This document shows positions 1 through 57,458 of a stretch of DNA of 57,458 bases, piece after piece. The first letter of the stretch is position 1. Each line of letters starts with the position of its first letter. The position numbers and the translations under genes are program-made. The notes below the pieces were generated by a model. That model saw nothing but the letters and a program-made list of their open reading frames with translations, ran no database searches and had not been told where the DNA came from. The stretch is from assembly GCA_002869685.1 (NCBI GenBank), contig PKUE01000118.1:1-57458 (forward strand). The letters run 5' to 3'. The DNA is from Desulfuromonas sp. (lineage in GTDB: Bacteria; Desulfobacterota; Desulfuromonadia; Desulfuromonadales; Desulfuromonadaceae).

Positions 1-233
1 ATATTTATGTTTATATTTTTAATATTATTATTAATTTTATTTGCGCACGATATAATGTCTTCTTTGAAATTTCTTTCAATCCAATCTTTTATAAATTTAT
101 TTGAAACTGTAAGTTCAATTTTGTTTTCTGATAATGATTCAAATTGTATTGGTTCAATCCAGGTATTATAGTGTTGAGAACTAAGTTTTTTTCTTAAATC
201 TTTTTTTGTTTCTTCCCAAAAATTGCTGTTCAT
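1..233 (-). CDS. dnaA: Chromosomal replication initiator DnaA, N-terminal fragment (runs off the window)
   Basis: The reverse strand from the ATG at 233 is open to the window edge (77 codons). It begins MNSNFWEETKKDLRKKL and continues with a W-I-E-P stretch and an F-I-K-D-W-I-E-R segment. These are the hallmarks of DnaA domain I, which binds helicase and DnaA partners. Only domain I and the start of the linker are present; the AAA+ and DNA-binding parts lie outside. The position divergent to rpmH is the classic origin-proximal arrangement. An earlier ATG at 238 reads straight into a stop, so 233 is the likely start, behind a weak AAGG. The coding sequence is extremely AT-rich. Confidence 0.85.
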   Translation of the reverse strand, partial: MNSNFWEETKKDLRKKLSSQHYNTWIEPIQFESLSENKIELTVSNKFIKDWIERNFKEDIISCANKINNNIKNININ

Positions 234-456
234 TTCATGCCTTATTGTCAACAATGTTATAAACAATGTTGATAATTGAAAAAAACTATTAAAAACAATA
301 CTTTATATTTATTTATCAACGTATTTGAAAATAGCAAAGAATTTTTAGAATGGCAAACGTTTTCAGCTAACTTTTTTTTTCTAGGGTGTTGACATTGTCA
401 GATGGATAGGCATATAATCCCCAGTTCTTGATAACAAAATTTGGAGGTCCTATATA
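234..456. other. dnaA-rpmH intergenic region with DnaA-box-like sites
   Basis: This AT-rich divergent spacer has no gene. Three 9-mers lie within one or two bases of the DnaA box TTATNCACA: TTGTCAACA at 245-253, the reverse of TTATCAACA at 267-275, and TTATCAACG at 313-321. They could be part of the origin or an autoregulatory region of dnaA. The main origin may equally lie on the other side of dnaA, outside the window. Confidence 0.4.
389..418 (+). promoter_or_regulatory. Sigma-70 promoter of the rpmH operon
   Basis: A perfect -35 TTGACA (389-394) and a perfect -10 TATAAT (413-418) are separated by 18 bp, 38 bp upstream of the rpmH start. A GGAGGT ribosome binding site at 443-448 follows. 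It probably drives rpmH-rnpA-yidD-yidC. Confidence 0.85.
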
Positions 457-606
457 ATGAAAAGAACATATCAACCAAGTCGTGTAAGCCGTAAACGTAC
501 CCATGGTTTTCGTAAGCGGATGTCAACAAGCAATGGTAAAAATGTAATCAAACGCCGTCGTAATCGTGGCCGTAAATGCCTGGCAGCAACCATCCCAACA
601 AAATAA
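457..606 (+). CDS. rpmH: 50S ribosomal protein L34
   Basis: This 49-residue, very basic protein starts [19 protein letters not shown], the invariant L34 signature, and continues with R-M-S-T-S-N-G-K and a K-R-R-R-N-R-G-R-K block. L34 binds 23S rRNA in the large subunit. The C-terminus (CLAATIPTK) is slightly longer than the usual 44-46 residues and unlike the common K-R-L-S-A ending. The ATG at 457 follows GGAGGT at 443. The 3' end overlaps the open frame of rnpA. Too short for common ORF cutoffs, but certain by sequence and context. Confidence 0.95.
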
Positions 607-928
607 TTTGAGCGTGTTTTTGACTAAAAACTCTGACTATGTAAAGTGTTACAATCAGGGTTTGAAAACACATACTCAATATTTTATTTTATTTTTTTTA
701 AAAACTAATGGCCCCGCTCGATTTGGAATTACTGTAAGTAAGAAAGTCGGCGGGGCTGTTGTTAGAAATAGAATAAAAAGACTTTTAAGAACATTTATAA
801 GGAATAATTATAAGTCTAATATTCCTTACGATGTTGTTATTCTGGCAAAAAAAAACTCTGTAGATTTTGTTAATAAAAAATATAGTGTCTTAGAGTTTGA
901 TCTTGTTAGACATATAAATAATGAGTGA
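566..928 (+). CDS. rnpA: Ribonuclease P protein component
   Basis: A small basic protein of up to 120 residues. The core [20 protein letters not shown] is the RNR motif that contacts the RNase P RNA. RnpA helps that RNA remove 5' leaders from tRNA precursors; the matching RNA (rnpB) is at 36.5 kb. The start is uncertain. The frame opens at a GTG at 566, inside rpmH, with alternatives TTG 608 and GTG 614; none has a clear Shine-Dalgarno, so translation may be coupled to rpmH. The segment [15 protein letters not shown] matches the first helix of the family, so true starts from 566 to 614 are all possible. Confidence 0.9.
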
Positions 929-1145
929 TGATGTGTTGGTAAAAATATCAGTTACATTTATCAAAGCATATCAGCTTTTTATTTCCCCCCTTACACCTCC
1001 CTCTTGTCGATTTACTCCTACATGTTCTGAATATGCAATATTATCAATAAAAAAACATGGTTTTTTTATTGGTAGTATTAAATCTTTTATACGTATTTTA
1101 CGGTGTAATCCACTTTTTAAAGGTGGATATGATCCTGTTAAGTAG
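921..1145 (+). CDS. yidD: Membrane protein insertion efficiency factor YidD
   Basis: A 74-residue protein with the family core Y-Q-L-F-I-S-P-L...[12 protein letters not shown] and the C-terminal [12 protein letters not shown]. YidD is a peripheral inner-membrane protein that helps insertion together with YidC, whose gene starts 9 bp downstream. It overlaps rnpA by 8 bp. The order rpmH-rnpA-yidD-yidC is conserved in most bacteria. Confidence 0.93.
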
Positions 1146-1153
1146 AGGTTTTC

Positions 1154-2725
1154 ATGGAAAATAAAAATACAATTGTTGCATTAGTTTTGATGTTATTAGT
1201 GTGGACGGGATTTACTTTTCTTTTTCCACCTTCCGATAAATCTGTTGATGTAGAGCCGCAAATTTCTGTTCAGAGTGATGAACATGTATCATCTAATATA
1301 GCTGAATTACCTGTATTATCACTTAAAGAAGTCCAATCTTCTAGTAATGTTGCAGAAAAAATTGTAACTGTTGAAAATAATGTTTTTATTGCTAAATTTT
1401 CGACAAAATTCGCATCATTGATCGACCTAAAGCTGAAAAAGTATAAAAAGTCTTTAGCTGAAGATTCTGATCTCGTTTCATTGTTAGACCAGGATAAATC
1501 TGTTAATTCTCTTATTTTCTCTGGCACTGATGATTTCTCTACATTGGGGCAAATTTTTTATTCTACTGATGTTGAATCTGTCAATGTTTTAAATACTAAT
1601 AAACTTATTTTCAAAGCAAATATATCTGATTCTATTCAAGTCATTAAAAGTTATGTGTTCGATAATGATTCTTATGCATATGATGTGAATATTCAATTTA
1701 TAAATAGATCTGATGAATCACTTTCCGGTTCTATTATTTTATCACTGAACAATTTTTGGTCAGATGATATGGAAGGAAACAGACTGGAATTTATTGGACC
1801 AGTTGTTTACTCTGATGAAAAAATAAATACAGTTGATGTTGATGATATTAATAGTGATGTATATAAAAATACTTTATGGTCTGGTTTTGAAAATAAATAT
1901 TTTATTTCAACTTTGATTAATAATGATGCTTTTGATTACAGCTATTTAAGTTATGTTGGTGGACAGGTTTCATCTAATCTCCTAAATAAATCTTTTACAG
2001 TAAATCCAAATTCAGTCAATAATTTTTCTTCAAAAGTGTTTTTTGGTCCCAAAGATCTGAATATCCTTAAATCTGTTGGTTACGATTTAAATAAAGCTGT
2101 TGATTTTGGTTTCTTTAAAATATTGGCACAACCCCTATACACAACTCTAAATTTTTTCTATGGTTTTATCGGTAATTATGGTTTTTCTATTATTATATTA
2201 ACGGTTATTTTGAAACTTATGTTTTGGCCATTGACGCAAAAAAGTTATGTTTCAATGAAGGCCATGCAAAAATTACAACCTGAAATGAAAAAATTAAGAG
2301 AAAAATACAGTAGCGATAAAGAAACACTTAATCGAAAAATGATGGAATTGTATAAAGAACATCGTGTTAACCCTTTGGGTGGTTGTTTGCCGATGTTAGT
2401 TCAGATTCCTGTATTCTTTGCCTTATATAAAGTTTTGCTTGATACAATCGAATTAAGGCATGCTCCTTTTGCATTATGGATTACAGATTTGTCTGTAAAG
2501 GATCCATATTATGTCACACCGCTAATTATGGGTTTGACAATGTTTATTCAACAAAAATTAACACCTAATACGATGGATCCTATGCAAGCTAAAATGATGC
2601 TTGCTATGCCAGTTGTTTTTACATTTTTATTTCTCAATTTTCCATCTGGTTTGGTTATCTATTGGCTTGTTAATAACTTGTTGACGATTTTTCAGCAGTA
2701 TCTTATTTATAAAAAACAAGCTTAG
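1154..2725 (+). CDS. yidC: Membrane protein insertase YidC
   Basis: A 523-residue insertase. An N-terminal membrane segment (about residues 8-26) is followed by a large periplasmic domain (about 60-320), then the conserved Oxa1-type core with five membrane helices. Typical motifs are N-Y-G-F-S-I-I-I-L-T-V, K-L-M-F-W-P-L-T-Q-K-S-Y and N-P-L-G-G-C-L-P-M-L-V-Q-I-P-V-F. It inserts proteins such as ATP synthase subunit c, also encoded here. The periplasmic domain is low in GC and rich in N, D and S, reflecting the AT-rich composition. The ATG follows AGAGG. Length is normal for the Gram-negative type. Confidence 0.95.
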   Translation: MENKNTIVALVLMLLVWTGFTFLFPPSDKSVDVEPQISVQSDEHVSSNIAELPVLSLKEVQSSSNVAEKIVTVENNVFIAKFSTKFASLIDLKLKKYKKSLAEDSDLVSLLDQDKSVNSLIFSGTDDFSTLGQIFYSTDVESVNVLNTNKLIFKANISDSIQVIKSYVFDNDSYAYDVNIQFINRSDESLSGSIILSLNNFWSDDMEGNRLEFIGPVVYSDEKINTVDVDDINSDVYKNTLWSGFENKYFISTLINNDAFDYSYLSYVGGQVSSNLLNKSFTVNPNSVNNFSSKVFFGPKDLNILKSVGYDLNKAVDFGFFKILAQPLYTTLNFFYGFIGNYGFSIIILTVILKLMFWPLTQKSYVSMKAMQKLQPEMKKLREKYSSDKETLNRKMMELYKEHRVNPLGGCLPMLVQIPVFFALYKVLLDTIELRHAPFALWITDLSVKDPYYVTPLIMGLTMFIQQKLTPNTMDPMQAKMMLAMPVVFTFLFLNFPSGLVIYWLVNNLLTIFQQYLIYKKQA

Positions 2726-2753
2726 GTTCAGCTTTATTTCGTTGCAGAATACA

Positions 2754-2784
2754 GACCGATTTGATTTTATCAAATCGGTCTTTT
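2754..2784 (+). terminator. Rho-independent terminator after yidC
   Basis: A perfect 12-bp stem (GACCGATTTGAT with ATCAAATCGGTC) with a 3-nt loop, followed by four T, lies between yidC and mnmE. It ends 13 bp before the mnmE start, so it may attenuate rather than fully stop transcription. Confidence 0.8.
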
Positions 2785-2797
2785 CGTTGAGGTTTTT

Positions 2798-4165
2798 ATG
2801 TATTTACTCGATGACACAATTGTTGCCCCTTTGACACCTGTTGGGCAAGGTGCTGTTACAATACTAAGAATTTCAGGTCCAGATTCTATTGCACTTGTTA
2901 ATAGTTTTTTTAAACCTGTTTCGACAGTTGAGACGCTTAAATCACATTATTTCTATTATGGGCATTTCTACATATCAGAGGTGGCTATTGACGAAATTAT
3001 GTTAGTGATTATGAAATCACCTAAATCATATACTTGCGAAGATGTTGTTGAAATTCACTGTCACGCAAGCATTGCTATTGTTACTGATATCTTAGATGAT
3101 TTGTTGTCTAAAGGTGTTCGCATGGCTGATCCAGGTGAATTTACTTTTAGAGCATTTAAAAATGGCCGGATTGATTTGTCCGAGTCTGAAGCAGTTGCTG
3201 ATCTTATTGCTTCAAGATCAGCAACTGCTAGTCGTCTTGCCTTGAGACAACTTGAAGGGGAGTTATCGCACCGTATTTTTTTAATCAAAGATCTGGTTGT
3301 CAATATGCTATCTCTCCTGGAAGCTTATATTGATTTTCCTGAAGAAGATATTAGTTCCGATCATTATTCTTCTTTATTGTCAAACTCACAGGCTGTTTTG
3401 TCCTCGATTGAGGTGTTGTTAGCTGGTTTCGACGAAGGGCGTTTGTTGCGTGACGGTCTTTCGTTACTCATTCTTGGTAAGCCCAATGTTGGTAAGAGTT
3501 CTTTGCTTAATGCTCTTCTCGGGCAAGATAGGGCGATTGTCACAGATATACCAGGGACAACTAGAGATATAATTCAAGAATCAATTACATTGCGTGGTTT
3601 TCCCGTGACGGTTATTGATACCGCTGGCATTCGACAAACTGATGACCCCATTGAACGTGATGGTGTTACTCGTGCTAAACAGCAAATTGCAAAGGCTGAT
3701 ATTGTCCTGTATATGGTCGATGGAGCTGAAGAGTTTGACCCGGCTATTTTTGATGATATTGAACTTTTAGAATCAAGTCACTTCTGTCTTGTGGTAAATA
3801 AGATGGATAAGGTAGGTTTTGAAATTCCAAAGCAATTGAATGATTATCCAGTCGCCACTGTTTCTGTTAAATATAAAGAGGGATTGGATTCTCTTATTGA
3901 TTGCATTTTCACTCAACTCAATATCTCTGGTGTGGACAATTCAGAATCTGTTCTAGTCTCAGATCGGCGACATCGTGATGCATTATTGCGTACAAGGTCT
4001 TTTATTTTGGAATTTTATCAGAGTATTCAAAGTGTTTCAGTATCAGATGAGTTTCTTGCAATTCACTTAAGGGATGCTCTTTATTCTTTAGGTGAAATCA
4101 CTGGTGAAACTACGACGGATGATATTTTGAATACTATTTTTAACCGTTTTTGTATCGGAAAATAA
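2798..4165 (+). CDS. mnmE: tRNA uridine-5-carboxymethylaminomethyl modification GTPase MnmE
   Basis: A 455-residue protein with an N-terminal tetrahydrofolate-binding domain (D-D-T-I-V-A...T-P-V-G-Q-G-A-V), a helical domain, and an inserted G domain with Walker A G-K-P-N-V-G-K-S-S-L (about 227-236), D-T-A-G (about 273) and N-K-M-D (about 346). The C-terminus F-C-I-G-K carries the conserved cysteine. With MnmG it adds the carboxymethylaminomethyl group to U34 of several tRNAs. The stop codon touches the parS site. MnmH, which acts on the same base, is at 26 kb. Confidence 0.96.
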   Translation: MYLLDDTIVAPLTPVGQGAVTILRISGPDSIALVNSFFKPVSTVETLKSHYFYYGHFYISEVAIDEIMLVIMKSPKSYTCEDVVEIHCHASIAIVTDILDDLLSKGVRMADPGEFTFRAFKNGRIDLSESEAVADLIASRSATASRLALRQLEGELSHRIFLIKDLVVNMLSLLEAYIDFPEEDISSDHYSSLLSNSQAVLSSIEVLLAGFDEGRLLRDGLSLLILGKPNVGKSSLLNALLGQDRAIVTDIPGTTRDIIQESITLRGFPVTVIDTAGIRQTDDPIERDGVTRAKQQIAKADIVLYMVDGAEEFDPAIFDDIELLESSHFCLVVNKMDKVGFEIPKQLNDYPVATVSVKYKEGLDSLIDCIFTQLNISGVDNSESVLVSDRRHRDALLRTRSFILEFYQSIQSVSVSDEFLAIHLRDALYSLGEITGETTTDDILNTIFNRFCIGK

Positions 4166-4181
4166 TGTTTCACGTGAAACA
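4166..4181. promoter_or_regulatory. parS: parS centromere-like site
   Basis: TGTTTCACGTGAAACA is a perfect 16-bp palindrome identical to the widespread consensus parS bound by ParB. It starts right after the mnmE stop codon and lies 3.4 kb from parB. No other full copy was noticed in the window. Confidence 0.93.
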
Positions 4182-4194
4182 ATTGTGAGAGCTT

Positions 4195-6063
4195 ATGGTT
4201 GTTTATGAAAAAGAATATGGCGTAATTGTTGTTGGGGCAGGGCATGCGGGTTGTGAGGCGGCCTTGGCGAGCGCACGTCTTGAGATACCTACACTGTTGC
4301 TAAATTTGAATTTGGATGCCGTGGCGCAGATGTCGTGTAACCCGGCTATCGGTGGTTTAGCAAAAGGACATTTAGTTAAAGAAATTGATGCTCTTGGTGG
4401 TGAAATGGCTAAGAATATCGATGCTACTGGAATTCAATTCCGAGTGTTGAATACAAAAAAAGGTCCTGCTGTGCAGGCGTCAAGAGCACAGGCAGATCGA
4501 TTCTTGTATTCGCAAAGGATGAAGCGTGTTGTTGAGAATCATCCATATCTTGAGTTGAAGCAGGGAGCTGTTCAACGATTAATTGTCGAAGGTGATGTCG
4601 TTGTTGGTGTAGAAATTAAAGAGGGGATAATCTATCGCTGTCAGGCTGTTGTGTTAACGACAGGTACATTTATGCGTGGGTTGATCCATGTCGGACTTAA
4701 TAATTACCCAGGAGGGCGTTCCGGTGAGCCGCCTTCAATGGGGTTGTCTGACCAGTTGCGGGAGTTAGGACTTGAGGTCGGTAGACTGAAAACTGGTACT
4801 CCACCGCGCCTATATCGAGGAAGTATTGATTTTTCTAAAACAGTAGAACAGCCTGGTGATGAAAATATCAAGCCTTTTTCTTTTATGAATAAGGAGATAA
4901 GCCTTGATCAGGTGTCCTGTTATATAACGGCAACGAACGAGAAAACCCATGACATGATCCGATCTGGGTTGGATCGGTCTCCATTATACAGTGGTGTTAT
5001 TGAGGGAATCGGACCTCGTTATTGTCCTTCTATCGAAGACAAAGTGGTTCGTTTTCCAGAAAAAATAACGCATCAAATTTTCTTGGAACCAGAAGGTTTA
5101 TCATCATCTGAAATATATCCGAATGGTCTGCCAACATCATTACCCGCTGATATTCAACTCGCATTTTTGCGGACAATCCCAGGACTTGAAAATGTTGAAA
5201 TTATGCGACTCGGTTACGCGATTGAATACGATTATGTCGATCCAATTCAATTGAAACCAAGCTTGGAAACCAAAAAAATATCCGGGTTGTTTCATGCTGG
5301 ACAAATTAATGGAACATCGGGGTATGAAGAGGCTGCCGCACAAGGTTTAATGGCAGGTATAAATGCAGCACTGAAAGTCAAAGGGAAGCCCCCTTTGATC
5401 TTGGGAAGGGATGAGGCTTACATCGGTGTACTGATCGATGATTTAGTGACACTCGGATCTAAAGAACCTTATCGTATGTTCACCTCAAGGGCAGAATATC
5501 GTCTATTGCTGCGAGAAGATAATGCGGATATTCGCTTAACAGCAATTGGTTATAAGCTGGGATTAGTTGATAAAAGGCGCTGGGAAGGCTATCAGGTAAA
5601 GCTGGAACAAATTGAACAAGCCAGCCAGTTGATAAGGACGGAAAGAATTTCAGGGCGGGATGGCGATAAAATTGAAAAACTCAATCTGGAGAAAATCAAC
5701 AACGGGCAGTCGTTGCATGATTTGCTCAAAAGGCCTGATGTATCCATAGAAGACTTAAAAGGGGTGTGTGCTGAACTAACTAATTATAGTGACGAGGCTC
5801 TGTCTCAGATTCAAATTTCTGTCAAATATGAAGGATACATCAAACGACAAAAAGATCAGGTTGCAAAGTTTCAAAAAAATGAAATAGTCAAAATTCCTAG
5901 CGATTTTGATTATACAAAAATACACAGTTTGTCTGCTGAAGTTGTTGAAAAGTTGTGTCGGATCAAGCCGCAAACCCTGGGGCAGGCATCAAGGATTCCT
6001 GGAGTAACACCCGCGGCCATAACAATTCTGTCAGTTCTTTTGCGGGGCTATCATGACAATTGA
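4195..6063 (+). CDS. mnmG: tRNA uridine-5-carboxymethylaminomethyl modification enzyme MnmG
   Basis: A 622-residue FAD enzyme. The N-terminal dinucleotide-binding motif is [12 protein letters not shown] (about 12-23). Family motifs follow: [14 protein letters not shown] (about 45-58), G-L-K-T-G-T-P-P-R-like at about 197-205, and [13 protein letters not shown] near 373-385. It is the partner of MnmE in U34 modification. Length is typical (about 620-630). Its end overlaps rsmG by 11 bp. It is less AT-biased than the genes before it. Confidence 0.97.
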
Positions 6064-6697
6064 CGAAGTCAATGCGTGTCTGCCTGGGTGTGTTCAGCTA
6101 ACGGAATATAAGTATCATCTACTTTCTCTTTATTTAGATGAAATGCTGCAATGGAACAAAAAGATAAATCTGACCGCAATAAAAGATAAGAATCTTTGTT
6201 GGCAAAAGCATATTATAGATTCGCTTTTGCTCGGTGAATTTATAGATGAAGATAAAAAATTATTGGATGTAGGGTCTGGAGCGGGTTTCCCATCAATACC
6301 ACTTAAAGTGGTGTTCCCTGGACTGAAGATCACCTCAGTTGATACTGTAGGAAAAAAAATTAAATTTCAAAAACATTGTGTAAGAAAATTTGATCTTAAA
6401 GAATTTGTCCCATTGTCATTGCGAATAGAACAACTTGAAGAAAGTACTTCAGAGTTGTTTGAACAAGTAACCTCACGTGCTTTTTCTTCGTTGCTGCAAT
6501 TTTGCCAACTTTGCTCGCAATATGTCACGGTAGGTGGAAAGTTGATTGCAATGAAGGGAGCTGATTATCAGCGGGAAATTGATGAGGCTGAGCCTGTATT
6601 GCTGCAACTTGGGTTAACCATCATCAACGTTGATACGAGAGAATTGCTGCCAGGTAAAGAAATAAGGGCATTTGTCACAATTGAACGAAAAGTTTAA
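6053..6697 (+). CDS. rsmG: 16S rRNA (guanine-N7) methyltransferase RsmG
   Basis: A 214-residue SAM-dependent methyltransferase. The SAM motif [15 protein letters not shown] lies at about residues 64-78, and S-V-D-T-V-G-K-K-I follows. The N-terminal segment [10 protein letters not shown] is characteristic. It methylates G527 of 16S rRNA. It overlaps mnmG, as in many origin-proximal mnmG-rsmG-parA-parB clusters. Confidence 0.94.
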
Positions 6698-6775
6698 ATG
6701 AAAGCAGTTAAATAGGCGTTTAAGCAGTCTATTGAGTGTGATAATATTGTCGTTCATTTGCCTAAAGGAGTTGGT

Positions 6776-7543
6776 ATGGCTAAGATTATTGCCATTGCAA
6801 ATCAAAAAGGTGGCGTTGGAAAAACAACAACTGCAGTAAATCTGGCTGCATCACTGGCTGTGGCAGAAAAAAAGACACTTCTAATAGATATGGACCCACA
6901 AGGTAATGCCTGTAGTGGCGTCGGTATCAACACAGAGCAGTTGGAATTAACCATTTATGATTCGCTGCACGATCCCAAATTAATAGAGGAAAGTGTGCTG
7001 CAAACAGAGTTGGCTTTTCTTAATGTTGTGCCGTCAACAACGGATCTCATCGGCGCTGAACTTGAATTGGTCTCAGCTGATGAACGAGAGTATCGCCTCG
7101 CCAACGCCTTGACAAATGTCGTTGATAAATACGAATACATCATCATAGATTGTCCCCCTTCTCTGGGGTTGTTGACGATTAACGCGTTGACTGCTGCTGG
7201 CTCGGTTATTGTTCCGTTGCAGTGTGAGTATTATGCAATGGAAGGACTTAGCCAGTTGATGAAAACGATTGGACTCGTGCAACAGGGTCTTAACAAGCAT
7301 CTGAACCTACGCGGCATCGTTTTGACAATGTTTGATCGGCGCAACAATCTTTCACATCAAGTGAGTGAAGAGGTGAGGGAACACTTTAAGAATAAAGTTT
7401 TCCAGTCGGTGATTCCACGAAATGTCCGTCTTTCTGAGGCTCCAAGTCATGGTGTCCCCGTTTTGCTGTATGATGTCTCGTCGCGTGGTGCTACAGCATA
7501 TTTGGATTTGGCTCAAGAAGTGATTAAGTCAGGGGAGCAGTGA
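6776..7543 (+). CDS. parA: Chromosome partitioning ATPase ParA (Soj)
   Basis: A 255-residue deviant Walker ATPase: K-G-G-V-G-K-T-T-T (about 11-19), D-M-D-P-Q-G-N (about 41-47) and D-C-P-P-S-L-G-L (about 121-128). The ATG at 6776, behind AAAGGAG at 6763-6769, is chosen; an upstream TTG at 6758 would precede that site. ParA binds DNA nonspecifically and moves ParB-parS complexes. It overlaps parB by one base at TGATG. Confidence 0.96.
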   Translation: MAKIIAIANQKGGVGKTTTAVNLAASLAVAEKKTLLIDMDPQGNACSGVGINTEQLELTIYDSLHDPKLIEESVLQTELAFLNVVPSTTDLIGAELELVSADEREYRLANALTNVVDKYEYIIIDCPPSLGLLTINALTAAGSVIVPLQCEYYAMEGLSQLMKTIGLVQQGLNKHLNLRGIVLTMFDRRNNLSHQVSEEVREHFKNKVFQSVIPRNVRLSEAPSHGVPVLLYDVSSRGATAYLDLAQEVIKSGEQ

Positions 7544-8400
7544 TGGCAAAACGTCCAGCATTAGGTAAGGGGATGGGAGCGCTATTAAGTGCAGCGACAC
7601 CGGCCTCAAATGGAAAGTATTTTCTTTGTGGTATCGAGGATCTGAAACCACACCATAATCAGCCACGTAAATCATTTGATGACGATAAGATGGCTGAGTT
7701 AGTTGCCTCAATTAAAGAAAAAGGTGTGATTCAACCTTTGGTCGTACGGCGGGTGGATGATTTTTATCAGATCATCGCAGGTGAACGACGGTGGCGGGCT
7801 GCTCAAAAAGCTGGCTTAACCGAGGTGCCTGTTACTATTCAGGATGTATCAGAGGACTGGGCACTTGAGATCGCATTGATTGAAAATATTCAGCGCGAAG
7901 ATCTGAATGCCATCGAAGAAGCCGAAGCCTACAAACATCTGATTGAAAATTTCGATCTGGCTCAGGAAGATGTGGCTAAACGTGTTGGTAAAAGCCGTTC
8001 TGCTGTGGCTAATTCGCTGCGTTTGTTGCGTTTGCCTGAGGTGATCCGTCAGGATGTCCTCGAACAAAAACTGTCGATGGGGCATGCCCGTTGCTTATTA
8101 TCTCTTGAGGATAACGACGATATGATTGAGGCGCGCAATCAGATCGTTAAAAAGAAACTGTCCGTCAGGGCTGCAGAATCGCTGGTCAAGAAGATAAAAT
8201 CAGTTGTTGCGCCCACGGCACAGGAACAGGAAACCAAGGCGGCTGAAGACACCGAGTTAACCCACCTTGAAGACATTCTTAAAAAGAACCTCGGTACTCA
8301 GGTAAAAATAAGAACAAAAGGCAAGGGTGGGAAAATCGAAATCAGTTTTTATAACAATACTGAATTGCAACGCATATTGGACTATATGAATGTTGTATAA
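7543..8400 (+). CDS. parB: Chromosome partitioning protein ParB (Spo0J)
   Basis: A 285-residue ParB. It starts M-A-K-R-P-A-L-G-K-G-M-G-A-L, a conserved ParA-interaction end. It has the CTPase/ParB domain with G-E-R-R-W-R-A-A (about 79-86) and E-N-I-Q-R-E-D-L-N (about 109-117), and a helix-turn-helix V-A-K-R-V-G-K-S-R-S-A-V-A-N. It binds and spreads from parS; the site is at 4166. The ATG at 7543 follows AGGGGAG and is preferred to the GTG one codon earlier. Confidence 0.96.
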   Translation: MAKRPALGKGMGALLSAATPASNGKYFLCGIEDLKPHHNQPRKSFDDDKMAELVASIKEKGVIQPLVVRRVDDFYQIIAGERRWRAAQKAGLTEVPVTIQDVSEDWALEIALIENIQREDLNAIEEAEAYKHLIENFDLAQEDVAKRVGKSRSAVANSLRLLRLPEVIRQDVLEQKLSMGHARCLLSLEDNDDMIEARNQIVKKKLSVRAAESLVKKIKSVVAPTAQEQETKAAEDTELTHLEDILKKNLGTQVKIRTKGKGGKIEISFYNNTELQRILDYMNVV

Positions 8401-8478
8401 ATAGTCAACACTACGGGTTTTTAAAGGGTCTAATCAGGACAAAACCCTTGACATTTCACGTGTTCATATGATAGGAAT

Positions 8479-8505
8479 GCCCTGCTCTGCCCAGCAGGGC
8501 TTTCT
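8479..8505 (+). terminator. Terminator after parB
   Basis: GCCCTGCT and AGCAGGGC form an 8-bp perfect stem with a short loop, followed by TTTCT. It separates the par block from the ATP synthase operon. Confidence 0.75.
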
Positions 8506-8575
8506 GTTATCTGTCTAGTGATCTTCTAGTCATTCACAATCGAGTTGAATTTAAAAGGAAGAAAGAGGTTACGCG

Positions 8576-9004
8576 GTGATAAGCATTGATTGGACCATAC
8601 TGGTGCAGTTTGTCAATTTTCTGATCCTTATGGCGGTACTTAACATCCTGTTATATCGTCCTTTGCGCAATGTCATGGCGCAACGTCAGGATGCAATTGA
8701 CGGCGGTCATCAAAAGGCGAGCGATCTTGAAGCTTCCATCAATGAAAAGATGGAAAGCTACCAAGGGAAGCTCCAACAAGCGAAACTGGAAGGCAGCCAG
8801 GAAGCTGCAGCGCTTCGCGCTGAAGCTGTAAAAGAGGAATCCGCCATTCTCGGTGAAGCACGTGGTGAGGCAGATAAAAGTTTAGCCGAACTGAAAAATA
8901 ACGTGGCAAATGAAGCTGAGGAAGCACGCAAGACCCTGGTCAAAGAAACGAAGAACCTGGCAAGCGCGATTGCATCAAAGGTTCTGGGAAGGGACGTAAA
9001 ATAA
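8576..9004 (+). CDS. ATP synthase F0 subunit b' (second b-type stalk subunit)
   Basis: A 142-residue protein with one N-terminal membrane helix (about residues 6-26), the motif Y-R-P-L-R-N-V-M, and then a long charged coiled coil. This is the layout of F0 b/b' peripheral stalk subunits. It is followed by a second, longer b protein, so this is the b' or atpX-like copy seen in Geobacter relatives. It starts with GTG at 8576 behind an AGAGG-like site. Its stop overlaps the next start. Confidence 0.85.
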   Translation: MISIDWTILVQFVNFLILMAVLNILLYRPLRNVMAQRQDAIDGGHQKASDLEASINEKMESYQGKLQQAKLEGSQEAAALRAEAVKEESAILGEARGEADKSLAELKNNVANEAEEARKTLVKETKNLASAIASKVLGRDVK

Positions 9005-9606
9005 TGTTTGCTGAAAAGATGTTGAAAAGTAAACGTGCCCTAACGGCAGCAGCCGGGTTTGGCTTTATCGTTGCCGGAGCAGGGATGGCTTTTGCTTCAG
9101 GAGAAGCACACCACGCGGATAGCGGTGTGTTACTGAAGGATTTTCTATTTCGCGTATTCAACTTCGGAGTTACCGTTGGAATTCTGGTGTATTTCGTGGC
9201 GAAACCGCTGAAAAACGCATTGGCGGGCCGCCGTGAAGGTATCGAGCAGTCGCTCAAGGCTTCTCAAGAAGCTGCTGAGGCAGCCGAGGCCAAATATGCC
9301 GAGTACGATTCCAAGCTGACCCAGGCTGAGTCGGAAATTGAGGGAATTCAGCAGTCAATCAAAGAAGAGGCTGAAAGCGAAAAGCAACGCATTATTGCTG
9401 AAGCAAAAGAGATGGCTGAGAAGATCAAAGCCGAAGCCCAGAAAACAGCGAACAATGAGGTCGCTAAAGCCCGTCTGACTCTGCAGCAGGAAGCTGTGAC
9501 CATGGCTGTTGGTATCGCTGAGGATATCCTCAAGAAGGCAGTCACTAAAGAAGATCAGGCCCGTTTAGTTGAAGAATATAAAATGAAGGTAGGAGAACTG
9601 CATTGA
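9004..9606 (+). CDS. atpF: ATP synthase F0 subunit b
   Basis: A 200-residue stalk subunit. Unusually for b, residues about 12-32 look like a signal or extra hydrophobic segment ending A-F-A-S-G-E-A, followed by the true membrane helix (about 48-68) ending F-V-A-K-P-L-K-N-A-L. The rest is an Ala/Glu/Lys coiled coil. N-terminally extended b subunits of this kind occur in delta-proteobacterial relatives. It forms the stator with b', overlapping it by one base and atpH by 4. Confidence 0.9.
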   Translation: MFAEKMLKSKRALTAAAGFGFIVAGAGMAFASGEAHHADSGVLLKDFLFRVFNFGVTVGILVYFVAKPLKNALAGRREGIEQSLKASQEAAEAAEAKYAEYDSKLTQAESEIEGIQQSIKEEAESEKQRIIAEAKEMAEKIKAEAQKTANNEVAKARLTLQQEAVTMAVGIAEDILKKAVTKEDQARLVEEYKMKVGELH

Positions 9607-10145
9607 GTAGCAGCGCGATTTCAAAGCGGTATGCCCAGGCTCTTGTACAGCTGGCAACCGAACAAAAACTGGTCGAGCAGTATGGTGCAGAACTGGGTGA
9701 AATCAGTGCTGTTCTTGCTCGTGAGGATGCTCTCCGTTTGTTGATGGAAAGTCCCACTCTTGATGTCGATAAAAAGTCGGCCATTATGACGGACATTGTC
9801 AATAAAATGGAACTTTCAGATGGGATCAAAAAATTTGTTGGATTGCTGACTGTTAAGGACCGTATCCAATACGTCGGTCAAATCTACACAGATTATACGG
9901 CATTTGCAGACGAGATTTCCGGTGTTGTGCGTGCGTGTGTGACGTCAGCGGTTAAGCTGACAAAGGCACAGAGCGACAGCATTCAGAAAGGCTTGGAAGA
10001 GCAAAGCGGTAAAAAAATAGATCTCCAGACCAAGGTGGATTCAACCTTGCTTGGCGGACTCAAGGCCGAGGTCGGAGGCAAAGTTTTTGACGGAAGCATT
10101 AAGACCCAATTACAGCGGATTGAAGATACCTTAAAGAAGGGGTAG
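9603..10145 (+). CDS. atpH: ATP synthase F1 subunit delta
   Basis: A 180-residue OSCP/delta subunit. It starts with TTG at 9603 overlapping the atpF stop (TTGA). The N-terminal I-S-K-R-Y-A-Q-A-L and the C-terminal L-L-G-G-L-K-A-E-V-G-G-K-V-F-D-G-S-I-K are family signatures. It links the stator stalk to the top of the alpha/beta hexamer. Confidence 0.93.
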   Translation: MSSSAISKRYAQALVQLATEQKLVEQYGAELGEISAVLAREDALRLLMESPTLDVDKKSAIMTDIVNKMELSDGIKKFVGLLTVKDRIQYVGQIYTDYTAFADEISGVVRACVTSAVKLTKAQSDSIQKGLEEQSGKKIDLQTKVDSTLLGGLKAEVGGKVFDGSIKTQLQRIEDTLKKG

Positions 10146-11663
<1,518 letters not shown>

Positions 11664-11685
11664 TCTATAACCTGAGGATGAAAAA

Positions 11686-14006
<2,321 letters not shown>

Positions 14007-14020
14007 TCATTTGAGTTTGA

Positions 14021-14039
14021 GGGCGGCAATCTGCCGCCC
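14021..14039 (+). repeat. Intercistronic hairpin between atpD and atpC
   Basis: A perfect 8-bp inverted repeat GGGCGGCA / TGCCGCCC with a 3-nt loop lies 23 bp before atpC. There is no T-tract, so it is not a terminator; it may stabilise or process the mRNA. Confidence 0.65.
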
Positions 14040-14061
14040 GCAACCATAAAGGAAGTTGCAC

Positions 14062-14475
14062 ATGGCAGAGATATTAAAACTGGAGATGGTCACTCCTTAT
14101 AAGCGGGTCCTCTCTGAGGAAGTCGACGAGATTATCGCTCCCGGCACCCTCGGTGAACTGGGTATTCTGCCTGGTCATACCCCGCTGCTGACGACCCTGA
14201 AGGTTGGCGAACTGACCTACCGTAAAGGCGGTGCAGCGTTTCACGTGGCAGTAAACTGGGGCTATGTGGAAGTTGAGGGTGATAAAGTTACGATCCTTGC
14301 AGAAACAGCTGAGCCTGCGGACGAGATCGATTTGGCTCGTGCTCAGGCTGCCTTGGGGCGTGCTGAAGAAGCACTGAAGAAACTTGATCCTGAGGACAAG
14401 CAATTCCGGATTATGGAGGCTGCTTTAGAGCGCGCTCTGATCCGTATTCAGGTTGCGGCGCGTAAAGCACGTTAA
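14062..14475 (+). CDS. atpC: ATP synthase F1 subunit epsilon
   Basis: A 137-residue epsilon subunit with an N-terminal beta-sandwich (L-E-M-V-T-P-Y-K-R-V-L, L-G-E-L-G-I-L-P-G-H-T-P-L) and a C-terminal two-helix domain (A-Q-A-A-L-G-R-A-E-E-A-L). It sits on the central stalk and modulates hydrolysis. The ATG at 14062 is chosen because AAAGGAAG lies just before it; a TTG at 14056 would sit on top of that site. Confidence 0.95.
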   Translation: MAEILKLEMVTPYKRVLSEEVDEIIAPGTLGELGILPGHTPLLTTLKVGELTYRKGGAAFHVAVNWGYVEVEGDKVTILAETAEPADEIDLARAQAALGRAEEALKKLDPEDKQFRIMEAALERALIRIQVAARKAR

Positions 14476-14500
14476 TCTGTTCATCATTTAAACAAAAAAA

Positions 14501-14527
14501 GGCCATCCAGTAGGATGGCCTTTTTTT
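14501..14527 (+). terminator. Terminator of the F1 operon, probably bidirectional
   Basis: GGCCATCC-AGTA-GGATGGCC forms an 8-bp stem, preceded by seven A and followed by seven T. It can therefore terminate both atpC and the converging channel gene. Confidence 0.9.
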
Positions 14528-14550
14528 GTTGCTAACATGTGTAGAACGGG

Positions 14551-15561
14551 CTAACTGGTCTGACCGGCAGCACGTTTTTCCAGCCGCTGGATTGAGTTTG
14601 GTTCACCCAATGTAATCAGCACATCACCATCTTCCATTAATGCCTCTGAGGAAGGGTTAAACAACATACGGTCGTGATTTCTTTTTTTGATGGCGACAAT
14701 AATGATGCCCAGCTGCTTGCGGATGTCTGAGCTCATTAAGGTTTGATTGACCAGGTTGGAGCCGGGGTTGATGCGTATTTCCTCAATCTGCAATTCGAGA
14801 TTATGGTGTGCGGTGGCGATTTCGATAAAATCCATGACAGAAGGGCGCAAAACAGCTTGAGCCATACGGTTGGCACCAATGGTATAGGGTGAGATAACTT
14901 TAGAAGCGCCTGCCCTTAGCAGCTTTTTTTCGGAAGATTTCTCACCGGAGCGGGCCAGGATAAACAGGTCAGGATTTAACCCACGTGCTGTCAGAGTGAT
15001 ATATACATTGGCCGTATCGGATGTGACCGCAGTAATCAGTCCTTTGGCACGAGTAATGCCGGCATTGATCAAAATATCATCGTCAGTGGCATCGCCACGA
15101 ACGAACAACACCCCTTCCTCGTTAAGGCGATCACACAATTCTGGATCGTTTTCTACCACAACAAAAGGAACAGGTTTACTGCTGAATTCGCGACAGATGA
15201 AATTACCGATTCGGCCGTAGCCACACACAATATAGTGGTTTTCAAGTTTCAAAATTTGCTGCAGCAATTTTTTTCTCCCCAAAATCGTGCGAAGCTGACC
15301 CTCAACCATCAGTTGAATGACACTACCGGCCGCATATGCAACGAGACCTGTTCCGCACAGGATGATGAAAATGGTGAAGAGTTGACCTTGATGATTTAAA
15401 TCATGAACCTCACGAAAACCAACGGTCGCAAGGGTGATGACGGTCATGTAGAACGAGTCGAGTAACGACCAGTGTTGAATATGCTGATAACCCGCTGTAC
15501 CGATGATCAGAATAGTAAAAAGAGCACTGAGAGAAACGACAACATTTCGCAAAGGATTCAT
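14551..15561 (-). CDS. Potassium channel with C-terminal NAD-binding (RCK/TrkA) domains
   Basis: A 336-residue protein. Two membrane helices flank a pore loop whose filter reads T-L-A-T-V-G-F-R-E-V (about residues 43-52). It continues into a Rossmann RCK/TrkA-N domain (V-C-G-Y-G-R-I-G-N, about 111-119) and a TrkA-C domain (about 250-330). It resembles MthK-type ligand-gated K+ channels. The filter has R where the canonical T-V-G-Y-G has its last glycine. The ATG at 15561 follows GGAG; a GTG two codons earlier would overlap that site. It converges on the atp operon. Confidence 0.85.
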   Translation of the reverse strand: MNPLRNVVVSLSALFTILIIGTAGYQHIQHWSLLDSFYMTVITLATVGFREVHDLNHQGQLFTIFIILCGTGLVAYAAGSVIQLMVEGQLRTILGRKKLLQQILKLENHYIVCGYGRIGNFICREFSSKPVPFVVVENDPELCDRLNEEGVLFVRGDATDDDILINAGITRAKGLITAVTSDTANVYITLTARGLNPDLFILARSGEKSSEKKLLRAGASKVISPYTIGANRMAQAVLRPSVMDFIEIATAHHNLELQIEEIRINPGSNLVNQTLMSSDIRKQLGIIIVAIKKRNHDRMLFNPSSEALMEDGDVLITLGEPNSIQRLEKRAAGQTS

Positions 15562-15647
15562 AGGCACTCCATAAAGGCAAAGAATACCCGCCGGTTGCCA
15601 GAATTACAAGATCAGAGCAGGAAAAATAATTAGAGATAACTAGGGCT

Positions 15648-15676
15648 TGTGCTGTATACAGTATACATATATACTG
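15648..15676 (+). promoter_or_regulatory. Overlapping palindromic operator and possible promoter upstream of gntR-like gene
   Basis: TGTATAC-A-GTATACA (15653-15667) is a perfect 15-bp palindrome. It overlaps a second inverted repeat, CAGTATA-N4-TATACTG (15659-15676). A possible promoter (TTGTGC at 15648 and TATACT at 15670, 16 bp apart) is covered by these sites. FadR-type GntR regulators bind short palindromes with T-G-T/A-C-A ends, so autoregulation is a reasonable inference. Confidence 0.6.
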
Positions 15677-15707
15677 TCATCAATTATCAGTCTAGAATAG
15701 CGGACAA

Positions 15708-15748
15708 GTGATCATAAAACCGGTACAACGACGTACCGTAGTGATCAC
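15708..15748 (+). repeat. Nested inverted repeats in the gntR-like leader
   Basis: The outer arms GTGATCA (15708-15714) and TGATCAC (15742-15748) enclose the inner arms CGGTAC (15721-15726) and GTACCG (15733-15738). In RNA this would form a stacked hairpin 24 bp before the gene; in DNA the outer TGATCA palindromes could be protein sites. Confidence 0.55.
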
Positions 15749-15772
15749 AATTGGTGTACAGATGAGGATCGA

Positions 15773-16432
15773 ATGAAGAAAAAGCCCATAGAACGACATC
15801 AGACTCTGCGTGAAAAAATTCTCGAGAATATCCGTGATGCCATCCTGAAAGGAACCCTCAAAGCCGGTGAACGTGTTTCCGAACCTGACTTGGCTGAGCG
15901 CTATGGCATCAGTCGAACTCCTATTCGTGAAGCCTTTCGTCAATTGGAGTCAGAAGGCTATCTGACCGTGGTTCCGCGAAAAGGAGCGGTGGTCACGGCT
16001 TTGTCAGAGCGGGATGTCGAGGAATTTTACTCGATAAAGAGCATCCTCGAAGGGTATGCAGCCCGCCTTGCGGCCGAAAATTTAACGGATAAGGATATTG
16101 ACCGTCTTAAGGCGATCAATGATCGTTTGGCAAAACTGGCCACAGCTGGCGATGTGAAAACTTTCTTTCGTATTCACAACGAATTTCATGAACAATTTAT
16201 TCGTGCCTCCGGCAATGAAAAATTGTTGGAACTGATTCAGCAATTGCTGAAGAAATTCGACCGTTTGCGGATTGCTTCATTATCTCTGCCGGGCCGGATG
16301 GAGATTTCTGTTCAGGAGCATGAGAAAATCATCGACGCCTTTGTCGCGCGGGATGGGGATACGGCCGATCGGTTAGTGCGAAAAAATGCTGCGTACGGTG
16401 GCCAGGTATTACTCCAGAGTATGAATGAATAG
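15773..16432 (+). CDS. GntR-family transcriptional regulator (FadR subfamily)
   Basis: A 219-residue regulator. The N-terminal winged helix reads I-L-K-G-T-L-K-A-G-E-R-V-S-E-P-D-L-A with Y-G-I-S-R-T-P-I-R-E-A (about 47-57), the GntR signature. The all-helical FCD effector domain (about 80-215) has N-E-F-H-E-Q-F near 133 and H-E-K at about 183, positions where the family places metal-binding residues. The effector is unknown. It sits behind an unusually palindrome-rich upstream region and before a divergent exporter operon. Confidence 0.9.
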   Translation: MKKKPIERHQTLREKILENIRDAILKGTLKAGERVSEPDLAERYGISRTPIREAFRQLESEGYLTVVPRKGAVVTALSERDVEEFYSIKSILEGYAARLAAENLTDKDIDRLKAINDRLAKLATAGDVKTFFRIHNEFHEQFIRASGNEKLLELIQQLLKKFDRLRIASLSLPGRMEISVQEHEKIIDAFVARDGDTADRLVRKNAAYGGQVLLQSMNE

Positions 16433-16460
16433 CAGGTTTCAAAAAGAGAGAACAATAGAA

Positions 16461-16485
16461 GCTCACCGTATGGTGGGCTTTTTTT
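16461..16485 (+). terminator. Terminator after gntR-like gene
   Basis: GCTCACC-GTAT-GGTGGGC stem followed by seven T. It lies between the converging regulator and ABC permease genes and overlaps the permease stop. Confidence 0.8.
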
Positions 16486-17278
16486 ATGTGCGAAAACGGG
16501 GGCTACGGGCAATCAGGTAAACGGAAACGATGAACAAAATGATGCTGAGTAGGGCTGCAAATAGAAACGACCCCGCCAGAGGTAAATCACCAAAGCCGAG
16601 TAATGAGTGGCGAAATCCATCAAGAATATAAAACAGCGGGTTAATGTGAGACACCTGCCGCCAGAAGGGTGGCAGTATGGATATCGGATAAAAAACACCA
16701 CCCAGAAAAATCAATGGGAGCAAGATAAAGTTGATATACATGGCCAGACCGTCAAAACTGTCGGAAAACAGGCCGGCAATGATACCTAGCTGAGCAAAAA
16801 GAAAACTGGATAGTACCGCCATAAGAAGGGCATAGCCGGGAAACGCCCAGGGAAGTTTAGCGAAAAATGTAGAAATAAAACAGACAACAGCACCGACGAC
16901 AAGACCACGCACCATTGCTGCCAGAGTATAGACCGTGACAATTTGCAACGAAGAAAGAGGCATTACCAACAGATCGACGATATGACCCAGGTGGCGAGAC
17001 ATAAACAATGATGAAGAGCTGTTGGAGAAAGTGTTATTGATCACCCCCATGAGGATAAGACCGGGAATGACAAACTGGGCATAGCTGAAACCGTCAATCA
17101 CCGAAATACGGTTACCCAAGGTTGCGCCAAAAACAAACAGGTAGAGCGAAGCGATGATGACCGGAGTAATCAGGGTTTGGGTATAAACACGACAGAAGCG
17201 ATGGATTTCCTTTTTGAGCAGAGCCCAGAAAGGTAACCAGGGGCGATATCTCTGATCCTGATTGCGCAGGCGGTTCAT
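16484..17278 (-). CDS. ABC-2 type transporter permease
   Basis: A 264-residue membrane protein with about six hydrophobic segments. It has the family pattern L-K-K-E-I-H-R-F near the start, Q-F-V-I-P-G-L-I-L-M-G, and near the C-terminus F-L-G-G-V-F-Y-P-I-S-I-L-P-P-F-W-R followed by N-P-L-F-Y-I-L-D-G-F-R. This is the YadH-like ABC-2 exporter group. It overlaps its ATPase gene by 4 bp. The substrate cannot be told. Confidence 0.9.
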   Translation of the reverse strand: MNRLRNQDQRYRPWLPFWALLKKEIHRFCRVYTQTLITPVIIASLYLFVFGATLGNRISVIDGFSYAQFVIPGLILMGVINNTFSNSSSSLFMSRHLGHIVDLLVMPLSSLQIVTVYTLAAMVRGLVVGAVVCFISTFFAKLPWAFPGYALLMAVLSSFLFAQLGIIAGLFSDSFDGLAMYINFILLPLIFLGGVFYPISILPPFWRQVSHINPLFYILDGFRHSLLGFGDLPLAGSFLFAALLSIILFIVSVYLIARSPRFRT

Positions 17279-18207
17279 AAACAGTCCCCGATAGTGCGAT
17301 CGTGCTGGGTTAAGTGGAGGAAAACCTCCTCGAGATTGGGAGAGGTCGTGTCGATGTCACGAACCCGCAAACCCTGCTGATGACAATGGTTCAGCAGCGC
17401 ACAAACGGTCTCTTCTTTCTCAAGTGAAAAGGAAATGACCCGTCCATCCTTGAGTAACTGTGCCCCACGTGAAACAAGCCAATCGGGGAGAGAATGAATG
17501 GCATATTCCAGAGATAGATTGACCTGACGGGTGTCGAGATGATTCAAAAGAGCCTGTGTGGTATCGAGCGCAATCAGCTGACCCTGGTTCATGATGGCAA
17601 TCCGATCACACATTTGCTCCGCTTCTTCCAGATAATGGGTTGTCAGTAATATTGTCGTGCCCTGCTGGTTAATTTCACGGATCAGCGACCAGATTGTATG
17701 ACGAAGTTCGACATCGACCCCTGCGGTCGGTTCATCAAGAATCAATAGCTGCGGTTTGTGAATCAAAGCTTTGGCCAACATAAAGCGCCGCTTCATTCCA
17801 CCAGACAGACAGTTCATCGGCTTGTGAAGGTGGGCACAAAGGTCCAGACGTGCAACCAGCAGGTCACACCAGTCGGGATCAAATGGAACACCAAAAAAGC
17901 CCGGGTGCATCTTCAATGCCTTGTCGATGGTAAAGAAGGCATCAGTGACCACTTCCTGGTGCATGACACCGGTGAGCCGACGGGCGTGTTGACAGTGAGT
18001 CTGGCTGTCATAGCCAAAAATGCGCACCTGTCCCGAATCGATACGGGACACACCGCAAATCATATTAATTGTCGTGCTTTTACCGGCACCATTTGGGCCA
18101 AGCAGACCGAAAATCTCCCCCGAATCGATGAATAACGACAGATCAGCAACGGCACGCTGAGTGGAGAATGACTTGTCTAGATGTATGATTTCCAGGGCAT
18201 GAGACAT
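17275..18207 (-). CDS. ABC transporter ATP-binding protein (YadG-like)
   Basis: A 310-residue ATPase with Walker A G-P-N-G-A-G-K-S-T (about 38-46), signature L-S-G-G-M-K-R-R (about 135-142), Walker B L-L-I-L-D-E-P-T-A-G-V-D (about 154-165) and switch histidine in T-T-H-Y. A C-terminal extension of about 90 residues is typical of drug or polysaccharide exporter ATPases. It is the upstream gene of a two-gene exporter operon. Confidence 0.93.
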   Translation of the reverse strand: MSHALEIIHLDKSFSTQRAVADLSLFIDSGEIFGLLGPNGAGKSTTINMICGVSRIDSGQVRIFGYDSQTHCQHARRLTGVMHQEVVTDAFFTIDKALKMHPGFFGVPFDPDWCDLLVARLDLCAHLHKPMNCLSGGMKRRFMLAKALIHKPQLLILDEPTAGVDVELRHTIWSLIREINQQGTTILLTTHYLEEAEQMCDRIAIMNQGQLIALDTTQALLNHLDTRQVNLSLEYAIHSLPDWLVSRGAQLLKDGRVISFSLEKEETVCALLNHCHQQGLRVRDIDTTSPNLEEVFLHLTQHDRTIGDCL

Positions 18208-18366
18208 GACAGGGACTATACCCGCTCAAGGAGGACCGAGGCAAGACGAAATCCAGTATCAGAGCGCCGAAGCGATGGAGTGTCTTTCCTTTTCAGGGCG
18301 CATTGTGTATGGTTGGGGATTGAGAAAAGGAAAGAACAAACCACCAGCAATTGATCGGGGATCATC

Positions 18367-19050
18367 ATGGAAAAAAAAGCCATCGTGCTCTACAGCGGCG
18401 GACTCGATTCAACTACCTGCCTGGCCTGGGCTAAAGCCCAAGGCTATACCCCCTACGCGTTGAGTTTTCGCTACGGGCAACGTCATAGTGTTGAATTGCA
18501 AAAGGCGGAAGCGTTCGCGCCACAGATCGGGGCCGCACAACATTTGATTGTCGATATCGATTTAAGAGCTATTGGTGGCAGCGCCTTGACCGCGGATATT
18601 GACGTCCCAAAGGATCGAGCTATCGATGAAAATATACCGGTAACCTACGTGCCGGCACGCAATACGATCTTTCTCTCCTACGCACTGGCCTGGGCAGAAG
18701 CCAGCGGTGCGTTTGATATTGTGATTGGCGTCAATGCCCTGGATTATTCCGGCTATCCGGATTGTCGCCCGGAGTTTATTGAAGCGTACCAGAATATGGC
18801 CAACCTGGCGACAAAGGCAGCCGTTGAAGGGGCCGGAAACTATCAGATTCATACCCCGTTACTTCATCTGAGTAAGGCCGATATCATCCGAATGGGAACG
18901 GACCTTGGCGTGGACTATGCGTTGACCCACTCCTGTTATGATCCGACCACAGATGGCCTCGCGTGTGGACGCTGCGATTCGTGTGTGCTGCGTCTCAACG
19001 GCTTTGCCCAGGCGGGAATGAGCGATCCGGTGCCCTATGTCGAGAAATAA
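18367..19050 (+). CDS. queC: 7-cyano-7-deazaguanine synthase QueC
   Basis: A 227-residue ATP-dependent enzyme making preQ0. The PP-loop [10 protein letters not shown] is at residues 8-17, and the C-terminal zinc cluster is H-S-C-Y-D...C-G-R-C-D-S-C (about 187-207). Motif [13 protein letters not shown] is conserved. It belongs to the queuosine tRNA pathway. folE2, the source of the first intermediate, follows directly, which supports a pathway operon. Confidence 0.96.
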
Positions 19051-19051
19051 A

Positions 19052-19843
19052 ATGTCCGCAAACATGCCGGACCTGCAGAAGTCGCAAGATACGCGCAATA
19101 TTGCCATCGACAAGGTGGGAATCAAGGATGTGCGCTATCCCATCGTTGTGTCTGATAAAAATACCAGCCAGCAGCAGACCGTCGCCAGCATCAATATGTA
19201 TGTGGAGTTGCCCCATCAGTTTAAAGGGACCCACATGAGCCGGTTTCTGGAGATCCTTAATCAGTATCGTGCCGCCGAAGTGACTCTGAACGATATGGAA
19301 GGGTTGCTTCAGGCGATGAAAGAGCGGCTGGAATCGGACTGCGCCCATGTCGAGTTAACGTTTCCCTACTTTATTGAAAAGCAGGCTCCCGTGTCGGGAG
19401 CGAAAGGGCTGATGGAGTACGAGTGCCGGTTTATCGCCACGTTGCGCGAGGAGAAGGATTTTATCCTCGAAGTGCGGGTACCGGTAACCTCACTGTGTCC
19501 CTGTTCTCGCGACATCAGCCAATATGGCGCCCATAATCAACGCAGCAGTGTCACCGTTGCCATCCGGGCCAGTGAGATGATCTGGATCGAGGATTTGATC
19601 AGCTGGGTGGAAGCCTGTGGCAGTGCACCGGTATATTCACTGCTCAAGCGTGAAGATGAAAAAGCCGTGACGGAATTGGCCTATGAAAACCCGATGTTCG
19701 TTGAGGACATTGTCCGGGCGGTAACCGAGAAACTCAAAAGTATCAAAACCATCGAGTGGTTTTGTGTCGAATGTGAAAATTACGAATCTATCCACAACCA
19801 CTCGGCGTATGCCACACTGGAATACCAGCGACAGGGCGAATAG
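19052..19843 (+). CDS. folE2: GTP cyclohydrolase FolE2 (type IB)
   Basis: A 263-residue protein of the COG1469/FolE2 family: D-T-R-N-I-A-I-D-K-V-G near the start, then P-V-T-S-L-C-P-C-S-R-D-I-S with the metal-binding Cys, G-A-H-N-Q-R-S, and the C-terminal F-C-V-E-C-E-N-Y-E-S-I-H-N-H-S-A. It converts GTP to dihydroneopterin triphosphate, needed for queuosine and folate. It is not QueF, which is shorter and has another active site. The ATG at 19052, one base after the queC stop, is preferred; 19037 and 19064 are alternatives and none has a strong ribosome binding site. Confidence 0.93.
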   Translation: MSANMPDLQKSQDTRNIAIDKVGIKDVRYPIVVSDKNTSQQQTVASINMYVELPHQFKGTHMSRFLEILNQYRAAEVTLNDMEGLLQAMKERLESDCAHVELTFPYFIEKQAPVSGAKGLMEYECRFIATLREEKDFILEVRVPVTSLCPCSRDISQYGAHNQRSSVTVAIRASEMIWIEDLISWVEACGSAPVYSLLKREDEKAVTELAYENPMFVEDIVRAVTEKLKSIKTIEWFCVECENYESIHNHSAYATLEYQRQGE

Positions 19844-19845
19844 CT

Positions 19846-20574
19846 GTGGATAAGTCTGAAGATTCCACCTGGTTATCCACAGGCGGATGTCCCAAATCGG
19901 AAGCGGTTCTGCTGGTCTTTGCCAAACAACCCGTTGCTGGGCAGGTAAAAACCCGACTGACTCCGGCGCTGACATCGCATCAGGCCGCGGCATTCTATGC
20001 CTTCAGTCAACAGCAGACCATTGAAACCCTGTGTTCGGTTCACCACGATCTGGTCATTTGCTACAGTGGTGCAAAAGATTATTTCGAACACCGCTATCCA
20101 CAATGTGCTCTGATCGCTCAGGGGGAAGGAACCCTGGGGGAGCGATTGACGCGCGCCTTTAAGCTGAGCTTTCTGCATGGTTGGAAAAAAGTTGCCGCTG
20201 TTGGTACTGACAGTCCGGACCTGCCTCTGGAACAGGTGGAACATGGGCTGGATGAACTGGACCGGAGCGATGTGGCACTTATTGCGGCGGAAGATGGTGG
20301 TTATGTTTTTGCGGCCAGCCGTCGATATATACCGCAGATGTTTGAAAACATCACCTGGAGCAGTGAGAAGGTGCTTGAACAGACCGTTGAGCGGCTGGTT
20401 GCCAGTCACTGTTCCTATTGCCTGCTCGGACCGTGGGAAGACATTGATGATCTGCCCTCGTTGAACCGCTTGATACACCGTTGCCCTGACAGTCGCTGCA
20501 GTCGCTATGCTCAGCGCTGTTTGAGGCTTAATGCCGCCAAGGGCAATTTTACGCAACCAACAACAGGAGAATAA
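19846..20574 (+). CDS. DUF2064 / TIGR04282-type glycosyltransferase-like protein
   Basis: A 242-residue protein. Starting F-A-K-Q-P-V-A-G-Q-V-K-T-R-L-T-P (about 25-40), with A-V-G-T-D-S-P-D-L-P (about 117-126) and D-V-A-L-I-A-A-E-D-G-G-Y, it fits the nucleotide-diphospho-sugar transferase fold of the COG3222 family. The D-S-P-D segment would bind metal and nucleotide sugar. Function in bacteria is not established. A GTG start at 19846 lies two bases after the folE2 stop. Confidence 0.8.
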   Translation: MDKSEDSTWLSTGGCPKSEAVLLVFAKQPVAGQVKTRLTPALTSHQAAAFYAFSQQQTIETLCSVHHDLVICYSGAKDYFEHRYPQCALIAQGEGTLGERLTRAFKLSFLHGWKKVAAVGTDSPDLPLEQVEHGLDELDRSDVALIAAEDGGYVFAASRRYIPQMFENITWSSEKVLEQTVERLVASHCSYCLLGPWEDIDDLPSLNRLIHRCPDSRCSRYAQRCLRLNAAKGNFTQPTTGE

Positions 20575-20575
20575 C

Positions 20576-21244
20576 GTGCTCGATCTCATCTGGAACGCAG
20601 GTCCGGTGGTCAAATTGGTTTTATTGATCCTGGTCTATTTTTCCGTCGTGTCATGGACCATCATTTTCTATAAATTTCGTACCATTCAGCGGGCGACAAC
20701 CGAATCCGCCAAATTTCTCGACTTTTTCTGGAATAAAAAACGTCTCGATGCGGTAGCCCAGGAAATCAAGCAGTTCAGTAATTCACCATTGAGTGCCCTG
20801 TTTCGTGAAGGTTATCAGGAATTGATGAAGCTGCAGCGGGTTGAAAAGGGCGATGACAGCCGGGGATTCGCTGACATGGGCGGAAAAAATATCGCCCGGG
20901 CTCTGCGCCGAGCCAGCACTCAGGAAACACAGCGATTAGAAAAGTATCTCACCTTTCTTGCCACCACGGGTTCAACGGCACCTTTTATCGGCTTGTTTGG
21001 CACTGTATGGGGGATTATGGACTCATTCCACGGCATCGGCCAGACCGGTAGTGCCTCGCTGGCCGTTGTCGCGCCCGGTATCTCCGAAGCCCTCATTGCG
21101 ACGGCGATCGGCCTGATGGCCGCTATTCCGGCGGTGGTCGGCTACAACCATTTTCTCAACAAGGTCAATGTACTGATCGGGGAAATGGATAATTTCAGCC
21201 AGGAATTTCTCAACATTATCGAGCATATGACGCGGAGGTCCTGA
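20576..21244 (+). CDS. tolQ: Tol-Pal system proton channel subunit TolQ
   Basis: A 222-residue MotA/TolQ/ExbB protein with three membrane helices (about 10-32, 130-152, 168-190). Conserved stretches are [19 protein letters not shown] and [13 protein letters not shown]. The start is the GTG at 20576 behind AGGAGA; an ATG 45 bp upstream lies inside the preceding gene and would put a charged extension on the protein. It works with TolR, overlapping it by one base. Confidence 0.93.
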
Positions 21245-21666
21245 TGGAAATCAGTCCGAGGCCGCAACGTCGCAGCTCGTTGTCGCAGATTAATGTCACC
21301 CCCTTTGTCGATGTCATGCTGGTGTTGTTGATTATCTTCATGGTAACGGCACCGATGCTGGAAAAAGGGGTGGATGTCAACCTGCCCGAAGTCAGTCAGG
21401 CGCCCAATCTTGATGCGACACAGCAATCGCTGATTGTCAGCATCGACAGCCGTGGGCGTATTTCGGTTGGGAAGCAGGCTGTTGAGAGTCCAGAGAAATT
21501 GATTCCGGTACTCCAGCAGGTATTGCAAAACCGAGACAGCAAAGAGGTTTATCTTGAAGCCGATAAAGTTGTGCCCTACGAGCGTGTAGTCAGGGTGCTG
21601 GCGGCAATTCGTCGTGCTGGAGTGACCCGATTGGGCATGGTGGCCCTAGAGCCGGAAGCGAACTAG
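21244..21666 (+). CDS. tolR: Tol-Pal system protein TolR (ExbD/TolR family)
   Basis: A 140-residue protein with the cytoplasmic end [19 protein letters not shown], whose Asp (about 23) is the proton-path residue in the single membrane helix. The periplasmic domain follows. It is a stator partner of TolQ, driving TolA. Confidence 0.94.
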
Positions 21667-21679
21667 TCAAAGGACCATT

Positions 21680-22531
21680 ATGTCTGAACCTGTTTCTTCG
21701 CGCCGTTCTTTGAGTCACCGCAATAATGCCGGTATTGGCCGGATGCTTGTGTTGTCTCTGATCCTTCATCTAGTCCTGTTCGTGTTGGTGGGGGGATTTT
21801 TGGTGCCTCGTTTTGAACAGCCCAAAAAACCGGTTTACTTTGTCGACCTGATGCAGAAGCCGGTTGCCAAACCCCGTTCCGGGCGTCCAGATGCACCTGC
21901 CAGTCAGAAAAAGCCGACGACGAAGAAGAAACCGGTCGTCAAGCAGGAGCCCAAAAGCAAACCTGCGGTAAAACCGCCGGTACAACCCCCAGCAACGAAA
22001 AAGACACCGGAGGTCGTTAATAAACCGACACCGAAAGCACCAGTGGTCCGGGAAACCAAGCCGACCCCAGTCCCAACCCCGACGCCATCACAAAGCTATG
22101 AAGACGAAACCTTGGATGCGATTGAACGGTTAAAACAAAAACAGCGCATTGCTCAGCTGAAGCAGGAGTTGAACGATCTGGCCACCCGGCCGACACCGGC
22201 AACGACAACAGTGACGGCCCCGGTCGGTGTTGTTGGTGGGCGCGGGGATGAGGCCGGTGTGGATTTCGAAAGCTGGATCAAGGAATATCTCTCTGCTGCC
22301 TGGGCATTGCCGTCCCATTATCTGCAACGCGGCCTGGTGGCCAAGATGAACCTGCAGTTCAGCGCCGATGGGCGGCTGACTCACTACGAGATGGTGTCGC
22401 CATCGGGAGACAGCTTTTTTGATGCCACTGTCAAACGCGCTGTGCGGCAATTATCGCAACTCCCCAATAAGCCGGGGCGGCCACTGGAGTTAATCGTGAC
22501 CTTTGACCCGAAAGAGATGTTGCAACGATGA
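21680..22531 (+). CDS. tolA: TolA-like periplasm-spanning protein with TonB C-terminal domain
   Basis: A 283-residue protein: an N-terminal signal-anchor helix (about 23-44), a long Pro/Lys/Thr-rich linker (about 48-140, many K-P and P-T-P repeats), a short charged helix, and a C-terminal TonB/TolA domain (about 195-283; W-I-K-E-Y-L-S-A-A-W, L-Q-F-S-A-D-G-R-L). The linker is proline-rich as in TonB rather than Ala-helical as in E. coli TolA. Position between tolR and tolB decides for TolA. Confidence 0.88.
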   Translation: MSEPVSSRRSLSHRNNAGIGRMLVLSLILHLVLFVLVGGFLVPRFEQPKKPVYFVDLMQKPVAKPRSGRPDAPASQKKPTTKKKPVVKQEPKSKPAVKPPVQPPATKKTPEVVNKPTPKAPVVRETKPTPVPTPTPSQSYEDETLDAIERLKQKQRIAQLKQELNDLATRPTPATTTVTAPVGVVGGRGDEAGVDFESWIKEYLSAAWALPSHYLQRGLVAKMNLQFSADGRLTHYEMVSPSGDSFFDATVKRAVRQLSQLPNKPGRPLELIVTFDPKEMLQR

Positions 22532-23829
22532 AAACATATCTGATCCGATTGATCGTGATACTGGTCTGCAGTGTCGGGCTCCATAGCACTGCCATGTCCA
22601 GGGAGATTGTCATTACAACACCTGGAAAACAAGCCATTCCACTGGCACTGACCCACGTGTTGCCCTATGACACCAAACATCTGGAGGTTGAAAAGACTGT
22701 TGACGATGTCCTCAGTGCAGATCTGGATCTGAGTGGTCTGTTCGAGCTGGTGGACCCGGCGGCATTTCTCGATGATGCCCGACAGATAGGCGTGACCAGT
22801 ACCCAGGTCAACTTTTCCCAATGGCGTCTGCTCGGCGCTCAGGTGTTGATCAAGGGAGCCTATCGTATTAGTGGTGGTCAGGTTGAACTGGATTTGAGGC
22901 TGTATGATGTGATCTCCCGCCGACTGCTGGCCGGCCATAATTACCGTGGCCAGCTCAGTGATCTGCGCCGCATGGCCCACAGCTTTGCCGACCTGATCAT
23001 GAAAACCCTGACCGGAAAAGGCGGAGCGTTTAATACCCGAATCGCTTTTGTCAGTGATAAATCAGGCCACAAAGAGTTGTACCTGATGGAATCCGACGGC
23101 TTTGACGCCAAGCGGATTACCAATCACCGCAGCATCGTCCTCAACCCCGATTTTTCACCATTGGGGCGAGAAGTGATTTTCACTTCATACCGCCAAGGCA
23201 ATCCCGATCTGTTCCGCAAAGAGATCTACACGGGCCGAGAAGCACGCATTTCGCGGCAAAAGGGACTCAATGTCTCCAGCCGCTATCGTCGTGATGGTCG
23301 TGAACTGGCACTGACATTGTCGCGTGACGGCAATGCCGAGATATATCTGATCGGTCTTGATGGACAGCTACATAAACGGGTCACCAACGCCTGGGGAATC
23401 GATGTTGACCCCAGTTGGAGTCCTATTGGCGACCAGGTGGTGTTTGTTTCCAACCGCCAGGGCAATCCCCATTTGTTTATTGCCGACCTGATTGACGGTC
23501 ATGTTCGTCGTTTGACCTATGCGGGGAAATACAATGCAACGCCAGCCTGGAGTCCTGACGGGGAGCAGATTGTCTTCAGCCGTCTGGAGAATGGCAGCTT
23601 CAATCTGTTCAGTATTACCCCCGACGGCAAAGAGGAGCGGCAGCTGACCTTTGGCACTGGCAACAAGGAACACCCGCGCTGGAGTCCGGATGGTCGCTTT
23701 ATCGTCTATTCCAACGATATCAGTGGCAAAAAAGCGATCTATGTCATGCGTGCTGATGGCAGCGGCTCGCGGCAGATCTCCACACTGGATGCTGATTGCA
23801 GTCATCCGGCCTGGTCGTCAGGTTGGTAA
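22528..23829 (+). CDS. tolB: Tol-Pal system beta-propeller protein TolB
   Basis: A 433-residue periplasmic protein: signal peptide (about 1-24, ending S-T-A-M-S), an N-terminal D2 domain (about 30-165), then a six-bladed propeller with repeated W-S-P-D-G and D-L-F/Y-L units (for example P-A-W-S-P-D-G-E-Q-I-V-F). It overlaps tolA by 4 bp. The pal and cpoB/ybgF genes usually found next are absent here. Confidence 0.94.
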   Translation: MKTYLIRLIVILVCSVGLHSTAMSREIVITTPGKQAIPLALTHVLPYDTKHLEVEKTVDDVLSADLDLSGLFELVDPAAFLDDARQIGVTSTQVNFSQWRLLGAQVLIKGAYRISGGQVELDLRLYDVISRRLLAGHNYRGQLSDLRRMAHSFADLIMKTLTGKGGAFNTRIAFVSDKSGHKELYLMESDGFDAKRITNHRSIVLNPDFSPLGREVIFTSYRQGNPDLFRKEIYTGREARISRQKGLNVSSRYRRDGRELALTLSRDGNAEIYLIGLDGQLHKRVTNAWGIDVDPSWSPIGDQVVFVSNRQGNPHLFIADLIDGHVRRLTYAGKYNATPAWSPDGEQIVFSRLENGSFNLFSITPDGKEERQLTFGTGNKEHPRWSPDGRFIVYSNDISGKKAIYVMRADGSGSRQISTLDADCSHPAWSSGW

Positions 23830-23913
23830 CGGAACTCTCTGAAATAGGTGGGCGTGGCTAAAGCGTTGACAACCCACCAGTGTTCCATTAAATTTAAACG
23901 ACATAGTGACAAA

Positions 23914-24025
23914 CCGTATTATCTCGAGTGGTGGAGGGAATGGCCCTTTGAAACCACAGCAACCGGTCCGCCAGAGGATGCCAGGTGCTAATTCCAACCC
24001 CCCAGGCGGGGGACAGATGAGACGG
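23914..24025 (+). promoter_or_regulatory. SAM-I (S-box) riboswitch upstream of metX
   Basis: The core has the S-box landmarks: GGTGGAGGGAATGGCCC (23930-23946), GAAACC, GCAACC and CCAGGTGCTAATTCCAACC (23981-23999), then GATGAG. Helix P1 is formed by CCGTATTATC (23914-23923) with GATGAGACGG (24016-24025). The expression platform is the terminator at 24076. SAM binding should switch off metX. Confidence 0.92.
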
Positions 24026-24075
24026 CGTCTTTCGATACCTGAGCAGGACCACCCGCTCTTTTCACGTATTCGCAA

Positions 24076-24106
24076 GGCCCCATTCTCTCTGGATGGGGCC
24101 TTTTTT
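24076..24106 (+). terminator. Riboswitch-controlled terminator before metX
   Basis: GGCCCCAT (24076-24083) and ATGGGGCC (24093-24100) form an 8-bp stem followed by six T. It lies between the SAM-I aptamer and the metX start. Confidence 0.9.
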
Positions 24107-24122
24107 GCGTGGAGAGACTGTA

Positions 24123-25238
24123 TTGACCAACGACGTTCAACTGGTGACAACCCAAACCATTGACATCGACCAGGAATTGCGCCTCGAGAGTGGTCGTCTG
24201 CTCGGGCCGCTGACCCTGGCATACGAAACCTATGGAACGTTGAATGACTCTGCCAGCAACGTCATCCTGGTGACCCACGCCTGGACGGGTGATGCCCATG
24301 CCGCCGGCAAGCACAGTGAGGACGACCGCAAGCCGGGCTGGTGGGATAATATGATCGGTCCCGGGCGCGTGCTCGATACCGATAAATATTATGTCATCTG
24401 TTCCAATGTCATTGGCTCGTGCAAAGGGTCCACCGGTCCCACCAGTATCAATCCTCAGACTGAACGACCCTACCGGCTGAAATTTCCCATTGTCATGGTT
24501 CGCGACATGGTGCGGGCGCAGAAATTGATGCTTGATGCCTTGGGGATCCGCTCTCTGATCACGGTTATCGGCGGCAGTATGGGGGCCATGCAAGCTCTGG
24601 AATGGGGAATTCTTTACCCGGAGATGGTGCGTTCAATCATTCCCATTGCTGGCACTGGGCGAACATCCCCCATGGCGATTGCCCTCAATGCTCTGGCGCG
24701 CCAGGCGATCTACAATGATCCACTGTGGAAAAAAGGCAATTACAAGCCAGAGCACCAGCCCGCCAGTGGTTTTGCCCTGGCTCGGGCCGTGGGCCACATC
24801 TCGTTCCTGTCTGAAGAGTCCATGGCCATGAAGTTTGGCCGTCGCTTTTCGGCTCGCGATGGATTGTTTGACTTTTTCGGCCAATTTGAAGTCGAGCGCT
24901 ATCTCGAATACAACGGCAACAGTTTCCCCGCCCGTTTCGATTGCAATTCATTTCTCTATCTGGCAAAAGCCCTGGATCTCTATGACGTATCGTGGAATTT
25001 TTCCAGCATGGAGGAGGCCCTGGAGCGACTGAGTTGCCCCTCGTTGTGGTTTGCCTTCAGTTCGGATTGGCTGTATCGGCCCGAGCAGACCGAAGAAGTG
25101 GTGGATATTCTTCAGAAGGGCAACGCGTCGGTTTCCTACCATCTGATTGAATCCGATTACGGACACGACTCGTTTCTGGTTGAGCCGGAAAAATTTACTC
25201 CGTATGTCGTGGAGTTTCTTCGTCAGCTCGAGGGATAG
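24123..25238 (+). CDS. metX: Homoserine O-acetyltransferase MetX
   Basis: A 371-residue alpha/beta-hydrolase with nucleophile elbow G-G-S-M-G-A-M-Q (Ser about 151), a catalytic Asp in F-S-S-D-W-L-Y (about 312) and His in Y-G-H-D-S-F (about 345). It makes O-acetylhomoserine for methionine synthesis. The start must be the TTG at 24123 behind GGAGAG: the in-frame ATG at 24093 falls inside the terminator stem. Regulation by the SAM-I riboswitch fits. No metW follows. Confidence 0.93.
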
Positions 25239-25286
25239 CCGTTGTCGGTAGGTTTGACCCTCTGTGGTTTTACGAAGACAGCAGAT

Positions 25287-25373
25287 GTACCGTTACCCCT
25301 CTTGGTACGTCCATGACGCGGGCTTCCGCGTCCACACGCCGTGCTGCGTTTGTGGCGACGTAAGTCGCACAAA
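25287..25373. repeat. Three consecutive stem-loops in a gene-free stretch
   Basis: Three hairpins lie in 87 bp: GTACC/GGTAC (25287-25308), GACGCGG-GCTT-CCGCGTC (25315-25332) and TTTGTGGCGAC-GTAA-GTCGCACAAA (25349-25373, one bulge). None has a clear T-tract. They sit between the convergent metX and the small ORF at 25423. Confidence 0.5.
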
Positions 25374-25422
25374 ATTGAGCCCCGGTGGTTTTGACTTAGA
25401 TCAGTTAAGGAAAAAGAAAAGA

Positions 25423-25584
25423 CTAAAACAGGTCGAGCTGCTTGCGCGGCGGTGCGGCCAGTTTAAACGGGCGCGGCGAAAAACGCGGACATTCCACCAG
25501 CTTGGTTCCTAACGGCTGGCGGCAGGGACGCACACATTTTTCACACAACGGGTTGAGTTCTTCAGTGGATGGAGATTGGGCCAT
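25423..25584 (-). CDS. Small cysteine-containing protein (53 aa) paired with MnmH
   Basis: A 53-codon frame from ATG 25584 to TAG 25423 with a proper GGAG site 8 bp upstream. It starts three bases after the mnmH stop, so it is almost surely co-translated. The protein starts MAQSPSTEELNPLCEKCVRP and holds C-E-K-C-V-R-P-C and V-E-C-P, four cysteines that could bind a metal or selenium/sulfur species, then an R-P-F-K-L-A-A-P-P-R-K basic end. Family not recognised. Function unknown; partnership with MnmH is inferred only from position. Confidence 0.7.
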   Translation of the reverse strand: MAQSPSTEELNPLCEKCVRPCRQPLGTKLVECPRFSPRPFKLAAPPRKQLDLF

Positions 25585-25587
25585 GGG

Positions 25588-26673
25588 TCACTCCTTGACG
25601 GCAGATCCATTCAACACATTATTCTCTGTTGCAAGAATCCTGTCAACGGCCTGTTTCAGCTCAGACTGATCTTTGGCGAAGGGGTCGATGCTGATCTCAA
25701 TGCGGTCGTCCGGTCGGGTGTGGCGGTAGAGTGGATCGTAGTATTTAATCATCAGTTCGGAGATCAGTTGATGCCACTGTTTGCGATGCAACAGGTCAAG
25801 CATCTGTTCGGTCTCCTCTTTGCCCAGTCTGCATTTGATCGATTCAATAGGTTGAACAAATGCATCTTTAGGCAGCTCATCCACCGTGTAGTCTTCAAGA
25901 ATGATCCGCACCCGGTTGTCCATGGATGTTTCCAGCCATAGGGTGGTTTCTGTCTGCAAGCTCTGATAAAAACGCAAGGGCAGCAACAGGCGGCCGATGT
26001 GACGACTCTCCCCCTCGGTAAGTGCCCAACCTTGCTTGTCAACGCTTTGCAGGCGGTCCCAGAGCAGGGCTTCGAAATTCTTCTGCGACGGTTGATTGCC
26101 CAGCCCGACCCCGCCAAAGGCGCTGCCACGATGGTTAGCCAGACCTTCAAGGTCGACAACCGGCAATCCGGCCTGATCCATCTGCTGCAAAATACGCGTT
26201 TTGCCGACCCCGGTCAGGCCGCGTAATACCAACATGCGCGCCCAACTACCGTGTTCAAAAAAATCAAGCACATGGCGGCGAAAGACTTTATGGCCACCCC
26301 GTAATTGAAATGCCGGATATCCGGCCAGTTGCAGAAACGCGGTCATGGCCCGGCTGCGCAGGCCGCCGCGCCAGCAGAAAACGATAATCGACTGACGTGG
26401 TGAGCGACGTTGCTGAATGATCTGTTCAATCAGCTGTGGGATTTTAGGTGACACCAGATGCATGCCGCGCTGGCGAGCGGCATCAGGACCGTCATTCTTG
26501 AATAGCGTACCGATTTCAGCCCGTTGTTCGTTGGTCAGGATGGGAACATTGATGGCACCGGGAATGGTCCCATCGGCAAATTCATCGGGACTGCGAACAT
26601 CGACAAATAGTGCGTCGTTGTTACGACGGCGCAGCGCTTCGTCGATATCGATTATGAATGTTTCGTTGAGCAT
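25588..26673 (-). CDS. mnmH: tRNA 2-selenouridine synthase MnmH (SelU)
   Basis: A 361-residue protein: an N-terminal rhodanese domain with the catalytic loop F-C-W-R-G-G-L-R-S (Cys about 97) and a P-loop domain with G-L-T-G-V-G-K-T (about 152-159). It replaces sulfur by selenium in s2U34 of tRNAs using selenophosphate. This fits a selenium-using organism that also encodes two selenoproteins 17 kb away. The ATG at 26673 has no strong ribosome binding site. Confidence 0.95.
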   Translation of the reverse strand: MLNETFIIDIDEALRRRNNDALFVDVRSPDEFADGTIPGAINVPILTNEQRAEIGTLFKNDGPDAARQRGMHLVSPKIPQLIEQIIQQRRSPRQSIIVFCWRGGLRSRAMTAFLQLAGYPAFQLRGGHKVFRRHVLDFFEHGSWARMLVLRGLTGVGKTRILQQMDQAGLPVVDLEGLANHRGSAFGGVGLGNQPSQKNFEALLWDRLQSVDKQGWALTEGESRHIGRLLLPLRFYQSLQTETTLWLETSMDNRVRIILEDYTVDELPKDAFVQPIESIKCRLGKEETEQMLDLLHRKQWHQLISELMIKYYDPLYRHTRPDDRIEISIDPFAKDQSELKQAVDRILATENNVLNGSAVKE

Positions 26674-26829
26674 GAAAAAATAGGGTCCTGTCAGGAGAAA
26701 TTTCGCTGGAGTTTAACAGATTGTCCGGGCACGAAAAAGGGCGATCTGACTTCGTGACGGAAAATAGTGAAAAGCCGGAAGGACGCGGGGTTAAATCGCG
26801 CCAAAAGGGCTATTTTGCTGATAAACGAA

Positions 26830-26858
26830 TTGACACATTTGCCCAGCTGTGGTACAAA
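26830..26858 (+). promoter_or_regulatory. Probable sigma-70 promoter of the F0 operon
   Basis: TTGACA (26830-26835) and TACAAA (26853-26858) are separated by 17 bp, 44 bp before atpZ. It is the best promoter candidate in the 229-bp spacer between mnmH and atpZ. Confidence 0.6.
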
Positions 26859-26902
26859 ACCGCGTTTGTATGACACGACGAAAAGAATGAAAGAAGATCC
26901 AC

Positions 26903-27151
26903 ATGGCCGAAAATCGGCGTGAGCTCTATAAATCTCTTGGCTTCTTGTCCAGTGTCGGCATCTGCATGGTTGCGTCGATTCTCATCGGCATGGCCATGGG
27001 GTATTATCTTGATCAATGGCTGGGAACCAAACCGTGGATGCTGTTAATCTTCCTCGGTTTCGGGATTGTCTCAGGATTCAGAAATATTTTTATTCTGACC
27101 AACAGGGAACTGAAGCGTCAGAAGCAGGAGAGCCAGGATAATCGTGAGTGA
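26903..27151 (+). CDS. AtpZ/AtpI-type small membrane protein
   Basis: An 82-residue protein with two membrane helices (about 14-35 and 42-62), containing G-M-A-M-G-Y-Y-L-D-Q-W-L-G-T-K-P-W and G-F-G-I-V-S-G-F-R-N, the AtpZ/F0F1-ATPase subunit pattern. Proteins of this type sit ahead of F0 genes and are thought to help c-ring assembly or Mg2+/Ca2+ handling. It overlaps the next gene by 8 bp. Confidence 0.85.
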   Translation: MAENRRELYKSLGFLSSVGICMVASILIGMAMGYYLDQWLGTKPWMLLIFLGFGIVSGFRNIFILTNRELKRQKQESQDNRE

Positions 27152-27506
27152 TGATCAACTGCTCGGAGAACTTGCCCGACGCAACTGGATCATCCTGGGT
27201 ATCTTGATCGCATTAAGCGGGTTGTTTCGCGATCTTGACCTGACGCTTGGCGTCCTCAGCGGTGGATTGATTGCCGTGTGTGGTTATCAATGGCTGCATC
27301 GATCTCTGGTGAAAGCCCTGTCTTCGGCAGGTACTCCGGCGATCAAAGGGTTTCAACGCAGTTATGTGTTCAGGCTGGCAGCGCTGGCGGTTATGTTGCT
27401 GCTGCTGATTGCCGTGGTCAAAGTCGACCCAATCGGCCTGGTTATTGGACTTTCAGTTGTGGTCATCAATATTATGTGGACCACTATTAAGCGCGCTATC
27501 AAGTAA
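27144..27506 (+). CDS. atpI: ATP synthase protein I-like membrane protein
   Basis: A 120-residue protein with four hydrophobic segments and the AtpI-like G-V-L-S-G-G-L-I-A-V-C-G-Y and V-G-L-V-I-G-L-S-V-V-V-I-N-I style sequence. It starts with GTG overlapping atpZ and lies 15 bp before atpB. The AtpI role as c-ring assembly helper is inferred from family and place. Confidence 0.8.
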   Translation: MSDDQLLGELARRNWIILGILIALSGLFRDLDLTLGVLSGGLIAVCGYQWLHRSLVKALSSAGTPAIKGFQRSYVFRLAALAVMLLLLIAVVKVDPIGLVIGLSVVVINIMWTTIKRAIK

Positions 27507-27521
27507 GGAGGCACGACCTAA

Positions 27522-28196
27522 ATGACTCATCCCTTTTTATTTCTGCAATGGGTAGAGCAACAGCTGCACACTCACATTGGTGAGCATGTTACCTATACCT
27601 GGTTTGTCATGCTGCTGTTGATCGCTCTGGCCTTTGTTATTTCACGCGGAATTAAAATGGTTCCCAGTGGCTGGCAGAACCTGATGGAAAGTGTTGTCGG
27701 TGGTATCGAGAACCTGATTACGGAGACCATGGGTCCTAAAGGAAAAACCTATTTTCCTTTGATTGCGACTTTTGCTCTGTTCATCCTGGTGTCCAACCTG
27801 GTGGCACTGGTTCCCGGTTTCTATCCTCCGACCGCTAACCTGAACACCAATGCGGCTCTGGCGCTGACTGTTTTCGCCATGACCCACATTATCGGTGTCA
27901 AGGAACACGGTATTTCTTACCTCAAGCACTTCATGGGCCCGATTCTGGCTCTGGCGCCGTTGATTTTTATCATTGAGATCATCGGTCACCTCGCTCGTCC
28001 GTTGTCCCTGTCTCTGCGTCTTTTCGGTAACATGTATGGACACGAGATCGTGCTGATGATTTTCTTCGCTCTGGTGCCGCTGTTCCTGCCGATCCCCATG
28101 ATGATGATGGGTATCCTGGTTGCATTTATCCAGGCGTTCGTATTTACCCTGCTGGCAATGATCTATATTGCCGGGGCACTGGAAGAAGCTCACTAA
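27522..28196 (+). CDS. atpB: ATP synthase F0 subunit a
   Basis: A 224-residue membrane protein with five to six helices. The essential Arg lies in [13 protein letters not shown] (about 162-174), and the C-terminal helix has [14 protein letters not shown]. It forms the proton (or ion) half-channels against the c-ring. It is separated from the F1 operon by 13 kb. Confidence 0.96.
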
Positions 28197-28224
28197 AATC
28201 ATAACGTTGGTACGTTTTGATCTG

Positions 28225-28241
28225 TCCTATACTGTATAGGA
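28225..28241 (+). repeat. Intercistronic palindrome between atpB and atpE
   Basis: TCCTATA-CTG-TATAGGA is a perfect 7-bp inverted repeat with a 3-nt loop, followed by A-rich sequence. It lies 37 bp before atpE. It may be an RNA hairpin affecting atpE expression, since subunit c is needed in many copies. Confidence 0.6.
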
Positions 28242-28278
28242 AAAATAAACCACATTATTTGTTTCAAGGAGAAAAGAA

Positions 28279-28545
28279 ATGACGTTTTTCGCATGGTGCA
28301 TGATCGCAGCTGGTTTCGGTATGGCTATTGGTTCTTTCGGTACTGGTCTGGGCCAAGGTCTGGCTATCAAATCTGCCGTTGAAGGTGTTGCTCGCAACCC
28401 TAGCGCAAGTGGTAAAATCCTGACCACCATGATGATCGGTCTGGCGATGATCGAGTCTCTCGCTATCTACGTATTCGTTGTAGCGATGATCATTCTGTTC
28501 GCTAACCCGTTTGTTGAGCAGGTTATGGAACTGGCTGGCAAGTAA
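28279..28545 (+). CDS. atpE: ATP synthase F0 subunit c
   Basis: An 88-residue hairpin of two membrane helices. The loop reads [12 protein letters not shown]; the ion-binding Glu is in [11 protein letters not shown] (about residue 60). G-L-G-Q-G in helix 1 and Ser after the Glu recall Na+-type c subunits, but the following Thr is Leu here, so the coupling ion stays open. It starts behind AAGGAG. Confidence 0.96.
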
Positions 28546-28572
28546 TTACTGCCTGCAACCAAGCTTGTTTAA

Positions 28573-28601
28573 GGCGCTCCCTTTGGGGAGCGCCTTTTTT
28601 T
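28573..28601 (+). terminator. Terminator after atpE
   Basis: GGCGCTCC and GGAGCGCC pair in an 8-bp stem followed by seven T, ending the F0 operon. Confidence 0.9.
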
Positions 28602-28761
28602 ATGTTTATGCCTGCGAAGATAAGTTGTTTCTGATATGATATTTTTCTCTTAATGAAACTGTCTATAGTCAAAGAATTTCATGCATAATCGTGTCGGTGT
28701 CAACGGTGATACCATGCACCACTGAAGCACTGATTTTCAGGGTGTCAGGCATGGGGGCAAA

Positions 28762-30387
28762 ATGAAAAAGCTGATCAGAATAATTAAAGAGCACGAGCGC
28801 TATCCGCTGACGCTCCGGGTTTTTTTAATTTTATGCGTCGCCATGTCAGTGCTCCTCATTGCGCTGTTTTCCTATTCCTACTGCCACCAGGTTCAAGACC
28901 ATCAGGCCAAAATCAGCTTCCAGGAAAGTCATGTCATTGCACTGTTGACTCAAGAAATTGAACAGCAGTTTGTTGTGATGTACACCGACATAGAGATTCT
29001 CAGTCAGCTGAACGAATTGAAGACGTATGTGCAAACGGGCGATGAGCAACTGTTGTCAGCTGTTGCCAGTGAGTTTCAGCTGGTTGCCCAGGCAAAGCCC
29101 TATTATATGCAGCTACGATTTCTTGATGCTGCCGGAATTGAGAAAGTCCGAATTGACCGGGTTTCAGACCTTGCCTACCGTGTGGATGCATCTCGATTGC
29201 AGGACAAATCGGGTCGGGAGTATTTTCAACAGGGAATACGTCTGAGCGAGAAAGACGTGTATTTTTCCCGGCTGGATCTTAATGTTGAATTCTGCCAGAT
29301 TGTCGAGCCCCATCAACCCACCATTCGGGCGGTGATCCCCGTGTATGGTGAGAATCACGAGAGTCCTCGTGGTATCGTTGTCCTCAATTATGATGGTCAG
29401 CGGATTGTCGAGCTGATTGAACGAATGGAAAAGATTTCGTCGGGATCCTTGCTGTTAATCGATCAAGAAGGCTATTGGCTCCGAGGGTTGACACGTGAGG
29501 ATGAATGGGGCTCTGTCCTGCCCGATCGGCGGGATAAACGCTTCAGCAATCGCTTTGTGACAGCCTGGCCGCATATCAATAGCCGACAGGGGACCATTCG
29601 CACCGGACAGGGCGCCTTCAGCTACAACGCCATTGCTCCACAACTTCGCGGCACGATTACCAACCCTCCGCACTGGTTTGTGATCAGTTATATCCCGGAT
29701 CAACTCCTCTCACGGTTTAAAATTGCCATTGTCGAGCATCAATTCAACCTCGGGGTGGTTTTGTTATTGCTGGGACTGTTGCCAACCTGGATCGTGTCGA
29801 TGTTTATCGCCGAAGTGCTGTATAAACACCATGATTTGAAGATGCGGGCTAACTACGACCGTTTGACTGGCCTGGCAAACCGTTCACTGTTTGATGATCG
29901 CCTGCAACAGCTGTTGTTGCACAGTGAGCGCGGCGACGAGCGTTTTGCCGTATTGTATTGTGACTTGGATGGGTTCAAAACAGTCAACGACACTCTGGGC
30001 CACGACGCTGGAGATGAAGTGCTGAGGGTGTTGGGACGGAGAATCAATTCACTGGTGCGCAAAACGGATACGGTGGCGCGAATGGGGGGGGACGAAATGG
30101 CCATTCTGCTGGCCAATATCACCGGGCGTGAGGTGTTTGAAATGGTCGCAGCAAAAATAATTGATCAGGTCAGTCGGCCGATTCCTGTGAAAAAAGGGGT
30201 TGCGCAGGTTGGTGTCAGTATCGGTATCGGATTGTATCCTGAGCATGCCACAGAGGGCAAAGCGCTGATCACTTGCGCCGACCAAGCCATGTATGAGGCA
30301 AAAAAACGGGGAAAAGGGTGCTATTGCAGCTATGAGCAGATTGAGAAGCCATTGAACGTTCTAAAGGTTGAAACCGATGAAAGTTGA
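28762..30387 (+). CDS. Membrane diguanylate cyclase with periplasmic sensor domain
   Basis: A 541-residue protein: membrane helix (about 18-40), a periplasmic sensor of about 270 residues resembling dCache (Y-Y-M-Q-L-R-F-L-D-A-A-G-I-E-K-V-R), a second helix (about 328-352) and a C-terminal cyclase domain (about 370-525). The active site reads M-G-G-D-E-M rather than G-G-D-E-F. R-K-T-D five residues before it is a complete inhibitory I-site. It should make c-di-GMP. The codons M-G-G lie on a run of eight G (30084-30091). The stop overlaps nudF. Confidence 0.88.
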   Translation: MKKLIRIIKEHERYPLTLRVFLILCVAMSVLLIALFSYSYCHQVQDHQAKISFQESHVIALLTQEIEQQFVVMYTDIEILSQLNELKTYVQTGDEQLLSAVASEFQLVAQAKPYYMQLRFLDAAGIEKVRIDRVSDLAYRVDASRLQDKSGREYFQQGIRLSEKDVYFSRLDLNVEFCQIVEPHQPTIRAVIPVYGENHESPRGIVVLNYDGQRIVELIERMEKISSGSLLLIDQEGYWLRGLTREDEWGSVLPDRRDKRFSNRFVTAWPHINSRQGTIRTGQGAFSYNAIAPQLRGTITNPPHWFVISYIPDQLLSRFKIAIVEHQFNLGVVLLLLGLLPTWIVSMFIAEVLYKHHDLKMRANYDRLTGLANRSLFDDRLQQLLLHSERGDERFAVLYCDLDGFKTVNDTLGHDAGDEVLRVLGRRINSLVRKTDTVARMGGDEMAILLANITGREVFEMVAAKIIDQVSRPIPVKKGVAQVGVSIGIGLYPEHATEGKALITCADQAMYEAKKRGKGCYCSYEQIEKPLNVLKVETDES

Positions 30388-30973
30388 GATTCTCGAGCAG
30401 GACTGTGTTTACGACGGTTTTTTTGCGTTGAATCGGTTTGTTGTGCGCCATGAATGTTTTGACGGGTCGTGGTCGGCATCGTTGGTTCGCGAGCGGATCG
30501 ACCGTGCTCGGGCAGCAGCTGTTCTTCTCTATGATCCCCTATGCGACAGCGTGGTGCTGGTGGAGCAGTTTCGGATTGGTGCCGTTGCCGATCCACCATG
30601 TACCTGGATGGTGGAATGTCCGGCAGGGATGATCGAACCCGGAGAACAACCGGAACAGGTGGCGCACAGGGAGTGCCTGGAAGAGGTTGGGCGGACGCCG
30701 CGGAATCTGGATCGGATCGGCGAGTATTATGTTTCGCCGGGCGGCAGCTCAGAAAAAATCACGCTTTATTATGGTGAGATCGACAGTACCGCGTTAGACG
30801 GGACACTGTGCGGTATCGCGCACGAAGGCGAGGATATCCGGGTGCGGGTGATACCGTGGGGCACGATGGAAAAGCAGCTGAACGACGGACAGATCAGCAA
30901 CGCGACTACCCTGATCGCCATCCAATGGCTCGCTATCCGCCGCTTGCAGGAAAAAGTGCCTAGAAACGGATAA
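30377..30973 (+). CDS. Nudix hydrolase, ADP-ribose pyrophosphatase type
   Basis: A 198-residue protein with a full Nudix box G-M-I-E-P-G-E-X7-R-E-C-L-E-E-V-G (about 85-107), E-Q-F-R-I-G-A upstream, and S-P-G-G-S-S-E downstream, as in NudF enzymes that cleave ADP-ribose. The ATG at 30377 overlaps the cyclase stop; the upstream TTG has no support. It converges with fabH, overlapping its end by 14 bp. Confidence 0.88.
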   Translation: MKVEILEQDCVYDGFFALNRFVVRHECFDGSWSASLVRERIDRARAAAVLLYDPLCDSVVLVEQFRIGAVADPPCTWMVECPAGMIEPGEQPEQVAHRECLEEVGRTPRNLDRIGEYYVSPGGSSEKITLYYGEIDSTALDGTLCGIAHEGEDIRVRVIPWGTMEKQLNDGQISNATTLIAIQWLAIRRLQEKVPRNG

Positions 30974-31940
30974 TGGACGATGACCAGGTCAGGCCGGCGC
31001 CAAAGGTCACCAGGCCGACAACATCTCCGGGCTGAATGTGACCGGTGGACAGCGCTTCATCGAGGGCGATGGGGATACTGGCGGCGGAGGTGTTGCCAAA
31101 ACGATCAACGTTCACATAGACCTTTTCGGGTGCGATCTTGAAACGCTTGCCAATAGCTTCTATGATCCGCACATTAGCTTGGTGGGGTATCAGCAGGGTC
31201 AGCGCCTCCGGAGCGATCTGAGCCAGCTTCAGGGCCTCGTGGAGCGCATCCGTCATGGAAACCACAGCATGACGAAACACTTCACGTCCCTCCATGTGGA
31301 TGGTTGCCTCATTGCTGTCGATCAATTCGTGAGTCAGCGGGCGTTGACTGCCACCGGGATTGTACAGCAGACCATGGTGGCGTCCGTCACTTTTCATATA
31401 GGTGCTGAGAATCCCCCGATTATCATCAGCCGGTCCGAGGACAACGGCACCGGCCCCATCACCAAACAGGACGCAGGTGTTGCGGTCCTGCCAGTTGATC
31501 ATACTGGAGAGCATCTCCGCCGCAATCACCAGAACATGTTTGTAGCCTGCTGTCTGCATGAGGCTGTTAGCAATATGCAGTCCATAGAGAAAACCGCTGC
31601 AAGCTGCAGACAGATCGAACGCAGCGGCATTGTTGGCACCGAGTTTCTCCTGAACCAAACAAGCCAGGGAGGGGAATTTCATGTCTGCCGTAACGGTTCC
31701 GGCAATGATCAGATCCACATCCTCGGCAGAAATACCCGCCTTATCCAAAGCCTGCTGCGCAGCATCCATGGCCAGGTCGGACAGGGCACTGCCCGGTTCA
31801 GCAATGTGTCGTTGGCGAATTCCCGTACGCTCTACAATCCATGAGTCAGAAGTGTCGACAATCTTTTCCAAGTCAGCGTTGGTTAAAATCCGAGGTGGTA
31901 CGGCATGACCGGAAGCAAGAATACGGGAAAAAGGATTCAT
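30960..31940 (-). CDS. fabH: 3-oxoacyl-ACP synthase III
   Basis: A 326-residue condensing enzyme that starts fatty acid synthesis. Active-site Cys in A-A-C-S-G-F-L-Y-G (about 113), His in L-I-P-H-Q-A-N-V-R-I (about 250) and Asn in F-G-N-T-S-A-A-S (about 280). The ATG at 31940 is preceded by CAGGAG and is preferred over an upstream start. It lies at the end of the minus-strand block after cysteine synthase. Confidence 0.95.
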   Translation of the reverse strand: MNPFSRILASGHAVPPRILTNADLEKIVDTSDSWIVERTGIRQRHIAEPGSALSDLAMDAAQQALDKAGISAEDVDLIIAGTVTADMKFPSLACLVQEKLGANNAAAFDLSAACSGFLYGLHIANSLMQTAGYKHVLVIAAEMLSSMINWQDRNTCVLFGDGAGAVVLGPADDNRGILSTYMKSDGRHHGLLYNPGGSQRPLTHELIDSNEATIHMEGREVFRHAVVSMTDALHEALKLAQIAPEALTLLIPHQANVRIIEAIGKRFKIAPEKVYVNVDRFGNTSAASIPIALDEALSTGHIQPGDVVGLVTFGAGLTWSSSIIRF

Positions 31941-32089
31941 GACATGCTCCTGAAGCAACAAGACTGTGGGTTAGGAAAGTGCGAGTATAGCAGATTGACA
32001 ATGTCAGGGCAGCGACAAAGCGCAGCCACCAAGATCTCCCAACATGACGAGAGCGCCGGGGGATCATCACCAATAATCAGTACAAATGG

Positions 32090-33013
32090 CTAAGGCGGGC
32101 AGCAGGCGCAGGTAGAGCGGAACAACGAAGTGCTCAGGTAGCGGTCGCCACGGTCAGGAAGCAGGGTGACAATGGTGCCGGAGGTCATCGTCGCGGCAAC
32201 CCGCAGAGCGCCAGCGACGGCAGCGCCACTGGACATGCCGACAAAAAGACCTTCGTGGATCGCCAGATCGCGGGCACAATTGAACGCCTCGTCGTCTTCA
32301 ATGACAATTTTCTCGTCAAGGTTTTCTTCATGGTAGATGTCGGGGACAATGGCTTCCTGCATGTTTTTCAAACCCTGGACCGAATGGCCGAGAGTCGGCT
32401 CAATACCGATGATGCGAATCGCGGAATTGCGCTCTTTTAAAGCCCGACCGGTACCCATCAATGTCCCCGAAGTCCCGATGCCGGCGACAAAAACGTCAAT
32501 GTCGCCGTCGCATTGGCGATAAATCTCCGGGCCGGTGGTTTCATAATGGGCCAGTGGATTGTGGGGATTACTGTATTGATTGGGCATGAAATACTTGTCG
32601 GGGGAATCTTTGACAATTTGGTGGGCCAACAGAATTGCCCCGTCAGTGGCCTGCCCCTGGGTGGATAAGACGACCTCGGCGCCATAGGCTTCGAGAACGC
32701 TACGACGTTCAACACTGACGCACGGCGGCATCACCAGCTTAACATGATAGCCCATAGATGCACCGATCATCGCCAGAGCAATCCCGGTGTTGCCCGAAGT
32801 TGGTTCGAGAATGGTTTTGTCAGGAGTCAGCGCACCACTTTCGATGGCTTTTTTGATCATATACCAGGCGGGACGATCTTTCACCGAGCCGCCCGGATTA
32901 CTGCCCTCAAGTTTGGCGAGAATCCGAACCGCGGGATTGGGGTTGAGTTTGGAGAGCTTAACCAAGGGGGTGTTACCAATGGCCGCTGGCAGTGAGCAGG
33001 ATATGGGAGCCAT
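32090..33013 (-). CDS. cysM: Cysteine synthase (CysK/CysM family)
   Basis: A 307-residue PLP enzyme: P-L-V-K-L, the PLP lysine in G-S-V-K-D-R-P (about 45), S-G-N-T-G-I-A-L-A (about 74-82), G-I-G-T-S-G-T-L-M-G-T-G and a final S-S-G-A-A-V-A-G. It forms cysteine from O-acetylserine and sulfide (or thiosulfate). The CysM-like label is tentative. The end is unusual: R-S-T-C-A-C-C-P-P, three cysteines in the last six residues. Confidence 0.93.
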   Translation of the reverse strand: MAPISCSLPAAIGNTPLVKLSKLNPNPAVRILAKLEGSNPGGSVKDRPAWYMIKKAIESGALTPDKTILEPTSGNTGIALAMIGASMGYHVKLVMPPCVSVERRSVLEAYGAEVVLSTQGQATDGAILLAHQIVKDSPDKYFMPNQYSNPHNPLAHYETTGPEIYRQCDGDIDVFVAGIGTSGTLMGTGRALKERNSAIRIIGIEPTLGHSVQGLKNMQEAIVPDIYHEENLDEKIVIEDDEAFNCARDLAIHEGLFVGMSSGAAVAGALRVAATMTSGTIVTLLPDRGDRYLSTSLFRSTCACCPP

Positions 33014-33055
33014 AATAATATCCGTATTCTAAATAAATGTTATCGGTTTGAGTTG

Positions 33056-34903
33056 TTAAATGAAGCCGTGAAGAACCTTGCCCGGAGCCCCAAGAGCATC
33101 GACCCGTTTCTCAATTTCCGGGTCATCAATCAATGGCGGGGCATGATGATGCTTGCGTCGGGCATCAATGACCAATGAACCATTACAGCCCCAGTGTTTA
33201 TCACGGATAAAGGAATCAATGCCATAGATATCACGTGCCGGGTCGGAGCGGGTGAACGTCGTCCATAAAAAGTTGTTGAGCGTCTGGGCTTAAAACTGAC
33301 TGTCATCGCAAATAACAATCAACGAAAAGCCGTTGATTGGTGCCGTTGCGTCATAAAAAGAACAGAAGCGCTCCATTTCGCGAGCCGGCACATCTTCAGA
33401 ACCATGGCAACTTGGACCCTGAACCGCAAGAATGCCGGGCAGGGCGATATGGGGGGCAGAAAAACCATCCGGTAAGCGCATTGCTGGGGGAATTTCGTGG
33501 CTCAGTTTCCGCTGTGGTGACCCGCTGGCAGCCATAACCACTTTCGAGCCCGAATTCAGGCCGTTGCCACTGTAATCGAGGGTGTCAATGGTGGTACAGG
33601 TCTGGAAGTGAAGGTCACGACGCCAGTCGAGGCGTTGTAGCATATGACCGAGGAAGGCAGCGGTGTCATGAATATCCAAAGCTGGATCGTCGTGGTGATT
33701 GGCAATCATCAGGTATTTGGCCAACGACAGTTGCCCTTGACCAAGAATTGCGTTGGCCTGGGTGAGGAGCTCCTGAGGGCGTTGCTCCGTACTGTAAGGG
33801 GTATAACGCTCACTACCGGTTGCCAGCAACAACGGATGAACCCCTGCGGCATCAACGGCATGAACAGCATGAACGCCGGGGAGAACCGTCGGGATCAGAT
33901 CGCCGGTGAGTTCATGGATAAAGGCCCCGAAGCTGGTGTCTTCCTGAGGAGGACGTCCGACGGTTGTGAACGGCCAGATAGCATCAGGGCGGTGATAAAC
34001 GGCATCAACATCGACAACCGGAAACTCATGGGTCAGACTGTAATAGCCGAGGTGGTCGCCAAACGGTCCTTCAGGCCGAGTGCGATTGGGGTTGATCCGG
34101 CCACAGATGACAAAATCAGCCTCTGCGGGGAAAGGCAAGCTGTTGGGCTGGCCCTGCTGGATCATGGTCATGCGTTGACCGGCGAGCAAACCGGCAAAGG
34201 ACAATTCGGGCATCCCCTCGGGAAGAGGCATGACCGCTGCAACGGTCATGCTTGGCGCACCGCCGACGAAGATGTTGACCGGTAACGATTCATCCCGGTC
34301 GAGAGCGCGCCGATGATGGACACCAATGCCACGATGAATCTGATAGTGGAGACCGACTTCGTTGTTCGGCGTGTAGTCATTGCCGCCGATTTGAACGCGG
34401 TACATGCCGAGATTGGAATGGCGCATCCCCGGTTGAGCCGGATCTTCACTGTAAACCTGGGGAAGAGTGATGAACGGACCGCCATCATCGGGCCATGACA
34501 CCAGTTGCGGTAATTGATCAAGGGTGGTGCGGCGCTGCATGACTGGACCCGATTTGACTTTTTTTGGCAGAAGATGCCACGCACCGAGAGGTGCCTTGGC
34601 AAATTGCCAAGGGCGCTTGACTACGGCAGAAGGATCGAGTTTGGCATCGACCAGGCGCTGCACCGTCGACAACGTATCGCGGAAGATAAAGCGGGTTCGC
34701 TCCAGAGTGCCGAACAGATTGCCCAGCATGGGAAAGGCCGACCCTGTCACGTTAGTGAACAGCAGGGCAGGGCCTCCGGCCGCGTAGACACGGCGCTGAA
34801 TGGCCCCGGCCTCAAGACAGGGATCAACGGGATCGTTGATACGGATGAGGTGTCCATGTTGTTCAAGATCCCGTACACAACTTTGCAGGTTGCTGTAGCC
34901 CAC
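33056..34903 (-). pseudogene. ubiD: UbiD-family decarboxylase interrupted by an in-frame TAA
   Basis: The frame from GTG 34903 (GGAGG at -6) gives 537 residues of UbiD-type, prenylated-FMN decarboxylase (Y-R-V-Q-I-G-G-N-D-Y-T near 153, G-P-F-G-D-H-L-G-Y-Y near 277), then TAA at 33290-33292. Translation in the same frame then continues 77 more codons to a stop at 33056: A-Q-T-L-N-N-F-L-W-T-T-F-T-R-S-D-P-A, K-H-W-G-C-N-G-S-L-V-I-D-A-R and A-P-P-L-I-D-D-P-E. This is the normal UbiD C-terminus, which makes a 615-codon gene. A single base change would restore it. It could be a fresh nonsense mutation, a sequence error, or leaky read-through. Confidence 0.85.
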
Positions 34904-34918
34904 GAAACCCTCCGTAAC

Positions 34919-35965
34919 CTAGAACGAATTAATCCGACGGATAAACGAATTGAGCAGCCCGTAGCTGCGGCGGTTAAACGAGATCGCCAAACGGGGCAGG
35001 TCCCACAAATCAGGTTGATCGCGCTCTTTTTCAAAGGCGCTCACCGCTTCGACGTGGGTATCCGGCAGCAGAATCTCCGAAAACTCACTTTCCAGCGTTG
35101 CGATCTGCTCGGCGGTTAATGCCTTGTTGAGGCGGATCACCAGCAGCTTGTCGACATAACGGCTGGAGTGATAAACGTTGTAAAACGAATGGATGACCTC
35201 CATTGCTTCTTCTGCGCTGCGGGTGATGGTAAACAGGCCGAAGTCCTCGCCGGAAATCAATCCTTTAGGCAGTAGCACATCGCGCATGAATTCGAACAGG
35301 TCTTCCCAATAGGTGCCGTTATCGTCATCGATCAATACCAGGGGGATCGGTGGGTTTTTACCCGTTTGAACCAGGGTCAGGGTTTCCATGGCTTCGTCCA
35401 GAGTGCCAAACCCGCCGGGAAACAAGGCAACCGCATGTGCTTCCTTGAGGAAGGCCACTTTGCGATTGAAGAAATACTTGTACATCAGGACGCGGTCACT
35501 TTCCTTCATGACCCGGTTCGTGTCCTGTTCAAACGGCAGTTCGATGTTGACGGCAAAAGAATTATCGGCGCCAGCGCCCTCGTTACCCGCTTGCATGATG
35601 CCGCCACCGCCTCCGGTGATCACCATGTAATTGTTTTCGGCCAGCAATTCGGAGAAGCGCACACACTTCTGATAGATCGGCTCAGAGGGCAGGGTGCGTG
35701 CCGACCCGAATATCGTGACTTTACGCCTTGAACGGTATGGGCTGAACACCTTATTGGTGTAGCGCATCTCTTTCATCGTGGTGCGCATCAGCTTAAGGTC
35801 TGCCAGATAATCACTGGTCTGACCGGCCTTGAGGGCACTGAGAATCATTTCACGGATGATGTAAGGGTGATGAACACCGACTTTTTCAATAAGATCGTCG
35901 ACCAGTTCATCAATCAGACCGTTGGAGCGGGTGAATTTGATATCCATATTATTTGTGTCGTCCAT
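34919..35965 (-). CDS. LOG-family (TIGR00730-like) Rossmann-fold protein
   Basis: A 348-residue protein. The core has V-T-I-F-G-S-A-R-T (about 84-92), T-G-G-G-G-G-I-M-Q-A-G-N-E-G-A (about 118-132) and F-P-G-G-F-G-T-L-D-E (about 187-196), the P-G-G-x-G-T-x-x-E nucleotide-binding motif of lysine-decarboxylase-like/LOG phosphoribohydrolases. Longer N- and C-terminal parts set it apart from the short cytokinin-type LOG. The substrate is uncertain. It is 15 bp ahead of ubiD, suggesting an operon. Confidence 0.85.
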   Translation of the reverse strand: MDDTNNMDIKFTRSNGLIDELVDDLIEKVGVHHPYIIREMILSALKAGQTSDYLADLKLMRTTMKEMRYTNKVFSPYRSRRKVTIFGSARTLPSEPIYQKCVRFSELLAENNYMVITGGGGGIMQAGNEGAGADNSFAVNIELPFEQDTNRVMKESDRVLMYKYFFNRKVAFLKEAHAVALFPGGFGTLDEAMETLTLVQTGKNPPIPLVLIDDDNGTYWEDLFEFMRDVLLPKGLISGEDFGLFTITRSAEEAMEVIHSFYNVYHSSRYVDKLLVIRLNKALTAEQIATLESEFSEILLPDTHVEAVSAFEKERDQPDLWDLPRLAISFNRRSYGLLNSFIRRINSF

Positions 35966-35976
35966 GAAGTGCTATT

Positions 35977-36519
35977 TCAACGCCGGGCCAGAAACAGACT
36001 GCCGGCCATACTTTGCGAACGGATCAACAGGCCCTGCAGGCTGGAGCCGATATAACGGCGGTCAAAGGCGATATACAGGCTGCGAAGTTGTTGTTCAAGT
36101 TGATAAAAACGATTTTGTTCCTCAACACTTAAGGCCTCTTCAATGCTGTCACACAGAAACGTGATGCAATTGTAGGGGCGAATCGCCACCTCAAGGGTGC
36201 AGCCCCCGTCACCGAGGAACGGGCAGGTTCGCTCAAAGTGCGCCGCCGGAAGACGGTCGCTCATGATGGCCGCCAGCAGATTGGCCAGAGTCATGTGATT
36301 CTGGCCCAGTTCACAACACGAGCCCTGGCAGTGCAGACACGCCTGTTGTCCCTGTGCGGACAGAAACAGGTCGTGAATCTCCAGCTGCAGATTTTCGATC
36401 AGGCTGAGTTGATGTTCAATCCATTGGCGCTCGTCGGCGCTCAGAGACAAAATCTCCTTGCGCACGCTCAGAACGATTTTCTGCCAGCGCTGCTGTTGTT
36501 CCGAAGGCGATATAGCCAT
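35977..36519 (-). CDS. Hypothetical protein with YkgJ-like cysteine cluster
   Basis: A 180-residue protein, mainly helical. Cysteines are arranged C-L-H-C-Q-G-S-C-C-E (about 61-70), then T-C-P-F-L-G-D-G-G-C-T-L (about 97-108) and Y-N-C-I-T-F-L-C-D. This resembles the CxxCxxxCC type cluster of YkgJ-family proteins, which may bind zinc or an Fe-S group. Function unknown. It starts 12 bp before the LOG-family gene in the same direction, after rnpB. Confidence 0.75.
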   Translation of the reverse strand: MAISPSEQQQRWQKIVLSVRKEILSLSADERQWIEHQLSLIENLQLEIHDLFLSAQGQQACLHCQGSCCELGQNHMTLANLLAAIMSDRLPAAHFERTCPFLGDGGCTLEVAIRPYNCITFLCDSIEEALSVEEQNRFYQLEQQLRSLYIAFDRRYIGSSLQGLLIRSQSMAGSLFLARR

Positions 36520-36543
36520 CAGGATTCCCTACCAGTAAAAAGT

Positions 36544-36917
36544 GGCCGAAGAAGGCCATAAGCCGGGTTCTGTTCCTGAATCTGGTTGCCCGGATTCAGG
36601 TGACGATCATTCCTCTAGGACCGCCGTTGCCGACGGCCTCAAGCAGCCAACCCGAAAGCTTTGGACGAGCCGTCCTCAAACGCTTCCCTATTTGGCCTTG
36701 CTCCGGATGGGGTTTACCGAGCCTCTGGTGTCACCACCAGAGCTGGTGAGCTCTTACCTCACCCTTTCACCCTTACCTGCCGTGGCAGGCGGTCTACTCT
36801 CTGTGGCACTGTCCCTGGGGTCACCCCCGGTTCCCGTTAGGAACCATCCTGCTCTGCGGAGCCCGGACTTTCCTCCCGTTTCTTGCGAAACCGGCGATCG
36901 TCTGTCCTTCTTCGACC
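36544..36917 (-). ncRNA. rnpB: RNase P RNA (type A)
   Basis: The minus strand has the universal core GAGGAAAGTCCGGGCTCC near its 5' end, AGGGTGAAAGGGTGAGGTAAGAGC-type central sequence, and AGAACCCGGCTTATGG close to the 3' end. Helix P1 is formed by CGAAGAAGG at the 5' end and CCTTCTTCG at the 3' end. It is the catalytic subunit partner of RnpA at 0.6 kb. About 374 nt, normal for the type. Confidence 0.95.
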
Positions 36918-36945
36918 TGGTACGTTATGGCGAAACGAAACCGGC

Positions 36946-37659
36946 TTATTCGCCTTCAGGCATGATAAACAGCAGACGGTTGCAATGGGGGCAACTGTCA
37001 ATGGACTGTTTTTTCAGCATGCTGTTGAAGAACTGCGGCGGAAGATGCATGTTGCAGCCGGTACAGGTGCCGCGACGTGCTTCAACCAGAGCCGTGCCAT
37101 TGCGGCGCTTGAGCAGTAACTCGTAACGCTTGCGAATGGTTGTCGGGACCTTCTCGATGAGACCGGCGCGCTTGGAGTCTTCGGAGACCAGGGATTCATC
37201 AATTTCGTTGAGCAAATCACCGATTTCGTTGCAACGGCTGTCACAGGTGCTTTTCAGTGCGTCGAGCTCCTGTTGTTTTTCGTCGCGATCCTCTTTCAGC
37301 GTGTTCAGCGCTTCATCACGACCCTGCAGAATCTCCTGCAGATCTTTCGTCTGCTTTTTGGCGACATCCACCTCTTTGAGAATCGCCAGATATTCTTTCT
37401 GGGTTTTGATCTCGGGCAGGCGGGATTCCGCTTTCTCAACGTTGTCCTGTTCTCTGAGCAGTGCCTGGTTGACTTCGCCGCGTTCATCTTCGATGGTGGC
37501 AATCTCAGCATCGAGCTGCGCGATCAGCGCACTGAGCTTGTCCGTTTTTACCGTCAGGTCCGACTGCTCTTCGCGCAGCTTGTCCTGCTTCTTGCGACCG
37601 CTGATGATGTGCTGATCGAGTTCCTGTAGATCAATAAGTAGCTGTACTTCTTCTTTCAC
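36946..37659 (-). CDS. C4-type zinc-ribbon coiled-coil protein (COG1579)
   Basis: A 237-residue protein. About 180 residues of charged coiled coil are followed by a zinc ribbon C-T-G-C-N-M-H-L-P-P-Q...C-P-H-C-N-R (about 200-228). This matches the COG1579 family, conserved next to Nif3-like and rnpB genes in Geobacter relatives. The role is not settled; a nucleic-acid or chaperone-type link is only suspected. Confidence 0.87.
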   Translation of the reverse strand: MKEEVQLLIDLQELDQHIISGRKKQDKLREEQSDLTVKTDKLSALIAQLDAEIATIEDERGEVNQALLREQDNVEKAESRLPEIKTQKEYLAILKEVDVAKKQTKDLQEILQGRDEALNTLKEDRDEKQQELDALKSTCDSRCNEIGDLLNEIDESLVSEDSKRAGLIEKVPTTIRKRYELLLKRRNGTALVEARRGTCTGCNMHLPPQFFNSMLKKQSIDSCPHCNRLLFIMPEGE

Positions 37660-37698
37660 CCTGTTACCTCCGTGGTCTGTAGTGCTTTAGAACGTGTG

Positions 37699-38832
37699 TC
37701 ATAGGAATCTGAACGGGTCGATTTCACCCGGTGCAGTTAAAAATTCGATCTCCCAGCCTGATTGCTGGCTGTGGTTGTATAATCGTGTGGCCAGAGTTGC
37801 GGCCATCAGGTGCTCGGTGGCGAAGTGACCGGCATCAATTACGGCGATACCGAGACTGCGGGCGGTCATGGCCTCATGATATTTGACGTCGCCGGTAATC
37901 AGGACGTCGGCGCCTTGGCGTGCCGCCTCGTGGATCAGGGAAGCGCCACTGCCGCCACAGACTGCGACTTTGCTGATCTCTTTCGCCTCGCTTGGGGCAA
38001 CCGCGCGTACGGCCGCTGTGCCGAGGGCTTCTTTGCAGCGCTGGGCCAGTTGCTCAAGGGTGGTTGGTTGCGACAGGGAGCTGATCCGACCGAGACCGAC
38101 ATCGGTGCGGCGGTTTTCCAGGGGCAGCAGGTCGTAAGCAATTTCCTCATAGGGATGGACCTTGTGCAGTCGCTGGAGAACCGAAGAGAGGCGTGATCGT
38201 GGGACAATGGTTTCAAGGCGGATTTCGTCAACCTGCTCGTCCTGACCGGTCTGGCCGATGTAGGGACGGGTATTTTCGCCGGGGCGGAATGTTCCGGTAC
38301 CGCTGCTGCGAAATGAGCAATGGTCGTAGTCGCCGACATGACCGGCCCCCGCTTTAAACAGGGCCTGGGCAACTGCTTCGCAGTGATCGAGCGGAACAAA
38401 AACCACCAGCTTGATCAGATCACCGGGGTGGGGTGGCAATAACGGGCTTGGAGACGGGAGTTTCAGGGCCTGGGCCAGCCAATCGTTGAGACCGTCGGCA
38501 GCATGATCAAGGTTGGTATGGATACTGACGATGGCCAGGTTATTTTGGATGGCGGCAAAGAGAATCTGGCCGGTTTCGTCATTTTTTGAAATTTTTTTCA
38601 GTGGTTTGAAGAGCAGGGGATGGTGGGTAATCAGGAGTTGGCAGTGCTGGTCAATCGCCTGATTGACTGTGTCGAGTGTCGGTTCAAGAGCGATCATTGA
38701 TTTGGTGATTTCCTGTTTTAAATCACCTACTTGAAGTCCGACATTGTCCCACTCCTCAGCCAGGTTCTGTGGGTAGTGTCGGTTCAGCAATCCGATCAGG
38801 TCTTGTAAGCGTACACAGGACGTTTTAGCCAT
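37699..38832 (-). CDS. Nif3-like dinuclear metal-centre protein
   Basis: A 377-residue protein of the Nif3/YqfO group. N-terminal E-E-W-D-N-V-G-L-Q-V-G and L-L-I-T-H-H-P-L-L-F-K-P (about 68-79) and C-terminal D-A-G-H-F-A-T-E-H supply metal ligands. An inserted domain (about 130-245) is typical of the long form. Annotated in databases as GTP cyclohydrolase 1 type 2 homologue, but that role is doubtful. Confidence 0.9.
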   Translation of the reverse strand: MAKTSCVRLQDLIGLLNRHYPQNLAEEWDNVGLQVGDLKQEITKSMIALEPTLDTVNQAIDQHCQLLITHHPLLFKPLKKISKNDETGQILFAAIQNNLAIVSIHTNLDHAADGLNDWLAQALKLPSPSPLLPPHPGDLIKLVVFVPLDHCEAVAQALFKAGAGHVGDYDHCSFRSSGTGTFRPGENTRPYIGQTGQDEQVDEIRLETIVPRSRLSSVLQRLHKVHPYEEIAYDLLPLENRRTDVGLGRISSLSQPTTLEQLAQRCKEALGTAAVRAVAPSEAKEISKVAVCGGSGASLIHEAARQGADVLITGDVKYHEAMTARSLGIAVIDAGHFATEHLMAATLATRLYNHSQQSGWEIEFLTAPGEIDPFRFL

Positions 38833-38846
38833 GATTTGCCCTTGTC

Positions 38847-38886
38847 AAAAAAAGAGAGTGCAACTCAGCTGTGGTTGCACTCTCTT
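38847..38886 (-). terminator. Terminator for the tRNA transcription unit
   Basis: On the minus strand GAGAGTGCAA pairs with TTGCACTCTC (10 bp), followed by seven T. It lies between the tRNA gene and the Nif3-like gene. Confidence 0.88.
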
Positions 38887-38954
38887 GGGATCGTTCGCAG
38901 ATATTCGCGTATATCGTCGTGTTCGTCTTCGTACCATTGGCTACCTGCGTAAAG

Positions 38955-39031
38955 TGGTGGGCCCACCAGGACTCGAACCTGGGACAAACCGGTTATGAGC
39001 CGGTGGCTCTGACCAACTGAGCTATAGGCCC
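38955..39031 (-). tRNA. tRNA with CAT anticodon (Met elongator or Ile2)
   Basis: 77 nt including an encoded CCA. The acceptor stem GGGCCTA/TGGGCCC, D-arm AGCTCAGTTGGTCAGAGC, anticodon stem ACCGG/CCGGT with loop CTCATAA, and T-arm GGTTCGAGTCC all fold. CAT is read by elongator Met, or by Ile2 after lysidine modification. The two cannot be separated safely by eye. It lies alone between Nif3-like and mobB genes. Confidence 0.93.
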
Positions 39032-39105
39032 ACGGAAAAACAGAGGATTGAGTCTAGTTGATTTATTGTCATAGTGTCAAATAAAAACAGTGCTGCTAAA
39101 ATCTT

Positions 39106-39624
39106 TTAACCTGTTGATCTGGATAACGAAAACTTCTCCACAATGAAATCGGTCAGGGCCTGGATATCGTTGAGATCAAACACCGGCACATCGACGTCGA
39201 TTTTGGTGTCACTGGCCACGGCAATCAAGGAGGTATCCCGCTGATCAGTGCGGCTGATCAGACCCTCGCTGTATCCGGCCCGGAATACCTCGATTTTGGC
39301 CATATGGCTTTGTTTGAACCCCTCGGTGAGGACAATATCGACATCATCGAAATACGTGGCGATCAGTGTCGAAATCTCCGGCGCCTGCTGGTGCTGTTTA
39401 ACCAACGCCAGTTTTGACGATGAGCTGACCAGCATGGTATCGGCACCGGCTGAAGTAAAACGATGGCTGTCTTTGCCGGGTTGGTCGATATCAAAACGGT
39501 GAGCATCGTGCTTGATGGCACCGACACGGTAATGGCGTTGCTTGAGTTCGGCGATCACCTTTTCGACCAGGGTGGTTTTGCCTGTTCCAGAGCGGGCAAT
39601 GAATGAAACAGCCGGTGGGGTCAT
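39106..39624 (-). CDS. mobB: Molybdopterin-guanine dinucleotide biosynthesis protein MobB
   Basis: A 172-residue P-loop protein: S-F-I-A-R-S-G-T-G-K-T-T-L (Walker A about 8-19), I-K-H-D-A-H-R-F-D-I-D-Q-P-G-K-D-S-H-R (about 40-57), and V-L-T-E-G-F-K (about 103-109). It assists nucleotide attachment to the Mo cofactor. The ATG at 39624 follows GGAG; the open frame extends 21 codons further upstream without a ribosome site. Divergent from modE, tying both to Mo/W metabolism. Confidence 0.92.
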   Translation of the reverse strand: MTPPAVSFIARSGTGKTTLVEKVIAELKQRHYRVGAIKHDAHRFDIDQPGKDSHRFTSAGADTMLVSSSSKLALVKQHQQAPEISTLIATYFDDVDIVLTEGFKQSHMAKIEVFRAGYSEGLISRTDQRDTSLIAVASDTKIDVDVPVFDLNDIQALTDFIVEKFSLSRSTG

Positions 39625-39717
39625 GATTTCTCCATAGCAAAAATCGGTTGATAACGTCATGGTACGTGGTGAAACAGGTTGGCTCAATGAAAATCGTTCC
39701 TTTTGCGCAGGGAAATA

Positions 39718-39850
39718 TTGCGCCAGGATGAGTCAGGCTGTCTCTGATTAGTACAGGATCATCGTTTGTCAGACAGACCAATGGGGAACCCGTTGGCCTG
39801 CAGACGCCGTAAACAGGTTGTTTTAACCCGGTTGCCCGGGATTGGCGCAA
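39718..39850 (+). ncRNA. Structured mobB-modE intergenic region, possible Mo-cofactor-type leader RNA
   Basis: The 300-bp spacer before modE has no gene. TTGCGCCA (39718-39725) pairs exactly with TGGCGCAA (39843-39850). Inside, GTCTCTGA (39740-39747) pairs with TCAG-AC-AGAC (39769-39778), followed directly by CAATGGG, as in the tup leader RNA. GACAGACCAATGGG (39772-39785) is identical in both. A further hairpin CCAATGGG/CCCGTTGG follows. The CCTCCC and GGAAAGGAG elements of the other two leaders are missing, so identity is tentative. Confidence 0.35.
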
Positions 39851-39924
39851 GATTCGCAAACGAGAAGAGAATGCAAAATCCGTGCGCCTCACTGGCGAGG
39901 CGTTGTTACCAGGAGTAGATTTTT

Positions 39925-40716
39925 ATGCCGACACCCCATTCGTTGTCCGGATCGTTATGGTTGAACAAAGATACCCACAATTATTTAAGCAGCAAGCGGA
40001 TTGCCCTGCTTGAGCAGATCGAGGTGTCCGGCTCATTGAGTCGTGCCGCCAAACTGTCGGGAATGAGCTATAAGAGTGCCTGGGATGCACTGGCGGACAT
40101 GAATAGCCTTGCCGAGCAGCCGTTGACGGAGGCTTCGACCGGTGGCCGTGACGGTGGTGGAACGCGCCTGACCGAAGCCGGCAGCCAGGCCGTCAAACTG
40201 TATCGCACCATTGAACGGGAGCATGCCCGAGTTCTGGCCATGCTGGCCGAAAACTTCGATGATTATTCCCATCTCTATGCCTTGTTGCAGCGTCTGGCCA
40301 TGCGGACCAGTGCCCGCAATACCCTGCGGGGAAAAATCACTGCGTTGCAGGATGACGGTTTGCTGACAACGGTGACCGTGCAACTGAACTGCGGGCAGAT
40401 GTTGCAGTCACAAATTACCACCGCCAGTGTTGAAAGCCTGGGGCTGGCCGAGGAGGGGGCGGTCTTTACCCTCATCAAAGCGCCCTGTCTCAGTGTCGTT
40501 TGTCCGCAGAGCGAAGATGTTGTCAATGCCCTGTGCGGCACGGTGCGGTCTTCGCGTCAACAGGGTGACCTGATCGAAGTGGAGCTGGATCTGGGCGGTG
40601 GGGATCAACTCAATGCCGTCGTTGAGCAAGCCTGTCTGGTCTCACGTAACTGGCAGCGCGGCGCAACCCTATGTATGTCAATTCCACCTTCCCAGGTTCT
40701 GCTCGGTATCGCCTGA
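39925..40716 (+). CDS. modE: Molybdate-responsive regulator ModE
   Basis: A 263-residue protein: an N-terminal winged helix of the LysR-like ModE type (G-S-L-S-R-A-A-K-L-S-G-M-S-Y-K-S-A-W-D-A, about 35-54), G-G-R-D-G-G-G-T-R-L-T, then two MOP/TOBE domains that bind oxyanion (S-A-R-N-T-L-R-G-K-I at about 128 and S-S-R-Q-Q-G-D-L-I-E-V near 208). It senses molybdate or tungstate and controls uptake genes. Preceded by CCAGGAG. Targets may include the tup operon. Confidence 0.93.
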   Translation: MPTPHSLSGSLWLNKDTHNYLSSKRIALLEQIEVSGSLSRAAKLSGMSYKSAWDALADMNSLAEQPLTEASTGGRDGGGTRLTEAGSQAVKLYRTIEREHARVLAMLAENFDDYSHLYALLQRLAMRTSARNTLRGKITALQDDGLLTTVTVQLNCGQMLQSQITTASVESLGLAEEGAVFTLIKAPCLSVVCPQSEDVVNALCGTVRSSRQQGDLIEVELDLGGGDQLNAVVEQACLVSRNWQRGATLCMSIPPSQVLLGIA

Positions 40717-40776
40717 GCACGTTCTACCTGAAAGCCCGGGGGTCCTCCTTCTCCCATACCTGTCGGCCTCCGGGTG

Positions 40777-40808
40777 AAGGCGCGTCCATGTGGCGCGCCT
40801 TTCATTTT
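40777..40808 (+). terminator. Terminator after modE
   Basis: AAGGCGCG and CGCGCCTT form an 8-bp stem with a 9-nt loop, followed by TCATTTTT. The remaining spacer to 41005 holds no gene or motif I can name. Confidence 0.75.
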
Positions 40809-41005
40809 TCCCGGCCGTGAGACGGGTGTGTCGGGTATTGATACCGCGTCATCTTCCTCGGTGTGTTTCCTGCGGTTTCTCCGCGTGACAATAAGCTGCT
40901 GGTGTGTCGGCCCCGAGTCATTATACTATGATGAGAGTGGGCGTGGCTCCCGTGACAGGTTGCTATGAGATGTTACGATGAAGGTAAGGATTATGGAGGG
41001 GAATG

Positions 41006-41833
41006 ATGAAGCTGACAATTCTTTGTGAAAATACCGTCGGGCGAGCGATCCCGGCAATTGGCGAGCATGGCTTTGCCTGTTGCCTGGAAACCGCCGCCGG
41101 CACATTTTTGATCGATACCGGTCAGGGGCTCGGCATCACCACCAATGCCCAGGTTCTTGGCAAGGACTTAAGCCGGATTGACGGGGTGGTCCTCAGCCAT
41201 GGCCATTATGATCATGCCGGCGGTCTGGAAGCTGTACTGCGCTTGCGCGGTGAGGTGCCGGTGTATGCCCATCCGGACATTTTTGTGCCGCGGTATTCCA
41301 AAACCCCGCACAGCCTGAGATTTATCGGCATTCCACAACGGCGTGAATTGCTGGAAACGCTAGGAGCCCGCTTTCACGAAACCCCCAGTTTTCAACAGAT
41401 TGCCGCCGGGGTTTTCGTCACCGGAACCATCCCGCGTTCCACTCCGTTTGAGGAGGGAGACGGCAATCTTGTTCAACGCCATGACGATGGGCGTTATACA
41501 CCGGATCTGTTCAGTGACGACATGGCGGTGGTCGTCGATAGCGACAAAGGGTTGGTGGTGATTCTCGGCTGCGCACATGCGGGGATCATCAATACTCTGA
41601 ACTACATTGCCGAAGTGATGCAGCGCGATCATTTTTATGCCGTCGTCGGTGGGACCCATCTCGGTCCGGTTTCGGCGCAGCAGTTTGAGCAGACCGTGGC
41701 GGCATTGCAGGGTTTTGCCATCGAGAAACTTGGCGTTTCCCATTGCACCGGCCAGAGTCGGGCGGCGCAATTGCGTCAGATATTTCCGAGTCAGTTTTTC
41801 TATGGCTCGGTCGGTGCCGTTCTCGAAGTGTGA
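41006..41833 (+). CDS. MBL-fold metallohydrolase (COG1237-type)
   Basis: A 275-residue metallo-beta-lactamase-fold protein. The metal motif is S-H-G-H-Y-D-H-A-G-G-L (about 62-72), with G-C-A-H-A-G-I-I-N and G-T-H-L further on. It resembles the family that includes dihydropterin-related phosphate synthases of archaea, but the substrate here is unknown. The ATG at 41006 is six bases after GGAGG; the adjoining ATG at 41003 is closer than usual. Confidence 0.82.
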   Translation: MKLTILCENTVGRAIPAIGEHGFACCLETAAGTFLIDTGQGLGITTNAQVLGKDLSRIDGVVLSHGHYDHAGGLEAVLRLRGEVPVYAHPDIFVPRYSKTPHSLRFIGIPQRRELLETLGARFHETPSFQQIAAGVFVTGTIPRSTPFEEGDGNLVQRHDDGRYTPDLFSDDMAVVVDSDKGLVVILGCAHAGIINTLNYIAEVMQRDHFYAVVGGTHLGPVSAQQFEQTVAALQGFAIEKLGVSHCTGQSRAAQLRQIFPSQFFYGSVGAVLEV

Positions 41834-41901
41834 TGACGGCAGCAGCAGGTAACAGCAGATCCGGGTGGGCGAAGCGATCAATCCCGGATAAGGAGGATGT
41901 T

Positions 41902-42357
41902 ATGAAACAGACAGGTTATGTCGTGATGATCATTGTACTTCTTCTGGCAGGCGGCTGTGCTTCACGCCAGTCGGGAAATGTGTACAGCCGGTCCCAGGCG
42001 CAACAGCAGCTATCGGTCTATTACGGCACGGTACTGGTTGTCAACACTGTGACCATTGAGGGAACACAGACGGGTCTTGGTACCGTGGCTGGCGGTGTCC
42101 TCGGTGGTATTGCCGGCAATACCGTTGGTGGTGGCCATGGCCGTGCTCTGGCGACCGCTGTCGGGGCCATTGGTGGTGCACTGGTGGGATCTGCGGTTGA
42201 AGAGGGCGCCACTCGCCAGAACGGTCTGGAGCTGACGGTTGAACTTGATAGCGGTGAGGTGATTGCCGTTGTTCAGGAAGCCGATGATTACTATGCCGTG
42301 GGTGACCGGGTGCGCATTATCCGTGGTCCGGGCGGCGTCACCCGCATCCGTCAATGA
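41902..42357 (+). CDS. Glycine-zipper outer-membrane lipoprotein (SlyB-like)
   Basis: A 151-residue protein with lipobox L-A-G-G-C (Cys about 19) after a short hydrophobic signal. A glycine-zipper hairpin follows (G-G-V-L-G-G-I-A-G-N-T-V-G-G-G-H-G, then A-V-G-A-I-G-G-A-L-V-G), then a small beta domain ending G-D-R-V-R-I-I. This is the 17-kDa antigen/SlyB layout, with a role in envelope integrity. The ATG at 41902 follows AGGAGG; earlier frame starts lie in the preceding gene. Confidence 0.87.
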   Translation: MKQTGYVVMIIVLLLAGGCASRQSGNVYSRSQAQQQLSVYYGTVLVVNTVTIEGTQTGLGTVAGGVLGGIAGNTVGGGHGRALATAVGAIGGALVGSAVEEGATRQNGLELTVELDSGEVIAVVQEADDYYAVGDRVRIIRGPGGVTRIRQ

Positions 42358-42403
42358 TGGATTGCAGGGGCCCGACAACGCTCCGTAGTCTGTGTGCATG
42401 ATT

Positions 42404-42439
42404 AAACCGGGTGCGCTGTGGCCACGGCCACCCGGTTTT
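42404..42439 (+). terminator. Terminator after the glycine-zipper gene
   Basis: AAACCGGGTG pairs with CACCCGGTTT (10 bp) around a 15-nt loop, ending in TTTT. The remaining spacer to 42652 shows no gene. Confidence 0.78.
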
Positions 42440-42652
42440 CCCCACCCTCCCAGTCGTTTTACCATTTTGGCTGCTGATTTGACAGGCACCCAGAACTGGT
42501 GGATTAAACGCCCCTTCTCTTTAAACCCACAGTTTGACCGCTTGGCGTCATGGCGCAGGGTTCTGTGTCATTGACTTTTTTCTCCATAGGTTTTATATAT
42601 AGTTCCTTGGTTGATCAATCGGTTATCTTGATTTTTTAGGTTGGGAGGATTG

Positions 42653-42997
42653 ATGAAACGCGTTGACTGGATCTATTTTCGTAAAGGCTGAACCTCGTGC
42701 AATAACGCTCAAAAGTTTTTTGAGCAGCATGGTGTTGAGATCGCCGAACAGGTGGATGCCCGCAAAGAGAAAATGGATGAGCAGGCGGCCTGGGCATTGT
42801 TGAGCCAGGCGAACAACGTGTTTACCGCCAAAGGAAAAGCACGCAAGGATTTTGTGGTGAACGCGGCCAATCAGGAGTTGATTGTCAAAGCGGCCATGGG
42901 TCCGTCGGGAAATCTTCGTGCGCCCACCTTCAAGGTTGGCGAAGATTACCTGGTCGGTTTTAACGAAGAGATGTACAAGACGTTGCTCAACGAGTAA
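42653..42997 (+). CDS. Selenoprotein: Spx/ArsC-like thioredoxin-fold protein with U-T-S-C motif
   Basis: From the ATG at 42653 (GGGAGG at -10) the frame meets TGA at 42689-42691 and continues to TAA at 42995-42997, 114 residues with Sec at 13. The start reads M-K-R-V-D-W-I-Y-F-R-K-G-U-T-S-C. In Spx/ArsC proteins this place is C-x-x-C, so Sec replaces the first, reactive Cys. The C-terminal R-A-P-T-F-K...Y-L-V-G-F-N-E also fits the family. An 8-bp hairpin follows the TGA. It is probably a thiol/selenol oxidoreductase; substrate unknown. Ordinary gene callers would cut it to the part after TGA. Confidence 0.9.
42707..42725 (+). promoter_or_regulatory. bSECIS-like hairpin of the Spx/ArsC-like selenoprotein
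   Basis: GCTCAAAA-GTT-TTTTGAGC is a perfect 8-bp stem with a G-starting 3-nt loop, beginning 15 nt after the TGA codon. This spacing and the G/U loop fit bacterial SECIS elements read by SelB. Confidence 0.75.
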
Positions 42998-43009
42998 CAC
43001 TTTTTCGCC

Positions 43010-43032
43010 GGATGCCGACGGGCATCCTTTTT
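43010..43032 (+). terminator. Terminator or processing hairpin between the two selenoprotein genes
   Basis: GGATGCC and GGCATCC pair (7 bp, 4-nt loop) followed by five T, 12 bp after the first selenoprotein stop and 19 bp before the second start. Confidence 0.7.
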
Positions 43033-43051
43033 ATGCAGGAAAGGATAGACC

Positions 43052-43354
43052 ATGTTAACGATTACAGACGAAGCTCGCAATGAGCTCAAGACTATCCTCG
43101 AGCAGAATCCCGGTAAGTCGCTGCGCGTGACTCTGGCGGGGTTTGGCTGAGGTGGTCCCTCTTTGGGATTGACTCTGGATGAGTCAACAGATGAGGATAA
43201 GCAAGTGACTGTCAATGAGATTGACGTTCTTCTTGATCCGCAGGTAGCGCGTTTTGCCGATGAGCAGGTGATCCATTTTGTTCAGGACGGTTTCAGCATT
43301 ACCTCAAAGAAAGAGGGCGGTTGTGGTTCAAGCTGTGGCGGAAGCTGCGGCTAA
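43052..43354 (+). CDS. Selenoprotein: HesB/IscA-like
   Basis: From ATG 43052 (AAAGGA upstream) the frame has TGA at 43148-43150 and ends at 43354: 100 residues with Sec at 33. It begins M-L-T-I-T-D-E-A-R-N-E-L, typical of HesB/IscA. Sec lies in A-G-F-G-U-G-G-P-S-L-G-L, where IscA has the first cluster cysteine. The C-terminus is G-G-C-G-S-S-C-G-G-S-C-G. HesB-like selenoproteins are known from Geobacter relatives. The role, probably Fe-S, selenium or redox related, is unknown. Confidence 0.93.
43169..43187 (+). promoter_or_regulatory. bSECIS-like hairpin of the HesB-like selenoprotein
   Basis: TTGACTC-TGGAT-GAGTCAA is a perfect 7-bp stem beginning 18 nt after the TGA; the loop contains GG. 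A weaker stem (GGTCCC/GGGATT, 43154-43170) is too close to the TGA to be the main element. Confidence 0.7.
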
Positions 43355-43381
43355 CACCGTTGGACCGTGTGACGAAAACGA

Positions 43382-43413
43382 CAAGGGCCGCATCAGCGAT
43401 GATGCGGCCCTTG
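43382..43413. terminator. Bidirectional terminator between selenoprotein and acyltransferase genes
   Basis: CAAGGGCCGCATCA pairs perfectly with TGATGCGGCCCTTG (14 bp, loop GCGA). Its position between converging genes suggests it serves both, although the T-tracts are short. Confidence 0.8.
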
Positions 43414-43418
43414 TTGCG

Positions 43419-44201
43419 TTAAAACCATAATTTAAGGCGGGATTGGATGAACTCAACCAGTTGCTGTTGAATCTCCTTAGCATTGCCCTGGGCATCCAGC
43501 GGCGCACCGAACTCGAAATGGATCGGACGTTGGGGATCTATCATCCCGAAATCCTTGAGTTTCTTGCCATTTCCCCAGGCATCGGTACGCAATGCCAGCG
43601 GGATGATTGGAACGTTGGCTTTTTTGGCCAACTTGATGCCAATGGAATTGAACTGGTCGGGATCAAACTCCGTTGTGCGGGTGGTCTGAGGAAACACGAT
43701 AATACTGGTTCCCGCCGCCAGTTTTTCACTGCCCTGCTCCAGCACCGCCTTGAGGTCCTCGCGGGGATTGGTCCGGTTGACCACCACCGGCTGCCGCGAC
43801 CGCATGACGTGCTTGAACACCGGGTAGTCGATCAGACTCTGTTTGACAACAAAGGTGACCCGGCGGTAAGGGGCGATCAGAGTGGGTAAAATAAAGGTTT
43901 CCAGAGTGCTCATATGGTTGCCGATGAACACGCAGGGCTCATGACTGGCACAGACATGCTCCATGCCGTCGATATGGAAACGGGCCCCCGACTTTTCGAG
44001 GGCACGCAGAATATTCAGACTGCTGGTTGCCCAGTCGCCATCGGTGTAAATCTGCTGACGGGCCATCATCGCCGCTTTAAAGACGATGGAAAAGGCACGG
44101 CCGTAGAAACAGGCCGTAGGCAGCTGCTCAGCCAGCCAGCCGGTGGCATGATCGGACGTATGATAGGCATTGTTTTCCAGGGGTACAGTAATCATGATCA
44201 T
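43419..44201 (-). CDS. PlsC-like 1-acyl-glycerol-phosphate acyltransferase family protein
   Basis: A 260-residue protein of the PlsC superfamily. Motif I reads F-I-G-N-H-M-S-T-L-E (about 92-101), that is H-x4-E where H-x4-D is usual. Motif III reads V-F-P-Q-T-T-R-T (about 167-174) instead of F-P-E-G-T-R-S. Motif IV N-V-P-I-I-P-L-A is normal. It probably transfers an acyl chain to a lipid precursor, but the altered motifs place it in a divergent subgroup. Confidence 0.8.
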   Translation of the reverse strand: MIMITVPLENNAYHTSDHATGWLAEQLPTACFYGRAFSIVFKAAMMARQQIYTDGDWATSSLNILRALEKSGARFHIDGMEHVCASHEPCVFIGNHMSTLETFILPTLIAPYRRVTFVVKQSLIDYPVFKHVMRSRQPVVVNRTNPREDLKAVLEQGSEKLAAGTSIIVFPQTTRTTEFDPDQFNSIGIKLAKKANVPIIPLALRTDAWGNGKKLKDFGMIDPQRPIHFEFGAPLDAQGNAKEIQQQLVEFIQSRLKLWF

Positions 44202-44293
44202 CCTTGGTTCGGCTGCCGTGGCAGCGGCAATGTCCGCCTATTTTTCCGGACAGGCTAATAAAAGCATCAGGTTATGCGTTAAATAGGTGTATC

Positions 44294-44326
44294 AAAAAAA
44301 CGGCGACAAGGAAACCCTGTCGCCGT
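44294..44326 (-). terminator. Terminator after the Yip1-like gene
   Basis: On minus, ACGGCGACA pairs with TGTCGCCGT (9 bp), followed by seven T. It lies 38 bp after the Yip1-like stop. Confidence 0.88.
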
Positions 44327-44364
44327 ATAACGTCGAAATTTTCACCGGATAGGTCCGGTTGTGA

Positions 44365-45015
44365 TCAGTGGTGAGCAGCCGGCTGTTCCAGCGCAGGGGC
44401 GTCGATTTCAACCGCGGCCGGAGCGAATTGCTCACTGCGCGATGGACTGTGACTTTCGGCGCTGATCGATAACACCGCCAGAATCGCGAAAGCGATGCCG
44501 AAAACCATCCAGGCTGTGTTGCTGTTGAGCTGATAGACTTCAATGGCCGCCATCACCAGCAGATAGGTAAGCAGACCGAGAATGAGCAGATTGCCCAGAT
44601 ACGGGATGGTGGCGGCGATAACGGCAATGGGGCTGATGACTGCCAGATAACCGGTGACACGGAAGGCGACTTCCAAAGAACTGTCCGTGCCGAGATACCG
44701 CATGATGATACTGAGGAGAAACGCGCCGATATAACAGAAAATCACCACGGTCAACGGGGTGGTGACAATGGCAAACAGCGCAGTGAACAGGGAAACGCTG
44801 GCGCCCTGAGACATGTAGTAAAACGTGACCAGGATGCGCAATACCCCGGCCAGCAGGCCGATGGTGGCAATACTGATCAGTGGTTCGATAAAACCACCCT
44901 GACGGGGCATGTGACGGAATTGGCTGGCGGGGTCCAGCAACACCTGTTGTATGAAACGAAGTGTTTCCAGCACGTTCTGTTTTAGTCCGGCCTGTTGGTT
45001 CTGTGCCTGATCCAT
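44365..45015 (-). CDS. Yip1-family membrane protein
   Basis: A 216-residue protein with five hydrophobic segments between about residues 45 and 185. It begins with P-x-x-F-like lead L-L-D-P-A-S-Q-F-R-H-M-P, as Yip1-domain proteins do. The C-terminal 30 residues are soluble and rich in A, E and P, ending A-A-H-H. Bacterial Yip1-domain proteins have no settled role. Preceded by GGAGG. Confidence 0.75.
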   Translation of the reverse strand: MDQAQNQQAGLKQNVLETLRFIQQVLLDPASQFRHMPRQGGFIEPLISIATIGLLAGVLRILVTFYYMSQGASVSLFTALFAIVTTPLTVVIFCYIGAFLLSIIMRYLGTDSSLEVAFRVTGYLAVISPIAVIAATIPYLGNLLILGLLTYLLVMAAIEVYQLNSNTAWMVFGIAFAILAVLSISAESHSPSRSEQFAPAAVEIDAPALEQPAAHH

Positions 45016-45108
45016 ATGATCCCTCCTGAGTTGTGTCCAATGTAATTGTATACAGAAGGGGGCAGTATAGTCGGCTTTAATGGTGCGCGTCTAGCGTTTT
45101 CGTCGCAT

Positions 45109-45133
45109 AAACAGGGGCCTTACGCCCCTGTTT
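45109..45133 (-). terminator. Weak terminator after Nudix gene
   Basis: AAACAGGGG and CCCCTGTTT form a 9-bp stem with a 7-nt loop, 10 bp after the stop; there is only a short T-run. Confidence 0.5.
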
Positions 45134-45142
45134 GCGCAGGAA

Positions 45143-45586
45143 TTAACCGATGTGACACGCTTTTTTGTAATCATCAATAATGGTGGCGTGGTCGAAGCAC
45201 AAAGGCTCGGGTAACTGGTCGAGGGGAAACAGCTTGGCGGTTGCCGCATCATCGCCACCACACAGAACACCTTCGCCTTGTGCGGTAAACACCATGGAGA
45301 TGTTGTGCTGGCGCGGATCGCGGTCCGGGGCGGAATAGGCGCGGAACTGGGCCACGTTGTTCAGGATCAGACCGGTTTCCTCTTGTGCTTCACGGCAGGC
45401 CGCCTGCTCCAGGCTTTCACCGTAATCGACAAAACCGCCGGGTAGCGCCCAGCCGAGAGGCTCGTTTTTGCGCTCGATCAGCACAATGCTGTCGTCCTGG
45501 CGAATGATAATATCCACGGTCGGAAAAGGGTTACGATAAACCGTTACCGACTTGCCGCAGTGGGGGCAAAGTAAATGATCAGCCAT
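45143..45586 (-). CDS. Nudix hydrolase with N-terminal C-x-x-C
   Basis: A 147-residue Nudix protein: G-G-F-V-D-Y-G-E-S-L-E-Q-A-A-C-R-E-A-Q-E-E-T-G (about 51-73) is a full box. A short N-terminal C-P-H-C-G-K may hold zinc. G-L-I-L-N-N-V-A-Q follows, as in ADP-ribose/NADH type hydrolases, but the substrate cannot be assigned. It lies 33 bp after the radical SAM gene on the same strand. Confidence 0.85.
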   Translation of the reverse strand: MADHLLCPHCGKSVTVYRNPFPTVDIIIRQDDSIVLIERKNEPLGWALPGGFVDYGESLEQAACREAQEETGLILNNVAQFRAYSAPDRDPRQHNISMVFTAQGEGVLCGGDDAATAKLFPLDQLPEPLCFDHATIIDDYKKACHIG

Positions 45587-45619
45587 GTGGTTTCTCCTTA
45601 AGGGCTGCCGTGAGGGCTG

Positions 45620-46945
45620 TTATTGGAGGCATTGCAGCAGGCCCATGGACCATAGACAGGTGCCACAGGGTTCACTGCGCAGATAACAATCTTCTTCAAA
45701 CGCGTCGTTGTCGATGTAGTCGCAGGGGGCGACGGTACAGCTGCTGCAGAACGGATAGTCGTAATCGAGCACATTGCGGCGAAAGCGGATAAAATCCTCC
45801 CGGTTCCACAGGGCCTCAATGCCCTGTTCATTGACGTTACCGAACTGACGCGTGGCAATGCGGTTTTCCCAACCATTGAGGAAACAGCGGTAGTTGTGCC
45901 ACAGATTGTAACAGGGGTGAACTGTACCATCCCAACTGATAAAGGCACCACCGTCTTCAACAAAAGCGCAATGACGCTGTTGCGTTGCAACCAGAGAAGG
46001 CAGACGCAGATCCACGCCGCACTGTTGGGCAATCTTACAGGCCTGGTCGAAATGATCGGCCAGCTGTTGTTGGCGGTCAAGACGGCGTTCAACCAGGGTG
46101 GTCAGATTGAAAAAGACACCCTGATCGCGCGCCTGCGTTTTCATCCCCTGAATCAGGTCGCGGATAAACTGGTCTGTGGGATGTTGTCGCTCCCAGGCAT
46201 TGTCCAGGGCCGCAACCAGATCAACACCGCGGCGGTGCGCAGTCTGGCAACCCTGTTCAAAGATGGCGATGGCGGCATCGGTGTTGATGTCGTAAGCGAC
46301 ATTATCACAGAAGCGCGGATCGTAAGGGAGCATCTGGGTGACCAGGGCAAAATCGACCCCCTGATCGGCTGCCCAGCGGATCAGCTCCGGCAGTTCATGG
46401 GCATTCTCCTGAACCACCACCAGTTCCATCCCGATTTTCATATCACGGGCAGCACACTCGCGACGGGCGTTGTTGAGCAGGTTGAAGGCCTTGTGGACTG
46501 CACCCACCTGTCCCCCCTGGCGGATTTTTTTGAACAGTGCCGGACTGAGCGAGTCGATGGACAGGCAGATCCGGTTGGCTCCGGCATCGATCAGCTGGCG
46601 GGCGTTCTGCTCGGTGAACAGCAGCCCGTTGGATTGAAAGCCGATCCAGGCGTCTTCAGGCATGGCCGCCCGCGCCTGGGCGATAAACGCCGGCAGCAAT
46701 GGGTGGAGCAGAGGTTCGCCGATGCCGTTGAGAAACAGCGCATCCAGATGGGGAAATGCGGGAGAAAGGGCGTCAAACGTTTGTTGTGACAGATTTCCCT
46801 CGGTGATAGTGCTGCCCTCAGCGTGTTTGACGCACATGGGGCATGACAGGTTGCAGAAGGTGGTGGTCTCAACAAACAGCTTACGTGGCAGAGGTTGCAG
46901 GGCCGCGTGCACAGCGGGCTCACTGACCGTCATAGATGATGGCAT
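45620..46945 (-). CDS. Radical SAM/SPASM protein, probable tungsten-oxidoreductase maturase
   Basis: A 441-residue protein. The radical SAM cluster motif is F-C-N-L-S-C-P-M-C (CxxxCxxC, about 31-39), followed by G-I-G-E-P-L-L-H-P (about 74-82). A C-terminal SPASM region has cysteines in H-P-C-Y-N-L-W (about 351), C-S-S-C-T-V-A-P-C (about 402-410) and C-Y-L-R-S-E-P-C-G-T-C (about 422-432). Geobacter relatives have a described family of radical SAM maturases linked to tungsten oxidoreductases (TIGR04317); location in a tup/moeA/AOR locus suggests this is one. The assignment is by context and layout. Confidence 0.78.
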   Translation of the reverse strand: MPSSMTVSEPAVHAALQPLPRKLFVETTTFCNLSCPMCVKHAEGSTITEGNLSQQTFDALSPAFPHLDALFLNGIGEPLLHPLLPAFIAQARAAMPEDAWIGFQSNGLLFTEQNARQLIDAGANRICLSIDSLSPALFKKIRQGGQVGAVHKAFNLLNNARRECAARDMKIGMELVVVQENAHELPELIRWAADQGVDFALVTQMLPYDPRFCDNVAYDINTDAAIAIFEQGCQTAHRRGVDLVAALDNAWERQHPTDQFIRDLIQGMKTQARDQGVFFNLTTLVERRLDRQQQLADHFDQACKIAQQCGVDLRLPSLVATQQRHCAFVEDGGAFISWDGTVHPCYNLWHNYRCFLNGWENRIATRQFGNVNEQGIEALWNREDFIRFRRNVLDYDYPFCSSCTVAPCDYIDNDAFEEDCYLRSEPCGTCLWSMGLLQCLQ

Positions 46946-46992
46946 GGTTAACGTCTCAATGGGCTTTGCAGTTGTCCTGATCGTGATGGTGA

Positions 46993-48528
46993 TCAGGACT
47001 CTTCAAAGCGCAGGTTATATTTTTTGATCTTACGGTGCAGAGTATTGCGGGCAATGCCGAGACTCTTGGCCGTTTCGGTAATGTTCCAGCGATGTTGTTC
47101 CAGCGCTTCCTGGATGGTCTCTTTTTCGCTGTCCTTGAGACCCTGATGGCTGGGTGGCAACAGGTTCTTGCGCGTCATGATGGTGGTCAGGGTTTTTTCC
47201 AACCCGCGCAACGAGTGCCACATCTGGTGTAGTTCACCGGCACTCATTGTTTCGAGCACCTCCTCATTGCCGTATTTCTCCCAGAACCCTTCCAGGGATT
47301 GATTCTGCTCCAGCGGCATGAGATCGGCCTCGGGCAGCGGTGCATTGTCGCAATCATCACCCCGACAGCCGAGCCGTTCACCGAGATGGCTGGGTTGAAT
47401 GACGTCATCGTTACACAGCACAATGGCGCGACGCATGCAGTTGGCCAGTTCCCGGATGTTCCCCGGCCAGTTGTAGCTGTTGAGGCGCTCAAGAGTGGCC
47501 GTAGCCAACGACAGTTTTGGATTGAGCTGTTTGACGAAGAAATCCGCCAGCAGCGAGATATCCTCACGGCGGTCCTGCAGAGCGGGAATTTCCACTTTCA
47601 CGACATTAAGGCGATAATAGAGATCCTCGCGGAACGTTTTTTCTTCGATGGCCTTTTCCAGATCAACGTTGGTTGCGGCGATCACCCGGACATTGGTCTT
47701 GATCGGCGTTTCGCCGCCGACCCGCATGAATTCACCGGTTTCAAGAACGCGCAACAGTTTGACCTGAATCAAGGGACTGGCGTCACCGATTTCGTCGAGC
47801 AGCAGGGTGCCGTGGTTGGCCAGTTCGAAAATGCCGCGTCGGGTGCGGTGGCCGCCGGTAAAGGCGCCTTTTTCATGGCCGAACAGTTCGCTGTCGAGCA
47901 GATTTTCCGGCAATGCACCACAATTGACGGCGATAAAGGACTGGTCGGCACGGTTGGAGGCGGCATGAATAAAGCGCGCCATCACCTCTTTACCGGTGCC
48001 GGTTTTCCCCTGAATCAGTACGTTGATGTTCTTCTTGGCAATTTTGTAGGCCAGCGATACCGTGCGCCGCATGGCCAGGGCATTGCCGACCTTAAAGCCC
48101 ACCGAATCGGCAACCTCGGCCCATTCCTCTTCCGACTGGTTGCCCTGTTGCCGCCGTGAGCCGTAATGGATGGCGCGATCAATCAGATCTTCGATTTCGC
48201 TGATCTCTTCAAAAGGCTTTTCCACGTATTCGTAAGCACCCTGTTGCATGGCGCTCACTGCTGTTTTGATCGTGCTGTAGCCGGTCATGATGATCACTTC
48301 GCAATCAGGCTGGCGGCTTTTGATCAGAGACAACAGTGTCAGGCCGTCGGTATCCGGCAGTTTGAGGTCCACCAGGGCCACGTGAAACGATTTTTCACTT
48401 AATGCGTGCAGGGCTTCCGGTTCGTTGACTGCTGTCGTGACGGCATAGCCTTTGTACTTGAGCAGGCGTCGGAAAAAATTACACACATCCATTTCGTCAT
48501 CGATGATCAGTACGTTAATTGTAGACAA
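46993..48528 (-). CDS. Sigma-54-dependent response regulator
   Basis: A 511-residue NtrC-type regulator: receiver domain with D-D-E (about 10-12), phosphoacceptor Asp in V-D-L-K-L-P (about 54), AAA+ domain with Walker A G-K-T-G-T-G-K-E, the sigma-54 loop G-A-F-T-G-G and Walker B L-L-L-D-E-I-G-D, and a Fis-type helix-turn-helix end N-I-T-E-T-A-K-S-L-G-I-A-R-N-T-L. The loop is G-A-F-T-G-A in most relatives. The TTG at 48528 behind GGGAGAG is preferred to the TTG at 48549. Its likely target is the -24/-12 promoter at 55547. Confidence 0.92.
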   Translation of the reverse strand: MSTINVLIIDDEMDVCNFFRRLLKYKGYAVTTAVNEPEALHALSEKSFHVALVDLKLPDTDGLTLLSLIKSRQPDCEVIIMTGYSTIKTAVSAMQQGAYEYVEKPFEEISEIEDLIDRAIHYGSRRQQGNQSEEEWAEVADSVGFKVGNALAMRRTVSLAYKIAKKNINVLIQGKTGTGKEVMARFIHAASNRADQSFIAVNCGALPENLLDSELFGHEKGAFTGGHRTRRGIFELANHGTLLLDEIGDASPLIQVKLLRVLETGEFMRVGGETPIKTNVRVIAATNVDLEKAIEEKTFREDLYYRLNVVKVEIPALQDRREDISLLADFFVKQLNPKLSLATATLERLNSYNWPGNIRELANCMRRAIVLCNDDVIQPSHLGERLGCRGDDCDNAPLPEADLMPLEQNQSLEGFWEKYGNEEVLETMSAGELHQMWHSLRGLEKTLTTIMTRKNLLPPSHQGLKDSEKETIQEALEQHRWNITETAKSLGIARNTLHRKIKKYNLRFEES

Positions 48529-48579
48529 TGTTGCTCTCCCGGTTGGCAAACATAATCAGTCGGGCTGGAGTCAGCGCGG

Positions 48580-50229
48580 CTATTCTTCCGTTTCCGGCAA
48601 AACCAGTGAAAAAGTACTGCCCTGGCCCGGTGTACTGGTTACTTCTATGGTTCCGTTATGACCCTGGGCAATTCCGAGGCTGACCGAAAGACCGAGGCCG
48701 GTCCCTTTGGTTGCTTCTTTGCTGGTGAAAAACGGGGTGAAAATCTTTTGCAGATTTTTCTCGTCAATACCGCAGCCGTTGTCCTCGACGCTGATAATGG
48801 CCCAGCGCTTGCCATTTTTGGTGCGGACGTGGGTACGGACATGGATCATCTTCTCGTCGTCAAGCTGGCTGTCCAGAGCGTCGCGGGCATTGACCAGCAG
48901 GTTGGTGAGCACCTGTTGGATTTGCGGCCCGTTAGCCGTCAGCGTTGGCAGGTTGGGATCAAGATCGGCAATAATGCGGATCTGGTTGCGGTTGATCTGA
49001 TACTGGATCAGGCTCAGAACCCGTTCCACCTCACTGTTGAGATCGGTGGAACTGACGGCAATCTGATCCTGACGTGAGAACGTCAGCAGGTTTTGAATGA
49101 TCCGCTTGCAGCGCAGGCCGCAGTTGATGATATCGTTGATCTCTTCACTGACATCCTGATCCGCCAGTTCACGGCTGAGCAACTGAGCGGTGCCGATGAT
49201 CACCGTCATCGGGCTGTTCAGTTCGTGTGCAACGCCGGCGGCCATCTCGCCGATGGCGGCCAGTTTGGCCGATTGAACCAGCTGCGCCTCCATTTTCACT
49301 TTTTCGGTGACATCCTTGAGGATGATGGTCATGGCAACCATCTGCCCCTCGTCATTCAAAACAGGATAATGGGAGCGATCAAGAGTCAGTCCCGATTCGT
49401 CGTGGATGCGGATATGCTGCGGCTGCAACGTTTTGCGCATCTCTTCCATCGGGCAATCCACGCACGGGGCATTGAGACCGTGCAGACAGGCATAGCATTT
49501 GTTGCTGTTGGCCTGCTCCCAGGTTTTGCGCATCTCTTCCGGCAAATGGCCGTTGTGCAGAATCACGTTGTTTTCCGTGTCCACCAGGACAATCGGATCG
49601 GTAACCGCACGGAAGGTCTGCTCCCATTCCTGCTTGGCGCGGGACACCTGAGTGTACAGGCGCGAGTTCTGGATACTGATCGACAGATGGTCGGCCAGAT
49701 GTTGAATCGCCGACAGCTCAGCTTCCTGATAGGCATCGCGATGAAAGCTGGCAACCAGTAAGACGCCGATGACTTCCGAACGCACAAACATGGGCGCAAT
49801 GGCCAGCGATTTAAACTCGATCGGGTAAATCGTCGACTGACGTATCTGCGAGAGATAACTGGTGGCCGGGTCGAAACTGGCGGCTTTTTTACTCCGGATA
49901 ACCTGCCAGCTGTAGGAATCTTTCGGCAGGTCGTTCATGGTGCAGAAATCGTGCGGAACGACGGCTTTCAGGCTGAGGCGATCCATGCTCAGGGTGGCAA
50001 CACTGAGAAAATCGCAGGGGATCGCCTGGGGCAACTTAAGGAACGTGCGATCGAGGATATCGCCGATGGTCATGTGGATGCTGATGTCACGGGTCAACTG
50101 GTGAAGGATCTCCAACAGGGTATTCTGCTTGAGAATTTCCTCATTTTTCTTCTTCAACTCAACGTAATAGTTGAGTTTGGAAGAATCGACCCCCGTCAGT
50201 TGTTGTAACAAGTGCTCCTTAGTATCCAT
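48580..50229 (-). CDS. Soluble sensor histidine kinase (GAF-PAS-HisKA-HATPase)
   Basis: A 549-residue kinase without membrane segments. An N-terminal helix is followed by a GAF domain (about 45-200), a PAS domain with C-Y-A-C-x7-C-V-D-C (about 247-261), a phosphoacceptor H in [11 protein letters not shown] (about 331) and an ATPase domain (N-A-R-D-A-L, D-N-G-C-G-I, G-T-G-L-G-L). The four cysteines may bind a metal or cluster, hinting at redox or metal sensing. The ATG at 50229 follows GGAGG; the open frame reaches back into the alcohol dehydrogenase gene. Confidence 0.9.
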
Positions 50230-50245
50230 CGTTCCTCCGGCGCCG

Positions 50246-51394
50246 TTACATGGCTTTGTGGAAAATTTCCGCAATCTGTTCGTAGCTGGCCGGCCTCGGG
50301 TTGGTCACCAGACAGGCATCGTTGAGCGCATTGTGGCTGAGGCGGTCGATGGCATCCAGTGGCAGGCCGATCTGACCCAGTCCCTGATGCAGACCAATGT
50401 CCGCCAGGAGCCGATTCACCGCGACGATGGATTGTCGTGCTGACTCCTCCAGGCTCATGCCGCGCACATGCTCGCCCATGGCGATGGCAATATTACGGAA
50501 TTTCTCCGGGCAGGCCGGAAGATTGAATTCCATGACATGAGGCAGAATGGCGGCGTTGGATTCACCGTGGTGCTTGTCGAGCAGACCGTCCACCTGGTGT
50601 GTCATGGCGTGCGTTGCTCCGAGGATGGCGTTGGACAGCGCCAGACCACCGGTCAGACTGGCCATCGACATGTTGGTGTTGGCATCCATGTCGCTGCGGT
50701 CGGCGACGGCTTGGCGCAGATATTTGGAGGCCAGCTCAATGGTCTTAAGCGAGTGGATCTCTGTCAGCGGTGTGGCGGCCAGCGATACGTAGGTCTCAAT
50801 ACCGTGGGTAAAAGCGTCGATGCCGGTGGCGGCTGCCAATGCCGAATCCTTGGTGCGCAGCAACTCCGGGTCAACAATGGCGATATCCGGCACCAGTGAT
50901 TTGGAGATGATCGACATCTTCAGCTGCCGGGTTGAGTCGACAATGATGGCAAACTGGGTGACTTCGGAACCCGCCCCGGCGGTACTGGGGGCGATCACCA
51001 TCGGCGGCAGCGGCTGGTTGACTTTATTGATCCCTTCGTAGTCGCGCAACTCGCCGCCGTTGGTGGCGAGAATGGCAATCGCCTTGGCGACATCTGTGGG
51101 GCTGCCACCGCCGACGACAACAATGGCATCACAGCCGGATTCCATGTAACGCAACACCCCCTCACGGACCTCATAATCCTTGGGATTGGTGGTCAGTGCG
51201 GCGTAGGTCACCGTATCGAGGCCGCTGGCATGGAGATAATGCTTGGCTTTATCCACCCAGCCGGCATTGATGACGTCCGCGTCACTGACAACAAAGACTT
51301 TTGAGGCGCCGATGCGTAAAGCACTGTCGCCGATCTGGCTGAGACTGCCGCGACCGAAGATCACTTCCGGCATGACAAATTTACTGATGTTCAT
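50246..51394 (-). CDS. Iron-containing alcohol dehydrogenase (minus-strand copy)
   Basis: A 382-residue group III dehydrogenase. NAD-binding G-G-G-S-P-T-D-V-A-K (about 94-103); metal ligands in G-I-D-A-F-T-H-G-I-E (Asp about 192, His about 196), H-A-M-T-H-Q-V-D-G and D-K-H-H-G-E-S-N-A-A. It oxidises alcohols to aldehydes or the reverse. It lies 14 bp after moeA inside the tungstate operon, so co-expression with metal supply is likely. It is a paralogue of the gene at 55725, differing in the H-H-G-E-S loop. Confidence 0.9.
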   Translation of the reverse strand: MNISKFVMPEVIFGRGSLSQIGDSALRIGASKVFVVSDADVINAGWVDKAKHYLHASGLDTVTYAALTTNPKDYEVREGVLRYMESGCDAIVVVGGGSPTDVAKAIAILATNGGELRDYEGINKVNQPLPPMVIAPSTAGAGSEVTQFAIIVDSTRQLKMSIISKSLVPDIAIVDPELLRTKDSALAAATGIDAFTHGIETYVSLAATPLTEIHSLKTIELASKYLRQAVADRSDMDANTNMSMASLTGGLALSNAILGATHAMTHQVDGLLDKHHGESNAAILPHVMEFNLPACPEKFRNIAIAMGEHVRGMSLEESARQSIVAVNRLLADIGLHQGLGQIGLPLDAIDRLSHNALNDACLVTNPRPASYEQIAEIFHKAM

Positions 51395-51408
51395 TGCTTA
51401 CTCCAATG

Positions 51409-52611
51409 TTACGCATAAGTGCTGCCGATTAGTTGAACATCGACCTGCTCACCGGCCTGAATGTGGTCCGGTGGGGCCGGTAAGATGGCCAAACCGTTGG
51501 CACGAATCATTGTTTTGAGGATGCCGGTATTCTGATCCCCTGAAGTTGTCGCCGTGTAGCGACCATTTTCAATCGTGACATGGACCCGCATAAACTGGGT
51601 GCGCCCCGATTTCTTTTTGATGCCGTCACGAAGTGTCGCCCGCACTGTCGGCTGCAGAACGCTGGTGTGTCCCATCATTTTCAGCAGCGCCGGTTTGACG
51701 AACTCTTCAAAAGTAATCATGGTTGACACCGGATTGCCGGGCAGGGAAAAGATCGGCTTGCTGCCCAAGGTGGCAAACGCCGTAGGTCGGCCGGGCTTGA
51801 TGTCAATCTTCCAGAAAACCGATTCGACACCGAGTTCTTCCAGAATGTCACGCACCAGGTCACGATCACCAGCAGAAACGCCTGCCGAGGTGATCAGAGC
51901 GTCGGCTTTAAGCCCTTCGCTGATTTTCTGCAAATGGCTTTCGCGGTTGTCGCGGGCAATGCCGAGGATGACCGGCTCCGCACCGATCTCTTTCAACGCC
52001 GCCGCGACGGCAAAACTGTTGCAGTTGATAATCTGACTGCTTGACGGGGATGTTCCCGGTTCCACCAGTTCATCACCCGTGGCCAGAATCGCGACGCGCG
52101 GACGGCGGTATACCGGCACGATCACTTTATTGAATGTGGCCAGCAGGCCGATCTCGGCCGGGCGTAACAGAGAACCGGCGCTGAGGATATGTTCGCCGCA
52201 GCAGATATCTTCAGCTTGGACACGAATGTGATCGCCTTTTTTTACGACACCGTGAATGGTTACCTGGTCACCTTTTTCGGTGGTTTCTTCAAAGGGAACC
52301 ACCGCGTCAGCACCGGGAGGGATCGGAGCGCCGGTCATGATGCGCATAGCTGTCCCCGGTGCAACCGGATCGTTGCTTTCGCCACCGGCAGGAATATAGC
52401 CGGAGATGGTCAAGGTGCCACCAGTGCTGCAATCGGCATGGCGGACGGCAAAACCGTCCATGGCTGAGTTGTCCCAGAACGGTAATCCCCAGGGAGCGAC
52501 GATATCCTCGGCGACAATTCTTCCGGTCGCTTCAAGAAGACCGACCCGCTCGACACCGAGCTTGGTGACGTGGTCTAAAATGGCCTGACGTGCCTGTTGA
52601 AAACTAAGCAT
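51409..52611 (-). CDS. moeA: Molybdopterin molybdenumtransferase MoeA
   Basis: A 400-residue protein with P-F-W-D-N-S-A-M-D-G-F-A-V (about 44-56), G-T-A-M-R-I-M-T-G-A-P-I-P-P-G-A-D-A-V-V (about 85-104), T-S-A-G-V-S-A-G-D-R-D (about 246-256) and L-P-G-N-P-V-S (about 293-299). It inserts the metal oxyanion into adenylated molybdopterin. In this operon, after a tungstate transporter, tungsten is the likely metal. It overlaps tupC by 8 bp. Confidence 0.94.
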   Translation of the reverse strand: MLSFQQARQAILDHVTKLGVERVGLLEATGRIVAEDIVAPWGLPFWDNSAMDGFAVRHADCSTGGTLTISGYIPAGGESNDPVAPGTAMRIMTGAPIPPGADAVVPFEETTEKGDQVTIHGVVKKGDHIRVQAEDICCGEHILSAGSLLRPAEIGLLATFNKVIVPVYRRPRVAILATGDELVEPGTSPSSSQIINCNSFAVAAALKEIGAEPVILGIARDNRESHLQKISEGLKADALITSAGVSAGDRDLVRDILEELGVESVFWKIDIKPGRPTAFATLGSKPIFSLPGNPVSTMITFEEFVKPALLKMMGHTSVLQPTVRATLRDGIKKKSGRTQFMRVHVTIENGRYTATTSGDQNTGILKTMIRANGLAILPAPPDHIQAGEQVDVQLIGSTYA

Positions 52612-53299
52612 AAGCTTCTTCCTTTAGTCCCATGTCGTCCGTCGATAGCAGACGTCCGCTTTCCAGCTCAATAATCCGGCTGTTGAGGCGTTGGGCCTGC
52701 GTCAGGTCATGGCTGGCAATAATCACTGTGATCCCCTGATCGGGCAGGGTGCAGATCAGTTGTTCCAGACGTTCGACACTGTATTTGTCCATATTGGCTG
52801 TCGGCTCATCCAGGAGCAGAACTTTCGGTTGTAGGGCCAGAGCTCGGGCTATGGCCACCCGTTTCTGCTCACCACCCGACAGCTCACGAGCATTGCGTTG
52901 GTGGAAATCTCCCAGGCCGACACTCTCGAGAGCGCGGTCAATGGTCTGCTGCGTCTGATTGGAACAGATCCCTTTCAGCCGTAACGCCATGCGCAGGTTG
53001 TCGCTGACGCAGCCGTCAAACAAGTAGGGAGATTGGTGGACCAGAGTGATGTGGCGACGCAACCGTGGCAGGGAGAACCAGCCCCGTTGGACACGGCGTT
53101 GCCTGAAATAGAGTTCACCGCTTTGTGGTGTCAGCAACAGGGCCAGGCAGTTGAGCAGCGTGCTTTTGCCGGAGCCGTTGGCGCCATGCAGCGAATAGAG
53201 ATGTCCGGCTTCGAACGATAACGATTCGATATCAAGAGCATAGCGCTGCTGCTTGTCATAGCGATAGCGTAGCTGTTCGAGGCGGTACAGTTCTTTCAT
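52604..53299 (-). CDS. tupC: Tungstate ABC transporter ATP-binding protein TupC
   Basis: A 231-residue ATPase: G-A-N-G-S-G-K-S-T-L (Walker A about 39-48), E-L-S-G-G-E-Q-K-R-V (signature about 139-148), V-L-L-L-D-E-P-T-A-N-M-D (Walker B), A-S-H-D. It powers the TupB permease, overlapping it by 4 bp. The specificity label comes from TupA. Confidence 0.92.
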   Translation of the reverse strand: MKELYRLEQLRYRYDKQQRYALDIESLSFEAGHLYSLHGANGSGKSTLLNCLALLLTPQSGELYFRQRRVQRGWFSLPRLRRHITLVHQSPYLFDGCVSDNLRMALRLKGICSNQTQQTIDRALESVGLGDFHQRNARELSGGEQKRVAIARALALQPKVLLLDEPTANMDKYSVERLEQLICTLPDQGITVIIASHDLTQAQRLNSRIIELESGRLLSTDDMGLKEEAYA

Positions 53300-53988
53300 C
53301 GGGACCTCTGTTGCAAGAAGTTGAGAAAAATATTAATCGCCAGGGCCACCGATAACAGGATCATGCCCAAAGCCAGACCAAAGGCAAATTCCCCCTTGCT
53401 GGTTTCCAGAGCAATGGCCGTGGTCATGGTGCGGGTATAGCCGCGAATATTGCCACCGAGCATCATGGCGACGCCCACTTCAGCGATAATCCGTCCGAAT
53501 CCGGCGATCAGAGCCGCCATAATGCCGAAACGGATCTCCTTGACCAGCACCATTACCCCGGTCAGTGGTCCGGCACCCAATGTTTGGGCCGTCGGCAAAA
53601 TGCGTGGATCTGAACCAACCACAGCAGCCAGTGTATAGTTGGTGACGATGGGTGTGGCCAGAATGATCTGGCCGATCACCATAGCTGCCGGGGTAAACAG
53701 CAGGCCGAATTGTCCTAACGGACCCTGGCGGCTGAGAAAGCCGTACACCACCAGGCCGACCACCACCGTTGGCAGCGCCATCAACGTGTTCAGAATTGTC
53801 AGGCAAAAAGTTTTGCCACTGAACTGGTTGAGGGCGATGACAATGCCGATGGGCACACTGATCAGTGTGGCGAAAAAAATCGCCATACTGGAGATCGTCA
53901 GGGAGGTGCCAACGGTGTTGAACACCTCCCCATCGAGAGACAGAATCAGCGCAAATGCCGTGCGCAATGATTCAACAATAAAATCCAC
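53296..53988 (-). CDS. tupB: Tungstate ABC transporter permease TupB
   Basis: A 230-residue permease with five to six membrane helices. The ATPase-contact loop is E-I-R-F-G-I-M-A-A-L-I-A-G-F-G-R-I-I-A-E-V-G-V-A (about 148-171), and G-A-G-P-L-T-G-V-M-V-L-V lies before it. TupB-like sequence and gene order fit a high-affinity tungstate importer. Confidence 0.92.
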   Translation of the reverse strand: MDFIVESLRTAFALILSLDGEVFNTVGTSLTISSMAIFFATLISVPIGIVIALNQFSGKTFCLTILNTLMALPTVVVGLVVYGFLSRQGPLGQFGLLFTPAAMVIGQIILATPIVTNYTLAAVVGSDPRILPTAQTLGAGPLTGVMVLVKEIRFGIMAALIAGFGRIIAEVGVAMMLGGNIRGYTRTMTTAIALETSKGEFAFGLALGMILLSVALAINIFLNFLQQRSR

Positions 53989-53997
53989 GGCTTATCC

Positions 53998-54804
53998 TTA
54001 CTTCTCGTAAGTAAAGAATAGTTGTTGACCGTTCTTGCGGTATCCGTCAATCAGTTTCTGACCGGTTTCACCGGTGAGGAAGTTAGCGAATGCCGTGGCC
54101 AGCTCGTACTTGGCATGAGGGTGCTTGGCCGGGTTGACTGGGATAACTCCATACGGGTTGAACAGGCGGCTGTCGCCTTCAACGGCAACCTTCAGGGTGA
54201 TCTTTCCCTGATAGGCAATGTAAGTACCACGGTCGGTCAAAGCATAACCCTGACGCTCATCGGCCATGGTCAGAACTTCACCCATGCCACGACCAGCTTC
54301 GAGATACCAGTCGCCAGCCGGTTTCAGGTCCGCCGCTTTCCACAACGACAACTCTTTAAAGTGAGTACCCGACTCATCGCCACGAGACACAAAGGTGGCT
54401 TTGCTTTCAGCGATTTTGGCCAGAGCCGCTGCGACATCAGTAGTGCCCTTGATCCCTGCCGGATCGGCTTCGGGGCCAACAACAACAAAGTCGTTGTACA
54501 TGACATCCTGACGGTCTACACCGTAGCCGCCTTCAACAAACGCGTTCTCTTTGGCGCGGGCGTGTACCAGAATCACATCAACATCTCCCGCCATGCCCAG
54601 CTTGATGGCTTTGCCGGTACCGACAGCAATCACGTCGACCTTGCAGTCGTTTTGTGCCTCAAAGGTGGGCAGCAGAGCGCTGAGCAGTCCAGAGTTTTCC
54701 GTCGAGGTGGTTGTCGCCAGTTTCAGGTGCTCCTGCGCCAGGGCGGTGGTGGCGACAAGGCCAACCATCAACAGTGAAAGCAGGATCAGTTGCAGTTGTT
54801 TCAT
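53998..54804 (-). CDS. tupA: Tungstate-binding periplasmic protein TupA
   Basis: A 268-residue protein: signal peptide (about 1-23, ending T-A-L-A-Q), then L-A-T-T-T-S-T-E-N-S-G (about 29-39), whose T-T-T-S is the oxyanion-binding motif of TupA. F-V-S-R-G-D-E-S-G-T-H and Y-A-L-T-D-R-G-T-Y also fit. The ATG at 54804, 7 bp after GAAGGA, gives a clean signal peptide. The long in-frame extension to 55062 would translate the leader RNA and is rejected. The start overlaps the stop of a 30-codon leader ORF (ATGA). Confidence 0.94.
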   Translation of the reverse strand: MKQLQLILLSLLMVGLVATTALAQEHLKLATTTSTENSGLLSALLPTFEAQNDCKVDVIAVGTGKAIKLGMAGDVDVILVHARAKENAFVEGGYGVDRQDVMYNDFVVVGPEADPAGIKGTTDVAAALAKIAESKATFVSRGDESGTHFKELSLWKAADLKPAGDWYLEAGRGMGEVLTMADERQGYALTDRGTYIAYQGKITLKVAVEGDSRLFNPYGVIPVNPAKHPHAKYELATAFANFLTGETGQKLIDGYRKNGQQLFFTYEK

Positions 54805-54893
54805 AACGATTTTTCCTTCAAATAAAAGGGTTGAATTACATGACCCTCCCATGATGGAAAAAAGCTTACGACGTAAAAACCGTCGGTATCCAT
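54801..54893 (-). CDS. 30-codon leader ORF between riboswitch and tupA
   Basis: ATG 54893 to TGA 54801 reads M-D-T-D-G-F-Y-V-V-S-F-F and ends L-K-E-K-S-L. A consensus AAAGGAG lies 10 bp upstream, inside the 3' strand of the riboswitch closing helix. Its stop overlaps the tupA start as ATGA, the usual sign of translational coupling. No family recognised; the peptide may matter less than its translation. It also spans a short hairpin with T-run (54857-54888). Confidence 0.65.
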   Translation of the reverse strand: MDTDGFYVVSFFPSWEGHVIQPFYLKEKSL

Positions 54894-54899
54894 TGTCGG

Positions 54900-54998
54900 T
54901 CAGCTCCTTTCCAAACGCGGGAGGCTCGCCAGTTTCCCGAGGAACCCATTGGTCTGTCACCATGGGGTGTCCCGTTAGGTGATCAGACTCGGAGAATA
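54900..54998 (-). promoter_or_regulatory. Molybdenum/tungsten-cofactor-type riboswitch upstream of tupA
   Basis: On minus the leader carries CTCCGAG, then stem P2 GTCTG-A-TCACC with GGTGA-CAGAC (54952-54961), a small hairpin CTCG/CGAG, the block GCCTCCC, and TTGGAAAGGAG. CTCC and GGAG close P1. The same elements, with changed but still paired stem bases, occur before the AOR gene at 56992. The 3' part matches what I recall of the E. coli moaA Mo-cofactor leader. The short (~100 nt) form fits tungsten-cofactor variants that lack one stem. Confidence 0.72.
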
Positions 54999-55019
54999 TG
55001 CAACAGGGGCTCGCCGTGG

Positions 55020-55057
55020 CGTATACGCACCTGTTGTCTTTGTGCTGGTCGTATACG
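55020..55057. promoter_or_regulatory. Two CGTATACG palindromes upstream of the tup leader
   Basis: The self-complementary octamer CGTATACG occurs at 55020-55027 and 55050-55057, exactly 30 bp apart (about three helical turns). They lie just upstream of the leader RNA, where the tup promoter is expected. An operator, for example for the ModE-type regulator, is plausible but unproven. Confidence 0.5.
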
Positions 55058-55192
55058 TGCAAGTCCCGTGCACAATTTCACCGATTACGTTATTAAAAAT
55101 GGACAACCTGATTCCACTGGGGTGAAAAGGTGTCTTCCTGTCCGGTGTAACCCTCCCTGTTTCACGTTATCTCGGCACACGGTTGTTGTGGA

Positions 55193-55506
55193 TGTTCCAT
55201 TGTTGAGCGACGGTAATGCCGGGCTCTGTCTAGCTACAATGTTTGTGCTTAAAGTGTAACAAAGTGGAACACATTGTCACGAATTTGTCGGTGTGATTGG
55301 TCCATGGTGGCGCATCTTGACGGGCGTGTTGGCGGTGGGGGTGAGAAAGTTGATCCGACAACAGGGGGATGACATTGTTCCATGGTGACACGCTGAAGAG
55401 CCAAAGGGTGTTACAGACTGTGCCGAACTGAGACAAAGCGTACCGTTGACGGCAAGTTGTCGCGGCGCGATTTTGTAGACGTTTTGGCTGTGTTCCACTA
55501 TGTAAC
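55193..55506 (+). promoter_or_regulatory. Cluster of repeated candidate enhancer sites upstream of the sigma-54 promoter
   Basis: Related sites built on T-G-T/G-T-C-C-A: TGTTCCA at 55193; the reverse of TGTGTTCCACTTTGTTAC at 55256-55273; TTGGTCCATGGTGGCGC at 55297-55313; TTGTTCCATGGTGACAC at 55375-55391; TGTGTTCCACTATGTAAC at 55489-55506. The second and last agree in 16 of 18 bases. Clustered upstream sites are typical for NtrC-type activators. No gene is seen in this roughly 650-bp stretch. Confidence 0.6.
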
Positions 55507-55546
55507 TGTTCTGAAATACGGAGGTTTTAAGCAAAGTTTTAAAAAG

Positions 55547-55562
55547 TGGCATCCTAGTTGCT
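55547..55562 (+). promoter_or_regulatory. Sigma-54 (-24/-12) promoter of the plus-strand alcohol dehydrogenase
   Basis: TGGCATCCTAGTTGCT matches TGGCA-N6-TTGCW exactly, with correct GG to GC spacing. It lies 163 bp before the ATG, giving a leader of roughly 150 nt. A sigma-54 activator gene is in the neighbouring operon. Confidence 0.87.
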
Positions 55563-55724
55563 CTAAGGGAGGGTACGGTTGTCCGTCGGTGAGCCGGGTG
55601 TTCCGGTTCCGTATTCCTTCCTCTCTATTGTTAATCGCGATCGATTAAGGAGAGTGCTGGAAGATGAGTAAACTCATGCGGACAAGTTATCTTCATTCAC
55701 AACAGCAACAAAGGAGAGAACAAA

Positions 55725-56888
55725 ATGGCATTAGCAGATCAAACTTACGGTTTCTTCATTCCGACAGTCTCTTTGATGGGTGTAGGCTCTGCAAAAGAAA
55801 CCGGTGACCAGGCAAAAGCTCTGGGTGCTACCAAGCTGCTCATCGTTACTGACGCTGGTCTGGCCGCCATGGGCGTTGCCGACACCATCAAAGGTTATGT
55901 AGAAGCCGCAGGCTTGAACGCTGTCGTTTTTGACGGTGCTGAGCCTAACCCCACCGACAAAAACGTTGCCGATGGTGTTGAAGCGTACAAAGCAAACAAC
56001 TGCGACGGCATCATTACCCTGGGCGGCGGCAGCTCACACGACTGTGGTAAAGGTATTGGCCTGGTTATGGGTAACGGCGGTAACATCCGTGATTTCGAAG
56101 GTGTGAACAAGTCCACCAAGCCCATGCCTCCTTTCCTGGCAATCAACACCACCGCTGGTACCGCTTCAGAAATGACCCGTTTCTGCATCATCACCAACAC
56201 CGATACCCACGTTAAAATGGCGATCGTTGACTGGCGCTGCACCCCGAACATTGCGATCAATGATCCTGTTCTGATGGTTGGCAAGCCGGCTCCTCTGACT
56301 GCTGCAACTGGTATGGACGCACTGACTCACGCTGTTGAGGCTTATGTTTCTACCATCGCTACTCCGATCACTGACGCTTGCGCTATCAAAGCGATTGAGC
56401 TGATCGCTGAGTACCTGCGCCAAGCTGTTGCTAACGGCGAGAACCTCGAAGCTCGTGACAAAATGGCTTACGCTGAGTACCTGGCAGGTATGGCATTCAA
56501 CAACGCCAGCCTCGGTTACGTTCACGCTATGGCTCACCAACTGGGTGGTTTCTACAACCTGCCTCACGGTGTTTGCAACGCGATCCTGCTGCCGGTTGTT
56601 TGCGAATTCAACGCCATCGCTAACGTGAAGCGTTTCGCTGACATTGCTGTTGCTATGGGCGAGAACATTGATGGTCTGTCTGACGTTGAAGCTGCTGAAG
56701 TCGCTATCGCTGCAATCCGTCGTCTGTCCTCTGACGTTGGTATCCCTGCAGGTCTGACTGAGATCGGTGTTAAAGAAGAAGATCTCAAGATCATGGCAGA
56801 AAACGCTCAGAAAGATGCCTGCATGCTGACCAACCCCCGCAAAGCGAAGTTGGAGCAAGTGATCGACATCTACAAGGCAGCAATGTAA
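55725..56888 (+). CDS. Iron-containing alcohol dehydrogenase (plus-strand copy)
   Basis: A 387-residue group III dehydrogenase. NAD-binding G-G-G-S-S-H-D-C-G-K-G (about 99-109), N-T-T-A-G-T-A-S-E-M-T-R, metal ligands in G-M-D-A-L-T-H-A-V-E (Asp about 196, His about 200), H-A-M-A-H-Q-L-G-G-F and N-L-P-H-G-V-C-N-A. Codon use is strongly biased (CTG, GGT, GAA, AAA), as for very abundant proteins. It has AAAGGAGAG at -14. With the AOR gene behind it, it suggests alcohol to aldehyde to acid oxidation. Confidence 0.95.
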   Translation: MALADQTYGFFIPTVSLMGVGSAKETGDQAKALGATKLLIVTDAGLAAMGVADTIKGYVEAAGLNAVVFDGAEPNPTDKNVADGVEAYKANNCDGIITLGGGSSHDCGKGIGLVMGNGGNIRDFEGVNKSTKPMPPFLAINTTAGTASEMTRFCIITNTDTHVKMAIVDWRCTPNIAINDPVLMVGKPAPLTAATGMDALTHAVEAYVSTIATPITDACAIKAIELIAEYLRQAVANGENLEARDKMAYAEYLAGMAFNNASLGYVHAMAHQLGGFYNLPHGVCNAILLPVVCEFNAIANVKRFADIAVAMGENIDGLSDVEAAEVAIAAIRRLSSDVGIPAGLTEIGVKEEDLKIMAENAQKDACMLTNPRKAKLEQVIDIYKAAM

Positions 56889-56942
56889 TACCGGTCCGCA
56901 AGGACTGTTCTGACGGCTACCAATGTCGGAAACAACCAGCAA

Positions 56943-56969
56943 GGGAGAGGCTTTGGCCTCTCCCTCTTT
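56943..56969 (+). terminator. Terminator after the alcohol dehydrogenase
   Basis: GGGAGAGGC pairs with GCCTCTCCC (9 bp, 4-nt loop) followed by TCTTT. It separates the dehydrogenase from the AOR leader. Confidence 0.85.
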
Positions 56970-56991
56970 ACACACGAATTACGTTTAAAAC

Positions 56992-57096
56992 AAGAACTCC
57001 GAGCCTGCCCCCCCTACGAAGGACGTCTTTAAGGGGACAGGCCGCCGGGTTGCACTGGAAACGGTGTGGCCTCCCAGTCTTGGAAAGGAGCTTCTT
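56992..57096 (+). promoter_or_regulatory. Molybdenum/tungsten-cofactor-type riboswitch upstream of AOR
   Basis: P1 is AAGAACTCC (56992-57000) with GGAG-C-TTCTT (57087-57096). CTCCGAG starts the core; P2 is GCCTG-CCCC with GGGG-A-CAGGC (57033-57042); then a hairpin around GCACTGGAAACGGTGTG, the block GGCCTCCC (57068-57075) and TTGGAAAGGAG. It shares these blocks with the tup leader while the P2 bases differ and still pair. Its gene is a tungsten enzyme, in line with sensing the tungsten cofactor. Confidence 0.75.
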
Positions 57097-57099
57097 ACC

Positions 57100-57123
57100 A
57101 TGGGTTTAACGTTTAGACAGTGA
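57100..57123 (+). CDS. 7-codon leader ORF before AOR
   Basis: ATG 57100 to TGA 57121-57123 encodes M-G-L-T-F-R-Q. AAAGGAG (57084-57090) lies nine bases upstream, inside the 3' strand of riboswitch P1. The stop is 17 bp before the AOR start, close enough for coupling. It parallels the leader ORF before tupA; alone it would be weak evidence. Confidence 0.45.
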   Translation: MGLTFRQ

Positions 57124-57140
57124 AAGGGAGACAGACTCAC

Positions 57141-57458
57141 ATGGATAAGATTTTCCGCGTCAACATGACCGACCTGACCACCACCGTTGAAGAAGTGCCT
57201 GCCGAATGGGCCGGACTCGGTGGTCGTGCCCTGACCTCAACCATCGTTGCTACCGAGGTTGATCCCGAATGCCACCCGCTGGGTGATAAAAACAAGCTGG
57301 TGTTCGCTCCCGGTCTGCTCAGTGGTACGGCAGCTGCGCAATCCGGTCGTATGTCCTGTGGCGCCAAGAGTCCTCTGACCGGCGGCATCAAGGAAAGTAA
57401 TGCCGGTGGCACCACCGCCCAGCAGTTTGCCCGCATGGGTATCAAGGCGATGATCATC
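57141..57458 (+). CDS. Tungsten-containing aldehyde:ferredoxin oxidoreductase, N-terminal part (runs off the window)
   Basis: 106 codons are present. The start M-D-K-I-F-R-V-N-M-T, then G-L-G-G-R-A-L-T-S-T, L-V-F-A-P-G-L-L-S-G-T, S-G-R-M-S-C-G-A-K-S-P-L-T-G-G-I-K-E-S-N-A-G-G and Q-F-A-R-M-G-I-K-A are the N-terminal domain of AOR-family enzymes, which bind the bis-pterin tungsten cofactor. It oxidises aldehydes to acids with ferredoxin or similar carriers. A GGGAG site lies at 57126. The cluster cysteines would be in the missing part. Confidence 0.93.
   Translation, partial: MDKIFRVNMTDLTTTVEEVPAEWAGLGGRALTSTIVATEVDPECHPLGDKNKLVFAPGLLSGTAAAQSGRMSCGAKSPLTGGIKESNAGGTTAQQFARMGIKAMII

Follow-up and report, generated by a model that had tools for sequence, protein, structure and literature searches.

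Back-to-back Moco/Tuco-family riboswitches at a tungstate uptake and AOR locus of Desulfuromonas, with possibly opposite outputs

In the stretch of Desulfuromonas sp. DNA considered here (the window, 57,458 nucleotides in its entirety), the tungstate uptake gene tupA and the tungsten enzyme gene AOR lie on opposite strands behind similar leaders, which raises the question of whether both are governed by one type of cofactor-sensing RNA and, if so, whether in the same direction. The original prediction placed two copies of the Moco RNA family (RF01055) before these genes, and a cmscan search of the window against 4227 Rfam families bears this out, with both matches scoring above the gathering threshold of 36 bits, covering model positions 1-135 and extending slightly past the segments first marked (Table 1). 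The motifs CTCCGAG, CCTCCC and TTGGAAAGGAG are common to both leaders, and the P2 stems, different in sequence, are nevertheless paired in each, as had been described. In the cmscan alignment, the model positions of P3 are gaps in the AOR copy and nearly empty in the tupA copy. P4 carries a GAAA (GNRA) loop, as GGAAAC, in both copies alike, while CCUAA..CAUGG / CCUAC..UAAGG occupy the P2-bulge place of a candidate, unscored tetraloop receptor. Each leader belongs to the Moco/Tuco riboswitch family in its P3-lacking form. A third copy in the same genome (G000:C139:7042-7162, plus strand) lies on another contig, before a second AOR; this agrees with the window AOR at 102 of 106 residues by eye and is likewise broken off by a contig end after 106 codons.

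The proposal that the fold is kept by compensatory change was examined through an alignment of homologous leaders, using 45 of 144 aptamers from the order and 29 stated base pairs. In this set 85.7% of cells are paired in the stated fold, 17 of the 29 pairs exhibit two-sided changes (127 cells), and none of 500 shuffles equalled the real alignment on any of five fold measures. When the partner was slid by one to three columns, 38-54% of cells could pair and the covariation score fell from 0.307 to 0.067-0.151, though some two-sided change persisted in up to 16 pairs. Two-sided changes occur in each of the five pairs at the P2 base; P1 is almost without variation, and the two distal P2 helices are weaker, with 62-65% of cells paired. 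The paired segments thus covary among relatives in the order, as predicted. A chance likeness, or a pair of decayed switches, for which the weak tupA terminator alone would speak, is exceedingly improbable: it is refuted by the covariance-model E values (Table 1), and relatives carry copies at the same place.

Table 1. Coordinates of the riboswitches, leader elements and genes of the window
Feature	Position	Strand	Basis or remark
moeA	51409-52611	-	NF007960, 380.6 bits (below cut-off of 440); TIGR00177 above cut-off
tupC-like ABC ATPase	52604-53299	-	PF00005; named by context
tupB-like permease	53296-53988	-	no Pfam family at E 0.001; named by position and context
tupA, tungstate-binding protein	54001-54804 (stop codon 53998-54000)	-	PF12849; NCBIfam TupA
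GGGAGGG, predicted 3' arm of weak terminator-like hairpin	54844-54850	-	leader folds
GCTTTTTTCC, predicted anti-P1 strand, pairing with GGAAAGGAGC in the ligand-free fold	54856-54865	-	leader folds, prediction only
P3-lacking RF01055 aptamer before tupA	54886-55006	-	63.5 bits, E 5.7e-13; member of back-to-back pair
GGAAAGGAG, 3' side of P1 in the tupA aptamer	54904-54912	-	sequence, cmscan alignment
Iron-type alcohol dehydrogenase (ADH), between the switches	55725-56888	+	family match
GGGAGAGGC/GCCTCTCCC hairpin, between ADH and AOR switch	56941-56966	+	also in G027, G033, G034 and G035
P3-lacking RF01055 aptamer before AOR	56985-57107	+	68.4 bits, E 2e-14
CCTCCC + AGTCTT, segment complementing the AOR ribosome site in many relatives	57070-57081	+	extension match in window 0/4
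GGAAAGGAG, 3' side of P1, also candidate ribosome site for the short ORF	57082-57090	+	spacing of 9 to ATG
Short ORF, 7 codons, stop abutting AOR ribosome site	57100-57123	+	ATG position conserved in genus
GGGAG, AOR ribosome site	57126-57130	+	sequence
AOR, first 106 codons, contig ending within gene	57141-57458	+	PF02730, 120.5 bits

The sole NCBIfam match of the tupA product is TupA (228.8 bits, below the curated cut-off of 400). The hairpin between the ADH gene and the AOR switch was listed by the terminator scan on the opposite strand only, and a scan for sigma-70 promoters found one where 1.5 were expected.

Across the order, taken to be Desulfuromonadales, RF01055 matches at an E value of 0.001 were found in 67 of 136 genomes. 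They amount to 147 switch places, of which DNA for 144 was used and three were left out. The aptamers are 116-129 nt long with two exceptions, of 147 and 286 nt, which were excluded from the consensus fold. Clustering of the first downstream genes of these 144 places identified AOR in 68 cases (two of them placed by sequence context, their frame being wrong), tupA in 27 and other tup first genes in 15, all 15 of the latter loci having tupA, tupB or tupC by tblastn. The remainder comprises Porin_O_P porins (12), moeA (8), TonB receptors (3), acylating acetaldehyde dehydrogenase (3), TetR (2), genes too short to place (2), and moaA, SSADH, Porin_4 and a TiaS-like gene (one each); some of the clusters were searched with family profiles, through one representative each, and the names moaA, SSADH and, outside the window, moeA were given from sequence.

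The original prediction held that a locus with two such switches on opposite strands is notable. The layout is real but is not a one-off: switches pointing apart within 6 kb of one another recur, 1.7-2.1 kb apart, in nine genomes of five genera (G000, G027, G033, G034 and G035 from one genus; G001, G044, G124 and G135 from four others), and this recurrence is new here. AOR lies on one side in every case, and the opposite side carries tup genes in seven, starting with tupB in G001, and a Porin_O_P porin in two. In all eight of the other paired genomes an ADH 82-95% identical to that of the window lies between the switches. Judging from these families, the locus looks like an alcohol-oxidation module, in which ADH would convert alcohol to aldehyde and AOR aldehyde to acid, with tungstate uptake adjacent. 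The back-to-back pair is not universal in the order; AOR and tup switches occur together in 16 of 66 genomes, AOR without tup in 29 and tup without AOR in 18.

The leaders of the two gene types differ in what follows the aptamer. Searching an equal 200 nt, a terminator-like hairpin scoring at least 20 was found in 41 of 74 non-AOR leaders and in none of 67 AOR leaders, nor in any of the three AOR leaders of the phylum set; in 24 of these 41 hairpins there is a run of at least seven pairs to the GGAAAGG of P1. Three leaders lacking the end motif (two TetR leaders from G124 and the AOR leader G035:520681) were left out of the hairpin, loop and ATG counts, the last being retained in the accessibility runs. 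The remaining 33 non-AOR leaders miss the score of 20, among them the tupA leader of the window, which scores 14. In its predicted ligand-free fold, GGAAAGGAGC pairs with GCUUUUUUCC and CCUCCC with GGGAGG, the GGGAGGG downstream being complementary to the aptamer CCUCCC at 54919-54924. An antiterminator pairing is predicted; the competing hairpin is a weak one, with a T-rich tail that is poor in the window and better in G027, G034 and G035. The predicted accessibility of the tupA ribosome site is unchanged between the two states (0.21 and 0.21), and reaches 0.57 vs 0.21 when an unconstrained fold and a longer site region are used. The tupABC-moeA copy is best read as a feedback OFF switch: in the cofactor-free state the aptamer's GGAAAGGAG and CCUCCC would capture both arms of the off-hairpin, and with cofactor P1 would close and free it. 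A 30-codon leader ORF overlapping the tupA start was also considered and rejected. Its ATG is present in just three of six non-AOR leaders of the genus, in one of them in frame with tupA, and its ribosome site is mostly paired either way (0.33 and 0.0 unpaired in the predicted folds).

In AOR leaders across the order, the gene's ribosome site follows shortly after the aptamer. Of 68 AOR aptamers, 22 have UUUC as the loop following CCUCCC, compared with none of the 76 others (five and four, respectively, were not parsed), and in such leaders the AOR site is often GAAAGGGAG, its full complement. The duplex energy of leaders with their own sites was reached by two of 2000 permutations (63 leaders), and extension pairing was 2.22 vs 1.48 when permuted, the real value being reached in one of 5000 (46 leaders reduced to 36 genus-unique rows); both tests are uncorrected for descent beyond the genus. 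A second set, of named genomes, comprised 80 AOR loci, 26 with an upstream switch, 52 without and two left out for having too little upstream DNA; it yielded 27 switch matches, one of them at a locus end, and some of the 26 switch loci are contigs of the first set. A GGGAG ribosome site is present at 23 of the 26 switch loci vs nine of the 52 switch-less ones (Fisher p 1.3e-9, uncorrected for descent, the switch-less controls being partly more distant relatives). Loci L144, L147 and L151 have GGGAG with no upstream switch call, and UUUC without a matching flank occurs at L149, L150, L153, L157 and L164 (Geobacteraceae, a Pelobacter MAG and an unplaced deltaproteobacterium). The full match is found in four of the 26 rows, three of these being already in the first set.

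Predicted accessibility of the AOR ribosome site is 0.38 with the aptamer formed and 0.20 without P1; among 65 leaders the gain exceeds 0.1 in 36, and there is a drop in two. With shuffled linkers the shift is nearly equal (0.385 vs 0.246, with 47% over 0.1), so it is mostly due to the inherent anti-Shine-Dalgarno character of CUCCC. The mechanism suggested for the order at large is that, without cofactor, CUCCC of the aptamer (often as CUCCCUUUC) would pair with GGGAG of the AOR site (often as GAAAGGGAG), while in the cofactor-bound state CUCCC would be held in P4/P5 and the site freed, so that the tungsten enzyme would be made when its cofactor exists. The AOR copies are more likely to be ON switches. 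The original view of a single type of control at both genes stands for the RNA family; the expression platforms differ, and the signs may be opposite.

The AOR leader of the window genus departs from this scheme. In the window the loop is AGTC, with no match to the AOR site, and predicted accessibility gives no ON signal (0.42 with the aptamer formed, 0.58 without P1). What the genus has instead is an ATG 4-12 nt behind the aptamer, present in all ten AOR leaders with a readable motif (at a spacing of 9 in nine rows and of 4 in one), in four of seven leaders of g16 and in one of 50 AOR leaders elsewhere in the order, there in frame with AOR. One further AOR leader of the genus, the eleventh (G035:520681), does not have the readable motif and also carries an ATG behind GGAG. 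The short ORFs so defined are 6 to 22 codons long, with stops between positions -34 and +25 relative to the AOR start, and four of the ten pass that start out of frame (stops at +5, +5, +20 and +25). A possible scheme for the main AOR leader of the genus, in which the extended match is missing and the ATG stands 9 nt after a ribosome-site-like 3' strand of P1, is that the cofactor would shut off a short ORF whose end lies on the AOR ribosome site, and AOR would thereby be relieved. That the short ORF is a by-product, its ATG kept for RNA pairing or by descent and untranslated, is somewhat less likely than not; the encoded peptides vary in sequence as in length among copies and all ten rows are from a single genus, while the spacing of 9 is kept in nine of the ten rows although the flanks differ between paralogous leaders. 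The full version of the genus scheme, in which one cofactor acting through one aptamer class at one locus turns uptake off and the enzyme on, with the sign inverted in this genus by a short ORF that is fed from P1 and ends on or near the enzyme's ribosome site, is unlikely.

The explanation preferred for the two leaders jointly, with a probability of about 0.55, is that both are Tuco-family sensors, the tup copy acting as an OFF switch and the AOR copies as ON switches. Published work on Pelobacter carbinolicus bears on the sign. Switches are predicted before aorA1, aorA2 (Pcar_0456) and aorA3 (Pcar_0665) and not before aorA4, and aorA genes also respond to growth mode (PMC3543383, in the text available); the AOR isoforms Pcar_0665 and Pcar_0456 are reported at higher abundance in tungstate-rich medium than in medium with molybdate only (PMC4275255). 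Read together, the switch predictions and protein data would fit an ON switch, and the tungstate-linked rise could equally reflect loss of apo-protein or control of transcription. The same data weigh against the somewhat unlikely reading that both copies are OFF switches, cofactor closing P1 and hiding a ribosome site, as the E. coli moaA element does in its repressing role (PMC2408646); in the window AOR leader the short ORF would then be a coupling device, ribosomes entering at GGAAAGGAG when cofactor is lacking, reading through the short ORF and starting again at AOR. The short-ORF stops lie in a range where such re-initiation is possible, and a B12 riboswitch is described with a uORF whose translation the downstream gene needs (PMC11260477), but the four ORFs that overrun the AOR start out of frame speak against it. 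Moreover, since outside the genus and g16 a start codon is found in one of 50 AOR leaders, a coupling ORF cannot be the general way in which both copies would be OFF.

Which metal the signal carries is a separate matter. P3-lacking Moco RNAs were proposed in 2008 as tungsten-cofactor sensors (Regulski et al., PMC2408646), and the claim that the present leaders are such tungsten variants holds as to the loss of P3; as a mark of tungsten sensing that loss is doubtful here. By eye, none of 75 aptamers taken elsewhere in the phylum, a part of the phylum matches, has P3, and in the long ones distal P2 contains inserts. Of these, 13 precede moaA-like and seven moeA-like genes, 29 being without gene assignment. 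Since P3 is missing even before moaA- and moeA-like genes, its loss seems to follow lineage and does not discriminate tungsten sensing in the phylum, and as there is no P3-bearing copy among the 75, no contrast of P3 with gene type can be drawn. Gene choice gives better support for tungsten. The window links the switch to tupA and AOR (moeA, moaA and other gene kinds also occur in the order and phylum), and modA, detected at 119 places in 82 genomes of the order (E 1e-20), 78 of them in 48 genomes that also have the switch, is near a switch at none of the 119; in the 26 cases where the two fall on one contig they are at least 19.6 kb apart, a comparison limited by contig breaks. We infer that both leaders probably sense how much tungsten pterin cofactor is present. 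It is possible, at odds well short of even, that these RNAs sense Moco, or the cofactor with either metal, and that P3 loss is a lineage trait: the phylum aptamers before moaA- and moeA-like genes favour this, as does the fact that direct binding could not be shown in 2008 (PMC2408646). Against it stand the tup and AOR targets, the modA result and the Regulski survey, in which 17 of 19 organisms with P3-lacking RNAs have tungsten-cofactor genes (PMC2408646).

Family membership, a conserved fold, conserved gene partners and differing expression platforms are established here for these leaders. The tungsten branch of the family has been a proposal since 2008, direct binding not having been demonstrated in the founding paper (PMC2408646), and two copies at uptake and enzyme genes provide an internal test, in which one cofactor would be expected to drive the two outputs oppositely. 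Should the AOR copies prove to be ON switches, the family would go beyond feedback and match enzyme supply to cofactor supply. The switch also points to further candidates for a role in tungsten use, namely porins, TonB receptors and acylating aldehyde dehydrogenase.

The kind of switch itself is already known, both as RF01055 and from the published predictions of AOR switches in P. carbinolicus (PMC3543383). Among the open-access titles and abstract openings listed, none names a back-to-back pair, an ON-acting AOR switch or a Moco switch combined with a short ORF; the available text of the Geobacter metallireducens and G. bemidjiensis genome papers describes no Moco switch before tup or AOR, and the switch described in that of Geotalea daltonii is of the B12 type. 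The closest known system is the P3-lacking 'Tuco' subclass of Regulski et al., which shares the sequence core, P1-P2-P4 fold, GAAA loop, absence of P3 and tungsten-related targets, and for which terminator and ribosome-site platforms were both described; its available account differs in including no back-to-back pair, P1-fed short ORF or activating member. The predicted aorA1-aorA3 switches of P. carbinolicus (PMC3543383), a related bacterium, share both the switch family and the target enzyme, and differ in that the accessible text names the switches and gives expression by growth mode, not platform or sign. The B12 riboswitches with uORFs of Mycobacterium tuberculosis (PMC11260477) similarly combine a switch and a short uORF on one gene, with uORF effects of both signs reported, but belong to another aptamer class and control other genes. 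The Moco leader of E. coli moaA (PMC2408646) also has a ribosome site within the P1 stem; it differs in possessing P3, and its site serves moaA itself, whereas that in the window would serve the 7-codon ORF.

The switch found ahead of tupA and AOR in the window also precedes genes for Porin_O_P-type outer-membrane porins at seven loci across the Desulfuromonadales (L044, L056, L062, L068, L078, L079 and L118; the family profile was applied to L068 only), with two tandem copies ahead of the porin gene in five of the seven genomes. These switch-controlled porins are candidate tungstate porins. Genes for TonB-dependent receptors lie downstream of the switch at L038, L047 and L094 (profile applied to L038 only), and in these three leaders GGAAAGG, the aptamer's P1 strand, is not faced by the terminators. 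Acylating acetaldehyde dehydrogenase is encoded downstream at L050, L061 and L090 (profile applied to L050 only), perhaps representing a tungsten-free substitute for AOR. Two switches in G124, a genome from another genus of the order, score low (L130, 41.3 bits; L131, 39.9 bits), lack the usual aptamer 3' end and are followed by TetR-like genes; they are possibly decaying copies.

The hairpin separating ADH, the iron-type alcohol dehydrogenase gene, from the AOR switch is also present in four congeneric genomes (G027, G033, G034 and G035), where it carries T-rich tails; the tail of the window copy is weaker. If this hairpin terminates transcription, AOR requires either its own promoter within a tiny space or read-through. 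Both the window (57458) and another contig of the same genome (G000:C139:7514) end inside near-identical copies of AOR, a repeat that probably broke the assembly at both points.

The sigma-54 type match upstream of ADH is the only one in the window, against a shuffle mean of 0.15, with at least one match in 12 of 100 shuffles. Judged by eye, genes at 46993-50274 resemble those for a response regulator of the sigma-54 type and for a histidine kinase.

Further features of the window
Feature	Position	Strand	Remark
SAM riboswitch	23916-24023	+	ordinary
RNase P RNA	36544-36913	-	ordinary
-24/-12 type match, TGGCATCCTAGTTGCT	55547-55562	+	upstream of ADH
Strong hairpin	56941-56966		between ADH and AOR switch
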